Source: an uncultured Clostridia bacterium (GTDB lineage: Bacteria; Bacillota; Clostridia; Christensenellales; Aristaeellaceae). Taken from it: DNA of 43,292 nucleotides. Within the stretch, counting starts at the first letter, position 1. Every line of letters begins with the position of its first letter. Under the pieces are notes generated by a model. The model was not told where the DNA came from, made no database searches, and saw only the letters and a list, made by a program, of their open reading frames with translations. This document shows positions 1 through 43,292 of this stretch, piece after piece. The stretch is from the NCBI GenBank assembly GCA_947167215.1, contig CAMVHE010000020.1, forward strand, positions 1 to 43,292. Reading direction: 5' to 3'. The translations under genes and the position numbers were made by a program.

Positions 1-11
1 CCCCCCCCCCC
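1..11. repeat. Homopolymer C run at window edge
   Basis: Eleven consecutive C residues open the window. They may be a real poly-C tract or an assembly/read artefact at a contig end; nothing else in positions 12-185 is recognisable as a gene or site. Confidence 0.6.
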
Positions 12-190
12 GCAAATGCTCCTCCCTACTTTCCCTGCTGATAAGAGGACTTCGGATGCCGGCTGAAGGAAACCGCTTCGGCGCTGCTTTCCGGCTGCCG
101 AAGTGAGGATTCTCCGCCTGCAGGCCCAAAGCACAGCACCGGCAGAAACCCATCCGTCAGGATATACTCCATTCTGCTTCTGTGGATAAT

Positions 191-220
191 AAAAAAGAAT
201 CCGGAGAATTTTCCGGATTC
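191..220 (-). terminator. Rho-independent terminator of the repeat-protein gene
   Basis: A 9-bp perfect stem (GAATCCGGA, 198-206, with TCCGGATTC, 212-220) and a 5-base loop are followed, reading on the minus strand, by a run of seven T (positions 197-191). It lies about 70 bases past the stop codon of the minus-strand gene at 290-1138. Confidence 0.85.
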
Positions 221-289
221 AAAAAGGGATCAAATCGAAAGGTTTAAACGGAGAAAGATACGTCCTTACCAAATACACAGTCTCTCTGC

Positions 290-1138
290 TTATTCGGCCT
301 CTATCGTATTCTTAATCTCCTCTGCAATGCTTTCTGCCTTTTCCGCAGCAGCCTTGCCCGCTTCTTCTACGGATTCAGAGATACCCTGGGCAACATTCTC
401 CAGTGCATCCTGTGCCTTCTCTGCGGATTTCTCTGCATCTGCAAGAACCGCGTCAATAGCTTCCGCCGCGCCCTGCGCATCCGCCTGCAGATCTTCTTTC
501 AGTGCAGTTTCGGCATTGTCAATCAGGTCTTCGGCAGCTGCCACCTGTTCTTCCACCTTGTCAACGGTCTTTTCTGCCTTGGCTTTGGCTTCATCCGCAA
601 TCTTCTTCAGATCTTCCGCAGTCATGCCTGCTTCTGCCATGAAGGCAGGGGCACGAACTACATACTCTTCTTCCTTCTTTTCCACGGTTTCAGCTACTTC
701 TTCCCCTTTGTCTTCCACTTTGCGAAAGGCATCGTCCGCCATTTTGCGGATATTTTCAGCGCTTTCCTTGATCTTGTCGGTAATATCTTCCGTGTTGAAG
801 GAGCTGAGGGTTTCCTCCATTTTATCCTTTACATTCTTGGCGTTCTCTGTAAAGCGCTTATCAATTTCGGACTTTGTAAGAAAATCCTGTACCTGGTTTT
901 TTACATTCTGTGCGCCGTCCATGATCTTTTCGTCAATGTCGGTCTTATTCAGTGCCTCACTGACCTTGGCCTTCACATTCTGAGCACCCTCGACAATCTT
1001 TTCATCAACATCTGTCTTTGCCAGTACGTCGCTGACCTTGGATTTCACGTTCTTTGCGCTTTCAATAATCTTCTCGTCAATGTCTGTCTTGTCCAGCAGT
1101 TCATTGAGCTTTTCCTTTGCGGTGTCAAAGATTCCCAT
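290..1138 (-). CDS. Helical 24-residue-repeat protein (apolipoprotein/LEA-like)
   Basis: A 282-residue cytoplasmic, highly charged, Ala/Lys/Glu-rich protein of unknown function. Residues 17-112 are four tandem 24-residue units of the pattern KTDIDEKIxExAxNVKxKVxD, which should form amphipathic helices. Residues about 113-282 are further Lys/Glu/Ala helix, acidic toward the C-terminus. There is no signal peptide or membrane segment. The start is placed at the ATG at 1138 because AGGAAG lies 8 bases before it; an ATG nine codons upstream has no such site. Composition resembles apolipoprotein A1/LEA-type stress or membrane-associating proteins, but this is only a compositional likeness. It is a single-gene unit with its own promoter and terminator. 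Confidence 0.75.
   Translation of the reverse strand: MGIFDTAKEKLNELLDKTDIDEKIIESAKNVKSKVSDVLAKTDVDEKIVEGAQNVKAKVSEALNKTDIDEKIMDGAQNVKNQVQDFLTKSEIDKRFTENAKNVKDKMEETLSSFNTEDITDKIKESAENIRKMADDAFRKVEDKGEEVAETVEKKEEEYVVRAPAFMAEAGMTAEDLKKIADEAKAKAEKTVDKVEEQVAAAEDLIDNAETALKEDLQADAQGAAEAIDAVLADAEKSAEKAQDALENVAQGISESVEEAGKAAAEKAESIAEEIKNTIEAE
800..1087 (-). repeat. Four 72-bp coding repeats
   Basis: Four in-frame units of 72 bp encode the 24-residue repeats of the gene above. The first three are closest to each other in protein sequence; the fourth (KSEIDKRF...) has diverged, suggesting older duplication with drift. Confidence 0.8.
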
Positions 1139-1186
1139 ATTTATTCTTCCTTTCTGCGCCTTCATGCTCAGGCACCCGTTTCTTTC

Positions 1187-1214
1187 ATTATACTGATTTT
1201 GCAGAAAAAAACAA
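1187..1214 (-). promoter_or_regulatory. Sigma-A promoter for the repeat-protein gene
   Basis: On the minus strand, TTGTTT (1214-1209) and a perfect TATAAT (1192-1187) are 16 bp apart, about 50 bases before the ATG at 1138. The -35 is weak and the -10 is consensus. Confidence 0.6.
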
Positions 1215-1546
1215 TGCTCAATTTGAGAAAAATCAGGTTTCCAGGTCTCATCCTGTGCGTTGCTCCGCTTTCAGCAGGACCATGCCGTTTTTTATCAGGA
1301 AATACAAAGCCATTCTTCCCTGTTTTCCCATCCGTTCCGCCAGGGAAAAGCCCGTTCAGAACAGGCGGACAGCATTGCGGCTTTTCCCGGTCCATGCCCC
1401 ATTTTCTCTTTTGGTCGTATCCTTCCTGCAGAATCCACGTCGCAGTCCTCCTTTTCCTCTGCTTTGAGGTTCTGCAGATTTTTCATTAATTCCTTTCGAA
1501 AAATCCAAATTGCTTTCGCATTTTTCCATGATTCTTTCATGGCTCG
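1215..1546. other. Gene-free pyrimidine-rich intergenic stretch
   Basis: Divergent spacer between the repeat-protein gene and the VTC operon. The plus strand is rich in C/T. Open frames here lack ribosome sites and plausible protein composition; no RNA or repeat was recognised. Confidence 0.5.
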
Positions 1547-1575
1547 TTCACATTTATGTCAGAATTCGATGCTAT
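1547..1575 (+). promoter_or_regulatory. Possible promoter of the VTC/DUF4956/beta-helix operon
   Basis: TTCACA (1547-1552), a 17-bp spacer and TGCTAT (1570-1575) lie about 45 bases before the ATG at 1622. The -10 is a poor match, so this is tentative. Confidence 0.35.
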
Positions 1576-1621
1576 CATTACGCCATCCTACAGGGAGACC
1601 TGTAGCAAGGAGGTCATCAGA

Positions 1622-2344
1622 ATGAGTTATACAGCAACTTTTGAACGCATTGAAAAAAAGCTTTTAATGACCGAAGATCAGTACCGGGCGCTGCTTCCCG
1701 TTCTGAGAAAATATATGTGCCCCGACATTTATTTCAGTTCCACCAACTGCAGCCTGTATATGGATACTCCGGATTTTCTTCTCGTAAGGCGCGCCCTTTC
1801 AAAACCGGAGTATAAAGAAAAGATGCGGCTGCGCAGTTACGGGGTTCCCGGAATGAATGATCCTGTTTTTCTTGAAATCAAGAAAAAGTATGACCGGATC
1901 GTTTACAAGCGCCGGATTTCCCTCGGAGCGGAAGATGCCATGAATTACCTAGAGAAGGGCATGGTACCAACTCCTTCAACCCAGATTCTGCGGGAGATTG
2001 ACTATATGCGCAGCCGTTACCAGCTGATCCCAGCAATGGTTCTCTGTTATGATCGTCATTCCTATGCAGAACGTGAGGAATCGGTCAACAGCCTGCGGAT
2101 CACCATTGACAAAAACATCCGTTATCGGATGGATCGCCTGGATCTCCGCAAGGGAGATGACGGGACGCTGCTGCTGGCTCCGGGGACCCGCCTCATGGAG
2201 GTAAAAACCACGCAGGCAATCCCCCTCTGGCTTGCACATGCCATGACAGAAACCGGCATTTCCATGACCAGCTTTTCCAAGTATGGCCATGCTTATGAGA
2301 CCGTCTCGGCAGCTTCCTCGCAGCATATCATTCTTTCCGCTTAA
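1622..2344 (+). CDS. VTC-domain (polyphosphate polymerase-type) protein
   Basis: A 240-residue soluble protein of the VTC family. In yeast the VTC tunnel domain makes polyphosphate from ATP; the activity of the short bacterial members is inferred. Visible signatures are the N-terminal RIEKKLLMTEDQY, the YFSSTNCSLYMDTPDF strand, basic tunnel residues in YKEKMRLRSYG, EIKKKYDRIVYKRR, and the late acidic strand LMEVKTT with FSKYGHAY. The start is set at 1622 because AGGAGG precedes it; an upstream in-frame ATG at 1556 lacks a site. It is followed after 31 bases by a DUF4956 gene and then a secreted carbohydrate-binding protein, a recurrent gene set in Firmicutes that suggests a surface-related rather than storage role. 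Confidence 0.85.
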   Translation: MSYTATFERIEKKLLMTEDQYRALLPVLRKYMCPDIYFSSTNCSLYMDTPDFLLVRRALSKPEYKEKMRLRSYGVPGMNDPVFLEIKKKYDRIVYKRRISLGAEDAMNYLEKGMVPTPSTQILREIDYMRSRYQLIPAMVLCYDRHSYAEREESVNSLRITIDKNIRYRMDRLDLRKGDDGTLLLAPGTRLMEVKTTQAIPLWLAHAMTETGISMTSFSKYGHAYETVSAASSQHIILSA

Positions 2345-2375
2345 TCAGTAATTGTCTATAGGAGGTATTCCCATC

Positions 2376-3044
2376 ATGTTTACCGCACTTTTTAATATGA
2401 GTAACGGCATGTCTCTTCAAAGTGCTTTCCTGCTCCTTGTCTTTGCTGCTGTCTGTGGTCTGATAATTGCAGCCACTGCCCTTCTGACGGGCCCATGCAG
2501 CCGTCATTTTGCAGGGGCGCTGGTTGTCCTTCCCATGATCATCCAGGTCGTCATCCTCATGGTTAATGGAAATATAGGGACCGGTGTAGCTGTCATGGGA
2601 GCCTTCGGGCTTGTCCGGTTCCGTTCCGCACAGGGATCTGCCAGAGAAATCGTTCTGGTTTTCCTCGCAATGGCGGTAGGCCTGGCAACCGGCATGGCCT
2701 ATGCCACTTATGCATTATTTGTTACGCTCATCATATGCCTTGTCATGGTTCTCATCTCCCGGATCGATCTTTCCGAAAAACTGCAGCCTCTCCATCTCCG
2801 GATCAGCATTCCGGAAGACCTGGATGAAATGGGCCTCTTTGACGATATTCTTTCCAAATACACCAGAAAAGCCACGTTTGAAGGAATCAAGAGCATCGGC
2901 ATGGGAACCGTCTTCGAGATGAATTATCAGATCATCATGAAGGATAACCGTCAGCAGAAAGCCATGATGGATGAAATCCGCGTCCGCAATGGAAACCTGA
3001 CTGTCGCACTTTCCCATAATACCCCCACCCACCAGAGCTTATAA
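2376..3044 (+). CDS. DUF4956 membrane protein
   Basis: A 222-residue membrane protein of the DUF4956 family. Hydrophobic segments cover residues about 15-35, 45-65, 70-80 and 95-125 (four helices, the third around the conserved FGLVRFRSAQGSAREIV block). The last 85 residues form a soluble domain. DUF4956 genes commonly sit next to VTC-domain genes; the partner function is unknown, possibly a membrane anchor or channel for the VTC product. The start is the ATG at 2376 with GGAGG 8 bases upstream; an in-frame TTG at 2352 spans the ribosome site and is rejected. Confidence 0.85.
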   Translation: MFTALFNMSNGMSLQSAFLLLVFAAVCGLIIAATALLTGPCSRHFAGALVVLPMIIQVVILMVNGNIGTGVAVMGAFGLVRFRSAQGSAREIVLVFLAMAVGLATGMAYATYALFVTLIICLVMVLISRIDLSEKLQPLHLRISIPEDLDEMGLFDDILSKYTRKATFEGIKSIGMGTVFEMNYQIIMKDNRQQKAMMDEIRVRNGNLTVALSHNTPTHQSL

Positions 3045-3072
3045 CAGGACCTGTTCGAAAGAAGGCGATCTT

Positions 3073-4764
3073 ATGAAAAAGAACTTTATTTCTGTTTTCC
3101 TTATTGGTATTCTATTCCTTTTCAGCTTATGCGGCCTTGCAGAAGACGATGACGGACTGTTCTCCATGAAGGACCTGACCATCGTTGATGCAGAGGACGC
3201 AGAAAAGATTGCGTTATCAGGAGAAAGCATTACGATAACGGAGGCCGGTTCCTACGTGCTTTCCGGAACCATCGAAGATGGAAGCATCAATATTGCCCTG
3301 GAAGAAAAAGGAACCGTATATCTTCTTCTGAACGGCGTTACTGTCAGCAACAGCCAGGGTTCGGCCATGACGGTAAGCGGATGCAGCAAGCTGATTCTTA
3401 CCTTGTGCCCCATGAGCGTCAATACGCTGACACAGGGCAGTGAAACCCCTGAAGCAGAGGATAATACGGCTGCCATTTACAGCAGCAGCGATCTTACCAT
3501 CACCGGGACCGGCACATTGGTTGTTAACGGAAATTATGAAGACGGTATCTACTGCAAGGACACTCTCCGTATTGTCGACGGCACCCTTGCCGTTACCGCT
3601 GAGCAGGACGGACTTGTCGGCAAAGACTCCCTGATCGTCGGCGGCGGTACCATCACCGTTGCCACATCGAACGGCGATGCCATCAAATCTACCAAAAAGA
3701 ATGATGAGGAAAATGGCAATGTCATTATTGCCGGCGGCGTCATCAACCTGTCTACCGGCAATGGAGCTTCCTCTGTCGTCCACACGGCTGAAAATCCCTT
3801 CAACAACATGATGACAGACAGCTCCACCACTTCGGAAGATTCTGTCAGTCTGAAAGGCCTCAAGGCACAGAATACCATCAATATTTCCGGCGGCACCATT
3901 ACCATCGACAGTGAAGATGATGCGATTCACAGTAATAACAATATCATAATTTCCGGCGGAACCATTTCTATCGCTTCCGGAGATGACGGTATCCATGCGG
4001 ATAATACCCTTACACTTTCCGATGGAATCATCGATATCACGGAATCCTATGAAGGCATCGAAGCTACCGATATCATTCTCAGCGGCGGAACCCTCTCGAT
4101 TGTCGCCTTTGATGATGGTATAAACGGAGCGGGCGGAGATTCCGCCAGTGACAGCTCTCAGGCATCCGGGAATATGGGATTCGGAAGGATGGATATGTTT
4201 TCCACCTCCACCGGTACCCTGGAAGTCTCCGGAGGAAACATCCTGGTTTACTCCAATGGTGACGGCATTGATATCAACGGAAACATCCAGATGACCGGCG
4301 GTTCCGTTTATGTGGCAAGCACTTCTTCCGGTGCCAATGCGGCCCTTGACTATGACGGAAGCTTCACCCTTGTCAGCGGTACTGTTGTGGCTGTAGGCAG
4401 CTCCGGAATGGCTCTTGGTGTCAATGATCCTTCCATTCCCGGCGCGATGCTGACCGTATCCGGCGGAGATCTTTCCGTTTCCGATTCCAGCGGCAACAAT
4501 TTGCTCTCTTTTTCCAACCTGGGCAGCTATAATTCAGCCGTCCTGTACAGCGATCTCTTCACCGAGAATGAAACCTACCTGGTCACAACGGGAGCAAACA
4601 CACAATCGGTTCAGATGACTACCACCGCTACGACCGGCTTCTCCATGGGCGGCTTTGGCGGCGGAGGTCGCGGAGATTTCGGAAGATGGGACAATACAAT
4701 GAATAATCAGCAGAACGGGAATCCCTTTGGAAATGGTCAGAGACCCGGCGGTTTTCGACGTTGA
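3073..4764 (+). CDS. Secreted carbohydrate-binding beta-helix protein (DUF4353/Cthe_2159-like)
   Basis: A 563-residue exported protein. Residues 1-23 are a signal peptide (MKKN, a hydrophobic core, cleavage near GLA-ED). Residues about 30-520 consist of repeated short strands of the type ISGGTITIxSxDDAIHSNNNI, typical of right-handed beta-helix folds; the Cthe_2159 family it resembles binds acidic polysaccharides. Repeated DDGIH/DDGIN turns offer Asp clusters suited to Ca2+ binding. The C-terminal 45 residues are Gly/Asn/Arg-rich with no LPXTG motif or transmembrane anchor, so attachment may be by charge. It is the third gene of the VTC operon (28-bp gap) and is closed by a terminator. Confidence 0.85.
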   Translation: MKKNFISVFLIGILFLFSLCGLAEDDDGLFSMKDLTIVDAEDAEKIALSGESITITEAGSYVLSGTIEDGSINIALEEKGTVYLLLNGVTVSNSQGSAMTVSGCSKLILTLCPMSVNTLTQGSETPEAEDNTAAIYSSSDLTITGTGTLVVNGNYEDGIYCKDTLRIVDGTLAVTAEQDGLVGKDSLIVGGGTITVATSNGDAIKSTKKNDEENGNVIIAGGVINLSTGNGASSVVHTAENPFNNMMTDSSTTSEDSVSLKGLKAQNTINISGGTITIDSEDDAIHSNNNIIISGGTISIASGDDGIHADNTLTLSDGIIDITESYEGIEATDIILSGGTLSIVAFDDGINGAGGDSASDSSQASGNMGFGRMDMFSTSTGTLEVSGGNILVYSNGDGIDINGNIQMTGGSVYVASTSSGANAALDYDGSFTLVSGTVVAVGSSGMALGVNDPSIPGAMLTVSGGDLSVSDSSGNNLLSFSNLGSYNSAVLYSDLFTENETYLVTTGANTQSVQMTTTATTGFSMGGFGGGGRGDFGRWDNTMNNQQNGNPFGNGQRPGGFRR

Positions 4765-4771
4765 ATTTCTC

Positions 4772-4800
4772 AAAAAAGGAAGCAGACGCTTCCTTTTTTT
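4772..4800 (+). terminator. Terminator of the VTC operon
   Basis: The stem AAAAAAGGAAGC / GCTTCCTTTTTT with loop AGAC is followed by seven T, directly after the beta-helix gene stop. The A/T arms would also let it act on the other strand. Confidence 0.9.
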
Positions 4801-4861
4801 ATAATAAAAAGAAAACTGGGAAAAGTGAAGTCCATCCCGCCGGAGAATCAGAATACCCGTA

Positions 4862-4891
4862 TTGCATGTATCGGTGGGAATCATTTATAAT
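4862..4891 (+). promoter_or_regulatory. Relic or active sigma-A promoter before a dead gene
   Basis: TTGCAT (4862-4867), an 18-bp spacer and a perfect TATAAT (4886-4891) stand 80 bases before the decayed start codon at 4970. No intact gene follows until sigI, so it is a leftover or produces a non-coding transcript running to sigI. Confidence 0.45.
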
Positions 4892-4969
4892 CTCCAACAA
4901 ACCATTCAAGGTTCTGCGCAGCAACGGACTCCGTACACCGCAGGGTTTTCCCGGAAAAGGAGACTATTT

Positions 4970-5273
4970 ATAAAACGCTTTCTTTCCCTGCTCCTCAACC
5001 GTCGATGAAAGCGCCATCATGGTGAATACCTCCGACGCCGCGACCCTTATCAATCCAACCATCACCAGGAGCGGAGATTCCGATGGCGGAGACAGCTGCA
5101 ACTTCTACGGGCTGAACGCAGCTTTGCCGGTCATGGGCGGTTCCACCACCACCATTACCAGCGGATCAGTCCACTCCGCGGCGAATGGCGCCAACGGCTT
5201 TACGCTTTTGGTAAACGGTATCCCACAGCTGATACATACGCTTTCCCCCATCCGCGTTAACCCTCGCGGCTGA
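4970..5273 (+). pseudogene. Decayed beta-helix adhesin-like gene
   Basis: This is a remnant of a relative of the intact gene at 7619-8773. A good ribosome site (AAAGGAG, 4956-4962) is followed at 7 bases by ATA instead of ATG (4970-4972), and then by codons giving KRFLSLLL, the start of a signal peptide, which hits a stop in that frame. The rest of the signal peptide is missing. A second frame then reads STVDESAIMVNTSDAATL and onward to a GANG motif near 5190, aligning with residues about 20-95 of the intact protein (SAVEVCGTD..., NATGVFAYDQG). After GANG a further frameshift moves the expected YAFG into another frame. At least two frame disruptions, a lost start codon and loss of the C-terminal two thirds make function unlikely. 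Confidence 0.75.
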
Positions 5274-5329
5274 GTTTTCCTTCCGTATTCCTTTCAGGAA
5301 GCATCTTCCCCCAATTAACTTCGCAATAT

Positions 5330-5358
5330 ACCCCGTTTTTTTCCTCCGCACTTTCGAA
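5330..5358 (+). promoter_or_regulatory. Candidate SigI promoter driving sigI-rsgI
   Basis: ACCCC (5330-5334) and CGAA (5355-5358) are separated by exactly 20 bp, with seven T early in the spacer, ending 44 bases before the sigI start. ACCCC-type -35 and CGAA -10 elements are the reported SigI signature in Bacillus and Clostridium. The same arrangement recurs at 7377-7405. This implies autoregulation. Confidence 0.7.
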
Positions 5359-5402
5359 TATACTGATGCAACCAGGCCAGGCTTCGCCTTCCTTCTCTAA
5401 GA

Positions 5403-6167
5403 ATGACTTCGGATATCAAGAAAGGACCGTCCAAAGTGGAGTCGAAACAAACACCCGATCTGCGCGCACTGGAAGCGCAGAAAAATGAGGACGTCATGAA
5501 CCAGTTTGTCGATGAAAACAAAGATTTCATCAAGCGCTGCGCTTCCGTCGTCTGCAAGCGTTTTATCACCGACAGCGATGAAGAATATGAGGTTGCCCTG
5601 GTAGCTTTCTGGGAAGCAGTGCGACATTATAACGCCCAGGCTGGCAGCTTCCGTTCCTTCGCATCGCTGGTTATCCGCAGAAGACTCCTGGATTCCTTTG
5701 ACAGCAAATCCCGACGTCGTCAGGAAATCCCTGCCGGCCATTCCATGACCTGGGACGATGCAGAGGAGACTTCCGGAGGCATCATGACCGAAATCCAGCG
5801 GTCAATTGTTCAGAAAGCCGAGGAAGACCCTCAGACAATCCGGGATGAAATTCAAGATTTGAGTGAAGTACTGAAAGAATACGGCTTCTCCTTTTTCGAT
5901 CTGGCCGAAGCTTCTCCCAAAGCACTGAAAACAAAGAAATGCTGTGCAAAGGCAGTCAACTGGATGCTCGCTGTTGCAGAGCGGATCCTTCAAATGCGAA
6001 AAACACACAGTCTTCCAGTCGCAGCAATCTCTCTCGCTCTTTCCATTGCAAGAAAGATTCTTGAACGTCATCGCCGGTATATTATTGCTGCAACTGAAAT
6101 TCTGGACGGAGACTATCCACATTTGGCGGAATACATGGATTACATCAGAAAGGAGCGGGAAGAATGA
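5403..6167 (+). CDS. sigI: RNA polymerase sigma factor SigI
   Basis: A 254-residue alternative sigma factor of the SigI family. Region 2 (residues about 35-100) is clear: EYEVALVAFWEAVRHYN and GSFRSFASLVIRRRLLDSFDS match the core-binding/-10-recognition helices. Region 3 is absent. The C-terminal part (about 145-250) carries the SigI-type helix-turn-helix (LPVAAISLALSIARKILERHRRYI). In Bacillus and cellulolytic Clostridium, SigI directs wall-stress or polysaccharide-degradation genes and is held by RsgI. The stop overlaps the rsgI start by 4 bases (ATGA), indicating translational coupling. The ribosome site is weak. Likely self-activated from the promoter at 5330-5358. Confidence 0.9.
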   Translation: MTSDIKKGPSKVESKQTPDLRALEAQKNEDVMNQFVDENKDFIKRCASVVCKRFITDSDEEYEVALVAFWEAVRHYNAQAGSFRSFASLVIRRRLLDSFDSKSRRRQEIPAGHSMTWDDAEETSGGIMTEIQRSIVQKAEEDPQTIRDEIQDLSEVLKEYGFSFFDLAEASPKALKTKKCCAKAVNWMLAVAERILQMRKTHSLPVAAISLALSIARKILERHRRYIIAATEILDGDYPHLAEYMDYIRKEREE

Positions 6168-7336
6168 AAGCAGTTGTAATGGAGACCCGGAAAAACGAGG
6201 CAGCTGTCCTCCTGAAAGACGGAACTTTCCGCAACATCAAGGGAAAATACAGTGTTGGAGAAATCATTGATATTCCTGAAAGGAAGCATTTCTTCCAGCC
6301 AAAGCGGATAGCTGCCGCCGCTGCCGTTATTCTCATGGTCAGCACCGGAGGCGGATTCTGGTACGACAGAAACTATGTGGCATATGCTGAAATCAGTATG
6401 GATGCAGATTCTTCCATCGTCTACACGGTTAACAAACGCGGTCAGGTACTCGAAATCAAAGCGGTAAATGAGACAGCTTCTGATGTCGTGAACACTTTGA
6501 ACAATGCTGGAATCCGCTTCATGCCCATCTCAGAAGCCATTGAAAAAACCATTACCGTCTTTGCAGAGGAAGGAGCTCTTGATACAGAAAACGATGACTA
6601 TATTCTGATGAATGTATCTTCTGACAACGGCAACCTTCAGGAAAAACTGACTTCGGAAATTGAAAACGGCATGGTTCATGCAATGGAAAAGGATCCCTCT
6701 CTGGAGTATCGCATTGATCATTCGGACCGCGCAACTGCAAAGCGTGCCCGGGATAATCACATGAGCATCGGCCGTTATGCTGTCTGGGAGCGTGAAGGCG
6801 GTGAACGGGAGCCTGCGGAATTTGCTGAAATGCCGGTCCGGGAAATGCTGGGAAAACCCGATGATCCTGCTTCTGCTCCTTCCAAAGATAATCCAGTACA
6901 GGAAACCGATGGAAATATAAGTGCTGATCCTGTTGAGAGCCTATCAGATCAGAGCCGAACAGATTCTCCGGACCCGCAGCCATCAGATATACAGGCACCT
7001 AAAACTCACACGGATTCTTCTGTAACAACCGATCCCCGGACTGACACTTCCGGACAAATGCAGTTAACCACTCCTCCTGCAAATTCTGCCATGGAGGTGC
7101 CGCCTTCCTCTCCGGTAATCCCCAATGATTCTTCCTATCTCAGCGTCCAGTCATCCCCCGATACTGTTGGCCCATCCTTCCCGGATTTTCCTTCTGGAGA
7201 TACAGACTTCTCCCCTGAGCACAGCAGTCCTGAACAAAGTTCAACCTCCTCCTTTAGAAGAGAACAGGGAGATGGGATGATAACAGAAAATCATGATGAT
7301 GCACCCAATGCCCAGGAAAATCCACCAGCTCGGTAG
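6164..7336 (+). CDS. rsgI: Membrane anti-sigma factor RsgI with disordered outer tail
   Basis: A 390-residue anti-SigI factor. Residues 1-47 are the cytoplasmic RsgI_N domain (KAVVMETRKNEAAVLLKDG). Residues 48-66 are one transmembrane helix. Residues about 70-205 form the juxtamembrane outer domain (YVAYAEISMDADSSI...). Residues about 215-390 are Ser/Pro/Asp/Thr-rich and almost certainly disordered, with no carbohydrate-binding domain such as those in Clostridium thermocellum RsgI proteins. In B. subtilis a disordered RsgI tail is needed to sense wall defects, which fits. Oddity: at the place where homologs read Asp-x-Asn-Pro-Ser, the site of self-cleavage, this protein reads Asp80-Ala-Asp-Ser-Ser84, so Asn-Pro is missing. 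Confidence 0.87.
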   Translation: MKAVVMETRKNEAAVLLKDGTFRNIKGKYSVGEIIDIPERKHFFQPKRIAAAAAVILMVSTGGGFWYDRNYVAYAEISMDADSSIVYTVNKRGQVLEIKAVNETASDVVNTLNNAGIRFMPISEAIEKTITVFAEEGALDTENDDYILMNVSSDNGNLQEKLTSEIENGMVHAMEKDPSLEYRIDHSDRATAKRARDNHMSIGRYAVWEREGGEREPAEFAEMPVREMLGKPDDPASAPSKDNPVQETDGNISADPVESLSDQSRTDSPDPQPSDIQAPKTHTDSSVTTDPRTDTSGQMQLTTPPANSAMEVPPSSPVIPNDSSYLSVQSSPDTVGPSFPDFPSGDTDFSPEHSSPEQSSTSSFRREQGDGMITENHDDAPNAQENPPAR

Positions 7337-7343
7337 TCTTCTC

Positions 7344-7375
7344 TCCGTTCACAAAAATGTGAACGGATTTTTTTT
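7344..7375 (+). terminator. Terminator of sigI-rsgI
   Basis: A 10-bp perfect stem (TCCGTTCACA / TGTGAACGGA) with an AAAA loop is followed by eight T, just past the rsgI stop. The -35 of the next candidate SigI promoter begins right after the T run. Confidence 0.9.
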
Positions 7376-7376
7376 A

Positions 7377-7405
7377 ACCCCATTTTTTTTACCTGCAAAT
7401 CCGAA
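7377..7405 (+). promoter_or_regulatory. Candidate SigI promoter for the beta-helix gene
   Basis: ACCCC (7377-7381) and CGAA (7402-7405) are again exactly 20 bp apart with a run of T just after the -35, matching the sigI promoter base for base in its key positions. It would make the secreted beta-helix protein a SigI target. The transcript would have a leader of about 200 bases. Confidence 0.65.
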
Positions 7406-7411
7406 TCAGAT

Positions 7412-7618
7412 AATGTAAGGTTAAAAAAAACAGGGCACCGAAAAGCAAGAACCGAAATTGCCCCTATCTCTCTTCGACGGATGCTTCCGGGTTTTCGTTC
7501 CTCCGTACGAAAACCTTTGAATGGGATGAGATCGATTCATGCAGGTTCATCCTGTTCAGGAAGTGGATCCGTTTTCACATTCTCTGTTTCTTCAATCATC
7601 ATGAAAGGAAAATCAGCC
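7412..7618 (+). other. Long 5' leader with hairpin
   Basis: The roughly 200 bases between the candidate SigI promoter and the ATG at 7619 contain a perfect 9-bp hairpin (GGTTTTCGT 7490-7498 / ACGAAAACC 7507-7515, 8-base loop) and a weaker long-range pair (GGGCA 7433-7437 / TGCCC 7459-7463). No known riboswitch was recognised. The hairpin lacks a T run, so it is not a standard terminator. Confidence 0.4.
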
Positions 7619-8773
7619 ATGAAAAAATATCTGTTTGCCATACTTGCATTGATCTTCATCGCCTCCAGTGCTTTTGCTGAAGATAATACTTACACGGCAG
7701 CTCTGGAAGATCAGAGTGCCGTAGAGGTATGCGGTACGGACAATGTCACTATTCAGGACGCGGTTATCCGCAAAACAGACGGCAGTGCTTCCAGTGCAGA
7801 TTCCGCCAGCTTCACCGGAGTGAATTCGGCCGTCCGGGTTTACGATCAGGGAAAACTATCCCTCTCAGATTCCGTCATCGAGTCCAGCGCCCAGAATGCA
7901 ACCGGCGTATTTGCATATGACCAGGGGATCATCTTCCTCTCCAACTGCATCATAAACGTCACGGGCGGAGGTGCAGGCGGTGTTCAGGTTGCCGGAGGCG
8001 GAACACTTTACGGGAGTGAGCTCTCCGTAACCAGTGCCAGCAAAGCAGCCATTCGCTCAGACCGCGGCGGCGGCACGATCCTTCTTGAAGGCGGCACCTA
8101 TACATCCACCGGAAAGAATGGCTGTCCTGCCATATACAGTACGGCGGATATCACCGTAAGTAATGCAACCTGCATTTCTGAGCAATCCCGTGCGGTGATC
8201 ATTGAAGGAAAAAACAGTGTAACCCTGAACAATGTCATCATCGAGGGAAATGATCAATCCAGTAAAGCCGGAAGCATCCATGCCAATGTACTGCTGTACC
8301 AGAGCGCTTCCGGCGATGCGAAAGAAGGAACCAGTGTTTTCACCATGAACGGCGGTGAAATGACTTCCCAACACGGAGCCATGTTTTACTGCACCAATAC
8401 TTCCAGCGTAATCAACCTCTCAAATGCAGAGCTCCACCTGTCTGATACGGAAAAGCTGCTGATTGTTTCGTCCGGCCGTTGGGGTAAGGATGGCAGGAAC
8501 GGCGGCACCTGTACGCTGAATGCCACAGACCAGTTGCTGACAGGCTCCGTATTCGTTGACAGCATTTCTGAATTGACGATGAATCTGACGAATTCCAGTT
8601 TTACAGGATCGATCAACTCAGACGGAACCAGCGGAAATGTTCTGCTGACAATGGATGCGGAGAGCATATGGACCCTGACCGCCGACAGCTATCTGACTTC
8701 GTTCGAGGGAAACCTGCATCAGATCGAAACGAACGGTTATCACCTTTTCATCCAGGACGAACTGGTTCTGTAA
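7619..8773 (+). CDS. Secreted beta-helix adhesin-like protein
   Basis: A 384-residue exported protein. Residues 1-20 are a signal peptide (MKKYLFAILALIFIASSAFA). The rest is a parallel beta-helix of short strands and Gly/Asn turns, with family signatures GVFAYDQG, AAIRSDRGGGT, GGTYTSTGKNGCPAIYST, VLLYQSASGDA and MFYCTNTSS. It belongs to a family of uncharacterised bacterial surface/adhesin-like proteins; no catalytic residues are evident. The ATG at 7619 has AAAGGA 10 bases upstream and begins a textbook signal peptide; an in-frame start at 7481 is not supported. It follows sigI-rsgI and a candidate SigI promoter. A dead relative lies at 4970-5273. Confidence 0.8.
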   Translation: MKKYLFAILALIFIASSAFAEDNTYTAALEDQSAVEVCGTDNVTIQDAVIRKTDGSASSADSASFTGVNSAVRVYDQGKLSLSDSVIESSAQNATGVFAYDQGIIFLSNCIINVTGGGAGGVQVAGGGTLYGSELSVTSASKAAIRSDRGGGTILLEGGTYTSTGKNGCPAIYSTADITVSNATCISEQSRAVIIEGKNSVTLNNVIIEGNDQSSKAGSIHANVLLYQSASGDAKEGTSVFTMNGGEMTSQHGAMFYCTNTSSVINLSNAELHLSDTEKLLIVSSGRWGKDGRNGGTCTLNATDQLLTGSVFVDSISELTMNLTNSSFTGSINSDGTSGNVLLTMDAESIWTLTADSYLTSFEGNLHQIETNGYHLFIQDELVL

Positions 8774-8820
8774 AACTTCCTTTCCAGTCGCCGGTAAATC
8801 GAAAACACTGTCCATATAAA

Positions 8821-8860
8821 AATACCGCGCAATCTGCATCGCATCAGATTGCGTGGTATT
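8821..8860 (-). terminator. Terminator for minus-strand GT operon
   Basis: A 16-bp stem with one G-U pair (AATACCGCGCAATCTG / CAGATTGCGTGGTATT, 8-base loop) has a T-rich exit on the minus strand (GGTATTTTTATATGG) but not on the plus strand. It lies about 150 bases beyond the stop of the gene at 9007-10434. Confidence 0.7.
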
Positions 8861-9006
8861 GCTTCTGTGTCCCTGTGATTGCCGGAATGCTTACAATACT
8901 CCTCTTCGGTGAATACTTTTCCTTTATTCTCGCCCGGTTCTCCCACCGTGCCGGATGGATAGGATTTCCGTCCTTGCAACGCAAACCGTTTTCTGGAAGA
9001 AGACAT

Positions 9007-10434
9007 TCATTTCCTGCGGTAGAGATAGAAGAGTTTGTTGAGACGGTGATCGTCATCATAGCCTACATCTTTTAAAATCAGATCATATCCTGTAAACTGC
9101 TCCGGCAATTCCCGCCATGTAACAAGGACATAATCCGGTTCTGCGTCTGCAACCATGCGGTCCAGTTCTTCTGTCATTTCATCATAGGCTACATTCAGCC
9201 TGCAGAAAAAACGGTTCTTCGGAAGTGCACCGCTTACCAGATAAAGGCCATCGTCCAGATGGCTGTACTGCAGCAAGGAGCTTCCCTTCGTCATGGCGGC
9301 AGCCAAACGGCCCTGAACCGTCTCCTCCAATGGCACAAACCGCAGGAAAGCATTGGGCGTCAGCAGCACTGCCGCGATACAGACGACAGAGGCAGCAGCA
9401 GGCAGCAATAATGCTTTCCCCTTCCATGCCGCATGCCTGTCCAGCAGAGCCATTCCTTCCATCAGGCCGATAAAGGTGAAAGGCGTCAGTATGAGAAGGG
9501 TATATGGCCACATGCGGCCGGTAAACAGCAATACCGCCAGCTGGATTACAGCACCTGAAATTACAGCAATACGGAGTGTCAAAGGCTCCTCTCGACTCGC
9601 AAGCATGGCAGCCAATCCGCCCGCTGCAAAGATTCCCCACCATGCATTATCTCTGAAAAGACGCAGCGTGTCCGCCACGGACATTCTTATGGCGCCTGCA
9701 TAATGAAGCGTATTATTGACGATATACGCGATAAAAGCATCACCGAGCGCATCATGATAAAGAAAATATACGGTCCACAGGAGGAAGGGAATCATCATGC
9801 CTGCAAGAAAGGTCCCAGCACTGTGCAGAAGTTTCGGAATTCCCCCCTTCTGCCAGGTTGCAGCAGCAACAGCCAGACAGATTCCAAGCCATATCCCAAG
9901 AATGGTATATTTAATGGTTCCCACAAAGCCCGCAGCCAGACCGCAGAGCCAGATGCTGCGGGTCGTCAGTTCCTTTTCATCCATCATATAGAGGGAAGCC
10001 ATGATAAATGGCAGGCAGAACTCCTCCGCACTGTCGCCGCTTGCAAAAGCAGGGGACGATACGAGCAGTGCGGCCACCAGCACAGTGCCAAAGAATGCCT
10101 TGAAAGAAGAAAGCCTTCTCGCCATCATTCGGTATGCCAGTACCATCACCGCCGAAAGTGCACAGCCTTCCAGAAGATATACCCCCAAAAAGCCGGATTC
10201 GGAAATGCATGCCGCAATCCAATGTAAGAGATAGAGCGTCGGACCTTTCTGCTCATAAACATCCCGATACAGCACTGCACCGTGCTTCATCATTCGCCCT
10301 ACCGTCAGCAGACAGTTGGCATCATCCCAGATATTGAGCGGGAAGAGCGGTGAACATTGTGAGCAGAAAAGAAGCAGCAGAAAAGCTGAAGCGATGAGGA
10401 TACAGACGATTTTTTTCTGAGAAAGCTCTTTCAT
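9007..10434 (-). CDS. GT-C fold membrane glycosyltransferase-like protein (family 39-type)
   Basis: A 475-residue polytopic membrane protein with an N-terminal helix (residues about 8-27) and some ten more hydrophobic segments up to about residue 380, then a soluble C-terminal domain of about 90 residues. After the first helix comes NIWDDANCLLTVGRMM...YRDVYEQKGPTLYLLH, an outer loop whose acidic residues resemble those of GT-C enzymes (PMT/ArnT type), which use polyprenyl-phosphate sugars. Donor and acceptor are unknown. The start at 10434 has GGAGGAGG upstream and overlaps the stop of the GNAT gene by 4 bases (ATGA), so the two are translationally coupled. Confidence 0.72.
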   Translation of the reverse strand: MKELSQKKIVCILIASAFLLLLFCSQCSPLFPLNIWDDANCLLTVGRMMKHGAVLYRDVYEQKGPTLYLLHWIAACISESGFLGVYLLEGCALSAVMVLAYRMMARRLSSFKAFFGTVLVAALLVSSPAFASGDSAEEFCLPFIMASLYMMDEKELTTRSIWLCGLAAGFVGTIKYTILGIWLGICLAVAAATWQKGGIPKLLHSAGTFLAGMMIPFLLWTVYFLYHDALGDAFIAYIVNNTLHYAGAIRMSVADTLRLFRDNAWWGIFAAGGLAAMLASREEPLTLRIAVISGAVIQLAVLLFTGRMWPYTLLILTPFTFIGLMEGMALLDRHAAWKGKALLLPAAASVVCIAAVLLTPNAFLRFVPLEETVQGRLAAAMTKGSSLLQYSHLDDGLYLVSGALPKNRFFCRLNVAYDEMTEELDRMVADAEPDYVLVTWRELPEQFTGYDLILKDVGYDDDHRLNKLFYLYRRK

Positions 10435-11018
10435 AAATAGCGCCTCCTCCTTCCCTTTCCTCCCCGGAGAAGCCAATCCTCCCGATAAAGCACATTCAGG
10501 CAGGCACTTTTGGTTTCTCCATAACCCGTCACATAGGAAATCCGCCGGAGAAAAGTAAATCCGCAGCGCATCTGGACATGTGCCGAACGGGTATTCTCTT
10601 CAAACTGTCCACAGGCCACGGCGTCCAGCCCGGCTTCCTCAAACAGATACTGAAGCACTGCCTGAAGCGCTTCCGGCATCAGCTGTTTGCCCCAGTGTTC
10701 TTTGGAAAGCGCATAATATACCTGGCGGCAGGACAGATCCGAAAACTCGGGGATTTCGTTTTCCCGATATTTTCCGATTCCTATGGACCCGATGGCCTCC
10801 CCTTCAAGAACCAGCGCAAGCTCTTTTTTCTCCCGGATCATCTGCTCCAGGAGGATTTGAGCTTCTTCAAGACTCTTCGGTGCCCGCTGTCCGGTGGGCT
10901 CTGCAACATCCTCCGAAAAGTAGTGATAAAAACTTTGCAGGTCCTCCGCACAGAAAGGCCGGATGTGAAGTCTTTCCGTACTAAGATGAACATCGGACAC
11001 ATTGATGTTTGCGTTCAT
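10431..11018 (-). CDS. GNAT N-acetyltransferase, RimJ/RimL-like
   Basis: A 195-residue acetyltransferase. The N-terminal STERLHIRPFCAEDLQSFYHYFS and the EHWGKQLMPEALQAVLQYLFEE helix (acetyl-CoA pyrophosphate-binding region) followed by GLDAVACGQFEENTRSAHVQMRCGF (the N...S...M..GF signature) place it in the RimJ/RimL-type GNAT group that acetylates protein N-termini or small amines. A GAGGGG site lies before the ATG. It is first in a two-gene unit with the membrane glycosyltransferase-like gene; substrate unknown. Confidence 0.88.
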   Translation of the reverse strand: MNANINVSDVHLSTERLHIRPFCAEDLQSFYHYFSEDVAEPTGQRAPKSLEEAQILLEQMIREKKELALVLEGEAIGSIGIGKYRENEIPEFSDLSCRQVYYALSKEHWGKQLMPEALQAVLQYLFEEAGLDAVACGQFEENTRSAHVQMRCGFTFLRRISYVTGYGETKSACLNVLYREDWLLRGGKGRRRRYL

Positions 11019-11060
11019 TTTTTCCCCTCAGCTGTTTTACTGACTTCTGTTTCTTTTCGG

Positions 11061-11089
11061 TTGTCAAAAAGGATAGAACATGATAAACT
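11061..11089 (+). promoter_or_regulatory. Sigma-A promoter of the DUF1858 gene
   Basis: TTGTCA (11061-11066), a 17-bp spacer and TAAACT (11084-11089), 42 bases before the ATG at 11132. Confidence 0.6.
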
Positions 11090-11131
11090 ACGTCCGTCAT
11101 GCTATAGTGCATAATACAAGGAGGAATTTCC

Positions 11132-11377
11132 ATGTCTCAACTCATTACCAGTCCTTATGTGACGAAAGATATGCTCGTCGGTGAAATCATTCGCCAGTAT
11201 CCTTCTGCCTCCATCGCCCTCATGGGCTGCGGCATGGGCTGTGTTCACTGTCCTTCCGCTCAGGGCGAAAGTCTGGAACAGGCTTCCATGGTACATGGTC
11301 TGGATGTCAATGAAGTTCTGGAGTTTGTCAACGGCTGGATTGCGGAGAAAGGTCCTGACCTTCCCAGCTACAACTGA
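11132..11377 (+). CDS. DUF1858 small disulfide protein
   Basis: An 81-residue protein of the DUF1858 family (hydrid-cluster-associated redox disulfide domain). Signature parts are TKDMLVGEIIRQYP, the Cys-rich CGMGCVHC segment and GESLEQASMVHGLDVNEVLEFVN. The cysteines suggest a redox-active disulfide or metal binding; the exact role is unknown. A strong ribosome site (AAGGAGG) precedes the ATG. It is a single-gene unit with its own promoter and terminator. Confidence 0.88.
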   Translation: MSQLITSPYVTKDMLVGEIIRQYPSASIALMGCGMGCVHCPSAQGESLEQASMVHGLDVNEVLEFVNGWIAEKGPDLPSYN

Positions 11378-11390
11378 GATGCTAAACGAT

Positions 11391-11420
11391 ACACCTGACA
11401 GAAATGTCAGGTGTTTTCTT
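11391..11420 (+). terminator. Terminator of the DUF1858 gene
   Basis: A perfect 10-bp stem (ACACCTGACA / TGTCAGGTGT) with a GAAA tetraloop, followed by TTTCTTT. Confidence 0.9.
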
Positions 11421-11450
11421 TATCATTTTGAAGTTTCCCCCGGATCCGGC

Positions 11451-11479
11451 AACTGCAGGCAATATGACTGCCTGCAGTT
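11451..11479. repeat. Perfect 11-bp inverted repeat without T run
   Basis: AACTGCAGGCA (11451-11461) and TGCCTGCAGTT (11469-11479) flank a 7-base loop between two convergent genes. Neither side carries a T tract, so it is not a standard terminator; it may be an mRNA 3'-end stabiliser or protein site. Confidence 0.6.
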
Positions 11480-11583
11480 GTTCCATTCTTTCCGCCAATC
11501 CCGGGCGGAAGCATCCTCAGGAACAGGCGCCGTTCCCTCTTTTCTAGCCTTCACACGACAAATGTGTTGGAGAGGACGCCTGC

Positions 11584-13908
11584 CTAATCAAGCTCCGGTT
11601 TAGCTTCTCTATGGCGCCTCATATCAAGAACCGAAAGGAGAAGGAGGAGAATGCCGCCGCAGGTACTGATCAGCGTTGCCACTGTCCATTTGACAGGCGT
11701 CTTGAACCATACGTGGAAAGAGGCTTCCCCAGACATATCTTCCACGTTCAGCAGGATTACATTGTTATTGCCCCGGGCCATGGTAATGCTGCCGCATCCT
11801 TCCCCTTCAGCGGCATAACCCGGATAATACAGCAGAGGCAGTTCAATACTATGCTCTCCGGGAGTAGTCTTGACGGTAAATGTCAGATCATTTCCATTCT
11901 TTTCATAGGCAGTAATTTCATATGGATCCGTTCCTTTTACCCGCAGGTCTCCCGGCCACAGAGCCTCGCTCTGGGTAAAGAAATAGATATATTCATATTG
12001 TCCGACGAAGGAAGTCATGTAGCTGTCCTGATAAAGAAGCGGGAGCCTTTCCACCTGCGACTGCATGGTATAGGATGCAGTAAGTACACTTACCGTAACA
12101 AGTACCGTCATCGCTGTCTTTTTCAGTTTTTCTTCCCGCAATGCGCCCCAGGCTGCAGTTACAGAAAGAAGCGGTACGGCAACGCTCATCAGACGCCACG
12201 GGAACTGCATCTGCCCTACCACCGTCGTGAAAGGCCGGTGCGTGCGTATGAACTTCCAGGGGAAAACATCCGTTGCCATGAACATTGCCAGCCCGCCCAG
12301 CAGAAGCAGCTTGGTACAGAACCTGTCCATTTTCTCCGTTTCCGCATTGCGGGCAAGATTTCCTTCCTGATAGCGCCGTATTCCGAAAAGCGCAATGCCC
12401 AGCATGATCGCCATTCCGGGTATGACACCGACGGAATATGCATAATCATCCGAGTTTTCCACTACCCAGCCTTTCAGGCCAGGGAATGCGATCATATAGC
12501 CGCCCATACGAAGGGCATGTTTTTCCGGATTCAGGGAGACATTGGTGTTGATTCCATCGCGGATATAGTCCAGCATGGGAATCAGGAAACCCACAAAGCA
12601 GACCGCCGTTACTCCTGCCGCCAGCAGTATGGAAACAATGCGTCTTTTTTCCCGGAAAAGCTTCGGCAGGCAGAGCAACGCTGCCAGTGCACAGAACACC
12701 GTGCAGAAAAGAACGCTGAGCAGGTGCGATGCGCAGATGCATGTCATCGCCAGGGCCAGAAGAGGCCATCTGCTTTCATCGCCTTCAAGAACTTCCCACA
12801 TTGCCCAGATCAGCAGCGGGAAAAAAATCATTGCAAGGCTTTCCCCATAGGTTGCCCGGGTGTACAGATTCGCAATCCGGTAGCTGCTCGTGACGTAAAG
12901 CATGGTCACTGCCAGGGAAAGGTCCCTGCGTCTGCTGATCTTCCGGATGCTGATATAACAGCACAATACCGTCGCCGCATTGATGACCACGACAAAAATG
13001 CGCAGGGCACCGCTCAGCGTAATGCCGAGATTGCGCAGCAGCGCAGGAAAATACAGGAAGAATTCCGGATAGAAAATGGAAGCCGCATATCCGTAGCCCT
13101 GCAGTGTGGATGCATGGATGCGGACCGGAATCTGCCCCATCCTCAGCGCAGAAGCAATGCCCTCAATACGGTTTGCATGAAACTGCAGATCATGCCCGTC
13201 ATATACCCCCCGCCACATCATGGGGCCGGATATGAAAACAATAAGGAGCAGAAGGATCAAAGCCGCGCCGCGGCGCTCCCTGCTGTCGCTGCGATTTTCC
13301 TCCGAGAGAATAATCAGCACCGTCAGGGCGATTCCTGCAAGAATCATGAATGCAACCAGGTCGGGATCAATGATGGTCGTTCCGCATTTGGAAACGGTAA
13401 CACTTACAACCTGGTCCGGTGCATTCGTAGCGAAACGGATGCTTTCCACCGATTCTTTCACGGTAAAACGGCCATGGACCTCCGTCTGGCCGTCCGTGCT
13501 GATCTTCCCGTTTTCAATAAGCCGGGATTTTCCTGCACAGACTACTTCCCCTTCAAATTTCTCCGGCTCTGCCAGCGTCAGGGTGATATCATAGTCACCC
13601 CACATGAGGTTCAGCCCGTTTTCGTCCATCGCCCGCCTCGAAACCACAACGTCTCTGGCGTTATTCTCTTCGTCGCCCCAAATCCCGCTGTTGGTTCGCC
13701 GGTTTGCATCCGCCTGCACCAGATACATGCGGTCCAGGGCTTCTTTTTCTGCTGTTTCAGCATCCTCCAGGCTTTCCACAAATGTCTGGAGGTTCTCTCC
13801 CTCAAAAACATACGTCTGCGCTTCCCTGTCAGAGAATATCCAGACTGCGGCGCATACCAGCAGCCAGCATAGCAGCAGTTTGACTTTTTTATTCAACATG
13901 TTATTCAC
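11584..13908 (-). CDS. Large PTPS-related/YfhO-like membrane protein
   Basis: A 774-residue integral membrane protein. A first helix (about 10-26) leads into an outer beta-rich domain (about 30-180), then some eleven to twelve helices (about 185-590), another outer domain (about 600-735) and a last helix (about 740-760). The segment YDGHDLQFHANRIEGIASAL...IPVRI...YGYAASIFYPEFFLYFP is the signature of the 6-pyruvoyl-tetrahydropterin-synthase-related membrane family, thought to be GT-C-type glycosyltransferases. No activity can be assigned. A GTG start at 13908 is chosen because AAAGGA lies 7 bases before it; an ATG three codons later is the alternative. Confidence 0.75.
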   Translation of the reverse strand: MNNMLNKKVKLLLCWLLVCAAVWIFSDREAQTYVFEGENLQTFVESLEDAETAEKEALDRMYLVQADANRRTNSGIWGDEENNARDVVVSRRAMDENGLNLMWGDYDITLTLAEPEKFEGEVVCAGKSRLIENGKISTDGQTEVHGRFTVKESVESIRFATNAPDQVVSVTVSKCGTTIIDPDLVAFMILAGIALTVLIILSEENRSDSRERRGAALILLLLIVFISGPMMWRGVYDGHDLQFHANRIEGIASALRMGQIPVRIHASTLQGYGYAASIFYPEFFLYFPALLRNLGITLSGALRIFVVVINAATVLCCYISIRKISRRRDLSLAVTMLYVTSSYRIANLYTRATYGESLAMIFFPLLIWAMWEVLEGDESRWPLLALAMTCICASHLLSVLFCTVFCALAALLCLPKLFREKRRIVSILLAAGVTAVCFVGFLIPMLDYIRDGINTNVSLNPEKHALRMGGYMIAFPGLKGWVVENSDDYAYSVGVIPGMAIMLGIALFGIRRYQEGNLARNAETEKMDRFCTKLLLLGGLAMFMATDVFPWKFIRTHRPFTTVVGQMQFPWRLMSVAVPLLSVTAAWGALREEKLKKTAMTVLVTVSVLTASYTMQSQVERLPLLYQDSYMTSFVGQYEYIYFFTQSEALWPGDLRVKGTDPYEITAYEKNGNDLTFTVKTTPGEHSIELPLLYYPGYAAEGEGCGSITMARGNNNVILLNVEDMSGEASFHVWFKTPVKWTVATLISTCGGILLLLLSVLDMRRHREAKPELD

Positions 13909-13943
13909 AAAGAAATCCTTTCCTAATGAAACAAAGTGCGCTC

Positions 13944-13972
13944 ATCATAGCATGAAGCCATCTTATTTGCAA
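13944..13972 (-). promoter_or_regulatory. Sigma-A promoter of the large membrane-protein gene
   Basis: On the minus strand TTGCAA (13972-13967) and TATGAT (13949-13944) with a 17-bp spacer, 36 bases before the start codon. Confidence 0.7.
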
Positions 13973-14150
13973 CCGTATTACCATATTCCCGGAACGGTCT
14001 GTCCGGGCATCCTTCTCCTTCTGAAGCTTTCTCCCGGCGGTGGATTCCTACATTGCCATCCTCTCAGATTCCTTCCTTATATTATCAGAAACTGTTTCTT
14101 CATCATTTAACCATATTGTTAAATTAAATTCACAACTTTTTATTAACTTC

Positions 14151-14179
14151 TTGAAAGACTCGTAACAACATGTTATACT
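14151..14179 (+). promoter_or_regulatory. Strong sigma-A promoter of the BMP-type gene
   Basis: TTGAAA (14151-14156), a 17-bp spacer and TATACT (14174-14179), preceded by an A/T-rich tract (14105-14150) that may act as an UP element. Confidence 0.8.
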
Positions 14180-14237
14180 ATGCCCGTCACTTATGGATGT
14201 GCATTGCACTTCCGGCAAGAAAAAGGAGGAAAACATC

Positions 14238-15362
14238 GTGAAAAAGTTTCTTGTCATGCTCCTGACCCTCGCGCTGGCACTGTGTGCTTTTGCTGCAGTG
14301 GCAGAGTCTGTCAACCCGGACGACATCGCCAATGAAATGACCGATGCCAATGGCGTATATGAACTCGCCTTCGTTACCGACGTTGGACAGCTCATGGACA
14401 AGTCCTTCAACCAGGGCACCTGGAATGGTGTCAAGATCTATGCCGCCAACAACGGACTTTCCTATAAGTACTATCAGCCCGCGAACGGCGAGCAGGCTAC
14501 GGATGAGGATCGCTATGATGCTATGAAGGCTGCTGCTGACGCTGGTGCCAAGGTTGTTGTCTGTGCAGGCTTCCTGCAGGCTTCCGCCCTGTCCCGTGCT
14601 GCTGCCGAATATCCGGACGTCAACTGGGTATTTATCGATGGCTGGACGCAGACCGATGCAAACGGAAACGTCCTGACGAACGTTGCTCCTATTGCTTTCA
14701 AGGAAGAGCAGAGCGGCTACCTCGCCGGCTATGCTATCGTTAAGGAAGGCTTCACCAAGCTCGGCTTCATGGGCGGCGGCGGTGGAACCAATGCTGCTTG
14801 CTGCCGTTATGGCTATGGCTTTGCTCAGGGCGTCAGCGCTGCCGCTAAGGAAATGGGCGTTGAAGTTGAGCTGAAGTACACCTGGCAGTATGGCGCTGCT
14901 TTCGCAGCTTCCCAGGAACTGCAGACCATGGCCAATGGCTGGTACATGGGCGGCACCGAAGTCATCTTCTCCTGCGGCGGATCCATCTTCAGCTCCATCA
15001 CTGCTGCTGCCGCTGCCAACGAAGGATTTGTCATCGGTGTTGACGTTGACCAGAGCAACGAATCCGAGTATGTTATCACTTCCGCTCTCAAGGGCATTAC
15101 CGCTGCTACCAACTGGGCTATCACCAAGTACTATGCTGGTGAGTGGGCCGAAATCGGCGGCATCAACATGAGCCTCGGCGCAAATGATGACGCTGTTGGC
15201 CTGCCGGTTGACACCTGGTCCCTCGAGAATTTCACCGTTGCCGAGTATGAAGCTCTGATGGCTGCTATCAAGGATGGCACCCTCACCATCGATAACACCG
15301 TTATGGAAAATGACGCTGTTGTCAATGCCGGCCTCGAGAACGTGACCATAATCTACGAGTAA
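14238..15362 (+). CDS. BMP/PnrA-family substrate-binding protein
   Basis: A 374-residue exported solute-binding protein of the BMP (basic membrane protein, PnrA-like) family, members of which bind purine nucleosides for ABC import. Residues 1-22 form a signal peptide; cleavage near AVA-ES is likely. The LALC segment is a poor lipobox, so lipid anchoring is doubtful. Family marks are LAFVTDVGQLMDKSFNQGTWNG, VVCAGFLQASAL, FIDGW, AGYAIVKEGFTKLGFMGG and VIGVDVDQS. The GTG at 14238 has AGGAGG 7 bases upstream; an upstream ATG (14193) lacks a site. Uniform codon choice (GCT, AAG, GGC) and the strong promoter suggest high expression. No transporter ATPase or permease gene is adjacent. Confidence 0.87.
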   Translation: MKKFLVMLLTLALALCAFAAVAESVNPDDIANEMTDANGVYELAFVTDVGQLMDKSFNQGTWNGVKIYAANNGLSYKYYQPANGEQATDEDRYDAMKAAADAGAKVVVCAGFLQASALSRAAAEYPDVNWVFIDGWTQTDANGNVLTNVAPIAFKEEQSGYLAGYAIVKEGFTKLGFMGGGGGTNAACCRYGYGFAQGVSAAAKEMGVEVELKYTWQYGAAFAASQELQTMANGWYMGGTEVIFSCGGSIFSSITAAAAANEGFVIGVDVDQSNESEYVITSALKGITAATNWAITKYYAGEWAEIGGINMSLGANDDAVGLPVDTWSLENFTVAEYEALMAAIKDGTLTIDNTVMENDAVVNAGLENVTIIYE

Positions 15363-15379
15363 GAATCGCCTTATTCAAA

Positions 15380-15408
15380 AATCCGCTGGAGTTCCAGCGG
15401 ATTTTTTA
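15380..15408 (+). terminator. Terminator of the BMP-type gene
   Basis: An 11-bp stem (AATCCGCTGGA / TCCAGCGGATT) with a short loop, followed by TTTTTATTTATT. Confidence 0.9.
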
Positions 15409-15423
15409 TTTATTGAAGACTTG

Positions 15424-16257
15424 TTACTGAAGGATCTGCCATCTGCTGCGGTCTGTCAGATCATTCCCCGTATCAATCAGCGCCATTCCCTGGTATCCCA
15501 GGCTGTTCGGATAATTGGTTCTTGCGCTTTCCACACTGAACATACAAACGCCTTCCGGCGTCCATTTCTGGCCTTCCGCAAAAATCTCAAACCAGACAAA
15601 CAGGAGTCCGTCATGAAGGTCCTCTGCAGCTCTTACACTGGCGAATCCGCCTTCCGTTCTGCCAGATGGCGAATTGACAAGGTAATATCCATCCACATAG
15701 GGATAACTGCCTGACTGCATGTCGCTGATCTCTCTGCCAAACAGCCGGCCTGCAGCTTCGTATACTTCCTTCCCAGGAATGCGTACTCCCTGACCATCTT
15801 TTTCTGCTTCCGCCTTTTCCGTATATACAAGCGTTCCGATGGCTGCGTCAATCATTTCCCTGTCCGTGCATTCATCCCGCAAAAAAGCGGTATCTCTTGC
15901 AAAGCCCTGCGAAGTAAACTGTGTCAGATAAAGATTCAGGTGGATCGTCAGGGCGCTGTCCATGGAAAGGAGTTCGCCCTCCATTTTTCTCTGCCTCTTC
16001 AGGTATTTTTCGAGAACAAATCCATTCTCCCCCTGATAGGCAACCTGTGTAAAATCATTTTCCGGTTCCGACAGCACCGTCACCACAGCGCCAAGCGGAA
16101 TCTTTTTCAATGCTTTTCCCTTTTTATCCGGCTTATTACGCAATGTCACATATTCTGTTACGTCTGTCACTTCCGCCAGTTGGATATCCGCTGCCCTTAC
16201 CTCTGATACGGTGCACAGCAGCGCCACCAGCAGGAGTACAAATCTCCATTTCTTCAC
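15424..16257 (-). CDS. Secreted SH3-domain protein
   Basis: A 277-residue exported protein. A signal peptide (about 1-22, ending VRA-AD) is followed by a bacterial SH3-type domain (about 27-88: VTEYVTLRNKPDKKGKALKKIPLGAVVTVL...GFVLEKYL), usually a cell-wall-binding module, and a C-terminal domain (about 90-277) that I do not recognise. The start is a GTG with GAGAGG upstream. It stands alone, convergent with the BMP-type gene, with a promoter about 100 bases upstream. Confidence 0.75.
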   Translation of the reverse strand: MKKWRFVLLLVALLCTVSEVRAADIQLAEVTDVTEYVTLRNKPDKKGKALKKIPLGAVVTVLSEPENDFTQVAYQGENGFVLEKYLKRQRKMEGELLSMDSALTIHLNLYLTQFTSQGFARDTAFLRDECTDREMIDAAIGTLVYTEKAEAEKDGQGVRIPGKEVYEAAGRLFGREISDMQSGSYPYVDGYYLVNSPSGRTEGGFASVRAAEDLHDGLLFVWFEIFAEGQKWTPEGVCMFSVESARTNYPNSLGYQGMALIDTGNDLTDRSRWQILQ

Positions 16258-16361
16258 GATTTTCCTCTCTTTCTCCGTACTCTTTACAGGCAGAAAACAT
16301 GTAGTTTTTCCGCCTGATCATCCCCCGCAGCATTCCTTCTTCTGCGGTTTCCCTGTCCTGC

Positions 16362-16390
16362 ATTATACACAGATTCCGATACCCCATCAA
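16362..16390 (-). promoter_or_regulatory. Sigma-A promoter of the SH3-protein gene
   Basis: Minus strand TTGATG (16390-16385), 17-bp spacer, perfect TATAAT (16367-16362). The leader of about 100 bases contains an imperfect palindrome (16290-16317, arms AGGCAGAAAA / TTTTCCGCCT). Confidence 0.75.
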
Positions 16391-16790
16391 GTAACAGGCT
16401 CCGCTGCGCTGAATCTCCTCCGCCTGACACCTCTTCCCGGATTATCTGTTTCTCCGGCCTTTCCAGAAAGGCTGTAACGTGCTGCCATCGGATTACAGGC
16501 GTCAGGAAGCGCCCGGAAAACATATCCTGAACGGAATAGCCGTCTTTTCTGCAGGTCCTGCACTCCCCTCCCTGATAAGAACTTCTGTCCCTGAGAATTT
16601 CATGTCATGAAGACTTGCCGCACCCTGTTTTCCTGATCCTGTCGCGTCCTGTTTGTCAGGAAAGCGCTTACCGGCTGAATACACGAAGTACACCCTTTTT
16701 GCTTTCCCGGTATCCCCTTCACCTGCATGGAGTTTGCTGCCTAAAACGGGCAAAATTCTGCTCTTTCTTTTTGCTTTTTACTGTTAACGA
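16391..16790. other. Gene-free intergenic stretch
   Basis: Between the SH3-protein promoter and the promoter of the Dlt-like operon. Short open frames here lack ribosome sites and family resemblance. No RNA structure or repeat was recognised. Confidence 0.5.
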
Positions 16791-16820
16791 TTGACAAATG
16801 AGGCTGTTTCATCGCATAAT
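16791..16820 (+). promoter_or_regulatory. Promoter of the Dlt-like operon
   Basis: A consensus TTGACA (16791-16796), 18-bp spacer and CATAAT (16815-16820). The leader of about 190 bases to the first gene contains a short stem GGCAG/CTGCC (near 16940-16960) followed at some distance by a T-rich stretch; a role in attenuation is possible but unproven. Confidence 0.6.
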
Positions 16821-17018
16821 ATAATCTGTTTGTCAGCTTAATTCAGAGACGCGCATACCTTCCGCGGTGTCTTAGCATGCCTCAGATCATGCGGTCTTCT
16901 CCCTGTGGAAAAGCATAATGTAGTTGCATTCTGCAATGGAGGCAGCATTTCCCTGCCTTCGGTTCTTCCTTTTTTACTGCACATTTTACACCATATTTTT
17001 TCCAGTGATGAGGTTTTC

Positions 17019-18557
17019 ATGTCTATTTTTCAGCTGATTGGCGTCGGTGTCGCTGCTGCTTTCCTGTACAGTCTCTGTCCCAGACGGATCAAATGGGTTT
17101 TCCTGCTGATTATCAGCCTTGCGTGGTATGCCTATTCCGGTATAAAAGCTCTGCCTTTTTTATTTGTCACTGCCTTTTCCACCTGGTTCGCTGCGAAGCA
17201 GATTTCTTCCATTTCGGTAAAAAGCAAAGAACGGATACGTTCCGAAGGATTGACTGGGCAGGCACGTAAAGAGTACAAAAACGCAGTCCGGAATCAGCAG
17301 CGCCATTGGCTGCTTGCTGCATTGCTTTTAAATTTCGGTCTGCTTGCCCTGCTCAAGTATACTCCGCCGCTCTTTGCCTTGATGGATCGCCCCATCGATC
17401 TCCTGCTTCCTCTTGGCATTTCCTTTTATACCTTTCAGTCCACCGGTTATCTTCTGGACGTTTATAATGCCAAAATACAGCCCGAACAGAACCCGCTGCG
17501 CTATCTCCTTTTCGTCTCCTTTTTCCCGCAGCTGATCCAGGGGCCGATTGCACGCTATGATCAGCTGGCTTCCCAGCTGAACGAACCCCATGAATTTGAC
17601 ATGGCACAGTTTGAGAAGGGACTTCTTCTCATTCTTTTCGGCTTCTTCAAGAAGCGCGTTATCGCAGACCGGGCCGCGCCTTTTGTTTCTGCTGTATTTG
17701 CAGATGCATCCTCTCAGGGAGGGCTTGTCATAGTCCTTGCAGTTCTCCTTTACTCGCTGCAGCAGTACTGCGACTTCTCCGGCGGCATTGACATTGTCAC
17801 AGGCATTGCAGAAATGATGGGGATTCGGCTCACTCCCAATTTCCGGCGTCCCTATTTTGCCGTCTCACTGGGTGACTTCTGGCGGCGCTGGCATATCAGT
17901 CTGGGATCCTGGATGCGGGATTATGTATTCTATCCCTTTGCACTGTGCGCACCGGTTGCCCGTCTTTCCAAAGCGCTGAAGACGAAGCATCCCGGTCTGG
18001 CAAGAACCCTGCCTGCAGCCCTCGGCAACATCCTTGTTTTTCTGTTAGTGGGTATCTGGCATGGCGCCCAGATGAACTATGTCCTGTGGGGACTCTACAA
18101 TGGCCTGATTCTGGCTGTTTCCGCTTTATTGGAACCGCAGTATAAGAGTTTTCAGACCGGACACGCATCCCTTGCCGCGAGTCCCGGATTCCATGTATTC
18201 CGGGTTCTCCGGACCTTCCTGATTGTAAACATCGGCTGGTTTTTTGACCGTTCCGAGCATGCACTGGATGCCTTCATCCTTTTCAAACGTACACTGACCG
18301 TTTCCGTTCCGGTAAACAGTGATCTTCTTCTCTCTCTGGGACTTTCTGCACGGGATACGCACATCCTCCTTTTTTCTGCCGTCCTGCTGCTGATCATTTC
18401 CCTTCTGGAAGAGCGCGGGGTTCCTGTAAGAGAGCGGGTTCTGGGACTTCACATTGTCCCCCGCTGGTGTCTCCTCTTTCTGTTTATTCTGTTTGTCGTC
18501 GCCACTTTCACCGGATTGAACCCGGAGAATTCCGGTTTCATGTACGCAGTTTTCTAA
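17019..18557 (+). CDS. MBOAT acyltransferase, DltB/AlgI-like
   Basis: A 512-residue membrane-bound O-acyltransferase. About eleven hydrophobic segments span the protein. The two conserved MBOAT histidines are present: H292 in FWRRWHISLGSWMRDYVF and H348 in GIWHGAQMNYVLWG, close in spacing to the pair in DltB. MBOAT enzymes of this type pass an acyl or aminoacyl group from a cytoplasmic carrier across the membrane to a surface polymer. The ATG at 17019 has GATGAGG upstream; in-frame starts further upstream would add an unlikely 38-residue extension. It opens a five-gene operon with SGNH-like, ligase, PLP-enzyme and carrier-protein genes. Confidence 0.88.
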   Translation: MSIFQLIGVGVAAAFLYSLCPRRIKWVFLLIISLAWYAYSGIKALPFLFVTAFSTWFAAKQISSISVKSKERIRSEGLTGQARKEYKNAVRNQQRHWLLAALLLNFGLLALLKYTPPLFALMDRPIDLLLPLGISFYTFQSTGYLLDVYNAKIQPEQNPLRYLLFVSFFPQLIQGPIARYDQLASQLNEPHEFDMAQFEKGLLLILFGFFKKRVIADRAAPFVSAVFADASSQGGLVIVLAVLLYSLQQYCDFSGGIDIVTGIAEMMGIRLTPNFRRPYFAVSLGDFWRRWHISLGSWMRDYVFYPFALCAPVARLSKALKTKHPGLARTLPAALGNILVFLLVGIWHGAQMNYVLWGLYNGLILAVSALLEPQYKSFQTGHASLAASPGFHVFRVLRTFLIVNIGWFFDRSEHALDAFILFKRTLTVSVPVNSDLLLSLGLSARDTHILLFSAVLLLIISLLEERGVPVRERVLGLHIVPRWCLLFLFILFVVATFTGLNPENSGFMYAVF

Positions 18558-18614
18558 GTCTGCAGTCTGTAAAACGGAAGCTATTCTTCTTCTTTTCAAG
18601 ATTCGGAGGCCTTT

Positions 18615-19967
18615 GTGTTTAAATCCATTCTCCGTTTTGTTCTCTTTTTTGTCCTGTTGGCAGGGTTACTGCTCTTTGCGGATTACAATCTGATAAAGAC
18701 GGACACCGTAACTGCCATCACCCTTCATGACTTTACTTCCAGAGATGATATGGAACTGGCCGTCGTGGGCTCCTCCGTTGTTCTTTATCATTTTAATCCC
18801 GAGATTCTGACGAAGGAAACCGGACTCAAAGCCGGGAACGTCACCGCGACGAATGTCTCCCTGCAGGGCTGTTATGCCCTTACACAGAAAATGTACAAGA
18901 CGAACCATCCGGAATGGGTCGTTCTGGTGGTGGAGCCCTATACCTTCAATTCGACAAAGGAAAGCACGGAATCCTGGTTTAAGATTTCTCCTTTCCTTCA
19001 GGATCCGGAGATTCTCCGACGTTATTATTTTTCCACCTGCAGGGAAGACGGTCAGTATATCGAAAGGGCCCTGACTTTCCGGACCATGTATCCCACGTCC
19101 CTGAAAGACCTTTCTAAAACCTGGGCACTGCGCCATCATCCCGAGGAAGCATTTGCCCGATACAGCGAAGATTTTGATGAAGGCTTTGAGTACATGGGCA
19201 ACGGCTACCTCCGCGTTTCGCAGGATAATGCGGAGCTCAGGGAGATTATCCGCACCAACATGTACAAACAGATTGCTCCCTATGATTATTTCCCTCTGCT
19301 GGATGGTTCCAAGGAAATGCTTCGCGAATACCGGGATCTGGTTGAGTCCCAAGGCTCCCATTTTATGGTGGCTGTCTGTCCTAACCATACTTCCCACGTT
19401 CTGGCAGAAGTCTCCTTTATTCCCTATACCGAGAGCCTGATGCATTTCTGCAAGGATGAAGGCATCCCCTGCTACAATTTCCAGTATGCCACACCGGAGC
19501 TGCTCCCGAATATGGATGAGACCTTTTTTGATCTCTACCATATGAACGGCGAAGGATCCGACACCCTTTCTGCAGCCTTCTCCCGGGTTTTCAACAAGGT
19601 CCGCGCAGGGGAAGATGTCAGCGATCTCTTCCATTACAACAGCTGGCATTATCTGCGGTCCATTGATTACATCGTCAACGCCTGGGTAATTCCCACGGAA
19701 GAGCCTGATACCTATCTTGCAGAATGCAATACGGGCAGCATTACCACACCACTGTACAGCTTCGTCCTCCGGGACGCAGAAGGCAAGGAAACGCTTCTGA
19801 GAGACTATGATCCGGATCCAAACTTTGTCTATCATCTTCCGGAAGGCTGTCAGCTGAGGGTATACGCACGTTCCGTTGAAAACCCGGATGCGCCGTCCGT
19901 CTATTATGATTACCCCGGTGATTACAACGAAGACTATTATCGGCTCCGCTACAATTATGATAATTAG
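18615..19967 (+). CDS. DltD-like/SGNH-type surface acyl-transfer protein
   Basis: A 450-residue membrane-anchored outer protein. Residues 5-22 form an N-terminal signal anchor. VVGSSVVLYHFNPEIL holds a Gly-Ser-Ser (52-54) in the nucleophile position and FFDLYHMN gives Asp306-x-x-His309, together the Ser/Asp-x-x-His set of DltD and related SGNH proteins. DltD acts with DltB in the last step of D-alanine transfer; the same pairing is inferred here. Residues about 335-450 are an added C-terminal domain, Tyr/Asp-rich and likely beta, not part of standard DltD. The start is a GTG with GGAGG 5 bases upstream. It is 57 bases after the MBOAT gene. Confidence 0.75.
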   Translation: MFKSILRFVLFFVLLAGLLLFADYNLIKTDTVTAITLHDFTSRDDMELAVVGSSVVLYHFNPEILTKETGLKAGNVTATNVSLQGCYALTQKMYKTNHPEWVVLVVEPYTFNSTKESTESWFKISPFLQDPEILRRYYFSTCREDGQYIERALTFRTMYPTSLKDLSKTWALRHHPEEAFARYSEDFDEGFEYMGNGYLRVSQDNAELREIIRTNMYKQIAPYDYFPLLDGSKEMLREYRDLVESQGSHFMVAVCPNHTSHVLAEVSFIPYTESLMHFCKDEGIPCYNFQYATPELLPNMDETFFDLYHMNGEGSDTLSAAFSRVFNKVRAGEDVSDLFHYNSWHYLRSIDYIVNAWVIPTEEPDTYLAECNTGSITTPLYSFVLRDAEGKETLLRDYDPDPNFVYHLPEGCQLRVYARSVENPDAPSVYYDYPGDYNEDYYRLRYNYDN

Positions 19968-19982
19968 CAGTTGAGGTATACC

Positions 19983-21515
19983 ATGTTCTATAACATTCTC
20001 GATTATTTTGAGGAAACGGTACGCCGGCATCCGGATTCTACCGCTTTCACCGATCCGGAGGAAAGCATTTCCTTTGAAATGCTCCAGCAGAAAGCACAGC
20101 GGGTTGCCGGGGCTCTGATTTCCCTGATTCCTTCCCGCAGCGTCATCGGTTTTTATCTCGATAAGGGAGTCCCCGCTATCGTCGGCTTTCTTGGAGCAGT
20201 CTATGCAGGATGCGCCTATTCCCAGTTAAATCCCAGGCTTCCTGTAGCACGCATTGCCGCCATGCTGGAGCATCTGGGCACGCCGGTGGCCGTAACCGAT
20301 TCGGAACACCGGGAAGACCTTCTGGCAACCGGTTACACCGGCAGAATTCTGCTCATTGAGGAATTGACAGCGGCAGATCTCTGTCCTTCCCTGCTGGATA
20401 CCATCCGTCAGAATATGCTGGATATCGATCCGCTGTATGTCAATTTTACTTCCGGCAGTACAGGAACGCCCAAAGGCGTGGTGGTATCCCATCGCAATGT
20501 CATGGACTTTATTCCCTGCTTCACGGAAATCTTCCACATCACCGAAGACGATGTGCTGGCCAATCAGGCTCCCTTTGACTTCGATGTTTCGGTCAAGGAT
20601 ATCTATTCCGGCCTCTTCACCGGTGCCCAGGTACTCATTATCCCCACGGCATATTTTACGCAGCCCGTCCGGCTCATGGATTACCTCTGCGATCACCAGG
20701 TGACAGTAATGGTCTGGGCAGTCAGTGCACTCTGCTTCCTGACCACCATGAACGCCCTTGATTACCGTAAGCCGGAAAAGCTCCGTGCGATTCTGTTTTC
20801 CGGTGAAGTCATGCCCATCAAACACCTCAAGAAACTGCAGAAGGCCCTGCCCGACATTACCTATGTCAATCTGTACGGCCCCACGGAGATAACCTGCAAC
20901 TGTTCCTATTACATTGTGGACCGGGAATTTGCGCTGGATGAAACCCTGCCCATCGGCATCCCCTTCCCCAATGAGCGCCTGATCCTGCTGGGAGACAACG
21001 ATGAAGCAGTCAGCGAGCCCGGCGGTATGGGTGAGCTCTGCGTAGCCGGTTCCTCCGTTGCTTTGGGCTATTACCGGGATCCTGAGCGTACCCGTCAGGC
21101 TTTCGTCCAGAACCCGCTGCATACCGACTATGATGAACGGATTTACCGGACCGGTGATCTGGTTCGCATCAATGAGCGGGGCGAATATGTCTATGTCACC
21201 CGGAAGGATTTCCAGATCAAGCACATGGGACACCGCATCGAGCTGGGCGAAATCGAAACGGCTCTGTCCGGGATTCCCGGAGTCAACCGTGCCGTCTGCC
21301 TTTATCTGAGTGACAAGGGGCGCATTCTTGCATTCATTGAAGGAGATGCCACCAAAGACGATATTGTTGCAAAACTCAAGGTTAATCTGCCGGAATATAT
21401 GATTCCCAATGTATTCACCACCGTTGAACAAATGCCGCTCAACAAAAACGGGAAAATAGACCGGCAGGCACTGATGACTTCCTACCTGGAAAGGAAGGGA
21501 AAACGTCATGGATAA
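19983..21515 (+). CDS. Amino-acid adenylating ligase, DltA-like
   Basis: A 510-residue member of the ANL superfamily that should activate an amino acid with ATP and load it on the carrier protein. Motifs: phosphate loop TSGSTGTPKGVVVSH (about 156-170), substrate Asp201 in PFDFDVSVKD, NLYGPTEIT, RTGDLVR, and the C-terminal NKNGKIDR lysine. The substrate Asp that binds the alpha-amino group in DltA is kept. However, where DltA has FCGE, with Cys269 (B. cereus numbering) involved in selecting D-alanine, this protein has FSGE (Ser273). The substrate may therefore not be D-alanine. The ATG at 19983 has TGAGG upstream; a TTG at 19971 covers that site. It overlaps the next gene by 8 bases. Confidence 0.85.
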   Translation: MFYNILDYFEETVRRHPDSTAFTDPEESISFEMLQQKAQRVAGALISLIPSRSVIGFYLDKGVPAIVGFLGAVYAGCAYSQLNPRLPVARIAAMLEHLGTPVAVTDSEHREDLLATGYTGRILLIEELTAADLCPSLLDTIRQNMLDIDPLYVNFTSGSTGTPKGVVVSHRNVMDFIPCFTEIFHITEDDVLANQAPFDFDVSVKDIYSGLFTGAQVLIIPTAYFTQPVRLMDYLCDHQVTVMVWAVSALCFLTTMNALDYRKPEKLRAILFSGEVMPIKHLKKLQKALPDITYVNLYGPTEITCNCSYYIVDREFALDETLPIGIPFPNERLILLGDNDEAVSEPGGMGELCVAGSSVALGYYRDPERTRQAFVQNPLHTDYDERIYRTGDLVRINERGEYVYVTRKDFQIKHMGHRIELGEIETALSGIPGVNRAVCLYLSDKGRILAFIEGDATKDDIVAKLKVNLPEYMIPNVFTTVEQMPLNKNGKIDRQALMTSYLERKGKRHG

Positions 21516-22683
21516 AGCAGAGCTTTCCTCCATCGTGCAGGAATACGGCACCCCCTGTTATCTTTTCGACACCGATGAACTGGCAGCCCGTATCGCAGGC
21601 TGCCGGGAAATCCTCCAGGACCGCATTCCGCTGTGCTATTCTATCAAAGCCAATCCCTTTCTGGTTCCCCGAATGGCCAAAGAGGTCCCTCTGCTGGAAG
21701 TCTGCAGTCCCGGTGAGTTTCTGATCTGCAAACAGTGCGGCGTTCCTGCCGGGGCCATTCTCCTGTCCGGAGTGAATAAAACGGAAGAAGATATAAAGGA
21801 AGCGCTCGCTTATGGGGTTCGCCTTTTTACTGCAGAATCCGTTTTGCACGCTTTCTTGCTGCAGAAATGTGCCGCAGACATGGGCATTCATGACCTTCCG
21901 GTTCTGCTGCGGCTGACTGCCGGGTCCCAGTTTGGCATGGACGAGAAGGACCTTCTCTCCCTGATAGAGCATGCGGAGGATTATCCCTCCCTGTACTTCT
22001 ATGGCATTCATTATTTTTCCGGAACCCAGCGCAAAAAGCTGACCAGCCAGCAGAAAGAGCTCGACAGGCTGACTGCCTTCTGCCATATGCTGGAAAAGGA
22101 AAAACACTTTTCGATCAAGCACCTGGAATACGGAACCGGTCTTTATTACCCTTATTTTGAAAATGAGGATTTCAGCGATACCCTTTCCCCTCTCCGAGAG
22201 CTTGCCCCCACGCTTTTTTCCGTTGCAGAACAGTTTCCGCTGACCATTGAGATGGGACGTTTCTTTGCTTCCTCCTGCGGCACGTTCCTGACCCGCGTCA
22301 TGGATACCAAGATCAATTGCGATCAGGGGTACGCCATTCTGGACGGCGGCATCCATCATCTCAATTATTACGGCGGCAACATGGGAATGCGGAAGCCGGT
22401 GATCACCCATCTGCCTTCCACAGACCAAACGGAACCCCGGGAATGGATGCTCTGCGGATCCCTCTGCACCACAGCAGACATTCTTGTCCGCGGCATGACG
22501 CTCTCCGGACTGGCTGCCGGAGATATACTGGCTTTCCATCACTGCGGTGCATACAGTGTCACCGAAGCGCCAGCGCTCTTCCTCAGCCGCCGTCTTCCTG
22601 CCATCGTCCTCAAGGAAAACGGAAACCTTCACCTTGCCCGCAGCGCACAGGAAAGTGCGTTTCTCAATTGTCCCATGAACTAA
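21508..22683 (+). CDS. Fold-type-III PLP enzyme (LysA/ODC-like decarboxylase)
   Basis: A 391-residue PLP enzyme with an N-terminal alanine-racemase-type barrel and C-terminal beta domain. Lys47 in LCYSIKANP is the PLP lysine; EVCSPGEF, IHYFSGTQ, EMGRFF, CGSLCTTADIL (active-site Cys loop) and GAYSVTEA follow in the order found in diaminopimelate/ornithine decarboxylases. It lies between ligase and carrier genes and overlaps the ligase, so it probably acts in the same pathway. Precedent: BtrK, of this fold, decarboxylates a carrier-bound glutamyl group in butirosin biosynthesis. Possible roles are decarboxylation of a free or carrier-bound amino acid, or racemisation. A plain lysA role is less likely in this context. 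Confidence 0.85.
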   Translation: MDKAELSSIVQEYGTPCYLFDTDELAARIAGCREILQDRIPLCYSIKANPFLVPRMAKEVPLLEVCSPGEFLICKQCGVPAGAILLSGVNKTEEDIKEALAYGVRLFTAESVLHAFLLQKCAADMGIHDLPVLLRLTAGSQFGMDEKDLLSLIEHAEDYPSLYFYGIHYFSGTQRKKLTSQQKELDRLTAFCHMLEKEKHFSIKHLEYGTGLYYPYFENEDFSDTLSPLRELAPTLFSVAEQFPLTIEMGRFFASSCGTFLTRVMDTKINCDQGYAILDGGIHHLNYYGGNMGMRKPVITHLPSTDQTEPREWMLCGSLCTTADILVRGMTLSGLAAGDILAFHHCGAYSVTEAPALFLSRRLPAIVLKENGNLHLARSAQESAFLNCPMN

Positions 22684-22699
22684 AAAAGGAGATTACATT

Positions 22700-22930
22700 A
22701 TGCTTGACACTATTCTTTCCCTTCTCGAAGACATTAAAGACGATGTAGATTTTGCCTCCTGCACCACCCTAATCGATGACGGAATTCTCTCTTCCCTGGA
22801 TATTATTCAGCTCATCGGTGCCCTGAATGATGAGTTTGATATTTCCATTCCTGCCACGGAGATCATTCCTACGAACTTTAACAGCGCTGCCGCCATGGAA
22901 GCCATGGTAAAGCGCCTTCAGGACGAATAA
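22700..22930 (+). CDS. Acyl/aminoacyl carrier protein, DltC-like
   Basis: A 76-residue acidic four-helix carrier protein. The phosphopantetheine site is the second Ser of DGILSSLDIIQLI (Ser34-Ser35-Leu). Length and the EFDISIPATEIIPTNFNS helix II-III stretch match DltC-type carriers. A strong ribosome site (AAAAGGAG) stands 17 bases after the PLP-enzyme gene. It is the last gene of the operon and should hold the activated group for the ligase, PLP enzyme and MBOAT protein. Confidence 0.9.
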   Translation: MLDTILSLLEDIKDDVDFASCTTLIDDGILSSLDIIQLIGALNDEFDISIPATEIIPTNFNSAAAMEAMVKRLQDE

Positions 22931-22935
22931 AAAAC

Positions 22936-22968
22936 AAAGCGGATCAGCTGATCCGCTTTAATTTTTTT
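22936..22968. terminator. Bidirectional terminator between carrier-protein gene and lon
   Basis: A self-complementary stem AAAGCGGATCAG/CTGATCCGCTTT with T-rich exits on both strands serves both convergent transcripts. Confidence 0.9.
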
Positions 22969-25240
22969 ATGAGAGAATGGAAAGCTGTCTGAGGATCTGT
23001 TCCACATGGGTAACCGGAATGATCGTCAGCTTTTCGCGGACCTCCTGCGCAACATCCCGCAGGTCTTCCATATTATCCTGGGGAATGAAGACCTTCGTCA
23101 CGCCAGCCCGTTCTGCTGCCATCAGTTTCTCCGGCAGGCCGCCAATGGCGCCCACCGTTCCCTGTAAAGTTACTTCTCCCGTCATTCCTACCGAAGGCGG
23201 AACCGGTACATTGGAAACCAACGAAGCCAGCGCCGTAGTCAGGGTAACACCTGCAGAAGGTCCGTCCTTGGGCGTAGCTCCGTCCGGAACATGGATATGC
23301 AGATCCTGTTTTTCCAGCTTTTCGGCTTCCTCCGGGAAAAATGCCTTAACCAGACTTACGGCAATCATCGCCGATTCCTTCATGACATCCCCCAGCTTGC
23401 CGGTTACAATCAGCTGATGGTTGCCTTTGGTTGCCAGCGTTTCGATGTAAAGGATTTCGCCTCCAACGGCTGTCCAGGCCAGTCCGGTAACCACTCCGGG
23501 TCTTGCACTCTCGGGAACATGGCGATGCGGCATAGGATGGGCATCCAGGAGTTCCCGGAGATTCTCCGGAGTTGCCACGACACAGGATTCCTGCCCCCGG
23601 ACAATACGCACTGCAGCAGTCCTGCACAGGGTATCCATGCACTTTTTGAGGCCTCTTACCCCGGCTTCCCGGGTATAATCCGAAATGATGGCTGCCAGTG
23701 CCTCATCGGTGACCGTCAGGTTTTCCGCAGTGATTCCCACGGACTCCTCTGCTCTCGGTATAAGATGCTCTCTGGCGATATGTTCCTTTTCAATCGGTGT
23801 ATATCCGGTGAATCGGATGACTTCCATACGGTCCAGCAGCGGTCCCGGAATACTGTCCAGCGTATTGGCGGTGCAGATAAACAGAACATCCGAAAGATCA
23901 TATGGCACATTCATGTAGTGATCGGTAAACGTATTGTTCTGCTCCGGATCCAGGACTTCCAGCAGAGCGCTGGCCGGATCTCCATTATAAGAATTCCCCA
24001 GCTTGTCAATTTCATCCAGCACCATGACCGGGTTGGAGACTCCGCTTTTGCGGATTCCATCCATGATTCTGCCCGGCATGGCCCCGATGTACGTTCTGCG
24101 GTGTCCCCGAATATCTGCTTCGTCCCGGACTCCGCCCAGGGATACGCGGACGTATTCCCGGTGGAGTGCTTTGGCAATGCTCTGCCCAATGCTGGTTTTT
24201 CCGGTTCCCGGAGCACCGACAAAGCAAAGGATGGAACCGGACTGTTTTCCCCGAAGGTTCATCACTGCGATCTGCTGCAGAATTCTCTGCTTCACCTTGC
24301 CAAGTCCGTAATGGTCTTCGTTCAGTACTTTCTCTGCCTCATCCAGAGAAATGCGCGGCATCTCTTCCTTACGCCAGGAAAGACTGGTTACAAAGTCAAG
24401 ATAATCATAAAGCATCCCGGATTCCGGCGTGTTCTTGCCATCCTGCTTCAGACGGTTAAGCACCTTGGTGGCTTCACGCCTTGCCGTTTCATTCATGCCG
24501 GATTCTTCGATCTTTATCTCGAATTTGCGGGCGTCCGACATTTCCTCCGGATGCATCTCATCCAGTTCATTCTGGAGATACTGCATCTGTTTTTTAAGGG
24601 CACTCTCCCGATAAAGCTTCTGATAATCTTCCTGCTGAGCACTTCGCGCTTCTTTGTTGACCTTGCTCATCTCGACATTTTCGAGAATCATGCTTTCCAG
24701 TATTTCCGAGCGCGCATTCAGGCTGTCCTCTTCCAGCGGACGATACCGTTCCTGCGTACTGTTGATCATCCATGGAGACATGGCGACTGCGATCTCTTCC
24801 ATGCTGTTAAGCTGGGCAATGTAGCTTCTCGTGAACTTTCCGTTCGGGAATCCATCGGCAAAATGAACCAGTTCCGCCTTAATGCGTTTTAACCTCTCCC
24901 CTTCTTTTTCCGGATCCCGGTCCTCGATGTCCTGCCGTCTTGAAATCTGAACATCAATCTGATTGTTTTCAATGCGTATTTCTTCAAGATTTACGCGGTT
25001 CCTTGTGCGGATAACAAAAAAGCCATTGGGATTAACCTGCGTTACCACACCCGCCAGGCCAACCGGGAAGAAGCTGTCTGCCGTTAATTTTTCAGTTCCT
25101 CTTTTATCCTTCTGGAGCACAAGAATGATCTTTTCGTCCACAAAAGGCTGGCGCCCAATCACCCGCTGCACCTGTTCCGTTTTCAGAAACAGGTTTGTCT
25201 CCGGAAGAACCAGAATATTATAGATCGGTATAACAGACAT
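22967..25240 (-). CDS. lon: ATP-dependent protease Lon
   Basis: A 757-residue cytosolic AAA+ serine protease that degrades damaged and regulatory proteins. Domains: N-terminal substrate domain (about 1-180, starting MSVIPIYNILVLP), coiled-coil (about 180-260), AAA+ module with Walker A GAPGTGKTS (342-350) and Walker B VMVLDEIDK, and C-terminal Ser-Lys protease with Ser662 in PKDGPSAG and Lys705 in GLPEKLMAA. The frame stays open 38 codons further upstream, but the ATG at 25240 has GGAGG 6 bases before it and begins at the conserved family N-terminus, while the extension would contain a CIRCE operator. Heat-shock control by HrcA is therefore likely. Confidence 0.95.
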   Translation of the reverse strand: MSVIPIYNILVLPETNLFLKTEQVQRVIGRQPFVDEKIILVLQKDKRGTEKLTADSFFPVGLAGVVTQVNPNGFFVIRTRNRVNLEEIRIENNQIDVQISRRQDIEDRDPEKEGERLKRIKAELVHFADGFPNGKFTRSYIAQLNSMEEIAVAMSPWMINSTQERYRPLEEDSLNARSEILESMILENVEMSKVNKEARSAQQEDYQKLYRESALKKQMQYLQNELDEMHPEEMSDARKFEIKIEESGMNETARREATKVLNRLKQDGKNTPESGMLYDYLDFVTSLSWRKEEMPRISLDEAEKVLNEDHYGLGKVKQRILQQIAVMNLRGKQSGSILCFVGAPGTGKTSIGQSIAKALHREYVRVSLGGVRDEADIRGHRRTYIGAMPGRIMDGIRKSGVSNPVMVLDEIDKLGNSYNGDPASALLEVLDPEQNNTFTDHYMNVPYDLSDVLFICTANTLDSIPGPLLDRMEVIRFTGYTPIEKEHIAREHLIPRAEESVGITAENLTVTDEALAAIISDYTREAGVRGLKKCMDTLCRTAAVRIVRGQESCVVATPENLRELLDAHPMPHRHVPESARPGVVTGLAWTAVGGEILYIETLATKGNHQLIVTGKLGDVMKESAMIAVSLVKAFFPEEAEKLEKQDLHIHVPDGATPKDGPSAGVTLTTALASLVSNVPVPPSVGMTGEVTLQGTVGAIGGLPEKLMAAERAGVTKVFIPQDNMEDLRDVAQEVREKLTIIPVTHVEQILRQLSILS

Positions 25241-25265
25241 ATTTTCCTCCACAAGCGAAGTGTTG

Positions 25266-25292
25266 CTAGCACTCTCTTTCTTTGAGTGCCAG
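25266..25292 (-). promoter_or_regulatory. CIRCE operator (HrcA site) upstream of lon
   Basis: CTAGCACTC, nine bases, GAGTGCCAG. This matches the CIRCE consensus TTAGCACTC-N9-GAGTGCTAA at 15 of 18 positions with the exact 9-base spacing. It lies 26 bases before the lon start, the usual place for HrcA repression. A matching -35/-10 pair was not clear. Confidence 0.85.
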
Positions 25293-25446
25293 AACTTCCT
25301 GAAAAAAAGAAGAATCTTTTTGATTCCTTTAAAAAAATACTTTTTCATGGGCAAAGCTTACCACCTTTTTCCTCTGCTGTCAATCGGAACATAAAGAAGG
25401 TCAGTCAAGAACAGTCTGGTTCACCCTGTATTTTTCTGATTGGAAA

Positions 25447-25490
25447 TGCCCCATGGAAGAAGAAGCTCCCTGCTTTTCTCCCATGGGGCA
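25447..25490 (-). terminator. Possible hairpin end of the Na/Pi gene transcript
   Basis: Perfect 10-bp arms TGCCCCATGG / CCATGGGGCA enclose 24 bases that can pair further (AGAAAAGC with GCTTCTTCT, one bulge), making a long hairpin 32 bases after the stop of the gene at 25522. The exit on the minus strand is only ATTTCC, so termination is weak or the hairpin has another role. Confidence 0.45.
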
Positions 25491-25521
25491 CCGTACTGCA
25501 AATTCTTACCGTTATCCCGGA

Positions 25522-27165
25522 TTACCGCCCGGTGTGGCTGTCTATCCCTACCAGTGCCGTTGCGATATTGATGGCCTGGTCAGAGCATCTCTCCAGATCC
25601 GTACACATGTCTGTGAAAATGACGCCGCCAAGCGGATCGCAGTTTTCCTTCATCAGCCGCTCAACGTGGTTCTGGATGAACTGTTCCTGCATGTCATCCA
25701 CACGCTGCTCAAGCGCTTCTGCCTCTGGAAGCCGGTCAAACCGTTCTTCCTCGAAAACCTGCATGGAAATATCCAGTGTCGCAAGTACTTCGTCCGCCAT
25801 GGTCTTGAGTTCCTGCATGGCAATATCCGAAATGACTGCCCCTGCATTCTTGATTTTCTCTGCAAATTCAATGATGTTTTCCGCGTGGTCACTGATCCGT
25901 TCAAAGTTGGACGTGACCCGCATCAGTTTGGACAGACGGAACAGGTCCCGCTCAGACAGCTGAAGGCTGCGGAGCGTCACCAGCTTGTCCGTAATGGCAT
26001 GGTCAAGGTAATCGACCGTCTTCTCGGTTACGAGCACTTTTTCTGCCAGTTCCGTATTGGATCTGTCAAAGAAGTAGTCCAGCGCATCCTTGAGGTTGTA
26101 CCTTGCGATCCTGCCCATACGGTTCACTTCCAGCAGTGCCTGCTTCATCGCCACGGCGGGAACGCTCTTCTCCACATTCACCAGATAGACAAGACGCTGT
26201 TCTTCCTGGGCGCGGGTTTCGCTTTCCTGAAGCGGAATCGTCAGCTCCGACAAACGAACCAGGAGCGGAGCAAAAGGCAGCATGATGGCCACTGCAAATA
26301 TGGCGAAGAACGAATGGGTGTTAGCCACCTGTCTTGCAATATCATTGGGGGAAAGCTTCTGGATGAATTCCAGGATAACAGGGAAAATGGAAATCAGCAG
26401 AAGAAGCACACACGCTCTGGCCAGATTGAAATACAGATTGAGCAGCGCTGTTCGCTTGCCGCTTCTCCCTGTCGTCAGGGATGCCAGGAAATTCGGCATC
26501 ACGGATCCGATTGCAGCACCGATAACAAGATAAACACACTGCTGGTATGTCAGCAGCCCCTCTACGGCAAATGCCTGGAAAATTACGACCGAAGAAGAAG
26601 AACTCTGCAGCAGCGCCGTAAACAGTACGCCGAAGAGCACTGCAGTAAGCGGATGTGAGAGACCTGCAATGAGTGAAATGAACGTGGGACTGCCCGACAG
26701 TGGAACAATCGATGTTTTAATCAGGCCGATTCCTACAAACAGCATGCCAAATCCCAGGATCACGGCACCGATGTTTTTCACGAGGTTCTTCTTCATAAAG
26801 AGGTTCATTACGGCCCCTATGAACAGAAGAAAAGGAGCGAAAGCCGTCAGATTGAAAGCCGTGATCTGCGCCGTGATGGTTGTACCGATATTGGCGCCCA
26901 TGATGACCCCGACAGCCTGCAACAGCGTCATGAGTCCGGACGAAACAAAACCGATCACCATCATATCCGTTGCCGAGGAGCTCTGGATCAGCATCGTCAC
27001 CAGAATGCCGATGGCAACCGCTGCCAGCCGGTTTCCGGTTACTTTTTCGAGAATGCCCCTCATCTGATCGCCTGCTGCGTTTTTAAGCCCCGTAGACATG
27101 AGCGTCATGCCATACAGAAACAGTCCAACACCGCCCAGAAGGGAAATTACTTCCCAGATTGTCAT
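25522..27165 (-). CDS. Na/Pi-cotransporter-family protein with PhoU-like domain
   Basis: A 547-residue membrane protein of the NptA/YjbB type. The N-terminal part (about 1-310) holds two inverted Na/Pi-cotransporter repeats, each with the QSSSA/QSSSS motif (LIQSSSATDMM; LLQSSSSSVVIF) in the ion path, plus GANIGTTIT. Residues about 330-540 are an all-helical PhoU-like domain. Relatives move phosphate with sodium; E. coli YjbB exports phosphate, so direction is open. AGAAAGGAA precedes the ATG. The leader holds a yybP-ykoY-like riboswitch and a terminator, implying control by Mn2+ rather than by phosphate alone. Confidence 0.88.
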   Translation of the reverse strand: MTIWEVISLLGGVGLFLYGMTLMSTGLKNAAGDQMRGILEKVTGNRLAAVAIGILVTMLIQSSSATDMMVIGFVSSGLMTLLQAVGVIMGANIGTTITAQITAFNLTAFAPFLLFIGAVMNLFMKKNLVKNIGAVILGFGMLFVGIGLIKTSIVPLSGSPTFISLIAGLSHPLTAVLFGVLFTALLQSSSSSVVIFQAFAVEGLLTYQQCVYLVIGAAIGSVMPNFLASLTTGRSGKRTALLNLYFNLARACVLLLLISIFPVILEFIQKLSPNDIARQVANTHSFFAIFAVAIMLPFAPLLVRLSELTIPLQESETRAQEEQRLVYLVNVEKSVPAVAMKQALLEVNRMGRIARYNLKDALDYFFDRSNTELAEKVLVTEKTVDYLDHAITDKLVTLRSLQLSERDLFRLSKLMRVTSNFERISDHAENIIEFAEKIKNAGAVISDIAMQELKTMADEVLATLDISMQVFEEERFDRLPEAEALEQRVDDMQEQFIQNHVERLMKENCDPLGGVIFTDMCTDLERCSDQAINIATALVGIDSHTGR

Positions 27166-27210
27166 AATTTCATTCCTTTCTCAGGCGGCACCTGCCGCCT
27201 TTCCGGTTGT

Positions 27211-27242
27211 AAAAAAAGAGAGCATGGCTTCCCGCCATACCC
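27211..27242 (-). terminator. Leader terminator of the Na/Pi gene (riboswitch expression platform)
   Basis: On the minus strand GGGUAUGGC (27242-27234), loop GGGAA and GCCAUGCUC (27228-27220) form a 9-bp stem with two G-U pairs, followed by UCUUUUUUU. It sits between the riboswitch-like element and the start codon, so it can abort transcription before the gene. Confidence 0.75.
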
Positions 27243-27253
27243 TGTCTATATAC

Positions 27254-27367
27254 GGAGACGCGTCATGGTCAAGCCAGCTGAGTCTCACAATTTCAAGTTT
27301 GCCGGGATAAGCCTCCGTGATGACGACAAAACTCCACGCATAAACGTGCCTGTTACTCCCTCATCCT
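27254..27367 (-). promoter_or_regulatory. yybP-ykoY-like (Mn2+) riboswitch aptamer
   Basis: Minus-strand leader of the Na/Pi gene. It contains GGGAGTAAC (L1-type, consensus GGGGAGUAGC), a short hairpin (CACG TTTATG CGTG), then GTTTTGTCGTCATCACG, a small hairpin and CCCGGCAAAC. The block GUCGUCAnnnCGG...CCCGGC, flanked by a pairing helix (GUUU-GUCG with CGGCAAAC), is the L1-P3 core of the manganese-sensing yybP-ykoY class. The 3' strand of helix P1 is less clear to my eye. A terminator hairpin follows, as expected for a transcriptional switch. Confidence 0.72.
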
Positions 27368-27489
27368 AATATTAGCACAGATTTATAAGATTTTTCCATC
27401 TGCAAATGTTCATAAATGTCTTCTGCCTTTTTTAGGTCTTTTTTTGACAAGGATGCTTTTGCAGCGCGTTGCAAACGTCTTCTGTTCAT
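27361..27489 (-). CDS. Possible small basic protein, 42 residues
   Basis: An open frame encoding MNRRRLQRAAKASLSK...LQMEKSYKSVLILG has protein-like composition (Lys/Glu helix) and stops exactly where the riboswitch-like leader begins. It lacks a convincing ribosome site (only GGTGTGA) and resembles no family I know, so it may be chance. If it is real, the riboswitch promoter lies inside its end. Confidence 0.22.
   Translation of the reverse strand: MNRRRLQRAAKASLSKKDLKKAEDIYEHLQMEKSYKSVLILG
27369..27377 (-). promoter_or_regulatory. Extended -10 promoter of the riboswitch leader
   Basis: TGC-TAATAT (27377-27369) is an extended -10 element placed just before the riboswitch-like RNA would begin. 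No good -35 is seen at 16-18 bp. Confidence 0.5.
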
Positions 27490-27746
27490 TTTTTCACACC
27501 GGAAGCCGGTTTTCCCGCTCCATGCCCGTTCCCCTTCTCCCAGAATCGGATTTTCCCGCCTTCCTTTCCGTTTTTCAGCAAAACGATATCCTTTTCCTGT
27601 CTCCGGTCGCCACCCTCTCTTTTCCGAATTATTTTCCCCGTGCCCTGCCGTCTGCAGGGGCAGCACTTTCCTGAAGCCCCTGTCTCCTGTGCAACCGGCA
27701 GCCCCCAGGGTATCCGGCTCCTTTATCCACCGGCGGTTTCCCGTGC
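27490..27746. other. Gene-free pyrimidine-rich stretch
   Basis: C/T-rich plus strand between the Na/Pi leader and the GT14 promoter. Overlapping open frames here look like composition artefacts. Nothing else recognised. Confidence 0.5.
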
Positions 27747-27775
27747 TTTCAATTTAAGAACAAGTGTGCTATGAT
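27747..27775 (+). promoter_or_regulatory. Promoter of the GT14-hydratase unit
   Basis: TTTCAA (27747-27752), 17-bp spacer, TATGAT (27770-27775), 38 bases before the GTG start. Confidence 0.6.
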
Positions 27776-27812
27776 ACCGCTATGTTCAGAACAAAAAGTA
27801 GGGAGGCCTTCC

Positions 27813-28646
27813 GTGCACGCTTTTATCCTGTCCGCCTACCAGAAACCAGAAGTGATTTCTGAGGCCCTGTCCATCTACAGTGCTTTGGGGCCCTGCTATC
27901 TGCATCTCGACCGGGCTGCACATCTGGATGCTTATCTTCCCGAGTGGAACCGCATGCACAACGTGCTGGCCGAATCCAGATACCGAACCAACTGGGGCAG
28001 CATATATCATCTTGAAGCATTGCTGCGTGGTATTCGTCTGCTGCTTTCAGACAGAAGCATTACCCATTTTCATCTCATCAGTGCCCAGGATTTTCCAACC
28101 GTTTCCATGAAGGATTTCACCGCATTTTTTGAAGGGGACGACCGCATTTGGCTCCAGAACCTGGTAACGGCAGATTATCCGGAACTTACCGCCCGCTATA
28201 CCCATTATTATTTTATGCACCTTATCAACTACCGGGATATGGGCGACAAAACCCAGAACCTGATCGGGAGACTTGACCGCCTTCAGGATCTGCTTCATAT
28301 TCACCGCAACCTGGTTCTTCCACGCAAGGGCATGGTATATGGTTCCCTTCCCCGCGAAGCAGCCGCCCATGCACTCCAATGCACGGAACTCCTGAAAAAG
28401 CTTCGTTTTACCTACATTCCCGAGGAATTCTTCTTCCAGAATGCCTTTTTTGACACCCCTTATGAGGAGAAAGTCACCGGAAAGGACCTTCGTTTTTCCA
28501 TCTGGGACAATCCTTCCCGCGGGCTTCCTGCTTATCTCGATCTTACGGATCTTCCCTCAATCACGTCAGACGGCCATCTGTTCTGCCGCAAAGTCATTGA
28601 TCCCCAGCTCATTCAGGTCCTGAAGGACAGGTGGTTTGCAAATTAG
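27813..28646 (+). CDS. GT14-type (core-2/I-branching-like) glycosyltransferase
   Basis: A 277-residue cytoplasmic protein of the core-2/I-branching (GT14) family, which transfers N-acetylglucosamine or xylose in known members. Marks are HAFILSAYQKPEVI at the N-terminus, YLHLDRA, the NWGSIYHLEALLRGI block, FHLISAQDFPTVSMKD, and EEFFFQNAFFDTPY with the Glu in the catalytic-base region. No signal or membrane segment. A GTG start at 27813 has GGGAGG 7 bases upstream; an ATG at 27771 lies inside the promoter -10. The bacterial substrate is unknown, perhaps capsule or exopolysaccharide. It is 28 bases before the hydratase gene. Confidence 0.82.
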   Translation: MHAFILSAYQKPEVISEALSIYSALGPCYLHLDRAAHLDAYLPEWNRMHNVLAESRYRTNWGSIYHLEALLRGIRLLLSDRSITHFHLISAQDFPTVSMKDFTAFFEGDDRIWLQNLVTADYPELTARYTHYYFMHLINYRDMGDKTQNLIGRLDRLQDLLHIHRNLVLPRKGMVYGSLPREAAAHALQCTELLKKLRFTYIPEEFFFQNAFFDTPYEEKVTGKDLRFSIWDNPSRGLPAYLDLTDLPSITSDGHLFCRKVIDPQLIQVLKDRWFAN

Positions 28647-28674
28647 ACCTTTCTAAAAAAGGAGTGGTTTTCCC

Positions 28675-30945
28675 ATGATCACACTTTCTTCCACCGGCGT
28701 TTATCTGGCCAATGGCACTTCCGTATATACGGATTCTCAGCAGCTCACCCACGAAACGGGCCTGTCTGTGGATCATGATGCCGCTGTTCGCGGTACCATG
28801 GCATACCGCATCCTTCAGGCACATAACACCAGTGACAGCATGGATGCACTTTGTCTCCGGTTCGACTCCATGACCAGCCATGACATCACTTACGTGGGAA
28901 TCATCCAGACCGCCCGGGCATCCGGCATGACCTCCTTCCCCATGCCCTATGTCATGACCAACTGTCACAACAGCCTGTGTGCCGTTGGCGGCACCATCAA
29001 TGAGGATGACCACAAGTTCGCTCTCTCCGCCGCACACAAATACGGAGGTATCTATGTTCCTCCGAACCTTGCCAATATTCACAGCTATAACCGGGAAGCC
29101 ATGGCCGGCTGCGGCAAAATGATTCTGGGGTCTGATTCCCATACCCGTTATGGCGCCCTCGGAACCATGGCCGTCGGAGAAGGCGGCGGAGAACTTGCCA
29201 AGCAGCTGGTAGGCCGCACCTATGATTTTAACCGTCCTCCGGTCATCTGCGTCTATCTGACCGGAAAGCCGAAGCCGGGCGTCGGCCCCCATGATGTTGC
29301 CCTCTCCCTGGTGGGTGCCGTTTACCAGAACGGTTATGTCAAAAACAAAGTGATGGAGTTTGTGGGCCCGGGCATTGCAAATCTGTCTCTCGAATACCGC
29401 AATGCCATTGATGTCATGACGACGGAAACCACCTGCTGGTCCTCCATCTGGGTAACCGATGAAAAGACGAAGGAATACCTTGCCATGCATGGCCGTCCGG
29501 AGGATTATCATCCCCTTGCGCCGGAAGCCGTTGCCTACTATGACGGCTGCATCACGCTGGACCTGTCTTCCATTGAATGCACTATTGCCATGCCCATGCA
29601 TCCTTCCTACACCTTCACGATCCATGAACTGCAGGAAAATGCGGCTGACATTCTCCACAGCGTGGAGGAGCGCGCCAATGCCCAGCTGAAAGGCGTGCAC
29701 ATGGACCTTCTCAGCAAGCTCCGTGGCGGACATATCTATGTGGACCAGGGAGAAATTGCCGGCTGTGCCGGCGGCACCTTTGAAAACATCTGTGCTGCAG
29801 CAGATATCCTGCGGGGCAGGAGCTGCGGCAACGGTGCTTTTTCCCTGAGCATCTATCCCGGTTCCATGCCTGCCCTGGCTGAGGTCATCCGTAACGGCGC
29901 CGCATCGGATCTTATTTCTGCCGGTGCCCTGATGCGCGAATGCTTCTGCGGTCCCTGCTTCGGAGCCGGAGACTGCCCTGCCAACGGTGAATTCTCCATC
30001 CGCCATACCACCAGGAACTTCCCGAACCGGGAAGGCAGCAAGCCAGGAGAAGGCCAGATCAGCGCAGTCGCCCTGATGGATGCCCGCTCTATCGCTGCCA
30101 CCGCAGCCAACGGCGGAAGACTGACCGCCGCCAGCGATCTGGATATCCGGTACACCAACCCGGACTATCATTATGACGCGGGTATTTATGAGAAGCGTGT
30201 CTATAACGGATACTCCCGTCCCGAACCCGAAGCTCCCCTTCAGTTCGGTCCGAATATCAAAGACTGGCCGGAAATGCCGGAGCTCACGGAGGATCTGCTG
30301 GTCAGAATCTGCTCCTACATTACCGATCCGGTTACCACCACCGACGAACTGATTCCGTCCGGAGAAACTTCCTCCTATCGTTCCAATCCCGAGCGCCTTT
30401 CCGAATTTGCCCTCTCCCGCCGGGATCCCGATTACGTTCCCCGGAGCAAAGTGCTCCGGAAGGCCGAACGCGACCGGAAAAACAGCCAGACCCTCTCGCC
30501 GGAGATACTCGCGGTATATGATGCCCTCACCCGTGCCGGCATTGCCAATGATCCGCTGCATACGGATATCGGCTCCGCCATTTATGCCAATATGCCCGGT
30601 GACGGCTCCGCCCGTGAGCAGGCAGCCAGCTGCCAGCGGGTCATGGGCGGCAGTGCAAATTTTGCAAGGCAGTATGCCACCAAACGCTACCGTTCCAACT
30701 GCATTAACTGGGGAATGACGCCTTTCCTGGTAGAGCATCCGGAATCCTTTGCCCTGGGAGATTATATCTTCGTTCCTTCCCTCCGTTCGGCACTCCTCTC
30801 CGGACAGAAGACCATCCCGGCCTACATTGTCCATGCGGACGGCAGTGTCACCTCCCTGAACACTTCCGTGGGCGACCTGACGGATATTGAAAAGCAGATC
30901 ATCGTGGATGGCTGCCTCATCAATTATTACCGGAATCACCAATAA
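28675..30945 (+). CDS. Aconitase-family hydratase (YbhJ-like)
   Basis: A 756-residue cytoplasmic [4Fe-4S] hydratase of the aconitase superfamily. The three cluster cysteines are visible: C364 in GCAGGTFEN, and C425 and C428 in CFCGPCFGAGDC. SDSHTRYGALGTMAVGEGGGE and the late swivel-domain strand (SVGDLTDIEKQIIVDGCLINYY) are typical. Unlike citrate-cycle aconitases its substrate is unknown; the closest named relative is E. coli YbhJ. AAAGGAG precedes the ATG. It appears co-transcribed with the GT14-type gene and is closed by a strong terminator. Confidence 0.85.
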   Translation: MITLSSTGVYLANGTSVYTDSQQLTHETGLSVDHDAAVRGTMAYRILQAHNTSDSMDALCLRFDSMTSHDITYVGIIQTARASGMTSFPMPYVMTNCHNSLCAVGGTINEDDHKFALSAAHKYGGIYVPPNLANIHSYNREAMAGCGKMILGSDSHTRYGALGTMAVGEGGGELAKQLVGRTYDFNRPPVICVYLTGKPKPGVGPHDVALSLVGAVYQNGYVKNKVMEFVGPGIANLSLEYRNAIDVMTTETTCWSSIWVTDEKTKEYLAMHGRPEDYHPLAPEAVAYYDGCITLDLSSIECTIAMPMHPSYTFTIHELQENAADILHSVEERANAQLKGVHMDLLSKLRGGHIYVDQGEIAGCAGGTFENICAAADILRGRSCGNGAFSLSIYPGSMPALAEVIRNGAASDLISAGALMRECFCGPCFGAGDCPANGEFSIRHTTRNFPNREGSKPGEGQISAVALMDARSIAATAANGGRLTAASDLDIRYTNPDYHYDAGIYEKRVYNGYSRPEPEAPLQFGPNIKDWPEMPELTEDLLVRICSYITDPVTTTDELIPSGETSSYRSNPERLSEFALSRRDPDYVPRSKVLRKAERDRKNSQTLSPEILAVYDALTRAGIANDPLHTDIGSAIYANMPGDGSAREQAASCQRVMGGSANFARQYATKRYRSNCINWGMTPFLVEHPESFALGDYIFVPSLRSALLSGQKTIPAYIVHADGSVTSLNTSVGDLTDIEKQIIVDGCLINYYRNHQ

Positions 30946-30989
30946 CGGAAATCGCGATCATTCCGATACCGCCTTCTTTCTTCCCACAT

Positions 30990-31022
30990 AAAAAAGAGCA
31001 TGGTCCATTCCATGCTCTTTTT
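30990..31022. terminator. Bidirectional terminator between hydratase and pmbA
   Basis: Stem AAAAAGAGCATGG / CCATGCTCTTTTT with a 6-base loop; T runs leave on both strands. It ends the hydratase transcript and, about 140 bases past its stop, the tldD-pmbA transcript. Confidence 0.88.
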
Positions 31023-31157
31023 GTGTGTAGCCTCTGCCCGGAAATCGCCGGCACTGTTTTGGCGCAGCCCGGCATCCGCCCTTCCGCCTGTTCGTTGAGG
31101 ATGAATCCTACTGCAGGCTGCCTGAGAGCAGTTCCCTGCGTCCGGTTTTCCATTTTC

Positions 31158-32459
31158 CTACGCTTTTCCGGATATGGTAACTCCTCCGAAGGCGATGGAT
31201 GGGAGAGAGCCCCCTCCGTCTTCCAGCACTTCCCTGCTGATGCCCTCGATGTTCCGGAGCATCCGGGCTACATTTCCGCTGATCATCGTCTCTGTCAGCG
31301 CACCGGAAATGCGTCCGTCTTCAATCAGGAAGCTGTTTTTGGCGACGCCGGAGAAGTCACCGGCCGGCGTTGGCTGACCGCCCGAGAAGCGTCCCACCAG
31401 GATGCCGTGCCTGGTTCTGCCAATGATATCCTCCAGTGATTCGGCACCTGCTTCCACAATCACCGAAGAAGTCTGGTTGCCTGCACGCTTTCCGCCGGTC
31501 TTGTTGGCCGCATACTGGGAAAGCGCAAATCCCATCAGCCGGCCTTTCTGAATGACGTCCCAGTCTTCGGTCAGATATCCTTCACTGGTAAACTGCTGAC
31601 CGCATACAATCCTCGGATCATGCGGCTTCAGCGAGAAGGTCAGGCGTTCGTCTGCCACCTGTTCCCCCAGCGCATTTTTCCAGATCGAGGTGCCATCGAT
31701 CAGGCTTCCGGAGGAAATAAAGCCCATGACCGTCCCCAGCACCAGACTGGCCATCGCACCGGGCAGGAGGATCACCGTCCCCTCGGTCTTTCCTGCATAG
31801 GGCTTTGCATCCAGCTGCCGTACAACATCCGACAGTTCCTTATCAATCATGCCGCATTCTATGACGGGGCGGGAAAGGTCGGTCAGCGTCACATCGGAGG
31901 AGAAGAAAGAGGTGCCCTTCTCTCCTTCATGTGCGGAATACATCAGGGAAAATGCATACCATCCGGCATTCTCCTCATAGGTAACGCCGTGGGTATTCAT
32001 ATACACTTCTTTTCCGCAGACATGGTCGGTAATCATCTGTTCTATCAGAATGGACGGATACCTCTCCCGGACATTCCTGAGCAGCTCCTCGGACCGCATG
32101 AAGAGCATGTCAAGATCACAGTCGACGGTTCCCTCCGAAAAGATACGGTGGTCCGCCTCGCGATTCATCTCCCAGTCCGGATCCGGCTGGGCACTCAGGC
32201 ATCCTGCCATGGCTCCCCGCACCGCTTCCTGAAGCGCTTCGTCGTCAAAACGGTTCAGGGAAACGGTTCCTTTCCGGTGGTCCTTATAAACACTTACGCT
32301 CAGCGTCCGGTCAACCAGGGTGCGCATCAGCGTAAAGGCTCCCCCTTCCACGTTGAATTCCCGCTTCTCGCTCTCATTGAGCACAACTGCTGCTTCGTCC
32401 GCTCCCTGCGCCAGTGCTTCCTTCAGGACCCGACTGGCCAATACCTTCATTTCTTCCAT
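31158..32459 (-). CDS. pmbA: TldE/PmbA metalloprotease subunit
   Basis: A 433-residue partner of TldD. The TldD/TldE heterodimer is a zinc protease that trims unfolded peptides and matures some microcins. This subunit has the family fold but lacks the HExxxH motif, as expected for TldE. Family marks include EKREFNVEGGAFTLMRTLVDRTLSVSVYKDHRKG near the N-terminus and the C-terminal RTRHGILVGRFSGGQPTPAGDFSGVAKNSF. The ATG starts 1 base after the tldD stop, so the two are co-translated. Confidence 0.92.
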   Translation of the reverse strand: MEEMKVLASRVLKEALAQGADEAAVVLNESEKREFNVEGGAFTLMRTLVDRTLSVSVYKDHRKGTVSLNRFDDEALQEAVRGAMAGCLSAQPDPDWEMNREADHRIFSEGTVDCDLDMLFMRSEELLRNVRERYPSILIEQMITDHVCGKEVYMNTHGVTYEENAGWYAFSLMYSAHEGEKGTSFFSSDVTLTDLSRPVIECGMIDKELSDVVRQLDAKPYAGKTEGTVILLPGAMASLVLGTVMGFISSGSLIDGTSIWKNALGEQVADERLTFSLKPHDPRIVCGQQFTSEGYLTEDWDVIQKGRLMGFALSQYAANKTGGKRAGNQTSSVIVEAGAESLEDIIGRTRHGILVGRFSGGQPTPAGDFSGVAKNSFLIEDGRISGALTETMISGNVARMLRNIEGISREVLEDGGGSLPSIAFGGVTISGKA

Positions 32460-32460
32460 T

Positions 32461-33855
32461 TCAGCGTCCTCCCATCATGACTCTGCACCGCAAGGCCGGA
32501 CCTCCCATGCCGACGGGCATTGGCTGCTTCTTCCCGCAGAAACCGGAGCTGCTCCAGGTCAGCGTGTCCCCCACCATATCCACGGTTTTCAGCATGTCGA
32601 AAGCAACGCCGGAGATCGTCGTATCCAGCAGCGCTCTTCCCAGTTTTCCATGACGGATCTCATATCCCTGTGTCACTCCGAACATGAATTCCCCGGTGGT
32701 GTCCGCCTGACCGTTATTCGAGCTGATCAGATAATAACCGTCCTCCACCGAAGCAATCATATCCTCGAGCTTGCTGGTACCCGGATGTACCGCCGTGTTC
32801 CGCATGCGAATCAGCGGCTCATCCGAGAACTGCCAGGCCCTGGCGTTTCCGGCAGGTTCCATCCCGAAGCGGGCTGCCGTCTCCCGGTTATTCATGTATC
32901 CAACCAGTATTCCGTGATCAATAAGCAGTGCATCCTTTGCAGGTGTTCCCTCGTCATCCACGTAAACCGGAAGCGGTGTGCTTTCCCCAAATGCGGATCC
33001 GGCAAAATCCGTCATGGTCACCAGCTCGCTGGCTACCTGCTTATTCAGCATGTGTCCGGCAACACTGCCTCCCAGCACCAGATCCGCTTCCACGGTATGG
33101 CCTACTGCCTCGTGGCTGAGCATCCCGGTCATCATTCCTCCAAGAATAACGGTTTTCACTCCTGCTTCCGGATAAACGCCTTCGCGTTTCAGCATCAGGG
33201 AATCATAAAGCGCATCAATGGCCTCATAATATGCCTCCGGTGCTGTAAAGTTCTTTCCGAATGTTCCTTTTCCGCCGAAGGCCTGGAAACGCTCCACCGG
33301 ATTTCCGTCCCTGCCTTCCGCTGTCAGAATGACATAGCAGTAGGAGCGTGGAATGGTGGTATGCGTACGTACACCGTCGGAGGTGACCAGCACCTTCTCC
33401 TGGGAATCTTCCATGGCCACCAGCGTCCGGGAAATGATTCCGGGGCAATGCTCTGTCACATAGGCATCCAGTGCCCGTGCAAACTCAATGTAAGTCTTCT
33501 GTTCGGTTTCTTCAATGATATCCCCGCAGGAGATATCCACCGGTGCCACTGCCGGAAACAGCGGAACATTCTTTCCTGTGTGGCTGTCCATAAAAGCGGC
33601 ATTGTCCGCAGCGGCCTGGAGGACCCGGTGGCCGGCTTCTGCAGAATACTCCGCCATTGCAGAAAAGCCGCATGTGCCGTTTTTCCATACTCTGGCAGAC
33701 ATTCCCATCTTATCCGACCGGGTATTGCCCACCAGGTTCCCGGCCATGATATTGACCCGTCTGGAGCGGTTAATCTGTCCTCTCAGCTCCGCATGTGTTC
33801 CCGCCGGAAAATTCCAACGGCCGTCCCAAAGAACTCCCTGCTGCAAGAATGCCAT
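32461..33855 (-). CDS. tldD: TldD metalloprotease catalytic subunit
   Basis: A 464-residue zinc metalloprotease. The metal motif is H248-E249-A-V-G-H253 in GMLSHEAVGHTVEADL, and the C-terminal region with NNGQADTTGEFMFGVTQGYEI supplies a further family block. GGGAG lies 8 bases before the ATG. It is the first gene of a tldD-pmbA operon driven by the promoter at 33908-33936. No RiPP precursor or export genes lie nearby, so a housekeeping peptide-degrading role is the simplest reading. Confidence 0.93.
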   Translation of the reverse strand: MAFLQQGVLWDGRWNFPAGTHAELRGQINRSRRVNIMAGNLVGNTRSDKMGMSARVWKNGTCGFSAMAEYSAEAGHRVLQAAADNAAFMDSHTGKNVPLFPAVAPVDISCGDIIEETEQKTYIEFARALDAYVTEHCPGIISRTLVAMEDSQEKVLVTSDGVRTHTTIPRSYCYVILTAEGRDGNPVERFQAFGGKGTFGKNFTAPEAYYEAIDALYDSLMLKREGVYPEAGVKTVILGGMMTGMLSHEAVGHTVEADLVLGGSVAGHMLNKQVASELVTMTDFAGSAFGESTPLPVYVDDEGTPAKDALLIDHGILVGYMNNRETAARFGMEPAGNARAWQFSDEPLIRMRNTAVHPGTSKLEDMIASVEDGYYLISSNNGQADTTGEFMFGVTQGYEIRHGKLGRALLDTTISGVAFDMLKTVDMVGDTLTWSSSGFCGKKQPMPVGMGGPALRCRVMMGGR

Positions 33856-33907
33856 ATTTTCACTCCCATCCGCGTATTTTGATATCGCACGCTTTTTTTA
33901 CTCTGGC

Positions 33908-33936
33908 ACTATATACCGCATTTTTCTGCTTGTCAA
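33908..33936 (-). promoter_or_regulatory. Sigma-A promoter of tldD-pmbA
   Basis: Minus strand TTGACA (33936-33931), 17-bp spacer, TATAGT (33913-33908). Confidence 0.82.
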
Positions 33937-33975
33937 CCTGCTTCGTTCCCCGGTCAGCGGCCTCCCCGAAGAATC

Positions 33976-34004
33976 TTGACCGGATATTTTTTTGCCTTTA
34001 TAAT
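33976..34004 (+). promoter_or_regulatory. Sigma-A promoter of the GNAT-nudC-alarmone synthetase operon
   Basis: TTGACC (33976-33981), 17-bp spacer, perfect TATAAT (33999-34004), 30 bases before the ATG at 34035. It is divergent from and 40 bp from the tldD promoter. Confidence 0.85.
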
Positions 34005-34034
34005 GCATGCATCTTCAATTAGATGGAGGTTTAT

Positions 34035-34541
34035 ATGGAAATCCGTCACACTGCAACGCAGGACCTTGAAACCGTCATGACGCTGTACGAAAACGCCAGA
34101 GCCTTTATGGCTGCTCACGGCAACCCCAACCAGTGGGGACCAACCAACTGGCCGCCCCGTTCCCTCATTGAAAAGGATATTGCCAGCGGCCACAGCTATG
34201 TCTGTGTGGATGGCACGGAAATACTGGCAGTGTTTTATTATATCGCCGGCCCGGATATCGAACCCACCTATGCCACGATTGAAAACGGACAGTGGAAGGA
34301 TCCTTCCCCCTACGGCGTGGTTCACCGCATTGCAACCAGTCACAAGGTTCACGGTGCCGGTGCCTTCTGCATCAACTGGGCCTTTTCCCAGTGCCGTCAC
34401 CTGCGGATTGACACCCATACCGACAATGTCGTCATGCAGAATCTCCTTCGCAAACTGGGGTTCTCCTACTGCGGCATCATCTATGTCCACGAGGATCATG
34501 ACCCACGCCTGGCTTTTGAAAAGGTCGGTGATCCAGAATGA
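34035..34541 (+). CDS. GNAT N-acetyltransferase
   Basis: A 168-residue acetyltransferase. The N-terminal EIRHTATQDLETVMTLYENARAFMAAHGNPNQWG and the VHRIATSHKVHGAGAFCINWAF acetyl-CoA-binding loop are typical of a GNAT group common in Firmicutes, followed by RIDTHTDNVVMQNLLRKLGFSYCG. Substrate unknown. The start is the second ATG (34035) because GGAGG sits between it and the first ATG (34023). Its stop overlaps the nudC start by 4 bases. Confidence 0.88.
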   Translation: MEIRHTATQDLETVMTLYENARAFMAAHGNPNQWGPTNWPPRSLIEKDIASGHSYVCVDGTEILAVFYYIAGPDIEPTYATIENGQWKDPSPYGVVHRIATSHKVHGAGAFCINWAFSQCRHLRIDTHTDNVVMQNLLRKLGFSYCGIIYVHEDHDPRLAFEKVGDPE

Positions 34542-35395
34542 TCCAGGATATCGCGCCCCATCATCTTGATAATGTTTTCCGGCCCGGGGTCGGCATCCAG
34601 ACAGACAGTCCCCTCCTCTGCTTTTCAGGCAATCAGGTACTGCTCCGGGAAACGGAGGATGGCCTCCTTCCTCCCCTTGCCGGTGAGTTTTCTTCTCTCC
34701 CTTCCCATCGTTTTCTCTTCTTTCTCGACGGAACCCCCTGGTTTGGCGTTCCGGAAGACCTCACACAGCTGCCGGAAGGCACTTCCTTCTTCAGCCTGCA
34801 GGCACTCCGGATGGATTCCCGGATGCATCGCGAAACCTACTTCGGAATCTACACGGCACTGCAGCTGACCCGCTGGTATCAGCAGAACCGTTACTGTGGC
34901 AGCTGTGCTTCTCCCACCGAACCCGGTGAACGTGAGCGCAGTCTCGTGTGTCCCCGGTGCGGGCGCGTCATTTACCCCCATATCCAACCGGCGGTCATTG
35001 TCGGAGTGATTCACGGGGATGAGCTGCTCATTACCAAATACGCAGGGCGCCCCAATGCCATGCCCGCTCTGGTTGCCGGCTTTACGGAGATCGGAGAGAC
35101 CCTTGAAGAAACGGTTGCCCGGGAAGTGATGGAAGAAACCGGCCTGCAGGTCTGCAACATCCGCTACTACAAATCGCAGCCCTGGGGCATTGCAGATGAT
35201 CTTCTCATGGGATTCTACTGCGATGTGTCCGGAAGCACCGCCATCCGGCTGGATCAGCAGGAGCTGAAAGAAGCAGTATGGGTGAAGCGGGAAGACATTA
35301 CCGGCCAGGGAAAGGATTACAGCCTGACCCATGAAATGATGATGACCTTCCGGGACGGACTGGAACCGCCTGTAAAGGAGAATGTCCATGTCTGA
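34538..35395 (+). CDS. nudC: NAD+/NADH diphosphatase NudC
   Basis: A 285-residue Nudix hydrolase. Residues about 1-110 are the NudC N-terminal domain. A zinc ribbon uses C120, C123, C138 and C141. The Nudix box spans 181-202 (GFTEIGETLEETVAREVMEETG), complete with REVMEE. SQPW (213-216) is the NudC signature. NudC splits NAD(H) to NMN(H) and AMP and removes NAD caps from RNA 5' ends in E. coli. It overlaps both neighbours (4 and 8 bases) and so is co-translated with the GNAT and alarmone synthetase genes. Confidence 0.92.
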   Translation: MIQDIAPHHLDNVFRPGVGIQTDSPLLCFSGNQVLLRETEDGLLPPLAGEFSSLPSHRFLFFLDGTPWFGVPEDLTQLPEGTSFFSLQALRMDSRMHRETYFGIYTALQLTRWYQQNRYCGSCASPTEPGERERSLVCPRCGRVIYPHIQPAVIVGVIHGDELLITKYAGRPNAMPALVAGFTEIGETLEETVAREVMEETGLQVCNIRYYKSQPWGIADDLLMGFYCDVSGSTAIRLDQQELKEAVWVKREDITGQGKDYSLTHEMMMTFRDGLEPPVKENVHV

Positions 35396-36104
35396 TTATG
35401 ATTCCATTGAAGCCCTGGATGAATTATCCACGGAGCTCTCCTTCGCAGAAATCATCGGCGTTTCCTCCAAGGGGCTCGATCCGGTGCGGCGGGTTTTTGC
35501 CGACTACCACTGCGCCACCATGGAGGTGGAAACCAAATTCCGTATTCTGGACAATCAGCTTTCCCTCAACCGGGACCGGAATCCGATTGAATACATCCGT
35601 TCCCGGGTCAAGACTCCGGAAAGCATTCTCCGGAAGATGGAACGCAAGGGTTGTCCCCTGACAGTGGCCAGTATGATGGAAAATGTGCGGGACATCGCCG
35701 GTGTGCGGGTAATCTGCTCCTTTGAAAAGGACATTTATGATCTGGCAGACCTGTTTCTTTCCCAGGACGGCATTGAACTGGTACAGCGCAAGGATTATTT
35801 TGCCAATCCCAAGCAGAACGGCTATCGGAGCCTCCACCTCATCGTGCGCGTTCCCATCTCCAAAGGACAGGAGCGGATCATGGTACTGACCGAAGTACAG
35901 CTGCGAACCATCGCCATGGACTTCTGGGCAAGCCTTGAATACAAGATCCGATACAAAAAGGACCTTTCACCGGAGCAGCTGGAGAAACTCAACAAAGAGC
36001 TCACCGCCTGCGCCAGACTGACTGCAAAGCTGGACCGTAAAATGGAAGAACTGCATACCATGCTGTATGGGGATACCTCCGAGGACACGTCCATCTGGCT
36101 TTGA
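35388..36104 (+). CDS. Small alarmone synthetase (RelQ/YjbM-like GTP pyrophosphokinase)
   Basis: A 238-residue single-domain (p)ppGpp synthetase. The RelA/SpoT synthetase fold is clear: RVKTPESILRKMERKG, DIAGVRVICSFEKDIYDLADLF, KDYFANPKQNGYRSLHL and EVQLRTIAMDFWASLEYKIRYKK. No hydrolase, TGS or ACT domains, as in RelQ. It makes the stringent-response alarmone from ATP and GTP/GDP. The ATG at 35388 is chosen since AAGGAG lies 7 bases before it; an ATG at 35382 is too close. It overlaps nudC by 8 bases and is followed by a terminator. Confidence 0.92.
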   Translation: MSDYDSIEALDELSTELSFAEIIGVSSKGLDPVRRVFADYHCATMEVETKFRILDNQLSLNRDRNPIEYIRSRVKTPESILRKMERKGCPLTVASMMENVRDIAGVRVICSFEKDIYDLADLFLSQDGIELVQRKDYFANPKQNGYRSLHLIVRVPISKGQERIMVLTEVQLRTIAMDFWASLEYKIRYKKDLSPEQLEKLNKELTACARLTAKLDRKMEELHTMLYGDTSEDTSIWL

Positions 36105-36110
36105 TTATCC

Positions 36111-36145
36111 GCCCGGATCTGTGCAGGAATCCGGGCTTTTCCTTT
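36111..36145 (+). terminator. Terminator of the alarmone synthetase operon
   Basis: Stem GCCCGGAT / ATCCGGGC with a 10-base loop, followed by TTTTCCTTT. Confidence 0.8.
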
Positions 36146-36412
36146 ATCCCTGCCGGTTCCCCGCCCCTGTCTCCTGATGCCTGCATCTTTCAGGTTCTCC
36201 GGGATCCGTTCCGCAAGCCTCCCGTAGTCCAAAAGAAATGCCATCCTGCCGGGAAAGGGAAGAATACTGTTCCAGCTCCATCTCCTGTTTTCCGTCTCAA
36301 AACCCCTTCCGCTATCCATATGCCCAAATTCTGCTCTGCTTTGTTGGAAGACATCTGACAGTCTTTTTTGCCTTTCTTCCATGAAATAAATTAATTTTGG
36401 CATAAAGTACCA
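36146..36412. other. Gene-free spacer before glnS
   Basis: No gene, T-box leader or other RNA element was recognised in this spacer; a T-box specifier or TGGNACCGCG box before the two tRNA synthetase genes was looked for and not seen. Confidence 0.5.
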
Positions 36413-36442
36413 TTGCTTTTCATCTTACACCTGCGGTATACT
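36413..36442 (+). promoter_or_regulatory. Promoter of glnS-gltX
   Basis: TTGCTT (36413-36418), 18-bp spacer, TATACT (36437-36442), 41 bases before the glnS ATG. Confidence 0.65.
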
Positions 36443-36482
36443 GTGCAGGATAACTTTTCAATAGAAAACTGGAGGGAAAACC

Positions 36483-38183
36483 ATGGCTGAGGACCTCAAC
36501 ACCAAATCCAATTTCATCTGGGAAGCCATTAAGTCCGATCTGGCCGAAGGAAAGAATGGCGGCAGAGTACAGACCCGCTTTCCGCCCGAACCGAACGGCT
36601 ATCTGCATATCGGCCACGTCAAGGCCCTGTCTGTTGACTTTCTGACGGCAGAACGTTTCGGCGGCGTCTGCAATCTGCGCTTTGACGACACCAATCCCAC
36701 CAAGGAAAAGGAAGAATTCGCCCAGGCCATCGAGGATGATATCCACTGGCTTGGCTTTGAATACGGAAATATCTATTATGCTTCCGAGCAGTATGATCAG
36801 ATCTACGAGTATGCTCTCGATCTTATCCGCCGCGGACTGGCCTATGTGGATGATCTGTCCAAAGAGGAAATCCGTGCTTATCGCGGCACACTGACTGAGC
36901 CCGGAAAGAATTCCCCCTACCGGGACCGGACGCCGGAAGAAAACATGGACCTTTTCCTGCGCATGAAGAACGGCGAATTCCCCGAAGGTTCGCGGGTACT
37001 GCGTGCAAAGATTGATATGGCCTCGCCGAACATCAATATGCGCGACCCCACCATCTACCGGATCAAATATGCTACCCATCACCGGACCGGCGACAAGTGG
37101 TGTATTTATCCCATGTATGACTTCGCTCATCCGATCGGAGATGCACTGGAAGGCGTAACCCATTCCCTCTGCTCTCTCGAATATGAAATCCATCGTCCTC
37201 TGTACAACTGGGTCGTGGATGTCTGCGGATTCGAGCACAAACCGAGACAGATTGAATTTGCCCGCCTGAATCTGACCAATACCATCATGAGCAAGCGTCA
37301 CCTCCGCACCCTGGTGGAAGAAGGCTACGTTGCAGGATGGGACGATCCCCGGATGCCCACGCTGGCAGGCATGCGCAGACGCGGATTCACCTCTGCCGCC
37401 GTTCGGGATTTCATCGACCGCGTCGGTGTCTCCAAAGCCGACTCTGTGGTTGACTGCCGTCTTCTCGACTTCTGCGTACGCAATGACCTGAATGACAAGG
37501 CTCCCCGTGCAATGGCCGTCTTGAACCCCGTGAAAGTCATTCTGACCAATCTCCCGGAGGGACATTGCGAAATGTGCACCATCGAGAACCATCCCAAGGT
37601 TCCGGAAATGGGCACGCATGAAATTCCGCTCACCAGAGAAATCTATATTGAGCGCGAAGACTTCATGGTAGACGCACCCAAGAAATTCTTCCGGCTGAAG
37701 CCGGATGGCGAAGTCCGCCTGAAGGGCGCCTATATCATCAAGTGTGTCGATTATGACACCGACGAAAATGGTGAGGTTACCTGTATCCGCTGCACCGTGG
37801 ATGAAACCAGCAAGTCCGGTTCCGAAGGCGCTGAGCGCAAGGTCAAAGGAACGATCCACTGGGTCAGTGCTACACAGAACGTGCCTTTCGATGCCCGTCT
37901 GTATGACGTGCTCATGCTGGATGAAGCACCGGATGTCGAAGTCGACACAGACGAAGACAGCGACAGCGAAGTGCCCGCCGGAAAAGAATTCCTGAAGCGT
38001 CTGAATCCCCATTCTCTGGAAGTCCTGCATGGATATGCCGAGCCCTATCTGGCATCTGCAAAAGTCGGAGAATCCTTCCAGTTCCTGCGGATGGGATATT
38101 TCTGCAAGGATCCCGACTCCACAGACACTCTGTCCGTTTTCAACCGCGTTGTTCCCCTGAAAGACAGCTATAAACCGGAGTAA
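36483..38183 (+). CDS. glnS: Glutaminyl-tRNA synthetase
   Basis: A 566-residue class I synthetase that charges tRNA-Gln directly. The HIGH motif is in FPPEPNGYLHIGH with LRFDDTNPTKE after it; the KMSKS-like motif is IMSKR. The C-terminal anticodon-binding beta-barrels (about 340-560) are complete. GlnRS is patchy in Firmicutes, many of which make Gln-tRNA through GatCAB; its presence here means at least direct charging. A GGAGGG site precedes the ATG. It is 26 bases upstream of gltX and probably co-transcribed. Confidence 0.96.
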   Translation: MAEDLNTKSNFIWEAIKSDLAEGKNGGRVQTRFPPEPNGYLHIGHVKALSVDFLTAERFGGVCNLRFDDTNPTKEKEEFAQAIEDDIHWLGFEYGNIYYASEQYDQIYEYALDLIRRGLAYVDDLSKEEIRAYRGTLTEPGKNSPYRDRTPEENMDLFLRMKNGEFPEGSRVLRAKIDMASPNINMRDPTIYRIKYATHHRTGDKWCIYPMYDFAHPIGDALEGVTHSLCSLEYEIHRPLYNWVVDVCGFEHKPRQIEFARLNLTNTIMSKRHLRTLVEEGYVAGWDDPRMPTLAGMRRRGFTSAAVRDFIDRVGVSKADSVVDCRLLDFCVRNDLNDKAPRAMAVLNPVKVILTNLPEGHCEMCTIENHPKVPEMGTHEIPLTREIYIEREDFMVDAPKKFFRLKPDGEVRLKGAYIIKCVDYDTDENGEVTCIRCTVDETSKSGSEGAERKVKGTIHWVSATQNVPFDARLYDVLMLDEAPDVEVDTDEDSDSEVPAGKEFLKRLNPHSLEVLHGYAEPYLASAKVGESFQFLRMGYFCKDPDSTDTLSVFNRVVPLKDSYKPE

Positions 38184-38209
38184 ACCGTTTAGAAAGAGGT
38201 ACCACATTT

Positions 38210-39673
38210 ATGGACCAGGAAGTACGTACCCGTTTTGCACCAAGTCCTACAGGATATCTGCATCTTGGCGGACTTCGCACCGCTCTTTATACTTATCTCC
38301 TTGCAAAAAAGCATCATGGCAAGTTCATTCTGCGCATTGAGGATACCGACCAGGAGCGTGAAGTTCCCGGTGCTGTAGACCTCATCTACAAATCAATGCA
38401 CCAGGCCGGCCTTGACTATGATGAAGGCCCGGATATCGGCGGCGATTATGGCCCCTATATTCAGACGCAGCGCAGGGATATCTACCCCGAATTCGCTTGG
38501 CAGCTGGTTGAAAAAGGCGCTGCCTACTGTTGCTTCTGCAGCAAGGAAGACCTCGATGCACAGCGCAAGGAAGCAGAAGCCAAGGGCATTACCTGGAAGT
38601 ATAACAAGAAATGCCTCCATGAAGTTCCCCTTGAGGAAGCCAAGCGCCGCATCGCTGCAGGTGAAAAATATGTAATCCGTCAGAATGTGCCGACCACCGG
38701 CAAAGCTTCTTTCGATGATCTCCTTTACGGTCATGTGGAAGTCGACTGCGACACGCTGGACGACAATGTTCTGATCAAGGCGGACGGCCTGCCCACCTAC
38801 AATTTTGCCAACGTCATCGATGACCACCTGATGGCAATAACCCATGTGACGAGAGGCACGGAATACCTTTCCTCTGCTCCAAAGTACAACCTCCTTTATG
38901 AGGCCTTTGGCTGGCAGCCTCCCCTCTATCTGCATCTTCCGCCCGTCATGAAAGATGCCACGCGGAAGCTCTCAAAGCGCCATGGCGATCCCTCCTTTGA
39001 GGATCTTCTGGCAAAGGGATACCTGAAGGAAGCGATCATCAATTTCATCGCGCTGCTGGGCTGGGCTCCCAAGGACACCAACGAGGAATTCTTCTCCATG
39101 GAAGACCTCATCAATCTGTTTGATGAGCGCGGTCTCAATAAGAGCCCTGCGATCTTCGACATGAACAAGCTCACCTATTTCAATGCCCATTACATTCGTG
39201 CTCTTGCACCGGAAACTTATGCCGAGATGGCCAAGCCCTGGCTGACGCAGGTGCTGGATCCGGAAAAAGTTGACCTCAATCGCCTCTGCGAGCTGCTGCA
39301 GGGCCGTACCGAAGTGTTCAATCAGCTGCCGGATATGGTACGCTTCCTGGCTGAAATGCCTGAATTTGACACAGAACTCTATGTCAACAAAAAGAGCAAA
39401 ACCACGATCACCGTTGCACAGAATGCTCTGGCTTTCATCTATCCCCTGCTGAACCGCATCACTGACTGGTCCGAGACGACCCTCCATGACCTCATCATGG
39501 CTGCCATTCCCGCCTCCGGCATGAAGACCAGCCAGGTTCTCTGGCCTTTCCGGATTGCCATTACCGGTCAGGCTGCCACTCCGGGCGGAGCCTTCGAAAT
39601 GGCCTACCTTCTCGGAAAAGAGGAAACCCTGCATCGTCTCCTCCATTCCATGGAAGTTCTTCAGAACTTATAA
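38210..39673 (+). CDS. gltX: Glutamyl-tRNA synthetase
   Basis: A 487-residue class I synthetase. HIGH-type motif FAPSPTGYLHLGG, LRIEDTDQER, zinc-like Cys cluster CCFCSKEDLDAQR in the connective region, RGTEYLSSAPKY, and KMSKS-type KLSKRHGD. The C-terminal anticodon-binding domain is present. AAAGAGG precedes the ATG. It forms a two-gene unit with glnS; the joint promoter lacks any visible T-box. Confidence 0.96.
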   Translation: MDQEVRTRFAPSPTGYLHLGGLRTALYTYLLAKKHHGKFILRIEDTDQEREVPGAVDLIYKSMHQAGLDYDEGPDIGGDYGPYIQTQRRDIYPEFAWQLVEKGAAYCCFCSKEDLDAQRKEAEAKGITWKYNKKCLHEVPLEEAKRRIAAGEKYVIRQNVPTTGKASFDDLLYGHVEVDCDTLDDNVLIKADGLPTYNFANVIDDHLMAITHVTRGTEYLSSAPKYNLLYEAFGWQPPLYLHLPPVMKDATRKLSKRHGDPSFEDLLAKGYLKEAIINFIALLGWAPKDTNEEFFSMEDLINLFDERGLNKSPAIFDMNKLTYFNAHYIRALAPETYAEMAKPWLTQVLDPEKVDLNRLCELLQGRTEVFNQLPDMVRFLAEMPEFDTELYVNKKSKTTITVAQNALAFIYPLLNRITDWSETTLHDLIMAAIPASGMKTSQVLWPFRIAITGQAATPGGAFEMAYLLGKEETLHRLLHSMEVLQNL

Positions 39674-39679
39674 AAAATT

Positions 39680-39715
39680 CATCCTGTACCACATTGATCA
39701 TTGTGGTACAGGATG
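39680..39715. terminator. Bidirectional terminator between gltX and the AraC gene
   Basis: A 14-bp perfect stem (CATCCTGTACCACA / TGTGGTACAGGATG, 8-base loop) exits into TTTCTTTC on the plus strand and AATTTTTT on the minus strand. Confidence 0.88.
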
Positions 39716-39868
39716 TTTCTTTCTTCCATTGAATTAACGGTCCGCTGTTTTTCCCTCGAAGGAACAGATACCGGGCAGTTCTATTCTCCGTATTTCCGTT
39801 CCCCTTCAGGTTTCTGTAAAACTCCGCGGTTTTCCTCCATACCTTGTCCCCCAGCCGGAATTGTCTTC

Positions 39869-40789
39869 TCAGAATACCCTGGGCTCGTCTTCCCAGGTTT
39901 TCCCTTTCTGCCGGTCTTTCTTCGAATCCGGAGCAAGAAAAAAGGTGCGGTATTCCCTTGGAGGCATTCCCTTCTCTTCCCGGAAAACCCGGTTGAAACT
40001 GGAAATACTCTGAAAACCGGACTGCATTGCAACCTCAGTGAGCGACATTTTCGGATCCGCCAGAAGCTCTGTTGCCTTCTCCATACGGACCGTATTCAGC
40101 CACTTACTGTATTTGAGCCCGGTAATGCTGTGAAACAGTCTGGAGAAGTAGTCTTTATTGATGCCGGCCATCCTGGCCATTGCACTCTCTGACAGATCAT
40201 CCGCTGTAAGATTGTTCTTGATATAGTCGGTGACCAGGATCATCCGCTGGGTGGTTGTATCCGTGTAACTGTACGATGCTTCCCGGCCCATTTCCGAAAT
40301 GAATTCTTCCCTGTGCTGATCCAGCGTCAGCATGAATTCCATCAGCAGCATACAGCAGCACAGTTCCCGATTCGGTGCACCGGAGAGATAGATGTCCTTC
40401 ATTTTATCCGTGATGGACCGCAGCCTGGAAACAAGCTGAGAATGGGAATGACCGCAGATCGTATGCAGGTTCCGATAAAAGTGCATGATCCGCTGAAGGT
40501 CAAACAGCGAATTCATGAATGCTGTGCTGATCTGGATGATGAGTGATTTTTCCCTGTCTGCATCAATGATTTCGTGCACTTCCATCGGCCAGACCAGCAG
40601 GAAGTCCCCTTCCTCCAGATAATACGTCTGCTGGTTCACCTTGAAGACATTTCTTTCTCCAGGGCCAACCAGTACTATTTCACTGTAGGGATGCCAGTGG
40701 GCATGATAGCTGCGGTCCTTAAGTCCCGTAGCAAGATTGAAGGCGCTGATGCGATCAAATCCGTAATTTTCATAAATGTTATAATCCAT
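39869..40789 (-). CDS. AraC-family transcriptional regulator
   Basis: A 306-residue regulator. The N-terminal cupin sensor domain (about 10-100: SYHAHWHPYSEIVLVGPGERNVFKVN...LEEGDFLLVWPMEVHEI) should bind a sugar, and the C-terminal double helix-turn-helix (about 185-285: LSESAMARMAGINKDYFSRLFHSITG; SLTEVAMQSGFQSISSFNRVFREEKGM) binds DNA. GAAGGAG lies before the ATG. It is divergent from the GH10 xylanase gene across 466 bp that hold paired repeats, so it probably activates that gene in response to xylan breakdown products. Confidence 0.92.
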   Translation of the reverse strand: MDYNIYENYGFDRISAFNLATGLKDRSYHAHWHPYSEIVLVGPGERNVFKVNQQTYYLEEGDFLLVWPMEVHEIIDADREKSLIIQISTAFMNSLFDLQRIMHFYRNLHTICGHSHSQLVSRLRSITDKMKDIYLSGAPNRELCCCMLLMEFMLTLDQHREEFISEMGREASYSYTDTTTQRMILVTDYIKNNLTADDLSESAMARMAGINKDYFSRLFHSITGLKYSKWLNTVRMEKATELLADPKMSLTEVAMQSGFQSISSFNRVFREEKGMPPREYRTFFLAPDSKKDRQKGKTWEDEPRVF

Positions 40790-40939
40790 ACTGCTCCTTC
40801 ATTCACAACTGCCTTCCGGATTCTCTCTTCCGGTCAGGCAGGAATCAGCACCGGCGCAAATCACCGGCTTTTCTGTATCGTTCCATGTGCGCCTTTGGAA
40901 TCAAGAGAAAGATCAGAGGGATACCTTTCCCCAAAGCAA

Positions 40940-40968
40940 ATTAAAACAAAGAATCCGCTGAAAGTCAA
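40940..40968 (-). promoter_or_regulatory. Sigma-A promoter of the AraC-type gene
   Basis: Minus strand TTGACT (40968-40963), 17-bp spacer, TTTAAT (40945-40940); leader about 150 bases. Confidence 0.65.
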
Positions 40969-41008
40969 ACATTCCCCCGTCTGATGCAGAAAATCTTCCC
41001 CCGGCATT

Positions 41009-41041
41009 TCAAAAAATGAGCAGTGCAAAGTCAAAAAATGA
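41009..41041 (+). promoter_or_regulatory. Likely AraC-type operator, two 11-bp direct repeats
   Basis: TCAAAAAATGA occurs twice (41009-41019 and 41031-41041), exactly 22 bp apart, two helical turns, the layout of AraC-family half-sites. A partial copy with shared flank (GCATTTCAAA at 41004-41013 and 41056-41065) follows. The downstream repeat ends just at the -35 region of the -10 at 41066, the position expected for an activator that touches polymerase. Confidence 0.65.
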
Positions 41042-41065
41042 AGGGAACTGTTCATGCATTTCAAA

Positions 41066-41071
41066 TAGAAT
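41066..41071 (+). promoter_or_regulatory. -10 of the xylanase promoter
   Basis: TAGAAT with no recognisable -35 at 16-18 bp, in keeping with an activator-dependent promoter. The leader to the ATG at 41256 would be about 178 bases. Confidence 0.45.
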
Positions 41072-41255
41072 AGGGTGAGTTTTTGTCCATTGCAAAAAAG
41101 CAGAACACAGACAGTCCATGGAGGCTCCGCCGGAAAGCACACTGGCGCTGTCCTTTCCTCCAGGCTCCCGGAGAATCCATCGCCAGGACTTCCTGCTTTG
41201 CTCCGGTGCTGAACTGCCAGACATCGTACATCCGAAAAAGAAAGAGGTGGCCGTT

Positions 41256-42479
41256 ATGATTGCAGATCCCTTCCAGCACCGCAAAGCAACCGCTTCCCTA
41301 CAGATTCAACACCCGGACGGAACCCCAGCTGCTTTCGAATCTGTCACCATTTCTCAGACTTCTCATCAGTTTCTGTTTGGCTGTGGTGCTTTTGATGCTG
41401 TGGCAATGATGAAAACAGAGGATGAAAAAGAGAGAGAGTTTCTGCAGCAGAAAATGGAAAAATGGCTTGCGCTGTTTAATTATGGCACACTGCCGTTTTA
41501 TTGGGGCAGATACGAACCGGTAGAAGGACAGACCGCATTCACGGAAACGATGGCTGCTGCAAAATGGCTAAGAAAGAAAGGCGTACTGCTCAAAGGCCAC
41601 CCGCTGTGCTGGCATACCGTCTGTGCTCCCTGGCTGCTTCAGTTTTCCAATGAAGAGATTCTGCGTCGGCAGCTGGAACGGATCCACCGGGATGTTTCTG
41701 CCTTCCGCGGCGTGATTGATCTGTGGGATGTCATTAACGAGGTCGTAATCATGCCCGATTTCGACCGATATGACAATGCAGTTACCCGTATCTGCAGGGA
41801 AAAAGGACGTGTAGGACTGGTCAGCGAAGTCTTCAAGGCTGCCTCCCAATCCAACCCCGGTGCGGTTCTCTTGATCAATGATTTCAATACCAGCGAAGCT
41901 TATGCGGAACTGATTGAAAAACTGCTGGAAGCCGACGTCCCCATCAGTGCCATCGGGATCCAGAGTCATCAGCATCAGGGATATTGGGGATTGGAAAAGC
42001 TGCACATCGTCCTCGATCGTTTTTCCAGATTCGGTATTCCGATTCATTTTACGGAGAATACACTGATCTCCGGGGAAATCATGCCATCCTATATTGTGGA
42101 CCTGAACGACTGGCAGGTAGATTCCTGGCCAAGCACCCCCGATGGCGAAGAACGCCAGGCAAGGGAAATCGCGGAAATGTATACCGCCCTTTTCGCACAT
42201 CCTCTGGTCGAGGCCATAACAACCTGGAATTTCAGTGATGGAGGCTGGCTCAAGGCACCTGCTGGTTTCGTACGTACAGATAACAGTACTAAACCTTCCT
42301 GGTATGCCCTTCAGCATCTGATCCGTGAAGAATGGGAAACCCATGAAAATCTGGTTACGGATGCGAACGGCTGCCTGTCTTTTACAGGCTTCAAGGGAAA
42401 TTACATCCTGCAGACAGCGCATGGACAGACTGATCTCTGTCTCAATGGCAGTCTGGAAAAGATAATTACGCTGGAATAG
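41256..42479 (+). CDS. Intracellular GH10 endo-1,4-beta-xylanase
   Basis: A 407-residue glycoside hydrolase family 10 enzyme. A short N-terminal beta segment (ASLQIQHPDGTPAAF...HQFLFGCGAFD) leads into the TIM barrel. FYWGRYEP, GHPLCWHT, the acid/base Glu162 in WDVINEV, GIQSHQH and the nucleophile Glu267 in IHFTEN are present; the usual ITELD is altered to FTENT. The C-terminal strand DANGCLSFTGFKGNY is common in this group. No signal peptide, so it should act in the cytoplasm on imported xylo-oligosaccharides. The ATG at 41256 has AGAGGTGG upstream; the frame stays open 46 codons earlier without support. Confidence 0.9.
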   Translation: MIADPFQHRKATASLQIQHPDGTPAAFESVTISQTSHQFLFGCGAFDAVAMMKTEDEKEREFLQQKMEKWLALFNYGTLPFYWGRYEPVEGQTAFTETMAAAKWLRKKGVLLKGHPLCWHTVCAPWLLQFSNEEILRRQLERIHRDVSAFRGVIDLWDVINEVVIMPDFDRYDNAVTRICREKGRVGLVSEVFKAASQSNPGAVLLINDFNTSEAYAELIEKLLEADVPISAIGIQSHQHQGYWGLEKLHIVLDRFSRFGIPIHFTENTLISGEIMPSYIVDLNDWQVDSWPSTPDGEERQAREIAEMYTALFAHPLVEAITTWNFSDGGWLKAPAGFVRTDNSTKPSWYALQHLIREEWETHENLVTDANGCLSFTGFKGNYILQTAHGQTDLCLNGSLEKIITLE

Positions 42480-42545
42480 CGAACGGTATTCGAAGCAATG
42501 CTTTCCGGATTAATCCTTCCTTTCCATAACACAGAAAACGGATTC

Positions 42546-42570
42546 ACCGTCGCGCACGGTTTTTCCCTTT
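42546..42570 (+). terminator. Weak terminator after the xylanase gene
   Basis: A short stem ACCGT / ACGGT with a CGCGC loop followed by TTTTTCCCTTT, 67 bases past the stop. Confidence 0.45.
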
Positions 42571-42679
42571 CATAATCCATTGCCCCCCGCCCTGCGGCTT
42601 TATTCACGAAAGCTATACATTAAAAACGAAGGGTTTTCTCTTCAAAGGATTTATCAAACAAATTGAAAAGGACAATAAA

Positions 42680-43237
42680 ATGAGTATTGATCGGAGTATA
42701 ATGCCCAAACTTGGCTTTGGCCTCATGAGGCTGCCGGAAAAAAACGGCGAGATTGATCTCGACTGTGTATGCCATATGGTGGATGCATATATGCAGGCCG
42801 GGATGAATTATTTTGATACAGCTTATGTCTACCACGGCGGCAATTCTGAAAAAGCCATAAAAGAAGCCTTGACAATGCGCTATCCCAGGGAATCTTTCTA
42901 TCTTGCAACCAAACTGCCTGGTGCCTGAAAACTCCCGATGACAGAGACCGCATTTTTAATGAGCAATTGCGGCGCTGCGGGGTGGATAATTTCGATTTTT
43001 ATCTGCTCCATTCCATTGAAGACGGAGGGAACGGGGAAACCTATGAGAAACTGGACTGCTTCCAATGGGCGATGCAGAAAAAAGCAGAGGGAAAGATCCG
43101 CCATTTCGGTTTCTCTTTCCATGGAAGTCCAGCTTATCTGATCCGTGTGCTGGATGCACATCCTGAAATTGAATTTGTTCAGATCCAGCTGAATTATGCA
43201 GACTGGGAAAATCCAGTCGTCCGCTCCGGAGAATTGT
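42680..43237 (+). pseudogene. Broken aldo/keto reductase gene
   Basis: The N-terminal half of an aldo/keto reductase, in two frames. GAAAAGG precedes the ATG. The first frame runs to KLPGA then a stop at about 42926 and includes NYFDTAYVYHG (Asp and Tyr of the catalytic tetrad) and the Lys in LATKLPG. The reading continues in another frame as WCLKTPDDRDRIFNEQLRR, with FDFYLLHSIED (catalytic His) and FVQIQLNYADWENPVVRSGEL. A 1-base (or 4-base) net loss near 42918-42922 explains the break. After RSGEL (43236) the homology stops abruptly where an IS-like end begins, removing about half the enzyme, including the usual C-terminal 4Fe-4S part of this subgroup. Confidence 0.85.
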
Positions 43238-43292
43238 GTCAACTACCCACCACTTAAGCCTGAAGGCTAGAAGTGGGGGCTTGAAACAGGGC
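43238..43292 (-). mobile_element. Terminal hairpin of a probable IS200/IS605-type element (partial)
   Basis: Directly after the truncated reductase, GTCAACTACCCACCACTT leads into an imperfect hairpin: CCACTT (43250-43255) with AAGTGG (43271-43276), inner stem AGCC/GGCT (43257-43260 / 43265-43268) and loop TGAA. On the minus strand this reads as a hairpin followed by GTAGTTGAC, the look of a right end of IS200/IS605 (tnpB-carrying) elements, whose cleavage sites are short TTGAC/TTGAT-like tetra/pentamers. The transposase/tnpB would lie beyond the window edge, reading on the minus strand. No terminal inverted repeats or target duplication are expected for this class. Confidence 0.6.

Follow-up and report, generated by a model that had tools for sequence, protein, structure and literature searches.

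A probable amino-acyl surface-modification cassette with an integral PLP decarboxylase recurs in gut bacteria

Five plus-strand genes of the window, the whole stretch of 43,292 nucleotides analysed here, form one operon that encodes an MBOAT acyltransferase, an SGNH/DltD-like protein, an adenylating ligase, a PLP enzyme and a carrier protein, and that very probably constitutes a dedicated cassette for amino-acyl modification of the cell surface with a decarboxylase as an integral part. The operon is real and not a chance neighbourhood, because the gene set recurs: of 65 distinct systems with enough flank, one of them the window, 53 have all five genes together, and the cassette is kept together in many gut bacteria.

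Operon layout and recurrence

The intergenic gaps, in gene order, are 57, 3, -8 and 16 bases, and the ORF coordinates thus bear out the gene order, the close spacing and the 8-base overlap of the ligase and PLP genes given in a preliminary description of this DNA (Table 1). The single promoter and single terminator of that description likewise have counterparts in an 11/12 promoter-like site and a two-sided hairpin, both of them pattern matches only; the hairpin is common to the operon and a convergent lon gene. The MBOAT frame is open to an alternative GTG start at 16905, the ligase starts at a TTG with an ATG 12 bases further in, and an Rfam search of the window gave no match.

Table 1. Coordinates of the operon's features in the window
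Feature	Position	Strand	Basis
Sigma-70-type promoter-like site, TTGACA-18-CATAAT	16791..16820	+	11/12 matches, pattern only
MBOAT acyltransferase, 512 aa	17019..18557	+	PF03062 72.4 bits, E 5.4e-20
Codons of acyl-shuttle hexapeptide FMYAVF, adjoining the MBOAT stop codon	18537..18554	+	Translation
Putative membrane-anchored SGNH/DltD-like acyl transferase, C-terminal beta domain	18615..19967	+	AlphaFold, fold search
Stand-alone adenylating ligase	19971..21515	+	PF00501 216 bits, TIGR01733 336.7 bits
Putative fold-type-III PLP decarboxylase, BtrK-like	21508..22683	+	PF02784 56 bits, PF00278 48.4 bits
Acyl/aminoacyl carrier protein	22700..22930	+	PF00550 23.7 bits
Intrinsic-terminator-like hairpin, T-runs on both sides, usable from both strands	22935..22960	.	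Pattern only

Every relative was identified by its PLP gene, with one listing supplying the best 80 loci of more, and the sample comprises 106 distinct systems including the window, reduced from 108 by dropping the source genome's own lysA-like stretches L084 and L085 (the PLP residue table keeps L084 as a 107th row, which is its single R/E/H entry). Among the matches listed, these systems come from Clostridia, Erysipelotrichaceae, Coriobacteriia and one Treponema, and include the named isolates Ruminococcus albus, Gemmiger formicilis and Eubacterium ramulus. Linkage was counted in the 65 systems that remain when those with less than 5.5 kb on either side are left out, where the PLP gene is accompanied by a ligase in 64, a carrier in 61, an MBOAT in 56 and an SGNH gene in 55. 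The preliminary description had proposed a search for the same five-gene order across Clostridia genomes; the gene set does recur, but the order is shuffled, with six orders among the 44 systems that have a single copy of each gene.

The five genes could also be two mere neighbours, an MBOAT-SGNH pair working on acyl-CoA and a ligase-PLP-carrier trio making a metabolite. Consistent with such a division, 9 of the 65 loci, 7 of them with the trio, have no same-strand MBOAT within 7 kb; ligase-decarboxylase pairs or trios without an annotated MBOAT occur in polysaccharide loci of Sinorhizobium and Paracoccus; and the available part of PMC12148441 gives acyl-CoA as the donor for fused-tail MBOATs. 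The presence of the MBOAT in 56 of 65 loci together with six different gene orders is, however, hard to explain without a shared function, and two independent systems are improbable.

The putative export pair and its fused shuttle motif

The MBOAT of the window ends in FMYAVF, an acyl-shuttle motif of the FxYxxF type that the available part of PMC12148441 describes for DltX and PatA, with a role for its Tyr. A tail of the form Y-x-x-[FY]-end closes all 85 complete MBOAT C-termini (65 strict FxYxxF, 20 variant), its Tyr kept in every one, in a count from which 4 proteins truncated at contig ends and 3 pieces of interrupted frames were dropped. The G-x-WHG motif with the catalytic His is present in all 80 full-length relatives, and the median family length is 527 aa, as against 381-389 aa for DltB in four control loci. 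In all six canonical dlt loci a separate short DltX-like protein ends in FxYxxF and DltB has no tail. The report in the preliminary description that no DltX-like peptide was seen is right, the window having no separate ORF of 70 aa or less ending in F-x-Y-x-x-F, but the explanation was overlooked: the MBOAT itself carries the "missing" shuttle motif, fused at its C-terminal end. Near the 108 systems only 4 such short ORFs occur (L081, L111, L063 and L126); the first two resemble contig-cut MBOAT tails, that of L063 reads through a stop, and that of L126, with 30 residues, is not accounted for.

No Pfam or NCBIfam profile matches the second protein at E 0.001, and a DltD-type fold is predicted for it: its AlphaFold model (pLDDT 93.4) finds DltD in all of its 12 best PDB fold matches (E 9.5e-7 to 8.9e-5, TM ~0.34-0.44). 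The window protein carries the SGNH motifs GSS and DLYH; by pattern, the Ser motif is absent in 11 and the Asp-His motif in 25 of 100 family members. In the source genome, 11 sulfatase-fold genes and 8 MBOATs score over cut-off, none of them assigned to a polymer.

The PLP enzyme, the ligase pocket and the proposed chemistry

BtrK is the first PDB match of the PLP enzyme both in phmmer (118.4 bits, with the best DAP decarboxylase at 103.2) and in Foldseek, at ~27% identity, and LysA-type enzymes come next by sequence and by fold. This agrees with the earlier placing of a dedicated fold-type-III enzyme of BtrK type in a Dlt-like operon. The window enzyme has K47, C320-T321 and a Tyr, Y287, replacing the LysA Arg. 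Throughout the family the decarboxylase-type Cys320 is present (106/106) and is followed by Thr in 99 and Ser in 7, as Thr or Ser follows it in BtrK and in three further carrier-linked enzymes, where three LysA-type enzymes have Glu; in the LysA Arg column, all 106 have Tyr. Judged by these residues, the active site is BtrK-like and not LysA-like. A tree with 19 of the 106 members gives weak support, 46 for grouping with BtrK and 56 for the family.

A DAP decarboxylase that moved into a Dlt-type operon would yield lysine or, if DAP were loaded by one end and decarboxylated at the other, a lysyl group. The lysA model does match all 23 members scanned; the window enzyme, however, reaches 167.3 bits against a cut-off of 297.9, and both LysA marker residues are missing in every system, leaving this origin improbable. 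LysA identity itself is rejected on the markers (Glu after Cys, distal Arg) and the cut-off. The preliminary description had named ordinary DAP decarboxylase activity of the enzyme, in a genome without another lysA, as a result that would speak against its reading; the source genome contains two further lysA candidates that score better, at 292.6 and 253.3 bits, but that likewise stay under the cut-off. The same description had left room for a racemase or epimerase, which might supply a D-form for ordinary D-alanylation and which has its fold in common with alanine racemase. That function is disfavoured because the decarboxylase-type Cys is invariant and the alr model recognises just 2 of the 23 members scanned (best E 2.5e-6); the ligase, moreover, falls under both DltA cut-offs, and a D-form supplier is highly improbable. 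Alanine racemase identity is rejected on profile and Cys.

The ligase, which passes the TIGR01733 cut-off, has the pocket code D-V-K-A-L-S-L-C-N, and its pocket differs from six DltA pockets. The position equivalent to GrsA 239 is basic in 100 of 100 readable ligases (Lys 87, Arg 13), a count that leaves out 3 unreadable ones and 3 systems without a nearby ligase above 250 bits. Lys or Arg stands there in none of 6 DltA and in none of 7 other adenylating domains of the source genome, which lists 9, two of the compared domains being acyl-CoA-ligase-like and aligned less surely. The closest decarboxylase-paired analogues, from Sinorhizobium and Paracoccus, carry Ser or Asn at 239 and Arg at 331. 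Lys/Arg239 is taken here to mark acidic substrates (glutamate, aminoadipate, iso-Asp/Glu codes), a mark that a literature search on pocket codes did not find. Lys239 presumably also serves a domain activating glutamate at the alpha-carboxyl, a mode of loading whose product would be unusable by the cassette decarboxylase. A second ligase subtype (13/100) lacks Asp235, and therefore amine recognition is not uniform. In the carrier, the attachment Ser lies within ILSSLDII, and Ser is found in 89 of 89 family carriers.

From the gene set and its linkage, the fused motif, the conserved catalytic-type residues, the BtrK-like active site and the basic pocket residue, all of which are observed, we infer a substrate, an order of steps and a target polymer. 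The ligase would adenylate an amino-dicarboxylic acid, most likely aspartate or glutamate, and load it by its side-chain carboxyl onto the phosphopantetheine arm of the carrier, with Lys/Arg239 gripping the free alpha-carboxylate. While the acid is still carrier-bound, the BtrK-like enzyme would then strip its alpha-carboxyl, so that the thioester would now bear an omega-amino acyl group, either beta-alanyl or 4-aminobutyryl. The MBOAT may pass this group through the membrane to the Tyr in the FxYxxF tail at its own C-terminus. Finally, the DltD-like SGNH protein would transfer the group to a surface-polymer hydroxyl, giving beta-alanyl or GABA-type esters. The complete chain, from side-chain loading through on-carrier decarboxylation to MBOAT-SGNH export, is judged slightly more probable than its negation.

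Alternatively, decarboxylation might precede loading: the PLP enzyme would act on a free amino acid and the ligase would load the product, with no chemistry on the carrier and possibly the same surface group as outcome. Most fold-type-III decarboxylases act on small molecules, and LysA-type enzymes follow BtrK in the PDB ranking. The available part of PMC7857480 offers examples; it also has BtrK, the nearest solved enzyme, working on a glutamyl carrier protein, which speaks against a free substrate. The basic residue of all 100 readable pockets, in turn, suits a substrate that still holds a second carboxylate, and relatives of the enzyme in Paracoccus and Streptomyces likewise adjoin carriers, so that decarboxylation before loading appears rather unlikely.

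Relation to known acylation systems

With dltXABCD, which carries out D-alanylation of teichoic acid, the cassette has in common a stand-alone ligase, a carrier, an MBOAT, an SGNH protein of predicted DltD fold and a Tyr-shuttle motif; it differs in adding a PLP decarboxylase, fusing the shuttle to the MBOAT and having a basic ligase pocket. Its proteins score far under the Dlt equivalog cut-offs: the ligase at 281.5 versus 476 (NF003417) and 267 versus 559.85 bits (TIGR01734), the MBOAT at 171.5 versus 375 for DltB, and the carrier at 31.4 versus 68 and 20.6 versus 52.35 for DltC. A plain dlt operon is rejected on these cut-offs, the lack of a separate DltX and the differing pocket. In a class sample of 391 genomes, searched with up to 3 candidates scored per genome, a DltA match of at least 483 bits occurs in 17 (the formal cut-off being passed in only 3) and the cassette PLP gene in 14, its own genome included; no genome has both, and since 0.6 would be expected, the zero says nothing on mutual exclusion.

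MBOAT-SGNH systems fed by acyl-CoA (PatA/PatB; alginate, cellulose) resemble the cassette in an MBOAT longer than DltB, a fused FxYxxF tail and an SGNH partner. Because the cassette includes a ligase and a carrier, its acyl donor is most likely a carrier thioester and not acyl-CoA. BtrI-BtrJ-BtrK of butirosin shares a carrier, a BtrK-like decarboxylase with the C-T motif and the lack of a DAP-binding Arg; in the cassette an adenylating ligase replaces the BtrJ-type loader, which we take to be an ATP-grasp enzyme, and the product putatively goes to the MBOAT and not to an antibiotic. Exosortase-A-associated polysaccharide loci contain a ligase-decarboxylase pair (TIGR03098/TIGR03099), sometimes with a carrier. 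The cassette enzymes fall under both cut-offs (207.2 versus 592.35 and 182.7 versus 478.45 bits), and the two regions compared have no annotated MBOAT or SGNH gene, in an incomplete annotation, and the Ser/Asn239-Arg331 pocket. The proposed chemistry has a parallel in VinN-VinL-VinO of vicenistatin, in which an aspartate-type acid is loaded by its side-chain carboxyl and then decarboxylated on the carrier, there in secondary metabolism.

A literature search of titles and abstract openings, with most subscription journals and preprints outside its reach, found no description of the five-gene set. The available part of PMC12148441 (2025) recognises two sorts of MBOAT-SGNH system: Dlt, which draws on a carrier and has DltX as a protein of its own, and systems that draw on acyl-CoA and have the tail fused. 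The cassette, with its own carrier plus a fused tail, crosses this division. The chances are evenly balanced that trans-membrane surface acylation has a third class here, one with carrier supply as in Dlt, an MBOAT-fused Tyr shuttle as in PatA and on-carrier decarboxylation, by which beta-alanyl or GABA esters replace D-alanyl on the envelope of gut anaerobes. The earlier suggestion of a changed wall charge is weak because such esters bear one amine, as D-alanyl does; on chemical grounds they should differ from D-alanyl in pKa, length and ester stability. The cassette resembles the D-alanine system and differs in its parts list and probably in its chemistry. If omega-amino acyl esters are indeed its product, the amine would, on chemical grounds, keep its charge at higher pH and the ester may prove more stable than that of D-alanyl, which would bear on host sensing and on antimicrobial peptides.

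Operon architecture and its surroundings

The five genes had been described as one closely spaced unit, and their reading frames were upheld at the coordinates tabulated here, with intergenic gaps of 57, 3, -8 and 16 bases. By NCBIfam, the ligase exceeds the cut-off for amino acid adenylation in general but stays far under those for DltA, the MBOAT protein lies under the DltB cut-off, and the carrier under the DltC cut-off. Because a scan of the region returned 7 promoter-like sites against 6.0 expected from shuffling, and 15 terminator-like sites against 6.8, only the operon's own promoter-like site and end hairpin, which are strong and well placed, merit weight. A hairpin in the MBOAT leader makes attenuation possible; an Rfam search of the leader gave no match. 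Elsewhere in the window, the VTC, DUF4956 and Cthe_2159-like genes are perhaps a polyphosphate-linked surface unit.

Features of the operon, its window and related loci
Feature	Location	Strand	Remark
VTC-domain, DUF4956 and Cthe_2159-like carbohydrate-binding proteins	1556-4764		in sequence
Sigma70_r2 protein and RsgI-like anti-sigma protein	5403-7336		the two overlap
Promoter-like site	3' end 198 bases upstream of MBOAT ATG	+	11/12 pattern match
MBOAT leader	16821-17018		~200 bases, before MBOAT ATG
Leader hairpin	16937-16961		terminator-like, 9 pairs
MBOAT	17019-18557	+	Pfam MBOAT
SGNH/DltD-like	18615-19967	+	no match in Pfam profile search
Ligase (LIG)	19971-21515	+	Pfam AMP-binding and its C-terminal domain
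PLP enzyme (PLP)	21508-22683	+	both Pfam Orn/DAP/Arg decarboxylase domains
Carrier (ACP)	22700-22930	+	Pfam phosphopantetheine site
Terminator-like hairpin	operon end, towards convergent lon gene	both usable	pattern match
Paracoccus locus (L167)	5160-8206		ligase-decarboxylase pair or trio with carrier; polysaccharide or metabolite locus
Sinorhizobium locus (L166)	5316-8131		as L167
Streptomyces locus (L168)	5596-8640		ATP-grasp-type protein (PreAtp-grasp 75.7 bits) replaces ligase beside decarboxylase; polysaccharide or metabolite locus

The second protein was modelled with AlphaFold from 26 aligned relatives (mean pLDDT 93.4), and its top 12 PDB fold matches are all DltD (E 9.5e-7 to 8.9e-5; TM 0.34-0.44), with SGNH-type hydrolases next, among other entries. 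All 26 rows of the alignment share G52, S54, H309 and G314. When 100 SGNH proteins were counted with looser patterns, 89 had the Ser motif and 75 the Asp-His motif, incomplete counts that point to start-site errors or divergent members still in the set.

Conservation and spread of the five-gene set

Spread was gauged with the PLP protein as query, in overlapping samples that each include the operon's own genome; relatives turned up in 26 of the 29 genus genomes, 8/150 of the family sample, 6/297 of the order sample and 14/391 of the class sample. The own assembly is a draft with an estimated contamination of 7%; the operon is nonetheless native, since it is found in 26 of the 29 genomes of the genus. 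A species-level genome collection held at least 576 stretches encoding a PLP relative (E 1e-3), some perhaps outside the cassette family. The best 80 of these were retained and, to go by their titles, come mostly from gut and rumen Clostridia (two from Candidatus Ventricola); Erysipelotrichaceae and Coriobacteriia also contribute, as does one Treponema. Isolates with names among them include Gemmiger formicilis, Ruminococcus albus, Eubacterium ramulus, Butyrivibrio, Slackia exigua and Olsenella. This patchy spread suggests horizontal transfer of the cassette.

With identical PLP sequences merged and two lysA-like stretches of the own genome removed, 106 systems were counted: the window itself, 31 that genome searches had yielded and 74 of the best 80 collection stretches. 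The preliminary description had proposed to seek the five-gene order across Clostridia genomes; the five-gene set is complete in 53 of the 65 systems, window included, that are flanked on each side by 5.5 kb or more. On the same strand within 7 kb of the PLP gene, the ligase occurs in 64/65, the carrier in 61/65, MBOAT in 56/65 and SGNH in 55/65. The trio of ligase, PLP enzyme and carrier is intact in 7 of the 9 systems without a same-strand MBOAT gene, which at two loci (L156, L157) lies on the opposite strand. Among 44 systems with exactly one copy of each gene, six orders occur: MBOAT-SGNH-LIG-PLP-ACP (17), LIG-PLP-ACP-MBOAT-SGNH (12), SGNH-MBOAT-LIG-PLP-ACP (7), LIG-ACP-PLP-MBOAT-SGNH (5), PLP-ACP-LIG-MBOAT-SGNH (2) and PLP-MBOAT-SGNH-ACP-LIG (1). 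Because content is constant while order is shuffled, there is good evidence that the five genes serve one function. Around a single trio, some loci carry additional SGNH genes (L068, L072, L081, L082) or a second MBOAT-SGNH pair (L132, L133, L142), an arrangement that would suit a single donor for several acceptors.

The PLP enzyme and the ligase pocket

Among PDB entries, BtrK matches the PLP enzyme best, both in sequence (118.4 bits, against 103.2 for the best DAP decarboxylase) and in fold (TM 0.87; model pLDDT 90.2), with LysA a close second in both searches. According to the portion of PMC7857480 consulted, BtrK decarboxylates the glutamyl group borne by a carrier protein, leaving GABA on the carrier. 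The PLP-binding Lys and a Cys are conserved in all 106 systems, and the residue after this Cys is Thr in 99 and Ser in 7; Thr also follows in BtrK and in the enzymes of Sinorhizobium, Paracoccus and Streptomyces, but in Aquifex LysA and in both LysA-like proteins of the own genome it is Glu that follows. Another column is Arg in those three LysA-type enzymes and Tyr in 106/106 systems. We take the Cys to be catalytic and the LysA-type Glu and Arg to bind DAP. In a tree, the cassette PLP family stands beside carrier-linked enzymes with a support of only 46. Lysine synthesis need not rely on the operon's PLP gene, since the own genome has two higher-scoring lysA candidates (L001, L002; 292.6 and 253.3 bits, both below the cut-off of 297.9), one of them perhaps a paralogue with another function or a product of the 7% contamination.

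Ligase pocket positions were placed through the core motifs on GrsA numbering. Position 239, readable in 100 ligases of the 106 systems, is Lys in 87 and Arg in 13, with nothing else; it is Ile, Ser, Ala, Thr, Met and Met in six canonical DltA, Ser in the Sinorhizobium ligase and Asn in that of Paracoccus, and a basic residue there is absent from 7 other adenylating domains compared in the own genome. Basic residues at 239 are seen in domains for glutamate, aminoadipate or iso-linked Asp/Glu; a literature search found no statement of basic 239 as a mark of such substrates. Loading of the amino acid through its side-chain carboxyl fits best, because the PLP enzyme requires a free alpha-carboxylate next to a free amine.

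Two main ligase subtypes occur, D-V-K-A, mostly with LIG-PLP-ACP order, and I-A-R (13 ligases), always with LIG-ACP-PLP. The I-A-R subtype is without Asp235, so that the amine would be recognised differently, and its substrate may differ. Ten of its 13 loci (L053, L126, L127, L130, L136, L138, L141, L144, L148, L154, L158, L162, L165) carry a Ruminococcus title. Two Oscillospiraceae loci (L159, L160) have a deviant code, D-A-K-A-C-V-L-G-I, with Lys239 retained. A separate own-genome contig (C99, stretch L175) carries a peptide synthetase frame of ~3000 aa with at least 3 adenylation domains.

A fused shuttle and the relation to Dlt

In the part of PMC12148441 consulted, DltX has its acyl-accepting Tyr within a C-terminal FXYXXF motif, and in other MBOATs, which use acyl-CoA and no carrier, the motif is fused. 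The window MBOAT ends in FMYAVF, and all 85 complete MBOAT tails of the systems keep Y-x-x-[FY]-end: 65 are FxYxxF, 9 begin with Pro, and 11 either start with a different hydrophobic residue or end in Tyr. In the canonical dlt controls (6 loci of the same class, out of 17, two of them from one genus), a separate protein of <70 aa ending in FxYxxF is present in 6/6 and DltB is without such a tail in 6/6. The cassette thus pairs a carrier, as Dlt has, with a shuttle that is fused as in Pat rather than a separate DltX.

From these parts we infer, link by link, a full route in which an amino acid would be loaded, decarboxylated on the carrier and transferred to a surface polymer. The cassette is proposed to work much as Dlt does, yet it falls outside Dlt on four tested features. 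The own genome, rich in sulfatase-fold and MBOAT genes, has no DltA match at E 1e-90 among the 3 of 12 candidates scored. A search of titles and abstract beginnings found no description of the five-gene set; one paper, in the portion consulted, names MBOAT, SGNH and decarboxylase together, on another subject. In kind, the cassette is an MBOAT-SGNH acylation system, and by its parts and predicted chemistry it would be a new, widespread variant of MBOAT-SGNH acylation.
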